64,000 bases of DNA, taken from positions 1-64,000 of the forward strand of contig VXAA01004313.1 in NCBI GenBank assembly GCA_013399115.1, given 5' to 3'. A program made the position numbers and the translations under genes. This DNA is from Anseranas semipalmata (taxonomy: Eukaryota > Chordata > Aves > Anseriformes > Anseranatidae). Below the pieces are notes generated by a model. The model was not told where the DNA came from, did no database searches, and saw only the letters and a list, made by a program, of their open reading frames with translations. Positions 1 to 64,000 of the stretch are shown piece after piece. The stretch's first letter is position 1; every line of letters starts with the position of its first letter.

Positions 1-210
1 GCGGTGCGGGCTGCAGGGGGGCGGCGGCCCCGGGAGCGGCCCCGGGTAGACCTGGCCGCCGGGCTCCGCGGCCGCGCTTTCCTCGGCAGTTTTCTGCGGG
101 GCCGCCCCCCCAGGCGTGCTGAGCAGCTCCCCGGCGTAACCCGGGTGCACAGGTCTCTCCTTAAGGTGTCTGCTTGGCCGGCGGACCTGCTGTGACAGCT
201 CCTGCTTTAG
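1..210. promoter_or_regulatory. Edge of a CpG island (probable promoter / first-exon region)
   Basis: About 22 CpG dinucleotides occur in the first 190 bases, with very high GC, and the sequence falls to ordinary AT-rich, CpG-poor DNA by about position 210. In bird genomes this usually marks the promoter and first exon of a gene. The island is cut by the window start, so neither its centre nor the direction of transcription can be seen. A plus-strand reading frame (positions 4-195) is open but resembles nothing I know, and open frames are expected by chance in DNA this GC-rich. GT dinucleotides in donor-like context occur near positions 46 and 165, which would fit an exon 1 boundary if the gene runs rightward. 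I cannot name the gene. Confidence 0.6.
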
Positions 211-579
211 GCAATGCTGCCCTGCCACTATATTTGGAGAAGTCAAGCGGTTCCTCTGTGAACAGGAGGGGTTGCTGAATGCTTACCAAGACTCTTGAAG
301 TCATGTCGTTATTGTTAGAAAGGAGTTATACCCTGTTCAGAACAGTTTTCTCTCCTTTCCCTCCCCCCTTCCTTATAATGGGGAGCAAATTCATTGCTTG
401 GCTGAAGTACGGATGAAGTACGCTTAATCATGTCAAAGGAATTGCTCGTTGCCACTCCGGTACACAGAAGACAACGTGGTGTTCCAGGTAACAGCGCGTC
501 TCCTCTCCGCATCTAGCGACAAACGGGGAAGCTGCGGTGTGGAGGTTGCACAGTCGGACGGGAAAACGCTGCTTAGATT
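211..579. other. Unassigned non-coding sequence flanking the CpG island
   Basis: Mixed-composition sequence between the CpG island and the first CR1 fragment. No exon, RNA gene or repeat family was recognised. It could be 5' intronic or upstream sequence of the gene that owns the island. Confidence 0.4.
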
Positions 580-690
580 GTCAGGCTCACGGGGCACGAG
601 CCAGCAGCGTGCCCTGGCAGCAAAGGCAGCCAACAGCATCCTGGGTTGTACCACCAGGAGCACGGCCAGCAGAGCAGGGAAAGCGATTAC
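580..690 (+). mobile_element. CR1 LINE fragment, internal, truncated at both ends
   Basis: The segment carries the CR1 ORF2 core phrase in which GAGCCAGCAGCGTGCCC is followed by a GCAAAGGCAGCCAACAGCATC-like stretch and then a GCCAGCAG-AGCAGGGAAAG-like stretch. Across avian CR1 copies these encode the end of the reverse transcriptase region. Both ends are missing: the copy stops before the [15 protein letters not shown] part and has no 3' UTR or terminal octamer. It lies in the same orientation as the larger CR1 about 330 bp downstream. It is non-functional. Confidence 0.8.
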
Positions 691-714
691 CTAGCCTAGC
701 ATTAGACATCACTT

Positions 715-748
715 CCAAAAAAAAGAAAAAAAAAGAAAAAAAAAAAGA
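715..748 (+). repeat. A-rich low-complexity tract
   Basis: Runs of A interrupted by single G residues follow shortly after the CR1 fragment. This is an imperfect poly(A)-like tract. CR1 elements do not normally end in poly(A), so it is probably not the tail of the adjacent fragment. The rest of 691-1016 is unassigned unique sequence. Confidence 0.8.
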
Positions 749-1016
749 TGAAATGGTATACAGTATAAGCAATTCTTCACTTTGGGATGTTGGTTCCATT
801 CAGAATGGTACTGATTAGGCCAATGTGTGAATTTACATTTTTAGGGCAGGGTAGCGTTCATGAAGGATTCATGTCCACCCAGCACAGATGCAGCTGAATT
901 GCCACTTGGCAGTCCTACATAAACAGTTCAAGGAAGAATGAGCTTAAAAGTAGTAACAACAGGCAAAGCAAATACAGAGCCAGCATAGCTAGGATCGAGT
1001 TATTCTAACACTTCAC

Positions 1017-1770
1017 CAGAGGGAAGTGCAAAATCCTGCACCTGGGGAGGAACAACCCCAGGCACCAGTACATGCTGGGGCTGACTGTCCAGAAATCAGC
1101 TTTGCAGAAAAGAACTTGGGGGTCTTGGTGGACACCAAGTTGAGCGTGAGCCAGGAACGTGCCCTTGCAGCAAAGAAGGCCAATGGTGTCCCAGGCTGCC
1201 TGCAGCTGTGGTGCCTGCAGGTTGAGGGACGGGGTCCTTCCCTTCTACTCAGCACTGGTACGGCCGCATCTGGAGTGCTGGGTCCAGTTCTGGGCTGCTC
1301 AGTACAAGAGAGACATGGACATACTGGAGAGGGTCCAGTGAAGGGCCACAAAGATAGTTAAGGGACTGGAGCACCTCTCCTGTGAGGAAAGGCTGAGAGA
1401 GCTGGGACTGTTCAGCCTGGAGAAGATCAGGGGATCTCATCAATGTATAGAAATATCTGAAAGGAGTATGCAAAGAACATGGAGCCAGGCTATTTCTAGT
1501 GGTGCCCAGTGACAGGACAAGAGGCAATGGACACAAACTGGAGTACATGAGGTGCCCTCTGAACATCAGGAAACACTTTTTTTTTTTTTACTGTGCAGGT
1601 GACTGGCCTCTGGCACAGGTTGCCCAGAGAGGCTGTGGAGTCTTCAACCTTGGAGATCTTCAAAAGCCTTCTGGAAATGGTCCTGGTCAACCTGCTGTAG
1701 GTGGCCCAGCCAGAGCAGGGGTTGGATCAGGTCCCTTCCCACCTCAACCAATCTGCGATTCTGTGATTTT
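1017..1770 (+). mobile_element. CR1 LINE, 5'-truncated copy with ORF2 C-terminus and 3' end
   Basis: This is a long CR1 3' portion. It opens with the typical CAGAGGGAAGTGCAAAATCC / CTGCACCTGGGGAGGAACAA segment and continues through the reverse-transcriptase C-terminal region. In one frame this still translates to [20 protein letters not shown] followed by [10 protein letters not shown]. It then enters the segment that normally reads DRTRGNGHKLEYMR and finishes with the 3' UTR and the terminal ATTCTGTGATTTTGT-like repeat typical of CR1. Stop codons, frameshifts and an internal deletion near 1200-1235 make it a dead copy. A run of T at 1577-1590 interrupts the frame where most copies read an F-rich segment. 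Insertion is on the plus strand. Confidence 0.93.
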
Positions 1771-3590
1771 GTAACATTTAGTATCACCGCATCACCTGAG
1801 AGCTTTTGCTTCAGAAGCATGCCTCAAGTTACAACTTACCCTTTCTGCAGATACCCAGTACTGACTCCACCTGTGTAAAAGTTCCACAAATCAGTTCTAA
1901 CTTCAGCTTTCAGATTGTCTCCCCTTTTAATGACTTCTGTAGCAAACATTCATTTTTAATTGTCGTACATAGTAAATATTTTTTATGCTAGATACTTACG
2001 GACTTCTCACAAGTATAAAGTTTCATTAAGCACAGACCCTCTCTTCTTATTCATAGAGCAAATCCTCTTGATGTTACTGTTTCTGTCAGGATTGAGGTAC
2101 AACTTCAGCTAGAAAAACAGCAGTTAAGCTACAGTTTCAGCTAGAAAAATAGCAGTTAATCCTACATTCACAAAGATGCTACATCCCTGTAACCAGATGT
2201 TCATCAAAAATATCATTTACCCTTCAATCCTATTAAATGTATTCATATTTTAGTGCGTGTATCAAGTTTTACATTCTGAGATAGAAATAATTAATAAAGC
2301 AGAGAAAAAGCTTGAAACTATTCATCGAGTAGAGCAATGACTGTAGAGAGACCATCAGACTGGCATCTTAGAAATCATTGCTGCTCTTCTACAGATGTTC
2401 CACATGACCTGGAAGGAACCCCATTTAATATAAACCCCATCCACACAATATCAGACCTCTTCAGTTTGTCAAGGGGAATTAAAGTCTTCAATCTAATAAT
2501 TACTGCTTTTTCTTAAAATCCAACATCTTTCAGCTCTACTTGTGCAAACTCGCTTGTCCAAAGAACTTCCTTCTTACTTTCTTCCTTTCATTTCCACAGC
2601 CAGGACATCTTTCAGTTCATTTCTTAACTTCTACCTGGATTAACCCCTTCATGGAAACACAGAAGGAAAAAGAAAGACGAAGGAAAACCAAAATAACTAA
2701 GCACAGAGTTGAAATATAAAACTCCATGTGACTGCAATGAACTGATGCAGAACTAGCAGAATAGCCAATATTAACTGACAACCTCTATTCAGCTTCGCTA
2801 AATATAGCTGCTTACTGTTTGTGAACCTCTGTGTGGCGCTCAGAGGTGCGGTACTACTGTGTGGTAATTTCTTCCATTATATCCTATTTTATCAAAATAT
2901 CTGAATGGTTCATTACTCACATTTGCTTAGAAAACTGGTGAAAACAAAGCTTTTAAAGTTTCAGAAGACAGATATTTAGAAGACAACATCTGAAAGTGAG
3001 TTTCATTGCTGACACTGAAGTTTTTCAAGTTGTTAGGATTATCGTTGGTTATGCTTTTTAAATAGACTCTTCTGACAAAGTAAATGTATTGTTTTTTCTT
3101 AAATCTGATTCTGTAACAATTTATGTCATCCAGGAGGTACAGAGTTACAGGACAGGGAACCAGGGATCCCTGACTTCCAGCATAACCCAAGAGAACTCAT
3201 TTGTGCCGCATTAACAGCACAGCAGGCAAGGATATACGCAATATGTTTTCATACGTGATATCAACATTTGGGTAAATAGAATTCCTTATTAGTTGCACCC
3301 AAATCCCCCCAGGGCTCAAGGGAAAGAACAGCTCTGGGATACAGTAAAGGGAGTGTCTGTTCCATGGGGATTTTCAGAAATGCTCAGCTGCCTTCACATG
3401 CTCACCAAGACAATCTGGATTTTGTCACATCCAGTACAGAGCTGAATCAGGAAATGTAAAGTCCTGACACTGTGTGTGTAGTCTGACTGCTTGAGTTGTA
3501 TTTCAAGCTCAGCACTTCTAAAAATCAGAACCTTGCTGTCTCATGCTGGAAACCCAGAAATGAATGTTCACTTCTCAGGGTTTTAACTCA
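1771..3590. other. Unique AT-rich non-coding sequence
   Basis: No gene, RNA gene or recognisable transposon was found. The only internal structure noted is a two-copy 32-bp tandem duplication at 2099-2162, listed separately. Short open frames on both strands have no family resemblance. Confidence 0.5.
2099..2162. repeat. Two-copy 32-bp tandem duplication
   Basis: Copy one occupies 2099-2130 and copy two 2131-2162. Both contain TTCAGCTAGAAAAA followed by AGCAGTTAA. The copies differ by a handful of substitutions, so the duplication is not very recent. No function is implied. Confidence 0.85.
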
Positions 3591-3593
3591 ATG

Positions 3594-3624
3594 GGAAGGC
3601 AAGGCAAGGCAAGGCAAGGCAAGG
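3594..3624 (+). repeat. (GGCAA)n pentanucleotide microsatellite
   Basis: About six perfect AAGGC units in a row, bordered by GGGAAGG and AAGGGCC. Pentamer microsatellites of this kind are common in avian DNA and may be length-polymorphic. Confidence 0.95.
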
Positions 3625-3850
3625 GCCTTAGCTTGTCCTTAATAAGTAAGAAAGTGCAAGACTACCATAATGACTTCAGATGTTCCTGTTGACTGACCAT
3701 AGTCAGACACAGCTGCATTTTAGGTGGCAGACAGAAGAGAAAAGTTATGAAGCTGTTACTACATGATTTGTCTAAAGTGCTTGCACCATACAGTACAGTA
3801 CAAGTAGGATTGCTATAGCCTGTTTAGCATCTCAAATAAATCCACTGTTG

Positions 3851-3914
3851 TAGGAGGGGGTTGTACCAGATGACCTTCCAAGGACCTTTTCAACTTTAAT
3901 TATTCTATGATTCT
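3851..3914 (+). mobile_element. CR1 LINE, extreme 3' end
   Basis: The stretch reads like a diverged version of the CR1 3' UTR end: GGTTGTACCAGATGACCTTC, then AAGGACCTTTTCAACTTTAA, closing with ATTCTATGATTCTT. The terminal ATTCTATG units fix the plus orientation. Only about 65 bp remain, consistent with the strong 5' truncation usual for CR1. Confidence 0.85.
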
Positions 3915-6826
3915 TTTCCCAATTTTAATACACTCAAAAACTTAATTTCAGCTTTACAAATTGCCAGTCACACCTAGAATTGTAACTGTAATGGTACAAA
4001 GCGTGCGGGCTGCAGACTGGATTTTACCTGCCCTCTGCCAAACCTACAGACATCAGAGGGCTCGCTACACTTTTTGAGGTCTGTGCATAGACAGAAGGGA
4101 AAGTTAGCAGCTTATCTTACTTACCTTTCTCCCTTCCAAAAGCACAAATTAAAAAATAGTTATTCAGAGGAAATCTGTGCGATGGACTAGGCAGTCTCTG
4201 TTTGCAGAGCATCCACAAAGGGAAGTGCTTTCCCTCTTTCTTGCAGGTTTGTTGGATTTGTCTTGCTGAAAGCTTGTTGGATTTTTTTCCCTCAGCTGTG
4301 TTATTTGGTTTGAGAGGAGGTGTTACTTCTCTCTGTCAACCTTCCTCCCTCACCTTGACTTTGAAAGCACAATGGAGCAGGCTTTTAGAGGACAGTGAGC
4401 TCCTGCACTGATGAAATAATTACCCTGAGTGAATTCTAGAGCAGAACATCACAGTCTCCTTTCCACAGGGACTGCCTCTCCCATTGTTATTTCCCATGGC
4501 CTGCATTACTGCTCCACCACGGCAGCTGAAAATAAAATACAGTGATTTGGCAATCTAGGATCGACAGTTTTCTTCATCTAATAAAAACACCTTCCATTCT
4601 GGTTTGCTGCTCAGGCAAAGAGCTAGTAACTGGATAGAGAGAAATAATCCACTGCTTCGTTCTCATTACCATATGTTTCATTTTGGGATCTGATGGTGGG
4701 ATGGAGGAAAAGAAAGAAAAGAGGGTGCTACTTTAAAAGAGAAAAAAAAATACCTAATCCCAAGTCCCAACTCTTCTTATGCTGCTTTGGTTATTTATAT
4801 TGGAAATTCCAAAATATCTGCAGTATCCATAGAAATGCAAGTTAATTAAACTCTTGTTTTTTCAAAGAAGCATTCTTTAGCACTAAGCACTAACATCAAA
4901 ATTGCAGATATAGATTAAACTTAGATGGATTTACACATGTGTTTCAGAATTTAGGGAGTCGAGAGAATAAAGGATCAGGCCTTAATTTTTTTTATTTTTT
5001 TTTTGTGTGTATTTGAATGAATTTCGTGCATCTGTGCACAGTCTTGAAAAGCATTTATCATAAAGGGATTCCTGTTGCGATTAACTTAACTTCTCTTGTG
5101 ATTTCTTATTTAACCACACAGACATTTTACAATAAAAATCCTTCCTGTTATTGCCGATCAATTATGTGCAATAGGTCTTCATTCTGTCTGACAGTTTGTC
5201 CATCAAATTATGGCACTGGCTCCCTCAGGGGATTCAAATGCAGAGATTTCCTGGCAATTACTCTCCATTTGGTAATAACCGTTTCCATTAGTTCTTAAGC
5301 TAGACATCTCACATTACCTGTCAATGACAGCAGAAGGGACAGTTCAGTGTTCTCCCCAATTTAAATTGTTCATATAAAAGTTAATTAAACAGTCTATCAC
5401 CTGCTGTGTTAGCTTTGAGGAGAAAAAATAGTCAAAAGTAAACTGCAGCCTCCAAGTTTCAAAGGTATAATGACTGTGGGATCCAGCTTTTTAGGAAGTA
5501 AAAATTATCTCATAAAAATTTACAAGAAATAAATGTGTTTGAGCCAGAGAATTTTGATATGTTTGGCACTGCTACTGGAAAGGCGCTTAGCAGTACAGGT
5601 AGGCAAAAAGCTCACCTGAGACGCAGCATGCGAAATACATATATTGAGCTGTTCCCTTCTATGATGTTGGTCATAGAATGGGTTGCTTATGTGGTTACTT
5701 GGGGTATATTTTCATCAGACTGTGGGTTAATGGCAACATGACTCAAGTAGCTCTAGATGACGTACAGAATAAATTAACCAGCACAGGTCTGGGGTGCCAT
5801 GGCTAGGTTAGTCTAAATCAGTTTGAAGACTAGATACACATCAAAGTTTTGAAAGCATTTCCCCAGTTTTTATGCAGCTAGTTATTACATATCAGAAGGA
5901 TGTGCTTTTTTTCTGAGTTCATAGATAAGCCAGTCACTGATTTACCCAGAAGGGCTGTAAATTCCCTGGTCTGTGTTAGTGCTGCTTGCTGCGTGCTGCG
6001 ACATGGGTGGTACGGGTCTGACCGCACAGCTGTGGAGCTGTCAGGAGCCAAATCGTGGCCGTTTCCTTCCCTGCACGTGCCAGCAAGCACCATGGCTAGG
6101 AAAAACAGTTCTTCTCGTCTGATCCACTGTTAATAAATTAGATTTTCTGTAAATGGCTGGAAATCAGTTCCCTCTCTTTCAGAATAAGACGGTATTGCCA
6201 GCTTGGCTAGAAACAGGGAAACATGTTGACATCAATCATGTCTATATGCCTTTGTATCCACAGACTGCACACCATCACTAAGGCAAGTACGTATATACAT
6301 TCTCCTCATTCCTTTTAAAAAAATAAAATGAAAGAAGAGAACAAGTTAGTTCCAAAAAAAAACCCTTTACATTGTACTTTGAATAATTAGGAATACATGG
6401 CTTTGCAGGGCTTACTGTATTCCTCAAGCTGCCTGGCAGTAGTATTGCATGGTTGCACAACCTACATGGCAGGCTCATTTCATATTTTGTATGACTGTTA
6501 TATTTGTCTCATCCTCTGTTTAAATTACTGCATCCAAAGCGAACCTGAAAAAATGAATTTTTTCAAATAGGACAGTAAAGAAAAATCACTGGACTGAGGT
6601 AATTACTAAGACACACGAGAGAGGACGCACGGAGTAGCCTTCAGATGACCAGAGACTGGAACACATCCCTCATACTGCGAGATATCAGGAACTCAAGCTA
6701 TTTACCTAACCAAAGAAGAGGTCATGAGGTGGCTTGATTACAGCGTACGGGTAAATACGCAGGGAGCAGACTTTGGTAGTGAAGGCTTTTCACTATCCAT
6801 CATGTAAAGGTATAACAAGAATGATA
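3915..6826. other. Unique non-coding sequence with one possible ancient repeat
   Basis: AT-rich intron-like sequence. No exon could be supported. An old fold-back repeat end is suggested at 4915-4982. Poly(T) and T-rich patches occur near 4985-5004. The short open frames have no recognisable product. Confidence 0.45.
4915..4982. repeat. Possible fragment of an ancient amniote palindromic repeat
   Basis: The segment has a TTTACACATGTGTTTCAGAA part followed by AGGATCAGGCCTTA. These resemble one terminal arm of the old archosaur/turtle fold-back elements whose ends read roughly GGATCAGGGCC and whose arms contain ACACATGTGT-like words. Only one arm is visible. The assignment rests on remembered family features. 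Confidence 0.4.
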
Positions 6827-7050
6827 AGCTGGAAGTTTAACCTCATTAAATTCAGACCAGAAACAAAGCTCTTTCTTTTTAACTGTGTGGAACAGTTCAC
6901 ATAGCGTTATGTGATGTTGCTCCATCACTAAAAATCAAGATTGTTTTCCAAAAAGCTATGCTGTAGTATAAACAAGAACAAACTATGGCACTCGTTTGGT
7001 CTGTATTACAGATTATTGAGATTGTCCCTTCTGATCTTTGAATCTTTCAA
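6827..7050 (+). mobile_element. Ancient CR1 LINE 3' region (amniote L3-like lineage)
   Basis: The order of diagnostic words matches the 3' region of the old CR1 lineage abundant in turtles and crocodiles: AAATTCAGACCAGAAACAAA, a TTTTTAACTGTGTGGAACAG-like part, CTCCATCACTAAAAATCAAG followed by ATTG, AAAAGCTATGCTGTAGT, and finally TTGTCCCTTCTGATCTTTGA with ATCTTT. Divergence and small deletions are high, so this insertion predates modern bird lineages. It lacks coding capacity. Confidence 0.8.
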
Positions 7051-9911
7051 GCTAGGATGGGTTGGCCAGACTTCAGCTAGCTTTCACTGGCGCTCCCAGA
7101 AGCTTTAACATTCTTCATCTCTTGCCAAGCAACAACTGCAGGAATAGGAAATTCCTTCCTGACTTTGCAGCTCTCAAAGAAAATGAAGTACATTACTTCT
7201 TTTGTGAACCTTAAAGCAAAAAGCTTCTTTAATCAATAGGAGTAAAAGGTAGTTCTCATCAGCAGTAGCAAAAAGAGCACAGAAAGCATGCTTTCACAGA
7301 GAGAGTGTGACTTTGCACTGCCCAACTTTTAGCTACTCTGTACTTTCAGAGGCGTCTGTGGACAAGGGCTGAGGACAACGAGTAGGCAATGGAGAGGCAG
7401 AAATCTGAGAGTTACCTGTTGTTGGCAGGGAGGTCAGTGGTGACCTTGTAGCGCTGTGCCAAGAAGTACAGGAAGGAGGCAGGTGTTTTGGCATTTATCT
7501 CTTTTTATATCGCTTTACTCTCTGTCAGGGCAAGGGCCAAAGACAAACTTGAGTTTTTCAGACACCTCTATGATTTTTGTAAAAAAGAAACTTGATTCTT
7601 CTATCATTTTGAGGGGTAGTAACACCAGATATGAATAAGCACTAATGCAACTCCACTTCTGTCCCACTCATGTCCCTGCCAACCACCCACTGATACCTTT
7701 TCAATGAGAGAGCCAATTCCAACTGCAGTTGATGAAGAGGTAAAGTATCAGAGATGTGACATTTCCACTAGATTTCATGCAGATCAGTGGTTGGATAGAG
7801 GAAAGAGACAAACAAGTACTGATGCTAATGAAGAGGCTGTTAAAGTTGAGGCCCTTCCTAATTTCCAAGAGGCAAGGTCTTGCCAACTGATAAGGCAACA
7901 CAGGTGTATGTACCATATTTGTATAACATACCCTCTACATGATCATAGAAGCTATTATACACATGAGCAACTGGATCCACCTGAGTTGGTCAGTAGCCAC
8001 AGTTCACACAGAGCTTTTCACTTGACAAAGCGTTTGCAGGATCAAGGTCTTATCTTGTAGCCATTCATTAAAGCATATTGACTAACTTCAGTGAATGAAA
8101 GGAAGAGCCTGATTATTTTGTACTTTGTCTGCTTTGTAATTATTTACACACCTGAGAAGGGAATGTAAGTTGTTACTCCTCTATTCAATAGTACATTACA
8201 CTCCGCAAATATATAAAGCATCTGCTTGACATATGCAATGAATTCCCTCACTGTATTTCTCAGAAAAGTAACAGTCAAACCAAGATATAATATCCCAGAG
8301 TAATATGGTCTAGACTAATATGCTGTAGTGTTTCCAAACCTGTTAGCAAATGGTTCATTCCACTGTGAATGTCTCAGTATGCAAACCGTGGGGGCATGCA
8401 GGGGAATCGTGTATGAACTCTCTAATCAGTTGCGACTTTGCTTACTGTGCCTCCATCAGCTCCATTCCTCATGTGTTGGCACTGAAGTCAAAGTTCTTTG
8501 TCTCTTTCTTAATTTTGAATCCACATAATTATGCTTTTATCAGAAACACTTTGCTTTTGCTTTTCATATTCACATTATTAATTTTTGTGCTCTTGCACAC
8601 ACTTATTTTTCAAGATTTCTACATCTCAAATGTCTTATTAAAGTCAGGAAAGGTAAACAGGAATATCCCTATCTATTTGTAAATTGAAAAGTCATTGCCA
8701 TATTAGAATGAGCCCTGAAGTGCATTTTTATTAGATGTGGGGGAAAATAGCACTGCAGTGTTAATAAATACACATATAACTTTTAGAACAAATAATATAT
8801 ACTGGCATTCCAAATAATTCCTTCTTGACATTCGTCAGATTAGGTGATAGAGAAGAATCCACCTATGTCTGCAAAATAACATGACTCATTACGTTTGGGA
8901 GGTTTTTGTATTTAATGTGGAAAAAAATCTGAGGACTCTGAGACCCCGCACAGCTGATCTTCCTTTTTTCAGGATGTCAGTGAAATGGAGTCAGGCATAT
9001 ATGCAGTATTCCTAAAAGCCTACAATTTGTCTATTAGTACAATATTTCAAATACAAAGGTCCCCAAAGCCTGGGGAAAAAGATGTTAATTTCCCTAAAAA
9101 ATACAGTTTTAGTACACCCAGAGAGGAATCTAAAATGCAATGGCCACTTCAAGGAAAAAATTCATGTCAGGAAGAGGTGTTCAAGATCCTTCGGAAAGGT
9201 AATGACTTCTGCGTGCTATGTAAGACTTGGCACGGTCTGTCTGTACTCCAGTAGAACCAGGTCTCTCTCCATGACCTCCCAGGCCCTTTTACCAGTCTCC
9301 TGCCCTCCTGCCATTCTCAGTACCACAGGTACCAATCTCCGGGTGTCTTCTTGATGTCACCACCTTACTTTATAAAGTCATGCACTTACTCTGTCACTAG
9401 GATACCAGGCTTGTATCTTCTGTCTCCTGCCAGACCACCTGAACTCCACCCTTTCAACAACAACAAGCTCGACTTATCCGTATGAACAACATTATGGTAA
9501 CTCAGATCAGCACCTGACTCAGCCATAGCTAGAGCCCAGCAGGATGGAGACCGTGGTTATCTTCCTCAGGCTTCATCCACCACATACCCAACCTGACACC
9601 TACAGCTGCGGGATCTGCTCAGATTCTGGGAGGAAGCGTTAGTGCAAGGGGCCAGCACTGAGACCTCAGTGCATGATGCTGCTTGCTGTGGTGTATCTGT
9701 ACCAATGTGTTAGTATGGAAGTCTTACAAAGCTCTATCAGTAAGACTCTGAGAAGGATATGAGAAAGCCATGGACAATTGTGGATGCTCCAGACTATGAG
9801 GATGCAATGTGTCTATTAAAAGAAATCAGATCACATCCTTTCTCAGGATGTGCACACACCCTTGAATGCAAAGCAGTTCTCTGGGGAAACATCTGGGCAA
9901 TCCCCTTTTTT
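7051..9911. other. Unique non-coding sequence
   Basis: No gene, RNA gene or recognisable mobile element was found. Several short frames (for example 7704-8060 and 8350-8682) are open but low in similarity to anything known and lack convincing splice contexts. Confidence 0.45.
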
Positions 9912-10308
9912 CACGCGGCAATTCATTTTCCTGAAGGAGGGCAATGATCCATTCATTGTGGGTGGACAAGGGGACACTGTGAGGAGGCAGGGCTTGGAAG
10001 ACGGTGATCAGAGGCTGGAAACCGACCAGGCTGCTACCTCCCACACTGGCCTGCTTTCATCTTTCGATGTTTGCTTCCTGGGCTTGCCGCCAGCAGCTGC
10101 GTGTTCTGCCAGCGATGCCGCACCGCTGGGCATGCCCTGTGCAGTGCCCCCAGCTGCTGCTCATGGGTGACGCTGCCCATTGCTGTGCTGTGAGACACCG
10201 TGGTGGCTTAACCGGCCCGGAGCTGCCACACGAACTGTCTTTCCCTAGCCCACCTCACCCTGGTCATCGCTTCTCAATGGGCTCCTGAATGATCGTGGTG
10301 CTGCGTGA
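9912..10308. other. CpG-enriched, GC-rich patch
   Basis: The patch contains roughly sixteen CpGs in about 400 bp and clearly higher GC than its surroundings, with GC-rich words such as AACCGGCCCGGAG and GATGCCGCACCGCTGGG. It falls short of a classical CpG island. It may be a decayed island, an enhancer or an alternative promoter, or the remains of an old GC-rich repeat. No coding exon was recognised in it. Confidence 0.4.
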
Positions 10309-13300
10309 GAAATTGCCTGACCCTTGCAAACTCTGCAGCTCTGGCTCCGAGCTCCTTCTCCCACTCCCTTCTCTGGGATTTATCCTGTCTCCACCCTAAA
10401 GCAATTCTGGGAAAGCGAATACAGGCATAGACCTTAAATCAAACAATTTTCTGTTCCAATTGGTACTTCATGAAGCCACACGAAGTTAGGCAAGGCACAC
10501 GTTCTCTCCTCACTCCTAGCAGCTCATCAATCACATACTAAGCCTCAGTTAGTGCATCGGGAGTTGTAAAACGGAATTGTAGATCAGCAAAGCAGAATAG
10601 TGCCCTTTCAATTTCGGCTGACGTAGCAGCCTTCTCTGCAGACTCCGCATCTCTGCTCTGTGTCCAGAAGTCTGTATGTCTGTGAGAATCATGGTGCAGC
10701 TACAGTGGTAGGACTTTCCCAGGCTGGGGTGAAAAAGTGCTTCATCTAGCCCACAGTGACGCACAGCCCAAGGACTGCCCATGAAAGTCAGAGCAGTCAT
10801 CGGACGTGTGATCATTTGATGCTGCCTCCTTATTTCCAGGCCTTTTCTCTTCAGGCTGGAACAAGACAAACACTCCTCTTTCCTTCAGCCAGGCAGAGGA
10901 GAAGAGTCAGTGATGGAAAATCTAAGATAATTGCAAGGAAAGATAGCTGGAGAAAAACAACAACCACTTTCATTATCCTGCTGAGGAAATCTTGGCATCT
11001 GTGGATAAATCCTGTCAGCAAAGGATACCTTGAAGCAAAAAGGATGATGAGCATGTACTAAGTAAACCATGGGATCTGGGAAGAGGGACCTCTGCAAAAC
11101 AAAAGTGGACAATTCTGGAGAAAGTAGAGCAAGCTCAAGCAAGTGCAGAGCCTTGCCTGGTGTCTAATTCATCAGAAATAATCCCTGCACGGGACAGGTT
11201 TAGTATCAAGAACTGAGGAACCTCATCAGCAGGTCAGCTGGCTTCATGTAGCTGGGCCCCTCGAGCTAGTGCTAGCCTGCTTTGCCCTCACAGACCTCTG
11301 ACTGTTGCCTCCACGCAAAATCTGCTGCAGCACGGTCATCCAGCAGCTTGCAAGCATACCCGCTAAATTTACAGGACCAAAAGTTGCATCTTGCCCAAAT
11401 GAATAGAAAGCAAACTTGCACTTAAATCTGAGAACTTTGGGTATCAGAAGAAAACTTTTGGAAATGTTGACCTGAATGTCCAGCACACCTGCCCTGGCTG
11501 GGGACTGCCCCTCAAAGAAAAGGCAAGGCTGCTTAACTGTGTGGAACCAAGCCTTGGAGACATGGATCCAAAGCAGGCTTTTCACCTGGACTAACTGAAC
11601 GTGACTGGAAGTAGAGAGGAATGAAATAAGGATACGCTGGTGTGAACACTGGCAGAGGAAGAGCTCGGAAGCAGTTACTTGCTTTCACCTTCACTTCTTT
11701 GCTTCCTTCTGCCTGCTCCAGTGCAGCTGAGCTGGGGGAAGAGCTAGAAGCCTTTCTGGATTTTTCTGAAGCTGAGTCATTTGGGTGGATGAAATAAGGA
11801 CATCTGTGATGCTCCTTTCTCCCTTGTTGCATACCTTGAATGATCACTGACACCGAGGCTAAAGCATAAGCTTTCTGATTCAGTTGCAGTTCCCCACTTT
11901 GCACAGGAGTTAATAGCGATTCCTCCTGCTGGGTGAAGGACAGTCAGGCTCCAGGACAGCTTCAGGCAGGCACAACCCATACAGTGACATTTAAAAGTAC
12001 TCTGGCATGTCCAAGCATGACCCAAGACTGCAGGATGTGGTCTTGATCTTTCTTCTAATAAGCAATACAAAACAACTGCTAGAACCGGTCCCTAGTCTAC
12101 CCTCTTTTGCTTACATGCTGTTCATTAAGTAGCTTCCAATCATCCCAAGAGTCTAGAATTCTCTTCTTGCAAGTGCAAGGAAGGTGTCATTTTAAACTAT
12201 TTAAAATATTTTCCTTTGAAATGTATTTATTTGTGATCTGTAAATCTACTCTGGGGCTCTATTACTAACTTGTGTATTGACATACTTTTATTTTGTTACC
12301 AGTAAACGGCATCTACCTTAAAATGACAAGGTCTGAAGGTTTTAAGCATAAGGTAGACAATTTCAGAAAGTCAGTGCTCAGCATTTTCTGAAAACCAGGT
12401 CCCTTTTTAAGGTATTTCAAACCAAACACATAAAAGCAAAGAAACCCCAAATCATTAATTACTTTTGAAAATTTTAGCCAGGGAACACTTTTTTAGTGCT
12501 GGTTCAGGAGTCATTAATTATCATTGCATAGAATGTAATAACAAACCAGACCTCCCCAATGGGCAAAAGCAAACCACTTCTCTTCTACCTTTTTTTTTTT
12601 TTTTAATGGCAGTAATAAAACATATTATCACGCACCTCCAACCATGAATGTTCTCCAAAGCAACTTGATATTAAAACCCGAATCATCTGACTGGATGAGT
12701 TTTTACAGATTGTTACAGCAGGGCAAGCCAGGAATGTTATTAGAGTGGCCTGAGGCACAGTACTATTCCATGGAAACTGAATAATAGTTAAAAATGTTGA
12801 GTGTTCCAAAATTCATTTTCTCAAAGGGGATTTGTGGCACTGCTGGGGGATTAGAGCCATTCCTATTCAACCAGCTATATTCCCTATGAGACCTTCATTT
12901 GTGCCTATTTCATCCGAACAGTCAGGTTTATTTCACTGTGGCAGAATACTGATGTGAGCTGGCTTTTCTGTTGTCTGGACTTGTTCAGTTTTTCCTCCCT
13001 TCTTCAGCAGCAATTCATTTGCATAGTTTTCCAGGCTACAGCAGCAGTAGGAAAAGGTTGGGCTGAAACCTAGTTAATGCCATTCAAATATGCTCCAGGT
13101 TTGTATTTTCAGTACTCAGTCCCTGTGACCGTACTCTGCACTACAAGATTTGCCACCTTGCTTCATGAGATTCAATGTGGAAGCCCAGTTTTCAGCATTA
13201 ATATAGCACTTTTCATCTGCAGATGTCACAGCTCGTTGGAAAGAGTATGAGCAAAATGTTGTGTGTCTCAGCTACCTGTGGTGCCTCCTGCAGCCTCAAA

Positions 13301-14007
13301 AGACATCTCTGTGCACGTCTGTCTGGGGTGACTGTCACTCTAGGAGCAGATGGAGTTTTTAAAATGCTACAGGTAGTGCAGATCTAACACCAGAATGAAC
13401 AGGGTTGCATTTTTGCACTTCTTAGTGAGTTTTAGAATGAAATTTAGGTGCAAACAGATAAAGAATCAATATAAGAGACATGGCCAAAGTTGTTTTTGTT
13501 TGTTTGTTTTTGTTTTTTGTTTTTTTGGTTTTGGTTTTTTTTTTTTTTTTTTGAAATTTAGGTCTGAGACCTATAAAGTTGCATTAAAACTTCTGTTTGT
13601 TCCCCAGGCCTTAGTGTCACTTGACTGTCAGCATGATCTTAGTATAAAATTAAGCATCTCCACCAAGAAACATAGAAAATATAGTGTGTTTGTTTATTTC
13701 TTTTGGATTTTGTGTGTGTGTGTTTTGAAGGAAAAATATGAACTGGGAAATACAGCTAAAGCCATAACTGAGGAGAGCTGTAGAAATGAAAATTAAAGGC
13801 AAATGAGAGCAAAAGGGATGGAATACTAATAAACATAACATTCATCTGAATTCAGTGTCATTCACATTAGGGTAAACTAGGTTTATGTTAAAATTAGCAC
13901 CTACTTCCTGTACCAGGGCTGTCTGGATTTACTACAGAGTGGACATTATAAGATGTCGTCCTTATACTACCGAATCACCAAAGACTTGAAGCTTTCTTTT
14001 CTTACAG
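10309..14007. other. Unique non-coding sequence with T-rich low-complexity tract
   Basis: Intron-like sequence without a supported gene. The minus-strand frame at 11533-11904 and the plus-strand frame at 13395-13796 are open, but neither is a recognisable protein; the second runs through a poly(T)-encoded F-rich tract. An AT-rich block at 12455-12830 contains homeodomain-like TCATTAATTATCATT words. Confidence 0.45.
13491..13552 (+). repeat. T-rich / (GTTT)n low-complexity tract
   Basis: GTTT units grade into long T runs interrupted by G pairs. On the opposite strand it would be an A-rich tail-like sequence. No retrocopy was recognised on its minus-strand 5' side. Confidence 0.9.
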
Positions 14008-14015
14008 CAAATTCA

Positions 14016-14616
14016 CACAATCACAAGGTCGCAGACTGGCTGAGGTGGGAAGGGACCTCTGGAGGCCACCTGCTCCAACCTCTGCTCAAGCAGGGCCACC
14101 TACAGCAGGTTGCCCAGGACCATGTCCACATGGCTTCTGAATATCTCCAAGGATGGAGACTCCACAGCCTCTCTGGGTAACATGTGCCAGTGTTCAACCA
14201 CCCCCACAGTAGAATTTGTTTCCTGATATTCAGACAGAGCCTCCTGTGTTTCAGTATGTGCCCATTGCCTCTTGTCCTGTCACTGGACAGTGCTGAGAAG
14301 AGCCCGCCTCCCTCTTCTTCATTCCCTCCCACCAGGTATTGGTACATACCGTTAAGATCCCCCCTGAGCCTCCTCTTCTCCAGGCTGAACAGTCTCACCC
14401 CTCTCACGCTGTCCTCACATGAAAGAGGCTCCAGTCCCTTAATCACCTTAGCGGCCTGGTGCTGGCTGGACTCTCTCCCGTAGGTCCACATCTTGCCCTG
14501 GGGAGCCCAGAACTGGGCACAGAGCTCCAGGTGTGGCCTCACCAGTGCTGAGCAGAGGGGAAGGGACCCTTCCTTTGACCAATGCTGCTCCTAAAGCAGC
14601 CCAGGCTGCTGTTGGC
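14016..14616 (-). mobile_element. CR1 LINE, 5'-truncated, minus strand
   Basis: Read on the minus strand, this copy encodes in one long frame (14021-14542) a decayed ORF2 C-terminus. It starts RPHLELCAQFWAPQGK, continues through IKGLEPLSCEDSVRGVRLFS and LEKRRLRGDLNGMYQYLVGG, then DRTRGNGHILKHRR. These are standard CR1 landmarks in the right order. The 3' UTR follows, with a CTGCTTGAGCAGAGGTTGGA-like tail and a degenerate TTGTGATTGTGT-like end near 14016-14030. The 5' break is at about 14616. Immediately beyond it, after 9 bases, a 7SL RNA pseudogene begins in the opposite orientation. Confidence 0.95.
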
Positions 14617-14625
14617 ATGCTGTTT

Positions 14626-14812
14626 GCTGGGCGTGGTGGTATTCCCTTGCACTCCCAGCTATTTGGGAGGCCGAGCTCACTGGACCGCTTGAGCCCACTA
14701 TGCCAAGTGTCCACACTGATCTCCAGCAGCATGGTGATCCCCAGGGAACTCAGGGCCACCAGGATGACTACGGAGGGGTGAGACAGCCTAGGTTGGAGGA
14801 GGTCAAAATTCA
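14626..14812 (+). pseudogene. RN7SL pseudogene: 7SL (signal recognition particle) RNA pseudogene, 3'-truncated
   Basis: The first 50 bases (14626-14675) align without gaps to the 5' Alu-domain of vertebrate 7SL RNA, with GCTGGGCGTGGTGG at the exact 5' end and CCCAGCTATTTGGGAGGC further on. After a deletion of roughly 25 nt, the S-domain follows: ACTATGCC, AGTGTCCACACTGA, CATGGTGATCC, AGGGCCACCAGG, CGGAGGGGTGAGACAGCCTA and GAGGAGGTCAAAA. The S-domain part rules out an Alu-type SINE, which lacks it. The copy ends at about 14808-14812, short of the 3' part of the Alu-domain, and has no poly(A) tail. SRP RNA normally scaffolds the co-translational targeting particle. This copy has lost part of helix 5 and the 3' end, so it cannot work. 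Confidence 0.88.
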
Positions 14813-16122
14813 TTGCAATAGAAAAATCGAAGCTGAGAAATTATTAGTTGTGGATTTCAAACCTAGAAGGGAAGCAAATTGTTTTAAATGTGCTGTGTTT
14901 TTAAACTATTTAATGATAGCTTGACTTATTTTTTAAGCCCACATGGAGACTTTTATCACATGTTCAGCTAACTAAATGGTAGCTATTTGTTTTCTAAACT
15001 AGTTTTCTAGGCTTTAACTCCTAGGTTGAAGAGGATGTATTACCCTACCTTGCCATTGACACAAAGGGAGACCAGGTGACTAGTTTATGCAAGACACTTA
15101 GTCTTCAGGTATAGAATTAGGTAAGACAAAGTTCCTGATCCTCCACGTCACACACCCACATGGACACACACACTGGTTGGGCAATGTAATTAGCACTGAC
15201 CAAGCACATACCTCTTCCCAAGCCTGCACAGCTGGGCAGAGATACACCACCGCTGTGGCTGTACTTGCTCAGGGTAAGGCCAGGCACTGTTTCATCCTTT
15301 GTGTCTCACCCTGTATTGTTGGAGTGATAGTGAAAACAGTGAGCTCTGGGGCATTGTTGTTGTTTCCCACAGGCACACCGCACTGTTTGGGAAATTTCTT
15401 CAGAATTTTCTCCAGCTGCTCTTCTGGACTTCAAATGCATTGTTGGGATTGACCTTGGTTAAGTCACTCACGTTGCAAAATGGGCTGAACAACTAACCAC
15501 ATGTCTCATCAGACCTTCGCTTCACCAGTGAGTATTTCTGTGAGTGCCACGCTTCACTGCCAACTACACAGAATACTTTTCTAGGCATCTAGGATAGAGC
15601 CTGCTTTCAGGACATGTCTATCAGGACGAACATCGACTCCCGGAATGTAGACACAGATATGTCTGAAAAAGCAAGCAGCAAGTTATGGTTGTTTTCAAGC
15701 CTCTTCTGAGCCAAGAGGAGGCCTCAGGGGTACATCTCAAAGTGTAAAACAGTGACCAGATTAAAGGAGATTTAAAGCACAGATTAAAGGAGCCCTTATT
15801 AGAGTACACATTAGAAGAAGTAGGACAACTAGAACATTTTCTCAGGATGTGCTCAGAACCACACAAGAATTGTTTCAAAGAGCAGTGGCTTATGACTAAA
15901 AGAGACAGTTTAAAGTGTTTTTGGACATCATGTGTCTCTTGTCTTTACCACAGGTTTAGCCTTGCATGGACAAACAGTCCAATTCCAGCACAAGGGGTGT
16001 TTAATTTCTTATTAAACTATGCTGTTCGTATGTTGGCATTGTTTGAAGCAATAGTGCATGTTAGATTTTTATGCTCTGACTCTTATGACACCTCTTCTCC
16101 ACCCTCCTTGTGTTGAATGCCC
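14813..16122. other. Unique non-coding sequence
   Basis: No supported gene. A possible MIR-like remnant lies at 15427-15487. A 12-bp word AGATTAAAGGAG occurs twice, 23 bp apart, at 15758 and 15781. Nothing else was recognised. Confidence 0.45.
15427..15487 (+). repeat. Possible MIR-like SINE remnant
   Basis: GACCTTGGTTAAGTCACTCA followed closely by AAAATGGG resembles the core and following part of the ancient amniote MIR family, with a deletion between them. The tRNA-related head is not convincing. Chance similarity remains likely. Confidence 0.28.
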
Positions 16123-16140
16123 GTTTGGGTTAACCCAAAC
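16123..16140. repeat. Perfect 18-bp palindrome
   Basis: GTTTGGGTTAACCCAAAC equals its own reverse complement over all 18 bases and the flanking bases break the symmetry. The expected number of such perfect palindromes in 64 kb of random sequence is well below one. It contains a HpaI-type GTTAAC centre. No protein-binding assignment is made. Confidence 0.95.
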
Positions 16141-16654
16141 ATATTGGCTGGATGAGAGCAAATCATATGGTCAAATAATAATATTGGTTCCAATGCTTAG
16201 TTTTCTAAGAAATCCTATTGTCTCCAGTCAGGCTATTTGCATGGATAATGACCATTCTTGTAATAAAGGAATGTACTATTAGATTTCTTTATATATAACT
16301 GGCGAGTAGATGGCCTTGTAGTTGGAAATATCCCTAAGTTGTAAGTAGCTATGTGACTGTAATAAGATTTACTTGAAGACACTTCAGCATTCATGCTGAT
16401 CTCTCCTTAAAACATAAATGTCAGAGCAGCTGAGATAACTAACTCCCACCGATTACAGTGAAATAGATACTAATTACCCTTTGAGGATTTGAACCTGGAG
16501 CATAACAGAAGGCAAAATGTAACTTAAAGAAATCCATAATAGAAAAATAATTACGATATTATAAAAATAACTTGTATTGCTGTTGTACTGAATATTCTGC
16601 ACTTAGATGTTTCCATTAAAAGGATTTACAAGATTTATAAATCTGGTTCTACAA

Positions 16655-16740
16655 CATTTTAGAATTCAAAGCTGGGATAGACCATGTCATTTATATTGCA
16701 ACAACCTCCTGAATTTAGTTTAAATCAGTTCAATTTACAA
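16655..16740 (-). mobile_element. Possible ancient CR1 3' remnant
   Basis: On the plus strand the words TAGAATTCAAAGCTGGGATA, GACCATGTCATTTA and CCTCCTGAATTTA appear in the order expected for the reverse complement of an old CR1 3' end (approximately a ...CAAGGCCAGAAGGGACCAT... motif, then CCTCCTGTAT). The match is diverged and short. Confidence 0.38.
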
Positions 16741-17535
16741 CTACAGATACTATTTTTTTCAACAGGATCTATTTTCTCCTACATGTATTTGATAATACAA
16801 GCTACAGAATCACTCAATTGTTACCATATAAGACTGTGCTTCTGCAAAGTTCTAAAAGCTGGCTCCAAAAACAGCTTATTGCAGTACCTGTTGTAGACAA
16901 CAGACCATTGTCTGTTATTAAAAACGAGATATGTATTAAGCTTTGACATTATCTAACAGCTGTAAGAACCTTTAAAAGAAATTGGCAATAGTCAGCATTT
17001 AACTCAGTAAGATAAGGAGATGCAGCCCATGAGGCCAGTCCCAAAATCTAGTTGACTTTGGCCAACTAAGTCAAATCTTCCTTTTTAGGCACAAAAGCGT
17101 AGTTACAAACACACAGCTTATACCTGCAGACAAACATTGAACTCTCCGATTGCCTAGATGACACATAAAATCTATGGTGTTCTTCTGAGTGAGATGGTTT
17201 TAGATGTACTGGGCTTAGCACTAATCTGAATGTCCGTCCCTTGGATTCAACGGAACATAACAGGTTCTCAGATGCCTTTGTAGTCTCACCTTGTGAAATG
17301 AAAGCATTCAGACAGCTTTCCATGCTATTCATCATATCTTTCATATCATTTATCAACCTACTGAAGGCTATATATTAGAATCCTTGGAAGGACTGCTACA
17401 TCTCATACGCCTCAGAATCTCCCCAAGCCGCCCAGGTAAAATTTAGATGGTAAATCTCAGCTGCCCATTCAGAGCTGGACTCGAGTCCATCCCTCCCTGG
17501 GTTTGGCCTAGGCTTTTTGAGTGAAGATTACTACA

Positions 17536-17549
17536 GTGCCACCTAGTGC
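17536..17549 (-). promoter_or_regulatory. CTCF-like binding motif (minus orientation)
   Basis: The reverse complement, GCACTAGGTGGCAC, matches 13 of 14 positions of the widely used CTCF core pattern CCASYAGRKGGCRS. This is a motif match only. Occupancy cannot be inferred from sequence, and such matches occur by chance. Confidence 0.35.
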
Positions 17550-19461
17550 TGCTTTGCTGATCCTTGCATACGCTGCACAGCATTTGTGAGGGCATTGCTC
17601 TGTATTCATTACTTCTAGCTCTCAATACTCTTAAATCTTGAAAATGCAATCCACTGCCTCGGGAACATTCCCTCCTCATCCCATCTTTTTTCAGGGAAGT
17701 CATAATATAGATTATATATATTTCTGTAACAGACCTTTCAGCAATAAAATTGGCACTAAGCAGCGTGACTGTATGGAATGGGGAAGGAACTGGAGATTAT
17801 CTTGCAAAGACCATGTGTTCCCTAATCTTCAAAATGTGCAACTTTTAAAAATAGAAATGTGGAAGTTGCTCAGTAAAGTAAGCTTAGAGAAGGGGCCTGA
17901 TGCCTTCTGGCGTGGCCAGTCTCGGTGCTTGCGAGTACCAGGGAAAAGAGGGAAGGTATCCCTGAATACAAAGATGATTTCTACACGCCCAGCCCAAATA
18001 ATGAAGAAGCTATTCTTTTCCCTGTATATGTGGAGGGCAATCTCTGCTGAAAAAATCCACAGAGATTCCAACACCCCAGGAGATGAGAAAGAGTTCAAGA
18101 CTCTCTATGCAATTCTGTTAACTAAAATGTAGCTGATTCATGTAGCAATCCTCCCTATCAACTCACCCAGGTCTCCTGTGTTCCCAGACTAGGAGCCTCG
18201 AGAGGAGCTTGGTACAGACACGGGAGGACAGCTGCCCTAAAAGTAACCATAGCCAAGAAAGTTACCCAACAGGCAGCTTTTGAATTTCTGCAGCCTGAAG
18301 CAAGGCAGTGTGCCTCGAGACAGCTAATACCATATTTTTGAAGTCTTTTTAAAGTAATAACACAGAGAAGGTCCTAGTGAGAAACCAACGGGAAGTAAGC
18401 ACTTAGGGACTTGTTAAAATCCTTCTGGGTTCCTGTCTACATCTGCAGAAGCTTTTAACTCTGACCTCAGGACATCTTGTGGTCAAGTAAACGCGCTTTG
18501 CTAAATGTGACACTGATTTTGTGCGCTGTGGTACAATGTGACCTGTGGCCTGTGTGATTAAAAGTAGCTGCTGTCGCCAGATGTTCCACGTGTCTCCCCA
18601 TGCTGCTTATTTAAAGTGCTGGCAGCATCTACCACCAAGCGGTCCAACACCAAGTGGGCCAAATGACTATTTCTGTTTTCTTGAAGAGCTATAATGTTGA
18701 GGTGTTTATCTGAAACAGTTTGAGGCCATGTCCATGATAACAACTGAAGGGTGAATAATTTCAGGTGTATAACAGGTTCCATTTAGACCAGTAAAGTCTG
18801 TTCTGTGATTTCTCTCATCTTACAATCATTGTAATTCAAGAACTATACTGGGATTGCTCTTGAAAAGTCCTACTAACACTCCCAGCATTCTCATTTTCAT
18901 AGCACCTTCAATACTGATCTAAAATTAGACTCTGTTCCTGAAATGAATATATTGCTCTTCAATATGCAAGCCACAAATTGACAATAAATTCTTGTTTCAT
19001 ATACTTAGTGCTGAATTAGTTTGAAGTAAGATTAGAAGATTTACTTTTTGCCACATCTAAGGTCATAAAGTAAATAATAGAAACTGTTTTCCATGCAGTC
19101 TGCTTGAAAGTTTTTGCCTTTTTTTAGCCAACAGAGCAAACTTTGCCTGGTAGAAGAACTATATGTAAGATAGTAAAATATGTAAAAGAGGTAATATTAT
19201 AAAACTCTAAGTTAAATAAATATGTATCAACAAATTAATGCAATGTACAAATCTAGATGTATTGGTGCTTTTTTTTTTTTTACTTAGAAATAGATACAAG
19301 CTTCCACATACTTGATAAAAATGTCTAGACCTTATCTTACTCAAGTGAATTCATGTCTGTTTAATAAGCAGAATGGTGCCAACAATTTTATAGAAAGCCC
19401 CACTTGTTTTTTTCCTCTGGAATGTCTCCAAGCAAGTCACACTCTTGAGAAAAAAAAAGTT

Positions 19462-19596
19462 TGGCCCTGATCCTGCAGAGACTTATGTATGTGTCAAGTT
19501 TTACATGCTGTGAAGAGCCCCATTGATTTAAATAGAGCTACTCACAAAGCAAAATGTTAAGCATCTGCACACATTTCACCAGGTTTAGGATCTTTG
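19462..19596. repeat. Ancient fold-back (palindromic) interspersed repeat
   Basis: The element is an imperfect inverted repeat with arms of about 62-66 bp. The left arm begins GGCCCTGATCCTGCAGAGAC and includes ACATGCTGTGAAGAGCCCCA; the right arm carries ATAGAGCTACTCACAAAGC, ATGTTAAGCATCTGCACACA and ends AGGTTTAGGATC. Reverse-complementing the left arm lines it up with the right arm along its whole length. The two-armed layout and the central CATTGATTTAAAT resemble old amniote elements whose centre reads roughly CCATTGACTTCAATGG, known to me from turtle, crocodile and bird DNA. It is probably a non-autonomous DNA transposon remnant. Confidence 0.72.
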
Positions 19597-22370
19597 TTTG
19601 AAATACATTTATATGTTCTTAACCTTCCTTCCTAATGGGCCCTTTGTTTCTGTGCAGTCAATACAGCCCACTGTTCAGTTTTTGTGTATCCAACACCTTC
19701 TGTAGCTGTTGTATTATTATTTCAGCCTGAATTTGCTGGACCGTTTCACAGGATCCTGTAAACTGTGCAAGAAGAAACTGCAAGTTGGGAACCTACATAG
19801 TCTATACTTTTTGCAGATCAAGAGTGCAATACACTATCCTTACAACAATATTAATAGATCTTTGAGAGTTAATGACATAGAAGAATTTGATGCAATAAAA
19901 CGTGTCTACAATCCACTCAGCAGGAGTAAGGATGTCCCCCCATGAATGACAATATCTTTCATTTTTAAAAAGTTTCTAGTGCTGTTCCTGAAAAANTTGA
20001 GAATGACATGGTCTAGCACCATCTTCCTGAGTCTGCAAAAGAAAATTCCAGAGTCTGCTGCTGCCCAAAACCTTCTCAAATTGCAAAGGAGTGAAAAATG
20101 ACGGAGTTTAAACTGATATGAGAAGACACTTTTCAGATTTTGCCAGGTGACAAATGACAGTGAATCTAGGTCTTCCTAAAGTCTTTGAGGTGACTGTAGA
20201 AGCTATTTCGGAGGTGTCCACCATCTATCTTGGATAGCATTCAAGTTAGAGAACAGAAAACAGTGACTTACAATCACATCTGACTGCCACCCACTTGCAA
20301 CATATCACAGAAACTGCAGAAAAGACTGATACAGTTTAATTTAGGGACATTCTTACTGGATTTTACTTTACACTCTACATTAGCTCTGATAAGAGTCTCA
20401 ATTTTAGGACTGTGCTAAATATGTCTTAGCAGATAAACATACCAAATATGCAAGCAAACTACACAGACTTTACTCTTTTTTTAAAGGTCAGGGTTGCATT
20501 CCCATTGTGTCTAGAAAACATTTCACAGTCTGTGAGCACAGCCTATGATACATAAAAACGAGCTGATTGACAGTGTCACAGTTAAACACAGTACACAACT
20601 GTCTCATTCTTTTAAATGTCAAATAGATGTTCCACTCTGGCATATTTCAAACTTGTTATGAGACTTAGATGTAACAGGTGTAGATCAATTTTTCACTGAC
20701 AAGCAATAAATATAACTTAAGAACAATACAGAAACAGAAGGCTTTAAATATAAATATTTCCTTCTCCTAGGAGTTCTACTAGAACATGTCACCACAAAGA
20801 TTTCAGTGACTTCTGAAGAGTTGGTGACATTTCAGTTCACATTTTCACCACATATAAAGTGATGTTTTGCATATAAACTTATCTTCCATGGTATCGTTCC
20901 TACTCGTAAACCTTTGACCTGGCCTACATTCTGTCAGAAGGACTTTGATCTAGTCTGCTTTCTTTTGTGAGAATGCAAACCAGGATGGGCAGGGACAGTG
21001 AAACGTGTGTGTATAGACTGAAGGAGAAACAGCCAACAACAGGAATGGGCCAAAGAAATGGAGGCTGGTGCAGAAATAGCAGACATCCAGATTTCAGAGT
21101 TCAGGGCAAAGGAAACTACAAGGGAGAGGGAAATAGGAGTTTGAGCCTCAATGTGACTTGTGATTTTATTTCAGACTGCTTGCCAACACAGAGTTTATTT
21201 ATTTTTCTGGTTATTGTTGGATAATATTAAGACGTGTCAAGTTGTGACCCGCTAAAGGTGTTCAGAAGGCTTTCAGTCCTTAGGAGGGAAAAGATTTTAA
21301 CACTGCCCAGGTTCAATATTTAACTTGGCCATAGGCTGTCTGAGAGTGCAGTGGAAGATCCAGCTGGAGCACACAGGGTTGGACGTGGTCTCTGATCAAA
21401 CTGGAAACCAAGCTATGCAGAAGCGTGTAAGTATAAATGTCATCTGCAGCCTAATATCACATTGAAATAAAATACATTCACAATGAGCTCTTGTGGCTTT
21501 ATGAAAGATGTGGGTGTCCTGATGCCCTCGAGCACAGCAGATTGGTCCCTGGGATCTTCCTCCCAGCTGCTGTGGCCATTCCCCCCATGGAAGGGAGGCC
21601 GTCTGACCTGAGCTGTAGGGCCAGCCAGGGTGCAGAACTTCAGAAGCCCCACTAAGCACCTGAGCCCTTGGCTATGGTTACGTCTGATGGCACTGGGCAG
21701 CCCCTTTCAAACCCGCTCTCTACCCCAGATATCTTCCTTATCCGTTATACCATCATCTTAAAGAGCGAAGAGGAAATTGGTAAATGTTCACTGGATACCG
21801 TCACTAATCTTTCAGGGACTCGGGCTCCCGTGCAAAGATGCTGCAGCACCCATCTCCCTGTGCAATGGAGTCCTCTGTAAGCTTTCACTAGTACAGCAGA
21901 AGGCTCCCTGAGTCAGTACTTCAAAGCAGCGCTGCTGGCCAGCCTGCAGAGCAAGAGAAGGACAGATGGATTTATTTTACCTGTTTTCTCTTTCCTGTTG
22001 TCAAATATTAGTGCATGCACAAGTCAGCTTTCATAACTCACTACGGATGATTTGATATTTAATAAGAGTTGCTGGTTTTGCTTTGCTTTTGCAGGATTGT
22101 CAGCTCCGGAGCCTATCACTTGCAAAGAGTATCCCATTTCTCATTGCTGCCTAACACACCCATCTCTCAACGGTACAGTTTCCTACCCCCTCCATTTAAT
22201 AGTCATAGATTCATTTTCATTCTTTATTACAATTCCTTTAGCTTTACACAGTTCACTGCCATAACTCCAAATAATCTCCATCTGGAATATCACTTTGGCT
22301 TTCTTTTTCACATTACTGGGAATTCATTTAGTTTTGTCAGTGTTTTAGTTTATTTAACTCTGCCTTCTTT
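19597..22370. other. Unique non-coding sequence (one N at 19996)
   Basis: No supported gene or repeat. Short frames at 19709-19945, 20967-21224 and 21396-21659 have no recognisable product. Confidence 0.45.
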
Positions 22371-22396
22371 TTCTTTTTTTTCTTTTTTTTTTTTTA
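22371..22396 (+). repeat. T-rich / polypyrimidine tract
   Basis: Long T runs separated by single C bases. Similar shorter T runs are at 22561-22573 and 23177-23189. Confidence 0.85.
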
Positions 22397-25300
22397 CTTT
22401 TGGTCATGAGTTTCTGGAATATTGTTAGCTGAGTTTCTGGGTGGATTGCATTAGTTTCTCATTCTGATTTAAAGATACCAAATGCTAAAACTTAACATGT
22501 TGTGTCACAGCAGAGATTTCACAGTTTTTCAACAGCCATGAATATTGCTTATAGTGAAGGTGTTTTTTTTTTTTCCTCGTAATGCTTGCAGTGTACTTGT
22601 GGTAGACCCTGTCAAGATAGCTAGTTTAGATATGAATTTTCACAGCTATTCAGTCGTGCTTCCATATCTCTGTAATTCCTCATTGGTACTGGAATGCCTA
22701 TTTCTGCATTTTTTTCCTCATGATTATGTAGTTTCCTGTCTCAGTAGTTTCAAAATTATTTTTAATTAATATCAATAATGTGGACTTTTATATAACTTGT
22801 CTTACTGTAAGATTGGTATCATTCTATTCTTTTCGCTTTTATCCCCACAATATGTGTTAGAACAGACTTGTCTCTTTACCAAAGTTCTTGAGTAATATCA
22901 GGTATATCCTTCTTTGCTTTATGATTCCTATGCATGCAGGGCAGAAAGCAATAAAGTCAGTCATTCAGGACCAGGTTCTGTCTTCCTTTTCACAGAAGTA
23001 AAACCACTGCTGACTGTTCTGGAGTTGTCAAGGTATTTTGGTTCAAATGAAAACAAAATTTCTGCTTTAATGCATAGGCAGCAGGGCAGTTCTCTCATTG
23101 CCAGCAAGATATTAATTCCCAGGAGTCTTTCAACTGTCTTTTCAGAATGGTTACAAAGATAGATGGTCATACCTTTTTTTTTTTTTTTAACTATGCTCTG
23201 AACTTACATGGATAACTAAAGGTGTTTTTCAAAATACTGCAGAAATTCATTGCACCATGAATAAAGACTGCTGATTTTTTTCACTTTCCCTTCAAATTTA
23301 AATGCATTATAAATCTCTTTTACTTTCCTGACCTTCCTTTCACACACAATAGTACCGTGGTGCTGTTGCAGCAGGTTTTGATACCTGCTGTTGCAACAAT
23401 ACAACTCTGTGCTCTGAGGGATCATCTACAGATCTCCTCTCTCTTAACATTTTTTCCCTTCCTTGGGCCTAAAATTTGGCTTATTCACACTGTGCTCAGA
23501 GGACTTACTTTCTGTAATATGACTGAATCGTGTTTGATGATATAGTGAGCAAAGAGAAGGTCTTAAAAATATTGTTTTTCTTTTCTATTCATTTAGCCCT
23601 TCTGAGCGATTTGAGGTTCTCTGTCAGAAAGTACTCAGGCTGCTGATGTGACTTCTGTGATCTGCAGTAAATATTGTGAAAATCTAAAAGTTTGAAAAGG
23701 AGTTTTTCCTCTCCTGGAATTTCCAATAGTCTGCTCTTTTTCAATATTATAGATTTCATTCTTGGCTTGTGCGTGTAACTTGAGGAAATTCTGCCCCAAC
23801 AAATGGAGCTTTCCTTCAATAAGTGCAACTGTGGGAGAATCCTTCCTCTACTCTCCTATGCTTTGCAAGTAGCTTACTCCTCACAGGTAAGCTGCCTTCT
23901 TCTGGGGCTGCAGAGCTCTTGGGCTCACCTCCAGGGTTTCAGGGAAACTGGAGAAGGCTGGTTGGTGGGCCCATGGCATTTGCCATTTGTAAAGCCAGGT
24001 GGAGTATCTTTCTCCTAGAAGTGGTGGGCTTGATTTGTGAAACCCAGCTGCCTATATTATGCCAGAGTGAGACAAGACGATAGATAATTCTTTCTGGCTG
24101 CAGGGCTTATGAATAAATGAAGAGTTGAAGAGGCATAGAGAAAAAGCCTGTGTTCCTGGGGAGTCTTCTGTCACATGAGGAACAGTCAATATGTCCACAC
24201 GCACAAGAAGCAGAGTCAGAGAGCCCTAAATGACCTTCAGATTATTCTCTCCTAAGATTCAAGCACTTCACTTTATACTTTTTTGAGGTAAAGGTTTTCC
24301 ATGGAATACATCTGTAATTTGAACACTTCTGACACCTTTATTCCTAAATTTGGAAAATCTGAAAAGATTTATTATTTTTGCATAGTAATTGCATTCTTCT
24401 CCTGACAGAGTAGTATGGACACAGTACTGTAACAGGACTGACACTATGGCTGCAGAATTCCCATGTGTCATTCATTCTGTCACAGCGCCTTTTTCCACCT
24501 CTGAAATTTTCAACTTTTATTTGCTGATCTCATAAATGTGCTGCAATAGAGACACTGAAAAACAATAGCAAAGTCTGGTATTATATGTTGGCTTGCTGGA
24601 AATACTTACTCTTTTCATGAGATATTTACTAAAAACTAATTAAATTTGTTTTAGAAAACACATGAATTGCATTATTGTTTTAAAAATTGCAATGATTTCA
24701 AGAAAGCCTCTTTTTATAGCTTCAAGACTCTTAAGGAACATAAGTTTTCCATAAAAATAAGTCTTATTTTTCAAAAGTAGTTGGTTTTATTCCAAATGCC
24801 AAAAGCTAAGACATTTGAGAATGTGAAAATCTTTTTCTATTTTCATTGGCAAAGAATCCCCATTTAGAGGAAAAATCAGCAGGGAAGAATAGAGGGCTTT
24901 GCAAGAGAGCAGAGAGCATTATAAGTACATTTATTATCCTGGCACTTTTAATATTTCTACAAATAAGTTTGTCTTAGTGTTACAGCTCCGTTACAGTTAA
25001 ACGCCAGTCAGATTTTCAGTGTTCTAACACTTTTTAGGACTCAGAATCACGTGATATAAAATTGTCTCTCAGAAGCTCACTGTATATTTTTGCAATAAAG
25101 TTAATTGTTTTGATAATTATTTACCTTGTCTGTTCTTAATCATTTCCCTTTTGTTTTCCAAAAAAAAAAGTGATTTGAACTAATGATGTCTGCTAAACCG
25201 ACACATAAATGTAATAGTTCTTCTTAGAAGTACAGATCCTCGAGAATGACTTGGTGGCAACATTTCAAGCATGTCATTGTCTCACACACCTGAAGCTTGC

Positions 25301-27752
25301 CTCCTATGGTTTGTTCAACCCGTTTGTGCAATGTGCTCATTCAGCATGTGCTCCATCCCTCCTCTCCTTGTCTGTCCAAACAATATACTAAAAGATCTCG
25401 GTCATGGGATAAGAGTGACCACTGAGGCAGTTTTTGCATGCACAGATGAGCAGATGCATTTGCCCTCTTTGAGCATCTGGCCTTTATGGTCATGTAGGAG
25501 TAATTCTACCTTTGAGAGTTAAGGATCTAGAGGAAGGCTATGGATAAATTAGGAAGAAAAGAAGAAGACTAGAAGCCTACCTCTCACCTCCTTGAAATTC
25601 ATCCCATAGATTTCAGCAAATTTAGTCTTTAATACTTATTCAAATGGGAACAGAACAAAGCTCTGAGTTTGCAGAGCTATACTTCTGACATAAACAATTC
25701 TGCCTCAATATCCAAATCCCTTCCCTCTTGTGCTGCTCTCCATGACCTGCTCACTCCTCACTCCTTATGCTCCTCTTCCACTCCTTCAGTAGCTCCTGGA
25801 ATTTTTCACAGGTTCTTCCCTCACCAGGCCTAAGCTAGGAGGATCCCTCTCTCTCTTTCCCTGCAGGAGAGAATGTGCTTTTTGAGAGAGAAAAAACGCA
25901 TACATGCGTTAAAAAAGACAAGACTGATCATAAGGAAGCCATTAAATGACGTGTTTACATACAAAATTTCTTCGCAGATCCAAAATCCAAGTTAGAGGAG
26001 AGCCTTGCTAGTTTGATTTAGCATGCGTGACTTGAGTCACAAGAAGTAAACAAATCCCAGACTTGTTGCTTCTGCCATCTTTCCTCTGTACTGTATGAAT
26101 CAGTGAATAAGGATGTGAAAGTCAGTTAAGTGACTCACAGAGTATATTTCCATAGAAGTGGAGGTGGCAGAATTAGGCCTTCCTGGATACATCCACATCT
26201 TCAAAGGCATGCTGCCTCATGTCTAATCCTTTTCTTTTTGCTCCCACAAGGCCAGATGAGGTGGAACATTCTTAGTCCAGCAAGGCTGGAGGAAGGAAAA
26301 CAGGACTCGCTGGGACCCCAGAGGGGAGGTGCTAGAGAAGGTACAAGGGGGGACCAAATTTAGGTGTTCCCAAGACAGGGTTTGTCAAGCATGACAGAGC
26401 CCAGCAAGCAAAGCAGCTGCCCTGTGTCACACAGGACACATAAGCCTTGACAGAAAGCACAGCAGAGGTTACAAAAGAACTAACCAGGCCTTTAGCTAGT
26501 TGGTCCTCTCGGTGTCCAGTTTTTCTAGTACATACATCAGAGAACCTAGATAGCCTTGCCAACTGCCCAACTGACACAAACAACACAAAGACACAAAAAA
26601 TGGACACTCTGTCAAATGGCTGCTGCATGTTCAGTAGCTCTAGCCAGTCAAGTCTGTTCTGTAATTCCTGAGCAAACTAATTCACCTGTGAACACACAGA
26701 GTCCAAGCTGTTTTGTGTGCCCAGATCAACTTCCAGGCTCGTTACAGTAGTGGTGCTACTGTTGAGAACTAGTAAATTAGGTTGCCTGGCCAGCAGCCAG
26801 TATGGTGATAGCCAAAGTGGCCAGAACAGTTAATTGAGCTGTAGCCCTAAGCCAGGCAGAAAGGAAACATCCAGGATGCTGTTAAGGGCAAAAGGTTGGC
26901 ATTTGGCACAGCTGTCATTTGCTTACTGGAAGTCTGCAGAGAAAACTGACGTTTATGTGCATCAGCCATGCCAGAGGCCCCCTGGCAGGGTATGTGTTTT
27001 GGCTGATTCTTGTGGCATGAAGGGAAGTTCCCTCTGAGGGAGATCCCACAGGGAAAGAGGCATCCCTGGATAGGCACTGGATTCAAGGAGAAGTCCGATT
27101 TCCAGCCAGCAGATTATCTCTTCAGAGCTAGCCCATGATGTCACATGCCCAGATGTTATCAGCAAAGATGATTAGCGTATGTGGAGGAGCGACTCCAAAG
27201 TGAAAGCAGGAACTGTCAGGGAGAAACTGAAGACTGAAGGGTGGTTGCTCCTCTAACAAGGTCAAATCAGGCTGTCAAATGTTATTGAAGCCTAGCTGTA
27301 TTTGCCAAAACGCCTAAAGCCACCCATGGGGCATGCCCATGCGGGCACGGCATTGCATTCACCCTCTTCTAATGCCCAACGCTTTCCTTGCAGCTGCTTT
27401 TCTTTCAGACTGGATGGCTAGGGGAGCAGATCTTGCAATGATTTGCCTTTCCAGACCCACGTCTGGTACAGGGGATTCCTGTTGCTTCACAGAAGTTAAT
27501 GGAGTACAGAGTAGGAAAGGTGTGGGGGATCGCAGACACACCAGGTTTGCCACTGCTGAAGTTCAGTCGGGAGCTACCGGTAAAACTGAGGTTTCCCGTG
27601 TAGACCAGTGGGACAAGACAAAGAGTATATGCTGTGCTTGAACAGCCATAACGACCTGAAGAGCCTGAGAATCTAAAACCCAACATTTTATTTCAGTATT
27701 GCTAATGACAAGTATTCAAAATTCATGAGGCAGCACCCCAAAATCATAAGGG
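22397..27752. other. Unique non-coding sequence
   Basis: AT-rich to mixed sequence lacking any gene, RNA gene or transposon that I can recognise. A pyrimidine-rich block lies at 25710-25860. Frames on both strands around 26.1-27.7 kb are short and overlap in conflicting directions, as expected for shadows. Confidence 0.45.
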
Positions 27753-27784
27753 TTTGTCGTCGTTGTTGTTGTTGTTATTGTTTT
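27753..27784 (+). repeat. (GTT)n trinucleotide repeat, interrupted
   Basis: TGTCGTCG followed by five GTT units and a variant unit, ending in ATTGTTTT. Confidence 0.9.
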
Positions 27785-30700
27785 AGGGCTCTTTTTACTT
27801 TACCTTTTAGAATGCATAATTTTTCTTTGCCATTACACAAGTAAGTGTGACATTATGTGATTCCAGGACTTAGGTTTAGGAAATCCACATCTTCCCACTA
27901 TCATACAATACGTGATAAGATTATGTGCTTTTAGAGCAATGATGAAAGTTTCAGGTTAGTTATTTATCTCCACTTCTTTCATGGAATTGTTTGAGTCACA
28001 TGGCATGAAGTGTATTTAAATCCTTTATGGAAAGAAATTTGTAGATGTAGAAAACTGCAATGAAACTTGCAGGTCATGTAACCAGTACATTCTTCTCATC
28101 ACATAATGGCTTTAGTTCTCACAAGAGTCTACTCACATTTAAATAAAGACAGTCTTTGGTGCCACTGAAATCCCACAAATTCTTAATCAAAGGATCCCAC
28201 TGCCTTTGATTGCATGAAAACAGTCAGGTGACATCAAGACTGGCACTCTTCACTGTGGCTTACATACAGATTATAGACACATTATATACTTAACAGTTTG
28301 TGGTTGCATGTGAGAGCTCGTGACCTTCTGGGTTTCCTTTCATGTGCAAAAACATGAAGGGCTGCTTGTTCTCCTAATGATCCGTTTAACTAAGACAAAG
28401 GAAACCCTCTTATTCTACCCAGAACATACGAGCTTTGAACTTCAAATGAATCCCATTTTCCCAGCTAGGCAGACATTTTGGGAGTGATCAGGACAGATCT
28501 GAACTAGGAATCTGTGCCATTTAGACACCCTAGGTTGTCCGAGGCATCTACATTGGGCTGGCAGGTATGATAAGGACTTACAGAAGATCTGAGCCCTTCT
28601 TCAGCAGCAACTGGAGACCAGTCAGGATATAAGAAGACACTAGATGCTTCTGATTAGGCAACTGAATCACCTAATGTCTAACATTCAAAGCTGCACCTAA
28701 ACAGGATAGCTGGGAAAATTCATACACTCTGTGGTGTTCACCAGCTCCTGCATCTGTATATGCAAGCAAACATTTCTAGAAGAGCTGCTGATTTTGCACA
28801 CAGACATTTCAAGGATTGTGCCTTATTCAGGAGCTAGTGCTGATCAGTTGCCTCTCTGTCCTTTACATTTTTCCCATTAATAGTTCGTGAAATCTTGCAA
28901 ATGTGATGGAAGGCACATACAGGAGCCAGAGACTGAAGTAACACATATCATACCACTGAGCAGACACTAGAAGTAGTATGTGACTGAACAGGATTACTTA
29001 GGAGACACAAGCAGCGATGCAGAATTGCATTGTCCTCATTTCTTTACTGGGATGTCCCACGACAGTGGGCCTGCTGCTCAGTGTGGTCATGAAGATGAAG
29101 GAAATACAGCTGCTTGGCCTGTCTGTGGCAGGCTCCTGCAGCAAGCTACCATATGCCATCAAAGAAGGCTTTTTCTCCCTGTGTAGAAAACATGGCAGGA
29201 TGTTATAGGGTACCAGATAAAGAATTCACCATAGAGGAACTTCTTTACCCCTGAAGCAGCAGCTGGAACTTCTTAAAGATCTTCCTTAAACCTAATACCC
29301 AAGGTGAAAGGACAAAGAAGGTAACCTGCAGGATGACCAGCAGCCTCTCCGCTTCTTGCCTTTGAGACCAACATGAGAGCTACAGGAGCTTCCATTCAGA
29401 TCCAGGCAGGCTGAGTAGTGCCAGGAGGAATCCTTGTAATCCCAGCAAGGGATTACAGCGTGACCCCAGCAAGGCAGGCTCTGTCCCTGTTCTAGGACTG
29501 CTGGGAGAAACAATGCCTCCTACTGATGTTGCTCCTTGCTGAGAATTCCTGTCTTTATTCAAAACAATAGCAGAACTCCTTTTGACTCAGCAGAAAGAAG
29601 TTTCATCCTTGGAGAAACCAAGGAGTAGCTTTGCATTTCCAGACTAAGTAGCTCTTATCCAAATGGACCGGAAAACACTCCAGCTCCTCAGTAGTTCAGC
29701 AATGGATGCTCAGATGGGGCTCTCTGTTTCCTTGAAGTGTTTGATGGAAATGGCCAGAATCTGACCTATTAATAATATTTAAAATTGGAAAGTTACTCCT
29801 GAACTTTGAATACAACCCTCTTGGTCATAAGTAATGTTTGCCAGCTATGATCTTGTCGAGTGGACAACTTGAAGTAAAGTGGACAGCAGGTCACATGCAG
29901 ATACAGACAAATCAACCCTCTGTAATACCTCTGTACTTATTTTTTCGCTCATGAACATTCAGGATGCTTGTGTAGTCCACATGCCTATCCTAAAGTCTTA
30001 AACTCACTGAATGCAAACACTTACCAAACAATCTGGGGGTATGAGGGGTGGTGGGAATGCTACAGACATCTGTCACTGTGATAACACAAGTACTTTGTTC
30101 TGCCTTCAGTTTCCTGATGACAGGAGTGGAAAACAATTATCATTTTCCCAACTGGATTCTGAGTTTATTGTCCTGGGAACATTCCTTGCAGATGACAGCT
30201 AAAAAGAGAAGAAAGTATTCTACCAGATGTACTTCTAGTTCTTCTACTGTTTATCCCTCCTGCCAATTTGGAAGCCTGTTTATTTGGTTTATTAAATATT
30301 ACAGCTTACTCTTTAAAGTATCATACAGCAGGACTGGAAGAACTACGTACTCAACCACTACGTTATCCTCCTTTGTTCAGCTGTTATCTGACAAGGTCAT
30401 TATTTATAGAGTGTAGGCACATATAACCTTCAAGACATAATATGGCGATAAATCGTTCTCTTTTTAGTATCAGTTGTAAAATCTGCAGGATGACTGACAA
30501 TTATGAACACCTTAGGAAGTGAGGTAAGAGTATTTAACACTGGATTCTGATGTCTGTATTCTGTGTTGGAGGCACGGTCTCTGCAGCAGGATGCGTGTAA
30601 GCAAATGAGTGGGAGCATATGAAATGTTTCATTCTTATGGCTCCATTGCCTCTTCCTTTTACTAAATGATAGTCACTGTTAGGAACCTTTTTTTTCTCTT

Positions 30701-33257
30701 CTGTTTTTGCATCAGAGAGGAAAAGATAATTATTATCTTTTGTATATCTGGGCAGCTGGAAAACTTCTTAAGCACTTGCTTGAATAAAGTGAACACTCCT
30801 GCCCCTGTGGTCCCTGCATGGCATAATTCAGTGAAGAATGTGTCTTTCACAGGACCTTACATCCTGTATTAGTCTGTACTTCAAAAATATATATGATACA
30901 AACATTTAAATAATTGCAGTGCATGTATTTTTTACTGGCTCTTTACAGAGACAAGACATTACATTGATCAATGCCTGTGCAATAATAAGAGCTTTGGAGT
31001 GACTCATCTCGAACCTCCTTTTAAGCATACCCCAAGGGAGATGCAGAGGGTGAGTATGCAAGCTTGCAGCACACACACTCACAACTCAGCAACATAAGAA
31101 ATCCAACGTGTGCTAAAGTTAAAATCAGAACGTAGTACTTTGCCGTCAGTGCTCTGAAGGATAAAGGTCACAGGGTCTCACCTGTTTTGGTACCCTCTAT
31201 AGTACATACAGACCCTGGTCAGCAATGCTAATGGAAGAGCTGTGGGCTCCATCCTATTCCCGGCCATATTCCACCAGCTTTCCCTCTTTTGCCATCTCTA
31301 CTATCTACTGCCATGTGCTGTACTGGACACGACACGAGTGGAAGCACAAGGAAATATGACTACAATATGTTGTTTTCAAACTCAGAAATATGAGAATGAT
31401 CCTTCTCTAAATAACTTTCAGTTCTTGGGAATAATAAAGGTTTGCAAAAGGCTCAGAAACAACTTTCTTCATCTTCCTCTGAGCATATTACAGCAAGCAC
31501 TCTAGTTCGTTTATATTTTTGAATCATTCAGTCCTATTCTAACAGAGAGATAAACTGCAGGAAAGTGTGTTTACTCTTTTCAGTTGAAGGAGGCAAGTGC
31601 ATAGACACAGTAGATGAAAACTACTTTCCAGACAGTTAACAAAATATAGTCAATTAAATGAGGAAAATCTGCAGTGCGGAACTAAACTTGGCAGTCCAAG
31701 CCCATTTCCAGGCATTCCTCAAAACAGAATTATTTCTGTTATTTAGAATCTCTAGATTTAAAGCTTCATATTGTAACAATGAGCACAGTTAATCAGCTTG
31801 AACATCATGCAAACTTGTAAATATTCAGAGAGAGTTCAAAACAAAGTGAAAATAACCCTTGAGAATTTAGTTAGGATTGCAAACAAGCAGTGATTTACAT
31901 AGAGCTACAGTTTGACATCCTTCTACAGTCCTCCTGTTATTTATTTGATTTCTGTACTTCTCCTGTTATGGCACTCCAGACATACACAACAGGAGACAAA
32001 AGGCTCAAAAGATGAACTAACATATGATGTTAAAAATGACCCTGAAAGAAATCCCTCTTCCACAGAAGAAAAAGCAACAGCCTTATGATCCTCCCTTTCA
32101 GAGAAAGCCTCAGGCCACATCTCTGCCAGAAGCCTTTACCCCACGGAACCTATATTGTTTCACGTTGGCTGACACTAGTGTCATGAGAGTACATCCTGGC
32201 TGGTTTTTTGGCAAGGCCTGAATTTAAGTGAGGAATTGGTGTTTTTCGGGAGGATGGTTTTATTCAGGTGACAGAAAGGCTATGTTTTGCTGGCTAACAT
32301 GAAATGTGTATACAAATACATGCAAATCAACAGTGACAAGAGGTATCTTCTGTTGATAAATCTTTCTAGAGCAGACCAGATGTTTTCCACCAACTCTGGA
32401 AGTCTTACAGTATTTTGGGAACAAAGGGGAAGGCTTAAACTCAAGAGCTCCCTTTGAAAACAGTTACCCACCGGACCTTTATGTTTGACGGAGCTGATCT
32501 GACCAACTTAGGAAAAGAACCAGAAGAGCAGAATTCTCAAAGGACACATCTGTTTACAACCACAAACACGCTCAGATGGGGCATAAAGTATGGATTTTGA
32601 TCAAAGTGTAGTTGTAGCATCATTGAGCTAGCTCCCATAACCATCAGCATCTTAAACAGATTCTGCATCTTGTACTTAGGTACATATTAGCATTTTTTAT
32701 ACTTTTTGTTTGCACCAAAGCTAACTGGATGAAACCTCAGGTACAAAACAGTCAGCCTAGCACAGCTAAAGTAGGTATATCCTTACACAGACAAAGCCCA
32801 AGCCTTACGGCACTTTTTATGGCAAAATAAACACCTTAATTTGTAGCTGAAAATGAAGTGAAAGTCAGTGCAGCCTGTAAAGAGAGACAAAATATGCGCT
32901 ATGTATGATACAACACAGAGCAGAGGCACACCCTTCTTTTGTATTAGCTTGGATTACCTTTGTTCTGATGAGAAAGAGTGCAGTGGTCCAAGATGGAAGT
33001 GAGAAATGCATGGAGTAAGGCAGCACTGTCCTTGTCCCAGGCAGGTACCCACAGGTTGGTAGTCAGGCACAAGGGGGTTCCAGCCTCCACTGCAATTTGC
33101 ACATCCAGAGGCAGCCAAGGAATGCAAGCTCTAGAAAAAAAAAAAGAAAAAAAGAGGTAGGCATATTGTTAAATTGATGGGTAAGGTCACATATCTGTCA
33201 CTTCATCTGTGTGAACTAAATACAGTTTTTCCTGAAGTTTGACAGCATTAATGAGAC
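27785..33257. other. Unique non-coding sequence
   Basis: No supported gene. A 9-bp perfect hairpin lies at 29434-29458 and is listed separately. An A-rich tract is at 33134-33160. Numerous short frames have no family resemblance. Confidence 0.45.
29434..29458. repeat. Short perfect hairpin
   Basis: TGTAATCCC and GGGATTACA form a 9-bp perfect stem around the 5-base loop AGCAA. The word CCCAGCAAGG recurs about 22 bp downstream at 29464-29473. No RNA family was recognised. Confidence 0.85.
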
Positions 33258-33930
33258 TTAGAGATACATAGCTGGAAGGGATTTCCTGGTATCATTCAGT
33301 CCGCTCCCCAGTACCAACACAGGATGAAGTATATCAAGCTATTCCTGACAGATGCTTATTTCATAATAGCTTCCAATGAAAGTGATTCCACAATGACAGC
33401 AAGTAGCATCCCCTCACACTAGGTCATTGCCCTTCTAACTAGAAATTTTTTCTAATGGCTAGGCTAAATCTCTCATTACAAAATCCAGATAATTGCTTCC
33501 TAACTTCTTACCTGCACTGGACATAGACAACAGTTGAATCAACTTCACAACAACTGAAAATATATTTAGCAGATCTACCTCTTCTTCTCTCAGTTCCCTC
33601 TTTTTTTTTTTTTTTTTTTTGCCAAACTTACTTCTTTCCATTTTTAGAGCTTAAGTTTTCTGAACTGCCTGTGATTTCTATTGATTTTATCTTCATTTTC
33701 TAGCTTTTCATCCCTTTTGAAACACAGTACCCAAAACAGGACTCTATTCCAGCTATGGAAGAAAAATACAGTGCCAAACAAACCAGAAAAATGACCTACT
33801 TCGGCATATGTATGGCCCTATTATTAACACTTCCCAGAATGTCATTTGTCTGTTTTGCAATCCTATCACAGAACTGACTCATACTCAGCTTATGATCCAT
33901 GTAACCCCAGGTTTTCCTCTATAGAAAGGA
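33258..33930 (-). mobile_element. Ancient CR1 LINE, minus strand, with internal T-tract
   Basis: On the plus strand the sequence follows the reverse complement of an old CR1 from its 3' end inward. The order is: the GCTGGAAGGGATTTCCTGG-like tail, AGTGATTCCACAATGACAGC, AGAAATTTTTTCTAATGGCT followed by AGGCTAAATCTC, then CAGTACCCAAAACAGGACTC followed by TATTCCAGCT, CAGAATGTCATTTGTCTG, and GACTCATACTCAGCTTATGA followed by TCCATGTAACCCC. These are all CR1 landmarks in consistent order. Divergence is high. A pure 20-base T run (33601-33620) lies inside the element and probably arose after insertion. Confidence 0.85.
33601..33620 (+). repeat. Poly(T) run of 20
   Basis: Uninterrupted T run within the ancient CR1. 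No poly(A)-tailed retrocopy is visible on its minus-strand side. Confidence 0.95.
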
Positions 33931-36149
33931 CTGCATGAGGATTTTGAGCTCGCTCTGAAGGACAGACTAGGGTAGATCATGTTGTGTTGTGACAGCTGTG
34001 AGGAAAGAGAGCCTCAGGGCCTATATTCACCAGCCACTACTAGACTGGGAACAGCTTAAAAAGGGTGCTGTCAATTAGTTTGCACCAAAACCCGGGTGGT
34101 ATCAGTCCCCAGAGAAAGGCTTGACCCTGCCACCTGTTGATGAGTATATTCTTTCTTACATTCATTGGATTATTTAATGTAACAACAAAAGGGCTGAAAC
34201 AAATGTAAATGGAGTCCACAGACAGAGGGCAGTGGGGAACAGAGATATCAAGATCATTTTATACGTTTACAGGACATCGGTCTCAAGACTGTCATGCCTA
34301 TTCCCTACGTATGCTGAATAAAGAACAGCCAAAGGGTGTTCATGCTACTAATGGTGTGTTTTTCTTCACGTGTTTTCTCCTCACCTCGCTTCTGCGTCTG
34401 AAATAGTACAGGGTTCATCCCACCTAACTGATCTAAATCTGGCACCATCTCAAAGCTTGCCTTCTAGGCCTCCTCTACAGTCCAGGAGGGGAAGAACTAC
34501 CTACCGAGCTCTGGATTCATCCCACTCCAAAATAAATGTCTTAGATACACGGAGTGAATCACCTTCTGAAAGTGCTGTCTCTCTCCATTGACTAGCGAGG
34601 AGTGTAAAGGACAACATAAGGCCAGATGTCTACTTCCTTGACAGCCATAGAAAGGCAGTCGCTGTTATTTCCTTAATGATGGCACGGGCTCTCTAGTCCA
34701 GCTGATTACTTTTCCAGAACAGCGCTTATAATCTGTTCCATGCACAGCCAAACTCAATGTATGTATGAGAATCCACGTAGTTTAATTTAAATGCTGAATA
34801 TCCTCTCTGTTCTCTGTCTTCCACACATCCTCTGCCTCTATCTTCAGTTATCTATAGCAGATTGTCTTTTCCCAGCCATTCCTGGCAATACCTCAATAAC
34901 CAGCAGCTGGGTCACATTCATGGAGTCACAAGAACAAAACAAAGCTATCAGTTAAAAAATGATTTCACCTCTCCCTGACTTTCATTTGGCCTGGCATAAA
35001 CCAACAATGGGATGTAATTTTTATTTGCCTGACTACATTTCACACAGCACGTAGAAGGAAGTGCAATTTGCTATCACAGTGGTTTTTTCCTTTTCACACT
35101 TGGCTAACCACGCTCTACATTTCACACAGATCTTTTCAGTCAGCTGCTGCAAGTCATGGTCTCAAGATACCAGAGATGAGAGACTATGCTGTCTCAGCTT
35201 TGTTAGAAGCCATAGCACTCTACAATAAAACTAAACACTTTTTGCTGATTTTATTAAAACAAATGTTTAGGTAGCAAGCTGTACTCATGAAATACAAAAT
35301 GTTGACAGAAAAAATCTGTTAATAGATTTTTGAAGAGTAGCATGTGTAATTATACAGTACATATATATGTAATTATGGTTCTGTTTCTGGAGGACTCCAT
35401 GCAAGAACTGGAAAGTCAACATCGTTTCCTAGAAAAGCTGATAATCATCAGCTAAATTTGGGATGCAGAGGGCTGCTGTTATGGATTGGGTCAGAAGCTA
35501 CCACTAACCTGGAACAAAAGCAGAAAATCATTTTCTCCATCCAAGCTGTGCCTGAAGATTCATCTAACATCCCACTTATTTCCATGAAAAGTAGTCTACG
35601 TTTGCCTCTAATGGTCACAGAGATGTCCATTTCTGAATTGATCTATTAGTTCCAGTGTAACATCATGAGAGACACAAGGGATTGGAAGTCACAAGTATGG
35701 AAATGCTTTTGCATATCCTGCTCTGGTATATTTGTATTTTCTAACTGGAACAACTTAATTGCGTGAAATTAATTATGTGATGGTTCCCCAAACCACTAGC
35801 TTTTATCGCAGCTGAAACCTTTTTGTAGTGCTGTTGTGCTCAGTGGTCTAGAGTTGGTCTACATTTCCAACACCAGGTGGTGCCAAGGGACCATACATAT
35901 CGAATAGCTGACTAAAGAAGCAAAAATGTTCAATTTAAAGGCAAGATTGGTGTAATTGGGTCTCTGTCTCGTTCTACGAATTAGTTCAAACTCTACTGTT
36001 AAAATGTCTCATTGCCTAGGAAGTGACAGGAAAAATTCTATACAAGATGACAATAACCCAAGTAAACTCACAGGTAATTTGGTGTTGTAGTCTACAGAGA
36101 GGACAGTAATTCAGAAGTAAAGTTTCAATACATGGATATTACCTGCATG
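33931..36149. other. Unique non-coding sequence
   Basis: No supported gene or repeat. A good CTCF-like motif lies at 35870-35883. The word TGTAATTAT is directly repeated around 35345-35375. Confidence 0.45.
35870..35883 (+). promoter_or_regulatory. CTCF-like binding motif (plus orientation)
   Basis: ACACCAGGTGGTGC matches 12 of 14 positions of CCASYAGRKGGCRS. Together with the minus-oriented match at 17536 it would form a divergent pair. Binding is not demonstrated. Confidence 0.32.
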
Positions 36150-36240
36150 GGCAGGTCTGGATTCATTTGGTCCAAAACCTTTTCTCTGACAGTGACTGGT
36201 ACAAAGTGTTTCAAAGGAACCTTCAGGAGCCTCGTGGCAA
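36150..36240 (-). mobile_element. Ancient CR1-related fragment
   Basis: The words TTTGGTCCAAAACCTTTTCT, CTGACAGTGACTGGTACAAA and GTGTTTCAAAGGAACCTTCA run in the same order as a common archosaur/turtle CR1 3' segment (roughly CTAGTCCAAAATCCTGTCTC, then TGACAGTGGCCGGCACCAGA). Only about 90 bp remain and the ends are indistinct. Confidence 0.55.
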
Positions 36241-39200
36241 GCAAATAGTCAGACTCCTACCCTTGGGCTTAGCCTGGTGCCTAACACTTACAGATCGGCT
36301 TAAGCTTCAGCTTATGAAGCCAAACTTCCCAAAAAGGTGTTTCTAATTCAAAAAATTGGATGCTTATGCTAGATATATAAATACCACCTGACTTATTTTA
36401 TAAGTTAACTATGGACACCAATTGCAAGGTTAAAAAATACAAAAGGTTGCAAACTATCCATGCTTACATAATAACAAAGATTCTAAACATCTTTTCCTAG
36501 ATTTAGTCCTTCTAGAGTAGAAAATATCATATTTGCTCATCTGGTAGTCTTATTGGTCTCAGTACATGTGACCAAACTCTTTGACTAATGAATGAAAAAC
36601 AAATGTACAATAATTTTAAATCAGAAATGCATAATGTCTACCACATACTGCTTTAGAGCAGTATTTGGGAATATAGGTATTCCGCAAGGGAGTTCCTATG
36701 AAACTATTATCTGAGAGATAATCATATTGGTAGTTTGTAGGAAGACTGTTATTAAGTTACCAGCAGGAAAGGGAAGAGAGAGAAGGAATATTTGACACCT
36801 CATTAGCATTTCTATTCTGATACTCTTTTGTTTCAAGTTATTGATGCTGTTCTCTTTTCCCAGTACAGATTTGCCTGTTTGTATATAGTTAGATTTCTGT
36901 GGAAAGAGGAATTTATGCCTGCCAAGGATATGCAAGAGGGTGCAGTTTCCTTTTTCTAGGTTTCTGGGGAAAGGCTCGGTTCATGGAGTTGTCAGTACAG
37001 GTGTTGGATCCTGGCCATTCTACCAGAAGAGTTATCATAAGGGACATCTCGTACATGTCAATGCAGCTGGACAGAGAGTCCATTTTCTCAGTGAAGTGAG
37101 TACAATTTCTTAAATCCTTTTGATACAAGTCTTTCAGAAGGTTCCTTGAATCTCCTCCTGATGTATAATTGTTCCCTGGGAACTGGACTGTGATGTCTGC
37201 ACGGTGCTGTGTCTCAGTGTCCTTTGTGGCAGCAGAATGTATGTAAATAAACCCATTTGCTTTTAGAAGATTGGTCTGCAAGACTACAGGTACCTCTTAC
37301 AGATATTTCTTAAGTAGGCTTACAAAGAGCAAGGCCCAGTCCATAGGCAGCAGAAATGATGTGATGCATCCCACCATAAAGCAGATGGAGCAAACAGAAA
37401 GCACTGTGTCTCTGTTGCTTGTATATCTTGTATTTACCAGAACTGTGCTGCCTCGACAACCTCACATACAGAAGCTATAGTGGGAAGGTGCGTAGGATAG
37501 ACAAACATACTGAAGGCAAAACAACAGTATACCTGTGCCTAACTGATGATGATGCTTAAAGGTGCAACAAAGGTTACAGCAGCTGTGAAGAATGAAGAGA
37601 GGTGAATAATACATAACAGTCTGGATGGCATGGTAAACTGGACACAAGCAGAAAACATAATCAAACATAAAGTTACAGATCTTCAGAAGAAAGAATGCAG
37701 ATCATATTCAGGCAACAGGTGAAAGCTAGAAGATTTGTCCTGAGAAGATGTGACATTGGAAAAAGCTTGAGATTGAGTAAGGTAGATTGTCTTCTGAGCA
37801 CTAGCTTCTAATGTGATTCTGTAGCCACGAGAGCTAATGCAATCCATAAATGAACTTCTAAATCAAAAGTGAAGAAGCCTATTTGACATCTGTGTGATCG
37901 ATCTCCACTGAATTCAGTGTTGAGACACTGAGAAGGCTTAAATAAGACCCACAATTACCATTAAAAATTGGAAAATGTTTTGTAGTGAAAAAATGTCAGG
38001 AATTTGCTTTGCTTTGCTTATGAAACAAACAAGTCTGTAGCCTCCCGTGCAGTTCCTCTGCAGATTAGCATTACTCCTCATGCCCACTGAGTCCAATGCA
38101 TCCAGCTTACAAGTACTTGGGCAGATTAGGCTCCTAGGATGGGGTCATTTTCAAACTTCCTTTGACACAGTTACATTTTGCAAAGATGGATTAAATATTC
38201 TTGAAGAAAGAGAGCATGAGTGACAGTAAATGAGTCTTTTACCCATTCACTAGGGATCTAAAGGGAATAAGGACTTCAGTTCTCTTTTCTGAGAATCAGC
38301 CAACTCCAGGTTGAAGTCATGTCCACCTGAGCAGCTCATTGCTGCGACTCCACCACCCAGGGAAGCCCAGGTAAATAGAGGAGCCAACAGTACTGTGATG
38401 TGGCAGTGGGCAAGCTGGTGCCTGGGCTTGCTGTGATGGAGCTTGGGTGGGAGGAGGGCTGCTGTACTGGAAGGATCCTAGAGGTATGGAAGTGGGTGGT
38501 TTGAAGCAGATTACTGAGGGGGGAGCCGCTATAAGGAGGCTTGTTTCAACCCCTTCACCACATGATGGTCTGCCTAATAAGCTTGGATTTGTTACTAGTT
38601 TCATGACATGACTCAGTGAGAGGGAATGTTGCAAGCCAATATCATTTTGTTTTTGAGTTTGAGGTTTATTTTTTACAATTGATTATTGGTTGTGCTTGGA
38701 GGCCAAAACTAACAGCCCTAGTTCCCTCCGCAGGATGGGCATTAGCTTGTCTCAAAACCCATGCTGAAGATTCAGACTGCTGACAGGACACTCAGTGTCC
38801 TCATTTCCCATGACTATGTGAGTGGTCCTTGCCACTAACACGGTGCAATGATGGCACCCAAAATCCAGGGGAGACCTGAGTTGCTGCCAACACATGACTA
38901 CAATTCATGCCATCTGGGAATGAGTGGACTTTGTGGGCCAAATGCATCCCGTTGCCCAGATATTGAACAGTCCTGCCTTAAGCATTCTTTCACAGACAGA
39001 GTCTCATTTCCTAGCTTTGTAATTGTAGATCATCTGCCAAAGACTGATTAGCTTCAAAAGATCAACTCCAATTTCTAGGTGTCCTTACAAAAACACCTAC
39101 ACAGCATCAACTCAAGCCCAAAGTCAGGAATCTGCAAACTAAATGATACTGCTGCAGTGCTCAGGAAGCAAGATTTCCCCACTAGCAAGCAAAATGTCTA

Positions 39201-40503
39201 ATAAATAGTTTTCTTTACAGTTAGCCCTATAGTTTAACCCTTTTCAACTGGAGACAAGAGAAAAGGAAAAATAACAGCACATCTGCTAGATATGCCTGGA
39301 CAGTATATAATGCACAGGACAACCACATCATTCCCAATAGAAGGCTGGAGATATATCCATCCTAATTCTCCAAAAGCAAGTCAGACTGGCTGAGATAACC
39401 AGCTACTGCTCACAGTTTGAAGTTCAGGCTCAAAATGGATGAACTGATGGGCTGGTGTATGGGCAGCCTGTAAAGATGATGCCCATCCTCTAGACTTGGC
39501 AACCAGCTTACAAAAACAAAGTCAGAGCACATCATAATTTTCAACCTGCAAGACAGAACTATTACTGAGCGCTAAAATGGCCCTGGATGTCAGAACTGCA
39601 TTTCCCAACTAACTCTTTCTTTCTTTTTCCTTATTAAAACCAAATGTATAATGTCATACAGATGATGATCTATGAAGCTGTGCTTATGTAAAAATAAGTA
39701 GGAGTTAAGCTCAGAATAAGGAATAATGAGATATTGATTCAGATCACAGCTCATTTACCAGTTTATGACCACTAACAAATTTCATAAGCTATTTACGTCT
39801 GAATTTGTCATTTGGAAAAAAATAACTTAGTATTTACATGCTTCATAGTGAAGCTATAAGGTCTAATCTATTAAACTGTGAAGTATGGTGAGATACTCAG
39901 AAGATGTTAGGAACAAATAAGATTTATTTGAAAGTACAGAAAATGATCTGAACAAAAAGCAGATTTGGACAAATTAATAGGAGGAATATATACTCTGTTT
40001 CACTCTATTAGGATGAATGGCATTTTGCCTGGAATATGAGTCACAGGAGAACTTTATATTCTAAGTGTAAGACATTGCTCGGCAAGACAGAAAGGGGAAT
40101 AGTAATCTGGAGGATAAATTGCAGGAAGAAATAAGTAGGAATACACTGAAATGATAGCAATAATGCATGAAGAACTATGTTAAAAAAAAAAAAAAAAAGT
40201 AAATTGTATCTTATTACTCTGAAAGCCTTTCAAGCTAAAAGGCTCACAGATTCTCCTTAGAGAATGAATCAGATCACAAAGCATAGAATATAACATGTGA
40301 GAGCTGAGGACAACGCATCTCAGTCTGGGAGACCTGGCTCTGGAAAGAATTTTAGATGAATCACAGTCTGACCTCTCATGAGTCATTGCAAAACCTTCAT
40401 TAACCCTTGTAGACCCAAATAAATATTTGCAATACTAACTGCAACTCCCATCTCTCCCAGAGAACAATGAAAGAATAGCAGAAACAGCCTAGCGGAAAAT
40501 AAA
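36241..40503. other. Unique non-coding sequence
   Basis: No supported gene. A 17-base poly(A) run is at 40182-40198. Other contents are ordinary AT-rich sequence with short random frames. Confidence 0.45.
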
Positions 40504-40517
40504 NNNNNNNNNNNNNN
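40504..40517. other. Assembly gap (14 N)
   Basis: Fourteen consecutive undetermined bases. True length of the gap is unknown; a tandem or low-complexity sequence may be missing. Confidence 0.99.
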
Positions 40518-42437
40518 AATGTGAGAAAAGCCAGAGACTCAAAATCCATGAGGAGATTCAGGCTGGCTGGGGCATCATACAAAAAGGGCATTTTGATCCT
40601 GCAGTGGCACAAGGGCTGACATCAGGTATTTTTAGCTGAGAAGGAATGATTGAAAAGAGAGAGCTGCAAGTGGAGAGAAAAAGCCTAGCCATAATGAAAG
40701 AGCCTTGCTGTGAAGGTCCTCCCATTGAAATCGAACACGGGATTGTACCAACAGAACAAACAGCAAAAAGGAGCTTGTGGCTTGTGGCTTGTGAAGTCTT
40801 TAGTGCTGCAAGGGGCCAAAAGGCCAGCACAGTCAACTGTGTTCTGCACAGAGGGCTGTGGAAAGGCTCACAGAGATCCCTGGAGCCATTCCCTGGGGTG
40901 ATGCTAATTGACGTAGCTCTGCTGGCTACACGGCTCCAGCCCAGCTCCAGCTCTGCACAGGCTGTACATGGGCTGTGCTGGAAGGAACAGCAAGGAGAGA
41001 TGGAGCTGAGGCTCTCTTTACTCGGCAGGCACTCAAAGCCAGGGAGCCTAACAAAAGATATAAACTCATGGGCTGATATCTAATATTGCTTTCCAGCACT
41101 TTTAACTAGTGCTGTGCAGAAGTGTTTCAATTGTCCAAAAACGTTAAGCTATCACCAAACCTGGTACTTGCCACAGGGTCAATGCAAATAGCTATCGTGC
41201 TGCTTCTGGACTACTACAGCATAGTTGGCTACTCCATGGTAACTTGTTCATGTTCTAGTCCTCACCAAAGTTTCACATACGCCCTTTGGAGGGATAAGAA
41301 ATGTTTGTTGAGCCCTGAGTTTTACCTATTTCTCTTCTGGCATGCTATCAGTGATGGCATTTATGGCAACATGTTGACTTCTGCACTTTCTTGAAGCATC
41401 CCATCTGTTTGCAGGTTGAGTATCCATTTGTCTGTTATTGAAACATTATTTATCGCTTTTATAAAGTATCCCCTAGAATCAGTAATGCCATTTCCATCTT
41501 CTCTGAGCAGATGTAGACTTAGAGATTTTGGCAAAATGTCAGCAGCAATGCTGGAATCCATCTCCATACACAGTAGTATCTCAGCAGCAGTTTCCATCTG
41601 CTCTTTTTGTGTGCATGTGTGTGGACTAGGGTCACCTTTTAGTAGTATTTTGGATTTTCTCTCTCATTCAGAGAGTCAGAGTGCCACACATTCTCCCTTC
41701 GGTTCACTTTGCACTGAAAAACTTCATTTGGTCAGCAAATTCTAGTTGTGACTAATTCTGAACCTTTCTGTTGTTCCTCTGTTTTGTTTCAGAGACCAAA
41801 TCAACCAGTGCTCACGGTGTACATGGGGAATGCTTGGACACTAACCCCAAGGTCATGCAGCATGCTGCCAAGGCCCTTCCCATACTCACCTTGATTCTGA
41901 CTTGTCTGAAGTCACCCTGGTGTCCATTACAGAGCCCAACAGAAGGAGCATTACTTGACTTCTGCCACTATCCACCAGGTCCTTCTAATAAAATGAGGCT
42001 GCCACCTGAGCTAGGTGCCGAGTCTTTGGCTTTGTAGTATTCCCAACAGCCTTCTTGCTCTCACTCTCCCCCTGTGTCATTTCCTACATTTGGATATAGC
42101 AATCAACAAAGCATCTCCATACATAGTCTTGGCCAGTTCAATGCTAACTGTATATGAAAGCAAGACAAGAACAGAGGGGAGCAGAGGGCAGTATAACCAC
42201 AACTGCAAATGATCAGCAGAATAACTGGAACATAGAATAACTTAACATCAGTGAACACTGTGTTCCTGCTGATGATCATGCATGGAAACCCTGAGGTCTT
42301 GTCAGCTTTGAACATCTTGACCTCTGTGTCAAACTAATTCCAAGACATTATGCTTCTGTTATAAAAAGAGAAAAATACCACTCTGGGATGCATTAAAATA
42401 AGTATCTTATGTAAGACTAGAGCTGATTAATCTGCTG
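40518..42437. other. Unique non-coding sequence
   Basis: The plus-strand frame at 40646-41083 (145 codons) is one of the longer open frames not explained by CR1. Its translation shows no domain I recognise and no convincing exon boundaries, so it is treated as chance. A 7-bp word GCTTGTG is repeated three times in tandem at 40773-40793. A polypyrimidine tract ending in TTTCAG at about 41791 gives an acceptor-like context for the following frame, but nothing supports an exon. Confidence 0.4.
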
Positions 42438-42816
42438 TATTCAGCACAGATGAGGCCTCAGTTAGATCCCTATGTCCTATTTGTGTACCACTCTTCAAGA
42501 AAGATGCAGACAAGCTAGGGAGTCCACAGGAGAAGCAACCAGAGTGACAAGAATTTTAAAAAACATGACCTGTAAGGCAAGTTTGAAAGAACAGATTTCA
42601 GAAAAGGGTAAAATTGAGTAAGGCAAATGATAAATTTTCTAAAATGCAAAAGAGAGGATAAGGGGGTATTTAATAACTGTTTTTCATTTCTGCTGTGAGT
42701 TGGATCAGTTTTAAGTGGTTTCATTTTCAATTTGGGAGATTTATGCTAGATAAGTGTTCTAGTACAAGGGTAGTTAAGTCCTGAAAGAAGTCACCAAACA
42801 CTATCACTAATGGGTG
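42438..42816 (+). mobile_element. Ancient CR1 LINE internal/3' region
   Basis: The landmarks run in CR1 order. TATTCAGCACAGATGAGGCC matches the usual ...AGCAC(T)GGTGAGGCCTCA... stretch. GTACCACTCTTCAAGAAAGA is followed by TGCAGACAAGCTAGGGAG and GAGAAGCAACCAGAGTGACA. AAAACATGACCTGTAAGGCA corresponds to the ...ACCTGACCTATGAGGA... segment. GGGAGATTTATGCTAGATAA and AGGGTAGTTAAGTCCTGAAA lie near the 3' side. It encodes only decayed remnants of the ORF2 C-terminus. Confidence 0.8.
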
Positions 42817-44039
42817 AGATAAACATATGCTAGGAATGATCTACAGAATACCTATCCTGCCTTGGTGGGCTAAGAGGGATAAACTGGACGCTCTGTGGAG
42901 GACTGCTGCATCCCCAGGTTCCTGTGAAACCACGTTTGCTCCTGTGGTGGCTGGAAGGGACCTCTGGCTAACAAGTAAGATGGTAGCTGAATCTATACAA
43001 GCGAGTAGCGGTATCATAAACAAGGCTGTAAAGGCCAAAAGAAAAGAAACCAGAGACTGTGAATAGAAGTCTGATGAAGAAGAACACCCAAAAGTTAAAT
43101 CGGTGGACTGATTTCCGTGGCAGCATCAGTTGACTAAGCCTCAGGGGAAGAATATTGCAGTGAAAGGGTAAGGGGCCACATCAGAAATGGTAGAAAGGGA
43201 AAGGAGTTTGAAAATGAAGTGAGGCATTGGCCATCAGAGTGCAACAGGAGAAGTGTCAGTGGAGAAGAGTGAACCAAAGCCATGCTAGAGGGTGTTCTGG
43301 ATGGAATCAGAGATGCGCTGGAGGCAAGGACTGTGATTAACAATTCAATATTACTCAGATCTCATCTGCTCTGGAAACATATGGCATTACAATAGTCACC
43401 ACAAGTAACTCTTCAGAAGTAAGCACACAAGAAACAAAAGTATGTACAGGCTGAAATGAGGAAAGCTGTGAGTGACATATCTGAGTGACAGCAGGACAAA
43501 GCAGACAAACTGCCAGTGCACGACTGCTACATTTTATCTTTACTGCTTGCCAAATGCAGCACTACGCAGTGTCATTAACAGAATCCAGTCTTAATAAATG
43601 TCAGTTGTGCAGAGTATTCACAGACCCTGATTTAACGCATCTATTACCAACATTACAGAAGTCCTGTTTTGAGTCACTTTTGATTGAATGTGCTCACACA
43701 GACTGCAGTCAGATCTGCAGATATTACTTCCATAGGACTTATGGAAAAATAATTCTTGCAGCAACAACCTATCTAGCACTTTTTACACATTAAATAACCT
43801 GAACATATGTTGGATAATTTAATCTAGGTTTGACTTGCTGCTTTATTTAAATCTACTCACTTATGCTTTCATCAACAAAACAATTCCCCCATACACTTTG
43901 ATGCGCTCTGCCCAGATTTATTTATAATGCTGCGCACATGCCCCCTGAATTTTGGTTTGGCAATGTATTAAGCTTATTACCCAGGATCGCACTCTAGGCT
44001 GTCAGATTTATTTAGATTCCATCCAGATTTTAAACTTAT
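42817..44039. other. Unique non-coding sequence
   Basis: No supported gene or repeat. GGCTGGAAGGGACCTCTGG at 42949-42967 resembles a CR1 tail word but stands alone. Confidence 0.4.
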
Positions 44040-44059
44040 GCCTAGGCTTTGATTTATCT

Positions 44060-44135
44060 GGCTTGGTTCAATGCCTAGTGAAGTTAATGGAAAGTTCCTA
44101 TTGACCTGAAACAAAGTTAGATTGAGGCATGTTTA
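44060..44135. repeat. Ancient amniote palindromic repeat remnant
   Basis: TGAAGTTAATGGAA and TTCCTATTGACCTGA are imperfect reverse complements around a short centre, followed by AGTTAGATTGAGGC. This is the layout of old elements carrying a ...TCAATGGGA/TCCCATTGA... core and GGATCAGGC-like ends. Confidence 0.5.
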
Positions 44136-44271
44136 TGTGCCTAGTTTGATCTGACATCAAAATTCTTTTTTCCATTAGGTTCTCCATAGTTAAAGTGGGT
44201 TAGAAAACTGTCACAAAGTCCTGAATTGTTTTCTGAACACAGAGATGGGAAAAAGAGCGTTGCTTATGAAG

Positions 44272-44343
44272 TTCTGCTCCAGCTGTCATTGAAATGAGCA
44301 GAAACTGTTTCATTTACTGCAGTGGAAGCTGAGCTGGAGCTGA
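44272..44343. repeat. Ancient palindromic repeat remnant
   Basis: CTGCTCCAGCTGTCATTGAA on the left and CAGTGGAAGCTGAGCTGGAG on the right form imperfect inverted arms around AACTGTTTCATTT. The CATTGAA core words again resemble the old amniote fold-back family. It lies about 140 bp from a similar remnant. Confidence 0.42.
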
Positions 44344-47300
44344 ATATCAGTTACATTCATTCCAGGATTTATTCCAGAAAGTAAAAATCTAATATAAAAA
44401 ACAGATGTTTTTGCCCTTTCTGGGTCTTTATTGAATTGGAGAGAAGGTAGAATCCCAGTGCTGTTCACAATTGCATGAATTTCATGACATGCAATCTGTT
44501 GACTTAACTTTCCAGAGTTAGGTGAAACTCTCAGCTTTCATCTTAAAAAAAGAAAATGAACAAAAGGTAAGAAGTTAACTGCTTTTAACACTGTGGAGAA
44601 AGGTGGAAAAATGTAAATCCTAAGACCACAAAAATAAGAAGGCCAAGTCCCTCCCGCTAAAATGACTTGTGGTGAAATGCTATGATTTTTAAATCAGCTT
44701 CATAGTTTGGAGGTCTGATTCACTTTGAAATGCTTGGTATTGCTAATGCCTGTGTCTAACTATGCTAGATAATTCATTCTCTGTGCCGTGACATTGCCCG
44801 AAGACTCTCAACAGAATCAGCACTCCCATCATCACAGAGACTGTCCAAAAAATCCCAAAATTTTAAAAGGGGGAAAGACATGTAGATTGTCAGAAAAATT
44901 AATTTTATCATGAGATAATATGCAAATGGACAAAAAATTGCTGTTTAAACCAAAACATTATAGTCTGCCTTGATTCTTGTATAAATCAAACTGGAACAGA
45001 TGTGAGATCTTCTGCAAAAATGTGTAAGAATGCATCACGTTATTTTTCCTAGAGGGAAACCTGTTTCATATATAAAATACAACATAGCTTAAGCAAACAT
45101 TTATATATGTGAATGCTTATGCATATATGAATAGCTATTTGAAATTCCAAGGCTCAGTTACTGGTACAGAAAAGATTACTGATTGCCCCATATAATTCTG
45201 TATATGCTCTACTGCTCATCTGCTGTACCCAAATTTCTTCAACATAGAAATTATTGCAAGAGCAGTCTCACAATATGCTGCTTATAAAAATGTCTAAATA
45301 CTTTATTAGCTCTACATATCTGGATGTCTTACACTACTTTGCTATTCATAACAAAACTGCTTGCTGTTTTCACAGGAATGAATTTGTAGTACCACCTGTG
45401 CATTTGCAGTGCACTCTGATCCAAAATGGGCATGCAGACTCTCCCACCAAATCAGGGGATCATGGATACAATTTCAAGGAGGTTATTGCATGCTACTTAT
45501 TATTCTTTATCAGTCTGATTAACACCTAAGTTTGCAAGTCATGCTATAATATTTTAGTTCATCCTTGCTAGTAAACACTGATACGATAGTAGTAGTAAAA
45601 GGAACTTCTTTTTACGGCACCTGGCCTGTTTTGTGATTAGGGGATGGATATTCATTAACATGTCTGGCTCTGAATTTCAGAAGAGGTAACAGACAACATA
45701 TTAGAAATCCAGTCCTACAGCCTACTGCCAGCTGATTTCATTGGCTAGCTGACAACTGAAACATGCACAAAGTGTAGCTTTACTATCTAAATATGCATCC
45801 ACGACTTGCTTTCATTTTCTGTACATCTCTGCCTACCATGTCTAAAAGGAATCTGGTTTTATTTCTCAAGCCAAGCAGGGAATGAGAAGGAAATGTGAGC
45901 TAAATTCACAGAGGACTTGAACGTTCAGTATGAGGGTTCCCCTGAGACCCCAGATCCTCATTTATGGATGTATTAGATACCTGAATTTCAGCCACAGGGC
46001 ATGCACAAAGCCATCTTCTGAGTCAGTTACACAGGGGCACGTAAGTGTGGCATACGTAAGGCACCATGTGCTTCCAGCCTGCAGGAGCCATTCCAGGGGA
46101 AGGTATGTTAGATGCACACCTAAGATGAGATGAACCACATTCTGGAAATAGATTTTTCTCTCCACTGATGGTAAGGGGAATGATTAGCTGATGATTAGCT
46201 CGGACTTGACATCTAACTTTCATTTTGTGTGTGACGAATCACCACAAGGGAAAAAGGCAGTAACGTAATAGCCTAGTGAATGTATAGGGAGCCTAGGTTG
46301 GCTAGCTCGTGTGTATACCCTTATGACAGTGACATCTATATTTCATCAGACACATCCCACCTTTCTAAACAGGTCTGCCTTCCTCTCTAGTTCTGCCAGT
46401 CTGCAATTCTGCAAGCAGGCTGTGGTCTCAGCTGGGTTTCTGCTGGGAGGTGGAGGTGTGCTTTCAGGAGTTTCCACCTCCTGAATGAGGCTTCTTGTTC
46501 AGTCTCCAGGCTTCACGTGCCTGTCAGAGTTGCAGGATTTGTGTCAACGGTGCTTTTTGTGTAGGGCCAGAACTAAAGTCCCTGAAGTGCAGTTATCCTG
46601 TGAATCCAGCTCTGACTGCAACTTTTGCAACTCCTTTCATTTCTGAGTTTGGAAACACCCACACCTCTGCATAACAATGTGACCTAAACCTTCACTAAAA
46701 TGGGGATTTAGCTGAAATAGTGATAGGTAAACAAGAAAACTTTTCTAAAACAAATCAGTATCTGGTAATCCAGAATCATAAGGCAAAAATCCCCTGGCCA
46801 GCAAGCCTATTAGGCCATGCTTACTTTAACAGGTAGACACGAATTTTTGATGGATTGCTCTTCTCCAGATGGGCTGTTAGGTTCTCTCTTTCTGTCTTTC
46901 CAACTGCTCTTCTCTTAAGCATTATTTATTTATTTATTTATTTACATTCTTATTCATAACGTATTCATAAATTCAGTATGGGAATCTTCAATGTGCTGGT
47001 CTGATTCAAGTAAAATAGGCACCCCTACCTAAGCATCCTTCACCCCTTGTGAGTGCTAAGCAGGAAGCTGTCTGGGGCTTGGGAAGGGTTCCTCTCTTTT
47101 CCTATAGGACTAAGGGTGCTTGTGGTTAGTTGGTTAGGTTTGGGGGTTTGCTTTCATGGAGAACTGGGAAAGCTGGTAGAAGTTCCATACTGTGGAATAA
47201 TACTATTCTTGTTTTATAAGTTTTATGAGACAAGAATTTTTTCTGTACCCAGCTTTAATCAAATGTGGGTGGATCAAAGGTTGCAAGGAAAACTTTGGGA

Positions 47301-47817
47301 GAATTAGAACAATTTTCTATAGCATGCCCACCAAATAAAACTAGAACTTCATAAAAACATTGTAAATAGCATTTATGTTAGCTAAATGATGACAAAACAT
47401 CACATGCCATTTACTATTGTAAGGATGAAGAACAGCGGAGCACTACATTTTACTAGCAACCATTCATGCACTGGAAAACTCTTAAAATCTCTGCCCATAA
47501 CCGTCTCTTTTTCAAGAGAACAAACTCATTCCTCAAGCTTTGCTTTAAGTTGTGTTTTTTTTTTTTTTTTAAATCTGCCATCAGGACAAAGCTTTCCAAC
47601 TGAGCCTTTCAAAGGATCAAACAGAGCAGAATAATTACTTCCCCTGTGTAAAATTTGACAACCCTGTCCATTCAGCCTAGAATGACACTATTTAGTTGAC
47701 TCAGATGTATTTTGTAAAATACTATGTTCCCACATACTTTTCTGCTGTACTGCTACAGAGGTGGTTATTTTCTGTATATACATCTACTGTTTCTCCCTTC
47801 CCTGCTAAGCTAGTTAT
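44344..47817. other. Unique non-coding sequence
   Basis: No supported gene. The segment 45376-45480 follows a TTTTCACAG acceptor-like site and stays open, but the downstream donor is weak and the peptide is unfamiliar. An (ATTT)n repeat is at 46921-46944 and a T run is near 47558-47571. Confidence 0.4.
46921..46944 (+). repeat. (ATTT)n tetranucleotide repeat
   Basis: Five to six uninterrupted ATTT units followed by ACATTC. Confidence 0.92.
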
Positions 47818-48088
47818 CTTATTAAAGAAGAAAATTAGACTGGTTCATCTAATGACAGATTGGTCGAGGGGGCTTGTGGATGATGGTTAGCAGTGTCTTA
47901 TCAAGGCATTTATATATTCTTTCTTCAGTGTTTCATGCCAAAACTCTCCAGGGCACAAAGTTAGGTTGATGAGTCTATAATTTCTGACTTTTCTTTGGAG
48001 CTGGATGGGTACCATTTCTCTTATTCAGATCTTGCAGATATCCATGAGATGATGGCCAATGGTTCAGAGACGAATTTCAGCTAATTGC
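47818..48088 (-). mobile_element. Ancient CR1 LINE, internal reverse-transcriptase segment
   Basis: On the plus strand this reads as the reverse complement of the CR1 reverse-transcriptase region. It shows AAAGAAGAAAATTAGACTGG, TCAAGGCATTTATATATTCT, CTCCAGGGCACAAAGTTAGG then TTGATGAGTCTATAATTTC, TTTGGAGCTGGATGGGTACC, and CCATGAGATGATGGCCAATG then GTTCAGAGAC. The order and spacing match other old CR1 copies. Unlike most copies it retains an upstream part of ORF2 rather than the 3' end. No reading frame survives. Confidence 0.78.
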
Positions 48089-49390
48089 TTGAGAAAAATG
48101 AAAATCAATAACATCATACTTCTTGTGTATGACAGAATCACGGAGCAATTGCAGATTATCTACTGTGTGATCCAGAACAGCCACTACTCTACATAAAGGT
48201 GTTGTCTCAAATTAATAGATATGAACAGATTTTACCTTGTTCTAATTTGGCTGGTGTAGAACTTCACAATTTCCCTCTGTGTATCAAATGGGGTAAGCAT
48301 GCCTCGTACTTTTTGTTGCGTGCACAGCTCACTCTGGTACTGGGTGCTCCACATGTTTTGCAAGCTTTACAGTTATTTTTGTAATGAACATCTTCCAAAC
48401 ACAATGCAAGACTGATTTCATAATAAGATGGGGTAAAGTGCAGGTGTGTCATTAAGGAAAGCCTGGATGATTAGAGTGGCATGATACATAAATCAAGACT
48501 CGGGAGAATGGGTTGTTTGGCATCACTCAAAGGCAGCTTCAGTTAGATGCTGAAAGCAGGGATGGAGCTGGGCTGGGACTGGACCAGGGAGCGTGGGGTC
48601 TGCAGGTGCCAGGCAGCAGGCAGCTGAACCAAGAGGCAGGTGGCTGTGCCATGCCACACTGAGCCGCACTGTGCTGTGCTGTGCTGTGTAAAGACAGCCT
48701 TTCCCCCAAAAAGATAAATTTCAACATCAGTCAACCAGGAGATGCATTCCCAAAAGTTGTGATAATGGGATTCTCTACTACCTACTCCCTTCAATTTGCT
48801 GCCAGGAGAGGTCCTAAACCAAAGAACATGTTGTTCTAGCAGGGCTGTGGAGGAAGGCTCCCAGAACCCCATCTTGCATCAGTCCTTATGTTAGGGCAGT
48901 GTAAGGTCTGACTGTGCACCTCTGCTCACTCTGCACTTCTGCTGTCTGTCTGCAGAGAACAACGCTCTGGTATCTAACTAGAGGCAGCCATTACACCTTG
49001 CTTAACTGATTACCCAAAATTGTCTTTGCAACATCTAGTCCGTGACAGTAGTATCATTTTATATCTTCCTTTTGGAGGCTGTTTTAAGTTCCTTGTTATA
49101 TCTATATTTCTTCTAAACTTACCTCTCTAGATTGAGAAGGGTGCTGATCAGGAATGGCTAATGTACAGACTTTGAGCATCATGTGCATAGCTAATGTCAA
49201 GGTTGTACCATGTGGTAGGCATCCAGCTGTGGCCCAGGGTTTTTTGAAGAGCCAGATGTAAAAGGGAGTGAGCCAACTGCAGCTTCTCTACCCATTGTCT
49301 CCTGCGGTATGTGAAATATGCCTCACAGCTCTCAGCCATAATAAGATTTTAGCATGTGCCTCCCAAAGCCAGGAAAACCAGACATTCCTG
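48089..49390. other. Unique non-coding sequence
   Basis: No supported gene. A short (CTGTG)n run is at 48669-48688. Confidence 0.45.
48669..48688 (+). repeat. (CTGTG)n short pentamer repeat
   Basis: About four CTGTG units in tandem. Confidence 0.85.
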
Positions 49391-49513
49391 ATCATAGAAT
49401 CATATAATCAAAGAATGGCTTGGGTTGGAAGGGACCTTAAAGATCATCTGGTTCCAACCCCCCTGCCATGGGCAGGGATGCCACCCACTAGATCAGGTTG
49501 GCCAGGGCCTGAT
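49391..49513 (-). mobile_element. CR1 LINE 3' end, minus strand
   Basis: The sequence starts ATCATAGAATCATATAATCA, which is the reverse complement of the CR1 terminal repeat. It continues GGCTTGGGTTGGAAGGGACC, TTAAAGATCATCTGGTTCCA, ACCCCCCTGCCATGGGCAGG and CACTAGATCAGGTTGGCCAG, a nearly textbook avian CR1 3' UTR. It is one of the best preserved copies in the window and so relatively young. CCTGAT occurs at both borders (49387 and 49508) but is too short to call a target-site duplication. Confidence 0.95.
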
Positions 49514-52007
49514 ACAAAGGAAGCAGCCCAGGTGCTGTCTGGTTTCTTTTTTTCTGAGCAGTACCATATTCCTACTTCTTGAGTGATCATTTTTTACTTA
49601 ATGAGGTACCCTGTTACTATGATGGCCTATTTTAACTCAAGGGTCCGCCACATCAGACACATTTACAAAGAATCTTTTTAATGAAAAAAAAAAAAAGTTT
49701 CTTTCTTAAAATAGGAAAAGCTCCCACTTCCAAAACTGACCAGGGTTTTTATTTCTTTTTCACCATTTTTAGTAACATGGATGATAAATAATCTGAACTT
49801 TACTCCTATAGATTACATTTCTGTGCTTTAAAATCTTCATATTCCTTTAGAAATCCACTGCACACATTACTTCTACCATTGCTACTCTTACCTTTTTAAC
49901 TCTGGATATTCACGTAACAGTAGATTAGAAAGTCCTCCTATTATTTCTTCTGTTGAAAGTATGTCAAGGGTAAGCATTTTAGTAGTGGTTAAAATGAGTC
50001 AGTATTTAAAGACCAACTAAAACACCTATCTCCATTCAAAGAGAAAAATCAGCAAGTAGTTACAAACATATTTGTTATTAATGAAATGAAAATAAGAACA
50101 AACATCGGCATGCACTATTTTGTTTATCTTCCATTCTGAGAACCTAATCAAAGCTTTTAAGATGTTTCCCTCTTAATTATGTATGATAATTTAATCCTAA
50201 ATACAAAGACCAGGTCTTGAAAGTGTTTACATGTATCTGCCATCTCTGTTCACACGGAAGTTGCCTGGTCTAACAAGGTGCTTTGAACCAGGTCATACAG
50301 TGGGTCAGACAGTAGTCATGACCAGCACTCTTGGGACCAAAACAGCATCTAGGAGCAATTTTAAAAAACAAACACTTAGCAGGTGATGAGAAGAGAGATT
50401 TGTAGAGCTCATCCTTCGCACATAGCCTGACTGTGCTTTCCCTTTCTTTATTTAAGTTCAGCTGTCATTTCCTTCTGTTTTTCCACTGGCAAGATGCTCA
50501 ATTCTTTAGGAAGTTTAAGGCTATGATAATGCTGTAGCATTGTTAATAACTGGTAATGACATTTTTAGGCAGCACTGCAGCAATGATTTAAAGGAAGGAC
50601 TTGAATGAAGAAAATGGCAGAAAAGCTGGAGGGAAGTATGTCCAAAAGAGAGGTACATTACGGAAAATGTGAAAATTGCTATACTCAAAAAAACGCCTTA
50701 AAAAAACTGCCTCTTCTGCTCAGTTTCTTGTAATGCTGGAAAATTACCTTCCTCTCAAATAAATGTTCACTTCTTTCTGGGCTGCAGCCTTTTGCCTGTG
50801 AAACTGAAAATAAGCATATATCCAGCGTTTTTGCTGTGACTCATTTCATTCTGTGATCACGGCTTCTGTGTGTCAACTTGATTCTGCTTCGCTGTAATTC
50901 AGAAGTCTGGGAAGAGGTTCTTCTTCTGCTGCAGTGTGCATCGGGGACCTACTTTCTCATCCCCTCACATCAGTACACTCACTACTTGGAAACTTGGAGT
51001 TCTACTTTGATTTTTCAGAGTTTATTTGATTTTTTTTTTCTGTATAACAAATTCATGCCATTGTCAAAATACTGAAAAATGACGTTATGAGTGTTGTAAG
51101 CCCCCACATTTAGAAGGACATGTTAATGGGTCTTGATTTGTGACCAGTAAGACAGTTAAAGAAAATCAAGCTTAATCCTAAAAAATTACCACATTGTGAC
51201 TGGGACTAAAATTTGTCAGAATTCAAACTTGGTGAAATCTCTGCCACATTCATATCGAGGTGAATGGTTCAAGACTGGAAATGTACCAAGTCATAGATTT
51301 TGAACCCAGAGCAGAACCCTCACTTTATTGAATGGATGGAAAGATGAAAGGGCAGGTTTGGACACAAACTCCTATTCCTACTCATTCTTCAGAGTAACCC
51401 CAATAGGTCAACTTCAGATTTCTTCAGCTCAGAATACACCAATGTCAAAGCTATTTTCAAGTGCTGGAATGTACACCTGCATTTCCCATTCAGCAAATTT
51501 CTCTTTGGCTTTTTGGTCTGTATGGCTCATTTGTTGCTGTACAACTGTAAATACACTTAGGGCAGAGTTTTCTATATGTCACATATTTGCTTTCCACTAA
51601 AAGCTCATCTCTGTCCTTTCAGGTACACTCAGTGATGCTATCTGATGAAGGTCATGATGAGATGATGATCATCAAGGATATTGGCAGGTTCTCCCTTTAC
51701 AAGTACCACCCTTCTTTTGCAAGTTCATTAGTCTCCAGCTGTTTTATGGAAAAGATGTGTTTTTCAGAGTTTTGGATGTTGTGTTGAATAAAAGAAAATA
51801 AAAGAAGAGTTAATAGTAAAGAGAATAAAGGATACATTAAAAAAAATATGTAAAACGGTAGCTTCTTAGGAGGGTAGTTGGAAGAAGATGAAATGAGAAA
51901 GTAGTTGTATCTGTGGCATACAGCAGTCCAGAGCTGGTCACTCTAGATAACCACTAAAAGTGATATTTACCTCTACAGCTAGATAGCTGAAAGCTCATGG
52001 CCTAGTA
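49514..52007. other. Unique non-coding sequence
   Basis: No supported gene or repeat. A 13-base A run lies near 49684-49696. Confidence 0.45.
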
Positions 52008-52112
52008 AGGGATAAATCTGCACTCCTATAAGCATTTAGAATTCCCATTGAAGTGAATGACTAGAGCAGGAGTATTGCTCAAGTAAACACTATGCAAGCT
52101 ATACCAAGGGAA
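52008..52112. repeat. Probable ancient amniote interspersed repeat
   Basis: AATCTGCACTCCTATAAGCA, TTAGAATTCCCATTGAAGTG followed by AATGACT, and GTATTGCTCAAGTAAACACT occur in the order seen in an old archosaur/turtle element with a CTCCCATTGAAGTCAATGG core. The arms are eroded. Confidence 0.45.
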
Positions 52113-55056
52113 TATCTCTACCCAAAGGCAGACAAACCTAATTCAAATTTTGCATTGACTGGCTTAATGTTGAAATCTTTCTACAACTGAAACTCCCACT
52201 ACATTCATTTGTTAAAATGACATTCGAATAAACCTGATTATTTTTTTCTCTGCAGTAGGACAACAACATTTTTTCTTCGGCTACACACTTTGTCCATGCA
52301 AGTGCTGCTTACCTAAAGCTTTCTGTTTTAATGGCCCGAGCACATACTCCATGCTAATCCTTGGCAGCTTGTATCACTTGTTATGTGCAAAAACATAACT
52401 GCCTGCTTTCCTCCTTACCAAAAATCCTACTTGTGACCCAGACATATACAAGCTGTGCCTCAAAGTAGACTGATTTAATCATTTGAATCACTGTTTTAAT
52501 TATGATTTACTTTGGCAGATGGAAATTCCTGACTTGAATAGTTGATTTTATCTCCTTTTCCATTTTCACATTTTTGTTATTTCCCCCCACAAAAGTTGAT
52601 TAGTAATCTCATTGATTAGTAATCTGATGTTTATTTGCAGCAGAATGTAGCCTCTACTTTAAATTGGATCTTCTTTTTGCTAATCACTAACACTCATTCT
52701 CTACATACACACTTATTCAATATGACATATATTTATTCAGATTTCTAATATTTGTATTTTACTATGCTAGAAAAAGGTAACTGATGTTTCTTAGAGCTGA
52801 TTTCTTTTTTATTCCTCAGTGGTGTCACGCTACCTTCAGCTGCACATCGGAACTCAACTATAACACAAACATGCAGAATTTTAAAGTAGTGTTTTATTAG
52901 CTAAATAAAATCAGGTTAAATTCAGTCATTCAGCATCTGTGCTCTTTCTTTTTGCAGGTACACATCAGATACTTACAAAGAAAGAAAGCGGTTGCATTTA
53001 GCAAGATGCAAGGTAACCAGTTGTATATGGACAACCAAATGATCTGTGGAATGCTACAGTTAAGGGGCAGGAGGCAAGTCTCATTTTCAGAAGTAAGCGG
53101 TGAATCACTCAAAGGATTGGATTCGCAGCTAGGACTTAAGTCTTGGTACTGCAATAGTGCTGTGGTCTTTTACAGACAACAGGAACAGTGTAGATAATCT
53201 GTGGTTTGTTTATACCAGAAACAGATTATGACAGTGATGTCAAAATATTTTTTTTGGTAGGAAATTAGAGTTTACATAATAGGATTTTATTATAGTTTAT
53301 GTAGTTATTTCCAGCTGTTTCATGGCAGCGCTCTTTCAGACCATGGAAATGTTGTCTTTTCTAACCTTACATCCCAATCAGACTTCTTGAAAGGTTGCAC
53401 ATAAAATACTTGCCACCATCTACAGGCAGAAAGAAATTGGCAGGAGGTGTTTTCTGTGAGAGGTGCTTAACTGAGGAGTTGGCACCACACCTTGAACTGA
53501 AATAGCCTCATAGGCATGCTGCAAATATTCTCCTATTGCCCAGACTTCTCAGCAGGGGGGGACTTGGCAGGGAGCTAAGGTCTGTATGAAGGGTAGATTC
53601 CGTGATCTGTTTAGTTAAGATCTAACCACCAAGCATACTTATTTTACTGGCAGTTGCTGATAACCCTGCTGGTCATCTGCTAGGTTTGCCAGATTGCTTT
53701 TGTAAGCAAATCGGGGATACCGATAACTTTCAGACTGGTGCCTCTTTCTGGATAGGAAAAAAGACTTCTCACAAGTGAGGAACTCTCTTTTCTGTTGAAT
53801 AGGCTGAGGCTATCAAATAATGAGCATACTCCCTATTTTTGAAGAAAAAAAAAAAAAGTCCACATACCAAAGAGCCAAAAATAATAAAAATGTGTCAGTG
53901 ATCCTACTGTATTTCTACTGTACTCTGAACAGCAACACATGCTTATTGGAGATTGCTTTACAATTGTGATAGCAAAGTTGATAATGCAGTAGAAATAGAT
54001 CACACTAGTAAAATATGATCTCTTTGTTTTGGTTGACAGATGTCTCAGATGGATTAAAACACATGGGTGCTGATGTAACTCCAGCCTGACAAAGGCTAGG
54101 CTAGAGGGGAAAGGAAAATGGGTTCATCCATAGCTGAGCCATATAATGCGAGACGTATAATTCAATGGCTTATGCAAATAGGACCAGGTGTCCCTAATAC
54201 CTTCTTTAAATGGAGCGTACCTGGAGTGCAGTATCTCAACATTACCATCTCAACATTATTTCACAAGTACTGGCAGTAGCAATGGGGTTTACAAGATCCT
54301 ACTTTTCTTCCTCTAGTTCAAGAGCAGCTTACCAGAGTGCTCTCACAAGGCTGAGGCTCTGAAACATGCCAGTGTCCACAGTTGTAGAAGCACTGTAAAT
54401 AATTCCTGATATTTAATCACAGTGCTTGCTATTAAAATGTCACGAATAGCTACATAGTCCCAGTGTTTCCCTGTCATCTCCCTTTTGGGAGATTTTACGT
54501 GAGATTTTGAGTCCACTCCTGAAGCTGATTCTGCTAATGACACAGACACCGTGACCTTGGTGAAGTGATTTACAGCTGGCTCCACAAGAGACTTTGGTGT
54601 TCCAGTGATTCATTGTTAGACCAACTCACATGCAATGGGATCTCCAGCCTTGCGAAGGGCACTGCAGCTCTCCTGCACAAAAGCCTGTGTGTTGTTGAGG
54701 GCTGAAGCAAAAACAACAAGCTGACTGAGAAACTACCTAAGCTGAGTCAAGGCCTTACCCCTTAATGCTTGTTAGGTATCTAATTCCCAAGATGAAGAAT
54801 ACGGACTTGTCTTCAGTCAGACTTTCACCATGAATTCCATTCTAGAGACAAATTCTACACAGAAAAGGTAAGTTATTCCTAAGGGAAAGAGGAATACACA
54901 GATATGTGGATTTTCTGATTAACTGAAACATATTTACCCCTTGATTACTGAAAACAGCAGATCATTTCAGAGCTGTTCTCAGAAGTCAGGAATGATACTC
55001 TTGTGAACTTTTATGCAGACATATAAGACTTTAGAGTATTTCCTGGGCAAGCAGCT
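52113..55056. other. Unique non-coding sequence with small tandem duplications
   Basis: A 16-bp tandem duplication, TTGATTAGTAATCTCA then TTGATTAGTAATCTGA, is at 52596-52627. ATCTCAACATTA is doubled at about 54233-54260. The frame at 52952-53197 follows a pyrimidine-rich TTTTTGCAG acceptor-like site but encodes nothing recognisable. No gene is called. Confidence 0.45.
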
Positions 55057-55143
55057 CTTGGTGGCCCTGCTTGAGCAGGGGGGTTTGGACCAGATGACGC
55101 CCAGAGGTCCCTTCCAACCTCAACCATGCTGTGATTCTGTGAT
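55057..55143 (+). mobile_element. CR1 LINE, extreme 3' end
   Basis: CTTGGTGGCCCTGCTTGAGC, then GGTTTGGACCAGATGACGCC, CAGAGGTCCCTTCCAACCTC, AACCATGCTGTGATTCTGTG is a clean avian CR1 3' UTR ending in the terminal repeat. Heavily 5' truncated, plus strand, relatively young. Confidence 0.95.
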
Positions 55144-55718
55144 AGTAAACTAAGGCTGAACATTTAAAAAGTCATTTTGTGGACATATGCGTGGCATTGC
55201 TCAGAACTGACAAGCAGCAGGACAGTCACCAGTGCCATTCTTGCACTCTTGTAAGAAGATCCAAAATCCAAGAAAGAATTTCTGATGCTAATCAAGAATG
55301 AAACGGAAACTGCTTCTGAATCGCAGTTCAATGGTACTAACAGTAAAAACAATTGCCAGAAACTGATCACCATATGCAGTACGCATGTGTTATGTTTGGA
55401 GAATCTGTATGAGAGCAACAGCTATTTCACAGCTTTGCTCTCACTTCTTGTTAGCACCTTGCAGCCTTCTAAAACTCTTGCTAAAGTATGGAAGTGCTTA
55501 ATTCGTAGCTACCCAACAAAAAACAGACACGGTGTTTTCTCACCATTCACAGCACAATGCCACTGTAACACTTTGCTAGCTGAAGTCTACAATGACCTAC
55601 TCATTTCCACCCAAGAAATTAAAGACAAACCAACTCATCCCAAGTAACTACTAACAAAGCCCCCAGACGACAAACAACTACAGATCTCCAAAGGTACTCA
55701 GGCATTTCGGTCAGATTT

Positions 55719-55741
55719 TCACTGAAATCACATTTCAGTGA
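55719..55741. repeat. Perfect 10-bp hairpin with 3-nt loop
   Basis: TCACTGAAAT and ATTTCAGTGA are exact reverse complements separated by CAC. It lies about 105 bp upstream of the poly(A) run. Too short for a typical microRNA precursor. Confidence 0.9.
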
Positions 55742-55846
55742 GCACTAGGTGACCAAACAGCTTTGAGGGCCCGGACCCCTAATATTGAGGATTCTGTCCT
55801 ATTTCAAAGCATTCTATGGGTTACTTTCCAAAAGATGTACTAATTT

Positions 55847-55889
55847 AAAAAAAAAAAAAAAAAAAAAAAAGTAATAATAATAATAAAAC
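55847..55889 (+). repeat. Poly(A) run of 24 followed by (TAA)n
   Basis: Twenty-four uninterrupted A bases, then G and several TAA units. It resembles a retrotransposed tail that seeded a microsatellite, but no AATAAA lies just upstream and no parent transcript was recognised. Confidence 0.9.
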
Positions 55890-57421
55890 AGGTTTCCATA
55901 GCCAGTTCCCCCTTTGAACAGGGGGATGATACAGGTGTAATCTGCTTCTACACTGTCCTCCACCCTTTCTGGTTTATAGGATTAGAGTGCAAGCTAAAAT
56001 TCCCAGCTGGTATGGCAAGACAAGTGAGCCACACTGCTACAGAAACTGCTGTCTGGTAAGCTGCCCTTTGGAAGTCATAGACCACTGGAGAAATAGTGAG
56101 GCAATTACTTGCCCATTTCTAAAAGTCACCACCAGAAATTTGGCTAAGTGGACTAGAATGAAATATTAGTAAGTGGCTGCAGAGAGCCATTCTTCTCCAG
56201 AATCGCCCCTTTTCTCAGCACAAATGCTTCAACATCCTGAAATCGGAATTTTTCAGATACATGGAGTGTTTATGGTGCCTTCTGCAGAATCCAAAGAAGA
56301 GAGGATGAAGCTGTATTTTTTAGCCCTCTATGTCAAAAATATTTTTAATCCTTTTCTTTGACCTAAAGCAATTTCCTAGGACAGGTTTGCAAAGGGTTGA
56401 ATGATATAATGTATCATGTGATGATATACCACACAATGTATATAATATCACAGTAAATCAGTAGTGCACTATCAGCATGTTCTAATACATGGAGAATGCT
56501 TAATCATCAGTAAACAGGCTACCTTGTTCCTCCTGTGAAGGTAATTTATTTATTGCTAGTTGGAAACTCCAGTTCAGAAGTCCCATTTGCCATTTTTGAA
56601 GGAAATACAGAAACAATAAGGTAATGCTATGCTGTTTCTTAAGATCTCTGGGATCAAATAGTCTTTCCAGATCCTTATGCACAGGGAAAAGATCAGCTGC
56701 TATTGCATTGCTATTTATCTGCTAGTGGCAAGCTGAATTTTTATTAAAGCTTTACTGGAAATAAGCCTGCAATAACAGTAAATCAGACAGCAATTCTAAA
56801 TGAGAAGGAACAAGTGACATTTTCTGTATATTAACACAAACAGGCCACATTTTGTAAGTTATTCATACTGTTCAGTACCATAATCTGACTGTTAATCTGA
56901 ATTTGAATAAAAAGTTTATCTTCTATAAATATTTGGGGGTTTTCTTTATTATTGATTGCTTTTATTTTTGTTTGATTTTAATACCTGCTCTTTCTTCGGT
57001 GTTCTTAGTTGTACCAATTTAATAAATGTAATATTTTTCACATGCAAATGTGCTTTCAGATATAGTTGTGTGCTCCTCAATGCACCATAACCCTGTTGAC
57101 TCATTTCTTGATAAAATGTTGTCCTACAACAACCTGGATATACCTTAAACTTCGGTAGAATTGGGAGCATATATCATAACCCATAGTTGTCCAAATAAGA
57201 GCAAGTTAAACTGATATTGTTTTATGCATGAAATGTTCAATAAATATCACATTCTCTGCCTGAATTTAACCAACACTGAAAGCTGAACAATTATAAATTC
57301 TTTATACAAATTAAATGGCTTTATAGCCCAAAGTATTCAGCACTGGTGGTAAAACTCATGTACATGCAAGTGCACATACACACATAGGGTTATGGAAAAC
57401 TGTTCAAATTGTCTTCCAGGC

Positions 57422-57461
57422 AAAAATAAATAAATAAGAATAAAAATAAAAAAATAAAATC
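57422..57461 (+). repeat. A-rich (AAAT)n low-complexity tract
   Basis: AAAT and AAAAAT units, slightly interrupted by a G. Confidence 0.88.
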
Positions 57462-57622
57462 CATTCTCTATTTGGTTTCTGAATTAACCAACTCCTTCAT
57501 TATATGGGCTCTTGCATTAAATTATCTTATTCTGCCCTGGTCACACGGTAAATTATACCGTAAGTATTACACACAACAAAGACAGAGGGACAAGCCATCT
57601 CCTATCAACATATGTATGCCAC

Positions 57623-57639
57623 TTTTTTTTTTTTTTTTT
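57623..57639 (+). repeat. Poly(T) run of 17
   Basis: Uninterrupted T run. Nothing resembling a retrocopy is seen on its minus-strand upstream side. Confidence 0.95.
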
Positions 57640-58579
57640 AAATGAGTTCTAACCCCAACCTGACACCACCTTCCTTGGTAGCCTTAGACAAATCAAACAA
57701 ATGGTTCTTATTTATCTACCTTGCGTGCTGTTGCAAGGGAAAATAAACACTCATCGAGTGCTCAAGGACAGAAGTGTGCACTCGTGCACCACACACTTTT
57801 ACTGTTGCTAGCATTACCATTTCCTCCCTCAATCGAGCATTGACTTTTCATTACCAGTATAAAGGCAGGAATAAAGCCAGAGCATATGGCACTTTATTGG
57901 TAGAGCAGTCTTCATAAAATTTCATATTACAGCTAGCGTGTGACAGGTGCACTTGTCAAAACCTGGTAATCTATAGATTCACCTCTAAACTAGCCTCATG
58001 ACCTTGTCATATATAGACTTATACTGGAAAGGATCTGAAGCTTTTAATTATTTGCTTAAACTTAACAACCTTTTAAAAAATTGTCCCTGGCACCCAGCTG
58101 CCATTTTTCTAAAAAAGAAACAAACAATCAAAGCAACAACAAAAAACCCACCATCTTCAGGTAATCTCTTATAGAATAAAGAGGCATGGAGACTCTAAGC
58201 TAGTTTATGTCCTTAGTAATATTTGCATCATCATTTATTTTTAACTTAGCTAAGATCAATAATTTAAAAAGTTTTCTCTTTTATCATGAATGCATGTGAC
58301 ATTCTTTAAAAATGTTTTTACACTTCATGTAGCATAATACCTGGTTGACTATTTTTTCCTCAGTATATTGCTGCACTTACTTTAAGTTCAGCAATAACAT
58401 ATGCCTGTATGTTAGCCAGGTGTGATGGGTTGGTTAGAATGAGAAATCTGGATAAAATAGAAAGAAATGGGGGTGGGTATTATCAGCAAAATCTTACCAA
58501 ATCAACTGCTTCCACTGTTCTCTACAGGGTTTTCATAAAAGCTTCCAAGATTCACTCAACTCGTTTGTAAAGCTTTAGA

Positions 58580-58650
58580 ATCTGTGACAGACGTGAGATT
58601 TGAACACCGACTCCTAAAGCATGAATTCTGCTGCCCTAGCTAGCGGGCAC
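58580..58650 (-). repeat. Possible tRNA-derived (MIR-like) SINE remnant
   Basis: On the minus strand, GGAGTCGGTGTTCAAATCTC followed by ACGTCTGTCAC resembles the tRNA B-box and start of the core of MIR-type SINEs (approximately GTTCAAATC...CTCTG.CAC). The A-box side, GCTAGCTAGGGCAGC, is only loosely tRNA-like. It does not fold as a tRNA with a proper T stem. Confidence 0.3.
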
Positions 58651-60848
58651 ATTATTCCTAGCTGTGTCTAGAACAGACACACGGAACCTCTCTGCCTGGA
58701 GCCTCCACAACAGCACTGCAGGATGGCCCCTTCTCCCTCTTCACTGCAGCTCTGTCAAATGTATATTGATCCATATTGATCTATTTAGCTGTCCAGTACT
58801 CCTGATCTAGGCTGGGAAATTCTCTTTGGGAAATATGTCACTTTGGCGAGTTTCTGAATTTAGATTTTATGTGTTCTGATGAGAAAAACAGCGATTAATG
58901 TTACTAATCATCCAAACAAGGATCTATTTTAAGCTTAGGACAAGTAATCTCTGAGTCACTGCTTCAGGCTCTCTGAAAACTCGGGCTGATACCACTGCAC
59001 TTTATGCCTGACCTTTTAAAGATTCTGTGAAACATTACGTAAGGACTACCTGAAAAACACTTAAAATCAGTAGAATAGCTCTTCTTTATATCACCTTTAC
59101 ATATTTCCAATCCTTTAGGAAACAATGATTTTGGAATCTATAAAACAAAGCTATTCATCTCTGAAACATCATGTCATCACTTTTTCAGAAGCCTTCTGTA
59201 AAAAGAGAGATTTAAGACAGTGGAGTAGTCTTTGCTTAGTCCAATTAGAATTTAATTATTTTAATCAACAAAAAGATGGCAATTGGGCAGGGCTAGATGC
59301 CAACTCCCTGACAGCCATAAATGCCTTTCATCACACAGTCTCGGTTACACTGATGTGCTAGTGAACAGGAGTAAAGATATCAGAACAGTAAGAGTTCATG
59401 ACAATCTGGGAGCTGCAAAAGCTTAAAATCCTTACCTTTATGTCAGCAAAACCAGTAAGAGAAAATCAATGGCCAGGAATGATTTCCTGTAAAATAGCCT
59501 AATAACAACGTTTAAGATGTTTGTGATGAAACCATTACCCAGTAGAAAATGGCAACTGTGAGTTCTGTGCTTTTGCATATGAACCAAAACAGTTAACAAT
59601 ACTGATATTTAATCATCATAACTATGATGAGGCAGAAAAAAATCTCAACATTTGTTTTCCCCATACCACTTAGCAGACAAGCATGTTGTAAGTGCATTTG
59701 CAGGAAGTGCTTATGCTTTGCTCTGAATAACACCCTTAATGAATTGCTAACATTGCCAAGTTCAGTCTGTGTCTTTCAGTGCAAAGAGAGAGACAGAAAG
59801 GAAGGAGGAGAAGTATTTTCTGGAGCGTTTCTACCACTTGAAAGCTAAGCTAGTCTGGAAGTGCCTGCTTAATTACATAGTTATGGGCCATCACTTCAGG
59901 GGTGCCTGAAAAATATACTTGCTATTTACTGCAAATGAATGGCAGCAAGGCAAAAAATAATTCCATTTCATAAGTGTCTGTCTGCATGAACCATGTAAGA
60001 AAGCAATCTTCACCAACAATACCCACATGGAGAAGGCTACCCTCAGTTTTTCCTTCAGTTTCTTGGCAAGATTTCAAACAAATTCTTCCAGGTCCCTTCA
60101 ACACATCTGTTCCTCTTGCCCTGAAGTGGGTGAAGTAAGCACTCCTTACCAACAGAGAACTCAAATCTTCTGCTGGTGCTAGCCAGACACAATGAACACG
60201 TGTATACCTCATGCAAGTTTTGCTAAGTGAACTGTGGCCCCCACCCATAAAAGTTGATGAAAAATCAGTTTCTGATGAATTTCAGATGATAACTTCTTCC
60301 ATGAAAGCATAAGTCCAGGAGGAAGAGAATCACTTCAAAGCCAATTGCTCTTCACAATGAGGCACATTTATAATCCTCACTAAAAAAAACATTTGGCCCT
60401 TATTTGTAAGGGCTGTCCTCAGGCCTAATCAGATTGTCCATCCAGTTCTGCTGATGGGGATGGTAAAAATATCTCTGCTTAATAGCAAACCTCAGTTGTG
60501 ATGTGGCAATGTGTTCATTCTCTTATGATATTCAAGATGAATTCTTCTGTCACCAGTATTTGGTTTTGCACCCTGCCACGTTTCTAAACCAGTGATCTGG
60601 TAAGACACTGTAAGCAAAAGAGACACCCAGACGATCCCATGCTGAACCAGTGCTCACTGAGAAGACAGTTCTAGTATTCTCTATTAAGCAACCAGTATTG
60701 TAAGTCAGTGACTGGGCAGCAACATCCCAAAGACCACTCTTGGATTCTCCAACATCCAAAGCAAATGACGGAAAGAAGCCCATCTTTAGAACATACATAT
60801 AATTACGGGAGGTCAGAAAGTCCATTTTCAATAACTTGTCTGAGGTTG

Positions 60849-60876
60849 GTTTTTTTGTTTGTTTGTTTGTTTTTTA
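60849..60876 (+). repeat. (GTTT)n / T-rich repeat
   Basis: GTTT units flanked by longer T runs. Confidence 0.88.
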
Positions 60877-63515
60877 AACACTATTATCCCCAGAATCTTC
60901 TTCTCAGTGTGGAGGCCCTATCTTAAACTAAATATTAACCATACCAAATGTAACGAGCCATCGCCCTAATTCCATGTCACTCTACCAATGGCAGCACACC
61001 TGATTTAGGAGGGTTTCACACTAACATCCATCTGCATTACTTCTAGTCCCCAGGATTAGTTTTAGCTTCCCTTGCTCAAGCTTGCTTCCTTGTTTTTAAA
61101 ACCTGTCTGTCCATAGATGCCATTTAAAGAGTGCCTACACATACAGTTGACCTTCACCAGCTAAGTGCAGGTCAGAGGGGCAGGCACAAGCAGCTAAGGT
61201 GACACGTCAGGACCTTGCTGAAGCAGTTCTTCCGACATGAGGAAAAGTAACATGGAACCACAGGCAAATTCTACAAACTAAATTCACTGTACTCCCACCA
61301 AAGGCACTGGAAACAAAACTCTGTGATGTAAACAATAAACAAATCTCCTTTAACTAATCAAATGCTACCTGCATATGGTTCTGGCACTAAAAAAATATAT
61401 TCAAACACATTCAGAAGTATTATCCTTACTTAATTTTAATACCATGGCTTGACCAATTGGCACAGGAAGCTTAGAGGTACTGAAGTTCTCACTGTACATT
61501 TCACTTGCACCATGAAAAAGTCTTTTTCTTCCCTGATACTAACCCTAAGAAATCTTACATCTGCTTTCTTGTCATCTACAGAGTATTTACTGTCCCCAGC
61601 TACGTAATTTACTCCTTCTCTTGGCTTCCTGTCTTTCAATGAATAATGAATTTCTCATGCTGTGGACTCTTTCCATGGCTGGGAAACATACAGCTCTGCA
61701 AGGAAAATATAGTGACATGGTTCATTGTGTTACTTCACGCAGCTGCTTAATTCAGTCCATTGTTTATTAATTTTTGCACATCTCTTATGTTTACTGATAA
61801 TACAAAGGCACCACTCATTCTTGCCCCTGAATTTGTGACAGTAAGATTGGCAGAGGGTCCTGGCCTAGGCGACTCTGAGTAGGGCGATGCTCAGCCAGCA
61901 CAGAACCGGAGCATTTGTGCACTCAGGCAGTGTGGAGACATGGGCTGACTGCAGGAAGCGATACCAGAACAAGTACGTAGGGGAACAGACTTACAATCTG
62001 AAACCTGTACTTCCCTTTTTGCTTAATATTTGTGCAAGTCTGGGCCACTCTCAAGAAAAACCCAAAGCAAAGAGTTCGGTGTAATCCTTGCATATAAGGC
62101 ATAAAGCCTTTCTTGCTTCTTGTAATGAAGGAACAGAATAAGCCTAAGAAGGGGGGAAAAAAAATCTACAAGTAGAAGTTAAAGTAGCCCTAGTGCCTTG
62201 CAGTGGCATCTCCAAATGACTGGCCTGGATGGTTCTTCCTCTAGCTTATGCAGCAGTAAGAACAGGGTAAAAACAGGATGGGAACAATGTGAGGACACCC
62301 TGAGACAACAAGGACCCTTCAGTGGTTTCTGTTCAATTTTCATCCAATTGGCTGCTACGTGCACAGTAACATTTTTATTGCTACTCCCTCCTTTTCTCTC
62401 AATAATCTCCATCAAAACGTTGCTTGTACTTAGCTCAGTAATAGCTCTAACATGCAGAAACAGCAAAGACAGTATAGGAATTCAGTAGTACTGAGAAAAA
62501 TTCTAATCCAACTAAATCTGGCAGCACAAATCTCTTACATAACCTGTGAACTAGAGGACAGTCTGATCATCTGGGAACATTAATGTGTTCTTCTCACTAC
62601 ATTAAACAAAAATGGCAACTTTCCATAACAGATTTTCTTTTGCTTTTCAAGGCATAATGTTGCAGGAAAGGAATCACATGCTAATGAGACATTTCTAATA
62701 TCAACAAAAAATGCATTTATATGACAATTCAATTAAATTTATCTACAGCTCTAGTATAAAAGTTAACTTTAAGTTAACTTACCAAGATTGCTTTGAACTG
62801 TAGTGTAGCTCAGAGGTGCAGGACTTGTGATCGAAATTTACCAAAACAACGCTTTCTGAAGAAAACAGGCATTTCTGAAAGCCAACTGTTACATCAACAA
62901 ATTTTACACAGACCTCAGGAACCGAACCTCTCTGAGACTAAAAAGGTTGCAGAGGTACAGACGGAAGATCCTTAGTACATAACAAACCACCTGCACAACA
63001 AGCCACTGTTTGTATCCACTACAAACACCCTCCCCGCAAAAAAAAAAAAAAAACAAACCACCTCTCCTCCTTTTTTCACCTGAGATACATTATAACATGT
63101 AAAAGCAGCTGCCCCCTAATTGGATACAAGAGCATAAAAGCTCCATTCACAAAATAACTGTCAACAAAGGATCATATTATTTACATCTGTTACAAAATGA
63201 GGTAAGAGTTCGTTCAATGCCATATTTACACAGTGCAATAAACACCGAATCAATACAATGCATTCAAGAACTACAGACAGCCACACTTGTGAAATAAAGG
63301 CATTGGAAAATGCTGGGAAGACAAGAAAAGTTTTATTTACAGAATGGCAAAACTAATCTCACAGGATACATCCACAAAGGGTGAAGAGTTTGGAGAATAT
63401 CACAGAATCTGCCACCTGAAATCACCCTAAACAAGTCTGACCAAAAATCTGAAGGTGAAGGCTAAACTGGAAACATGCTGAACATCTTCTAACTCAATTA
63501 AGGGAGAAGAAACAA

Positions 63516-63545
63516 AATAAAATGTACAAAAAAAAAAAAAAAAAA
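63516..63545 (+). other. AATAAA hexamer followed by poly(A) run of 18
   Basis: A polyadenylation hexamer at 63516-63521 is followed 6 bases later by 18 uninterrupted A residues (63528-63545). In genomic DNA this arrangement is typical of a retrotransposed mRNA 3' end. No parent transcript or target-site duplication was identified, so chance is possible in AT-rich DNA. Confidence 0.35.
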
Positions 63546-64000
63546 TTGATCTTCTAAAAAACACAGGAAGTCCTATCAAAGACTTACAGAGTAGCTTAGA
63601 AATCCAAAAAAGCACCTCCAGAGCATACACTTAGCACTAACTATGGTCTTATCTGTGCTCTATGACTGCTGCCAGGGTCTGTGTGTTATAGAATTGTTGC
63701 CACATAGGACTATGATCCATAAATAATAGTAAGTAGTTGGCTTTCACAGCTACCTCATGATTTGTTTGTTGGGTGGTTGAAATGCTTTTAAAATTGTACT
63801 GATCTTATAAATTACAGCTCTTCATCTGTTTAATCTGGTAATCAGGCACACTGACTTACATAGGTTTATATGCATTTTTTGCTAAATCCAAAGCAATCAT
63901 GAAAACAAATTTGGCCCCGTTTTTTGCATCAGTTGCACATAATTCTTTCCTTTTCATATCTTAAGCTATACTGTCATAGAATAAAAAGAAACTTTTCCAA

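Follow-up and report, generated by a model that had tools for sequence, protein, structure and literature searches.

A CR1 LINE and a truncated 7SL RNA copy joined head to head in a bird genome, a candidate product of twin priming on two RNAs

How do a CR1 LINE and a 7SL RNA copy come to lie head to head, in opposite orientations, between two copies of the same seven bases? Sequence reading and alignment gave this arrangement at one locus in the window (the whole stretch of Anseranas semipalmata DNA analysed, 64 kb, including 15 N bases). On the plus strand, the order is AAATTCA, an antisense CR1, the nine bases ATGCTGTTT, a sense 7SL copy, and AAATTCA again, with 7SL nt 1 at the inner junction and the CR1 3′ end at the outer side:

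14009-14015, plus strand: left AAATTCA, putative target-site duplication; its final two bases fall within the CR1 tail octamer
14014-14616, minus strand: CR1 LINE, running from a decayed 3′ octamer tail and truncated on its 5′ side within the C-terminal region of ORF2
14617-14625, no strand: junction ATGCTGTTT, with filler and decayed CR1 indistinguishable
14626-14808, plus strand: 7SL RNA copy, nt 1 to 216, 3′-truncated at an internal AAAA
14806-14812, plus strand: right AAATTCA; its opening three bases are also part of the 7SL AAAA

The initial annotation had described a minus-strand CR1 truncated at its 5′ side near 14616, a plus-strand 7SL copy running from its exact 5′ end (14626) to an internal site at about 14808, and an AAATTCA common to the outer borders. 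The CR1 is borne out by bird protein relatives and a further CR1 copy in the window, and the 7SL copy by alignment with human 7SL; the AAATTCA match is exact (14009-14015 and 14806-14812), though its strength is qualified by overlap with the elements. As argued below from the arrangement of these parts, a single CR1 retrotransposition event using two RNAs is the best-supported explanation, and probably the right one.

The element at 14014-14616 is one that we take to be CR1. It contains a minus-strand ORF (14021-14542, 173 aa) for which a protein search found 1807 of 1842 candidate proteins to be relatives; among the 120 matches listed, those with a named organism all come from birds (Mycteria, Grus, Limosa, Tinamus, Struthio, and others), and several carry the name reverse transcriptase. 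No Pfam family was found for this ORF. Searches for relatives of the locus in viral contigs, in genomes of bacteria and archaea, in phages, and in plasmids came back empty (two pattern matches among viral contigs were not relatives). At its outer end, the octamers CACACAAT, CACAAGGT, and CGCAGACT (14014-14037) have, by inspection, 1, 3, and 2 differences respectively from CACAGAAT; the motif is presumably that of the CR1 3′ octamer tail, (ATTCTRTG)n. The element combines a retained LINE 3′ end and truncated 5′ side with an avian CR1-type ORF2 C-terminus and an octamer tail. A second copy lies at about 1011-1771 (72.8% identity by blastn); in pairwise alignment, 446 of 564 aligned sites are identical, and a second alignment gives 75.9% over 584 columns.

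The 7SL part aligns from 14626 to 14811 with nt 1-219 of human 7SL with a score of 131; 500 shuffles gave no score above 40, and no window tile outside the locus exceeded 39. It has a 21-base internal deletion and smaller gaps, and ends at an internal AAAA (nt 213-216, at 14805-14808). Past 14808 there is no further 7SL (score 14, with 288 of 500 shuffles as good; other strand 12, with 467 of 500). Rfam backs this identity only weakly, below the curated threshold: the Metazoa_SRP model scores 18.4 bits at 14727-14813 and 9.1 bits at 14626-14725 (gathering score 70), the Alu-like mir-1268 model scores 31 bits at 14624-14675 (gathering score 83) and is the sole match in the surrounding 5 kb at E 0.1, and nothing in the window reaches a gathering score. 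The fold predicted for the copy looks unlike the SRP fold, and no conclusion is based on it. A 7SL-derived SINE would be expected to have many copies genome-wide; within the 64 kb window the count is one.

Between the two parts, the initial annotation had seen a nine-base junction that might be filler. The nine bases ATGCTGTTT are there, but decayed CR1 accounts for them equally well: 658 of 1997 random 9-mers from the window match the continuation of the CR1 as well as they do. A local alignment extends the CR1 homology through ATGCTGTTT with a 2-base gap. With two bases gapped, TTTGCTG is common to the CR1 of copy A (the copy at 1011-1771) and window positions 14623-14629, a match inseparable from chance; taken at face value, it means that the CR1 may reach the 7SL and have GCTG in common with it. 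The 5′ edge of the CR1 is accordingly uncertain by about 9 bases, and could extend as far as 14625-14629.

Two simple ways of joining the parts fit poorly with this anatomy. Template switching or RNA ligation is disfavoured, since both parts would then have one orientation, and here they are opposite. Nesting of the 7SL within a longer CR1 was rejected: with the 5′ CR1 sequence of copy A as query (positive control 116, reached by 0 of 500 shuffles, maximum 37), the right flank contains no CR1 in the orientation of the composite (score 19, with 320 of 500 shuffles as good), so that the CR1 does not resume beyond the 7SL. The same query scored 27 on the opposite strand of the right flank (10 of 500) and 20 and 24 in the left flank (152 and 39 of 500). 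The value of 27 is nominally unusual, but scores of 20-27 are read as noise beside a control of 116.

Twin priming with two RNAs, the origin put forward in the initial annotation, would give the arrangement directly, the model itself supplying the simultaneity, the acting enzyme, and the order of the steps. The CR1 protein would nick the target, and the plus-strand 3′ end (…AAATTCA) would prime reverse transcription at the 3′ end of the CR1 RNA, producing the minus-strand CR1; synthesis of this cDNA would halt inside ORF2. A staggered second nick would release the minus-strand 3′ end (…TGAATTT), which would anneal to the internal AAAA of 7SL RNA (nt 213-216) and prime synthesis running precisely to the 5′ end of this template. 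Joining of the two cDNA 3′ ends, with few filler bases or none, would leave CR1 and 7SL head to head between copies of AAATTCA. In this single-event model, the pre-insertion site would have been one AAATTCA between CTTACAGC and TTGCAATAG. Part of the proposal stands on what is observed: the layout, the truncations, a repeat found at the outer borders and not at the inner one, and 3-4 bases of homology at the priming site. This homology, in which the AAA of the putative duplication falls on 7SL nt 213-216 (14805-14808), hinges on the duplication being real.

In 20,000 draws of paired random 20-base pieces with a similar AT content, 1.8% had a seven-base match; with tighter bounds (13 × 11 bases, composition unmatched) the figure was 0.29%, again in 20,000 draws. 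The window has 36 occurrences of AAATTCA on both strands, against 26 expected from shuffles. On the left, the CA falls within the CR1 tail octamer CACACAAT (14014-14021), and on the right, the AAA falls within the 7SL AAAA; because both copies overlap element sequence, they count for less than a match of seven independent bases. More of the left copy could even be CR1 tail, the next octamer frame leftward, AGCAAATT (14006-14013), matching the tail unit CACAGAAT at 4 of 8 positions. A chance match is unlikely, but not overwhelmingly so.

These same overlaps bear on the possibility that a double-strand break captured CR1 and 7SL cDNAs by end joining, with AAATTCA arising by chance or as microhomology at the break ends. 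The chance rate of 0.29-1.8% and the possible filler at the junction are also in keeping with such a capture. It has less to say about why a repeat should be present at both outer borders, or why the CR1 should retain a 3′ end with its octamer tail, the usual outcome of target-primed insertion, and we regard it as quite improbable.

Whether CR1 elements duplicate their targets at all could be considered from the three other CR1 copies that blastn identified in the window, with borders chosen by eye:

1011-1771 (edges approximate), plus strand: CR1 copy A, with TAACA (5 bp) near both borders (1006-1776)
49393-49507, minus strand: CR1 copy C, with CCTGAT (6 bp) directly at both sides (49387-49513)
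55039-55143 (edges approximate), plus strand: CR1 copy B, with AGTA (4 bp) close to each border; on the right it overlaps the end of the CR1 alignment

Copy C, with tail CATAGAAT (also given as CATAGAATCATATAATCAAAGAAT), is a clean small CR1 insertion with an exact 6 bp target duplication, and is the only one of the three with a clean border repeat. Copies A and B are weak controls because short words are common by chance (at least 5 bases in 26% of 20-base draws, at least 6 in 7%) and because their borders were set by eye. For copy A, moreover, the left TAACA lies at an uncertain edge of CR1 homology, and the CR1 controls were given less weight on this account. Bird relatives bear out that the 5′ part of copy A, the source of the flank query above, is itself CR1: 83 of 130 fetched proteins match it in one frame, 60 in another, and none in the third. 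Copy A also has an internal T run at about 1578-1590.

If the two parts had inserted separately, a duplication might be looked for around each of them. The inner border has no word longer than 3 bases in common with the left border and none longer than 4 with the right, so that the 7SL copy has no duplication of its own by this comparison; the 7 bp repeat encloses the whole composite and nothing comparable encloses either part, subject to the chance rate of 0.29-1.8% and the weakening by element overlap. One two-event history would nevertheless leave the same outer repeat: a 3′-truncated, tailless 7SL copy flanked by AAATTCA would have come first, and a CR1 would subsequently have entered precisely at the boundary of the left AAATTCA and the 5′ end of the 7SL. 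The CR1 would then have had to hit one exact position and end there with no duplication of its own (3 bases between left and inner borders), although copy C demonstrates, more cleanly than the weak copies A and B, that a CR1 can duplicate its target.

The seemingly somewhat greater divergence of the 7SL part would suit a two-event history. Human 7SL and this copy disagree at 33 of 155 non-CpG sites (an upper bound, since the bird-human difference is included) and at 14 of 28 CpG sites; the alignment has 33 gap columns. Between the composite CR1 and copy A there are 118 differences in 564 sites, copy A's own changes included, and in 94 three-way columns the copy-specific changes number 6 in the composite CR1, 5 in copy A, and 11 in copy B. 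On these small samples, into which the bird-human 7SL difference also enters, the 7SL copy may be older than the CR1; the data are compatible with equal and with unequal age. Weighing this against the positional precision needed, we consider two separate events unlikely.

A rearrangement (inversion, deletion, or mis-assembly) that brought together an unrelated CR1 and 7SL pseudogene might be entertained for an old locus with several indels. That 7SL nt 1 begins exactly where the CR1 stops, and that the outer borders have a repeat in common, makes it very improbable indeed.

Composites of the kind proposed have been described for mammalian L1. Inverted, 3′-truncated U1, U2, U5, and U6 snRNAs joined to 5′-truncated L1 were explained by twin priming with two RNAs (PMC4476161). 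They resemble the present locus in having a 3′-truncated RNA opposite a 5′-truncated LINE, a duplication around the composite, and complementarity between target and RNA at the priming site; unlike it, they involve L1 in mammals, and snRNA instead of 7SL. The one bird candidate of that paper is a 5′-truncated U6 beside a CR1-like element in turkey, which a sequence gap leaves unresolved. RNA/LINE-1 chimeras including 7SL, 5S, and tRNA have also been reported, the antisense partners being attributed to twin priming (PMC13174262). Here too 7SL is among the partners, and the 5S pieces commonly begin at the junction and stop internally; the differences are that these are LINE-1 chimeras of the human genome, with single-event origin inferred from multi-species alignment.

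Other known insertions have only part of this anatomy. Tailless, 3′-truncated small-RNA copies, including 7SL, are found in human and chimpanzee (PMC2912911), while no tailless retropseudogenes were identified in chicken (PMC5322556). These copies likewise are 3′-truncated and have no tail, but they have their own duplications and are linked to L1, whereas the 7SL copy here has none of its own. An ordinary 5′-truncated CR1, such as copy C, keeps its 3′ end, is truncated in ORF2, and has a short border repeat; the composite adds an RNA copy in opposite orientation at the 5′ side.

For CR1 and its relatives, the published picture is less favorable. In the work covered by PMC4245944, 5′ inversion was confined to human L1 in human cells, plus one Nimb-2_DR insert in chicken DT40; ZfL2-1, which makes duplications of about 5 bp, produced no 5′ inversion in either human or chicken cells, and overhangs of this length, the authors suggest, may be too short. 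The same paper cites, for L2 elements, a duplication peak of 3-5 bp as closely resembling that of the CR1 clade; PMC2169234 gives CR1 as having no target-site duplication. Copy C favors the short-duplication view over that statement.

Taken together, a single event using two RNAs is favored by the orientation and truncation pattern, the contrast between an outer repeat of 7 bp and inner matches of 3 and 4 bases, the absence of CR1 after the 7SL and of 7SL past 14808, the 6 bp duplication of copy C, the same anatomy in the published snRNA/L1 chimeras (PMC4476161), and the attribution of antisense partners in other L1 chimeras to twin priming (PMC13174262). It is weakened by the outer repeat being partly element sequence, by the somewhat greater divergence of the 7SL, and by the ZfL2-1 result (PMC4245944) and the reported lack of duplication in CR1 (PMC2169234).

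The initial annotation knew of no CR1/7SL inverted chimera in birds. None was found in the open-licence PMC literature, among the matches listed, nor in the extracts of PMC5389967 and PMC4992247; the same class of chimera has, however, been described for mammalian L1. Given the chimeras of PMC4476161 and PMC13174262, this kind of event is already known. The mechanism itself is published, and any novelty would lie in the setting: an avian CR1 that leaves a short duplication.

CR1 is regarded as selective for the 3′ end of its own RNA, and this has been offered as a reason for the scarcity of retropseudogenes in birds. If true, the CR1/7SL composite would separate a strict choice of template at the first nick from a loose choice at the second. 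It seems conceivable, as a tentative reading that we hold with some doubt, that avian CR1, whose target duplications are short and which strictly selects its own RNA at the first nick, can use twin priming to take up 7SL RNA at the second, on a primer match of 3-4 bases. Small-RNA pseudogenes would then be rare in birds because 3′-end stringency acts at the first nick only, other RNAs being accepted at the second. The composite is also relevant to the proposal in PMC4245944 that second-strand priming may need overhangs longer than about 5 bases.

Nothing indicates a function for the composite, an old and decayed insertion. A 121-codon antisense open frame (14448-14813) extends from the right flank across the 7SL into the CR1. 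In a protein search with it, 10 of 35 candidate proteins matched at E ≤ 0.01, and no alignment to these 10 proteins extended over the 7SL part by more than one residue; all 10 strong matches lie in the CR1 part (four of the sequences were read), and the frame as such is probably meaningless.
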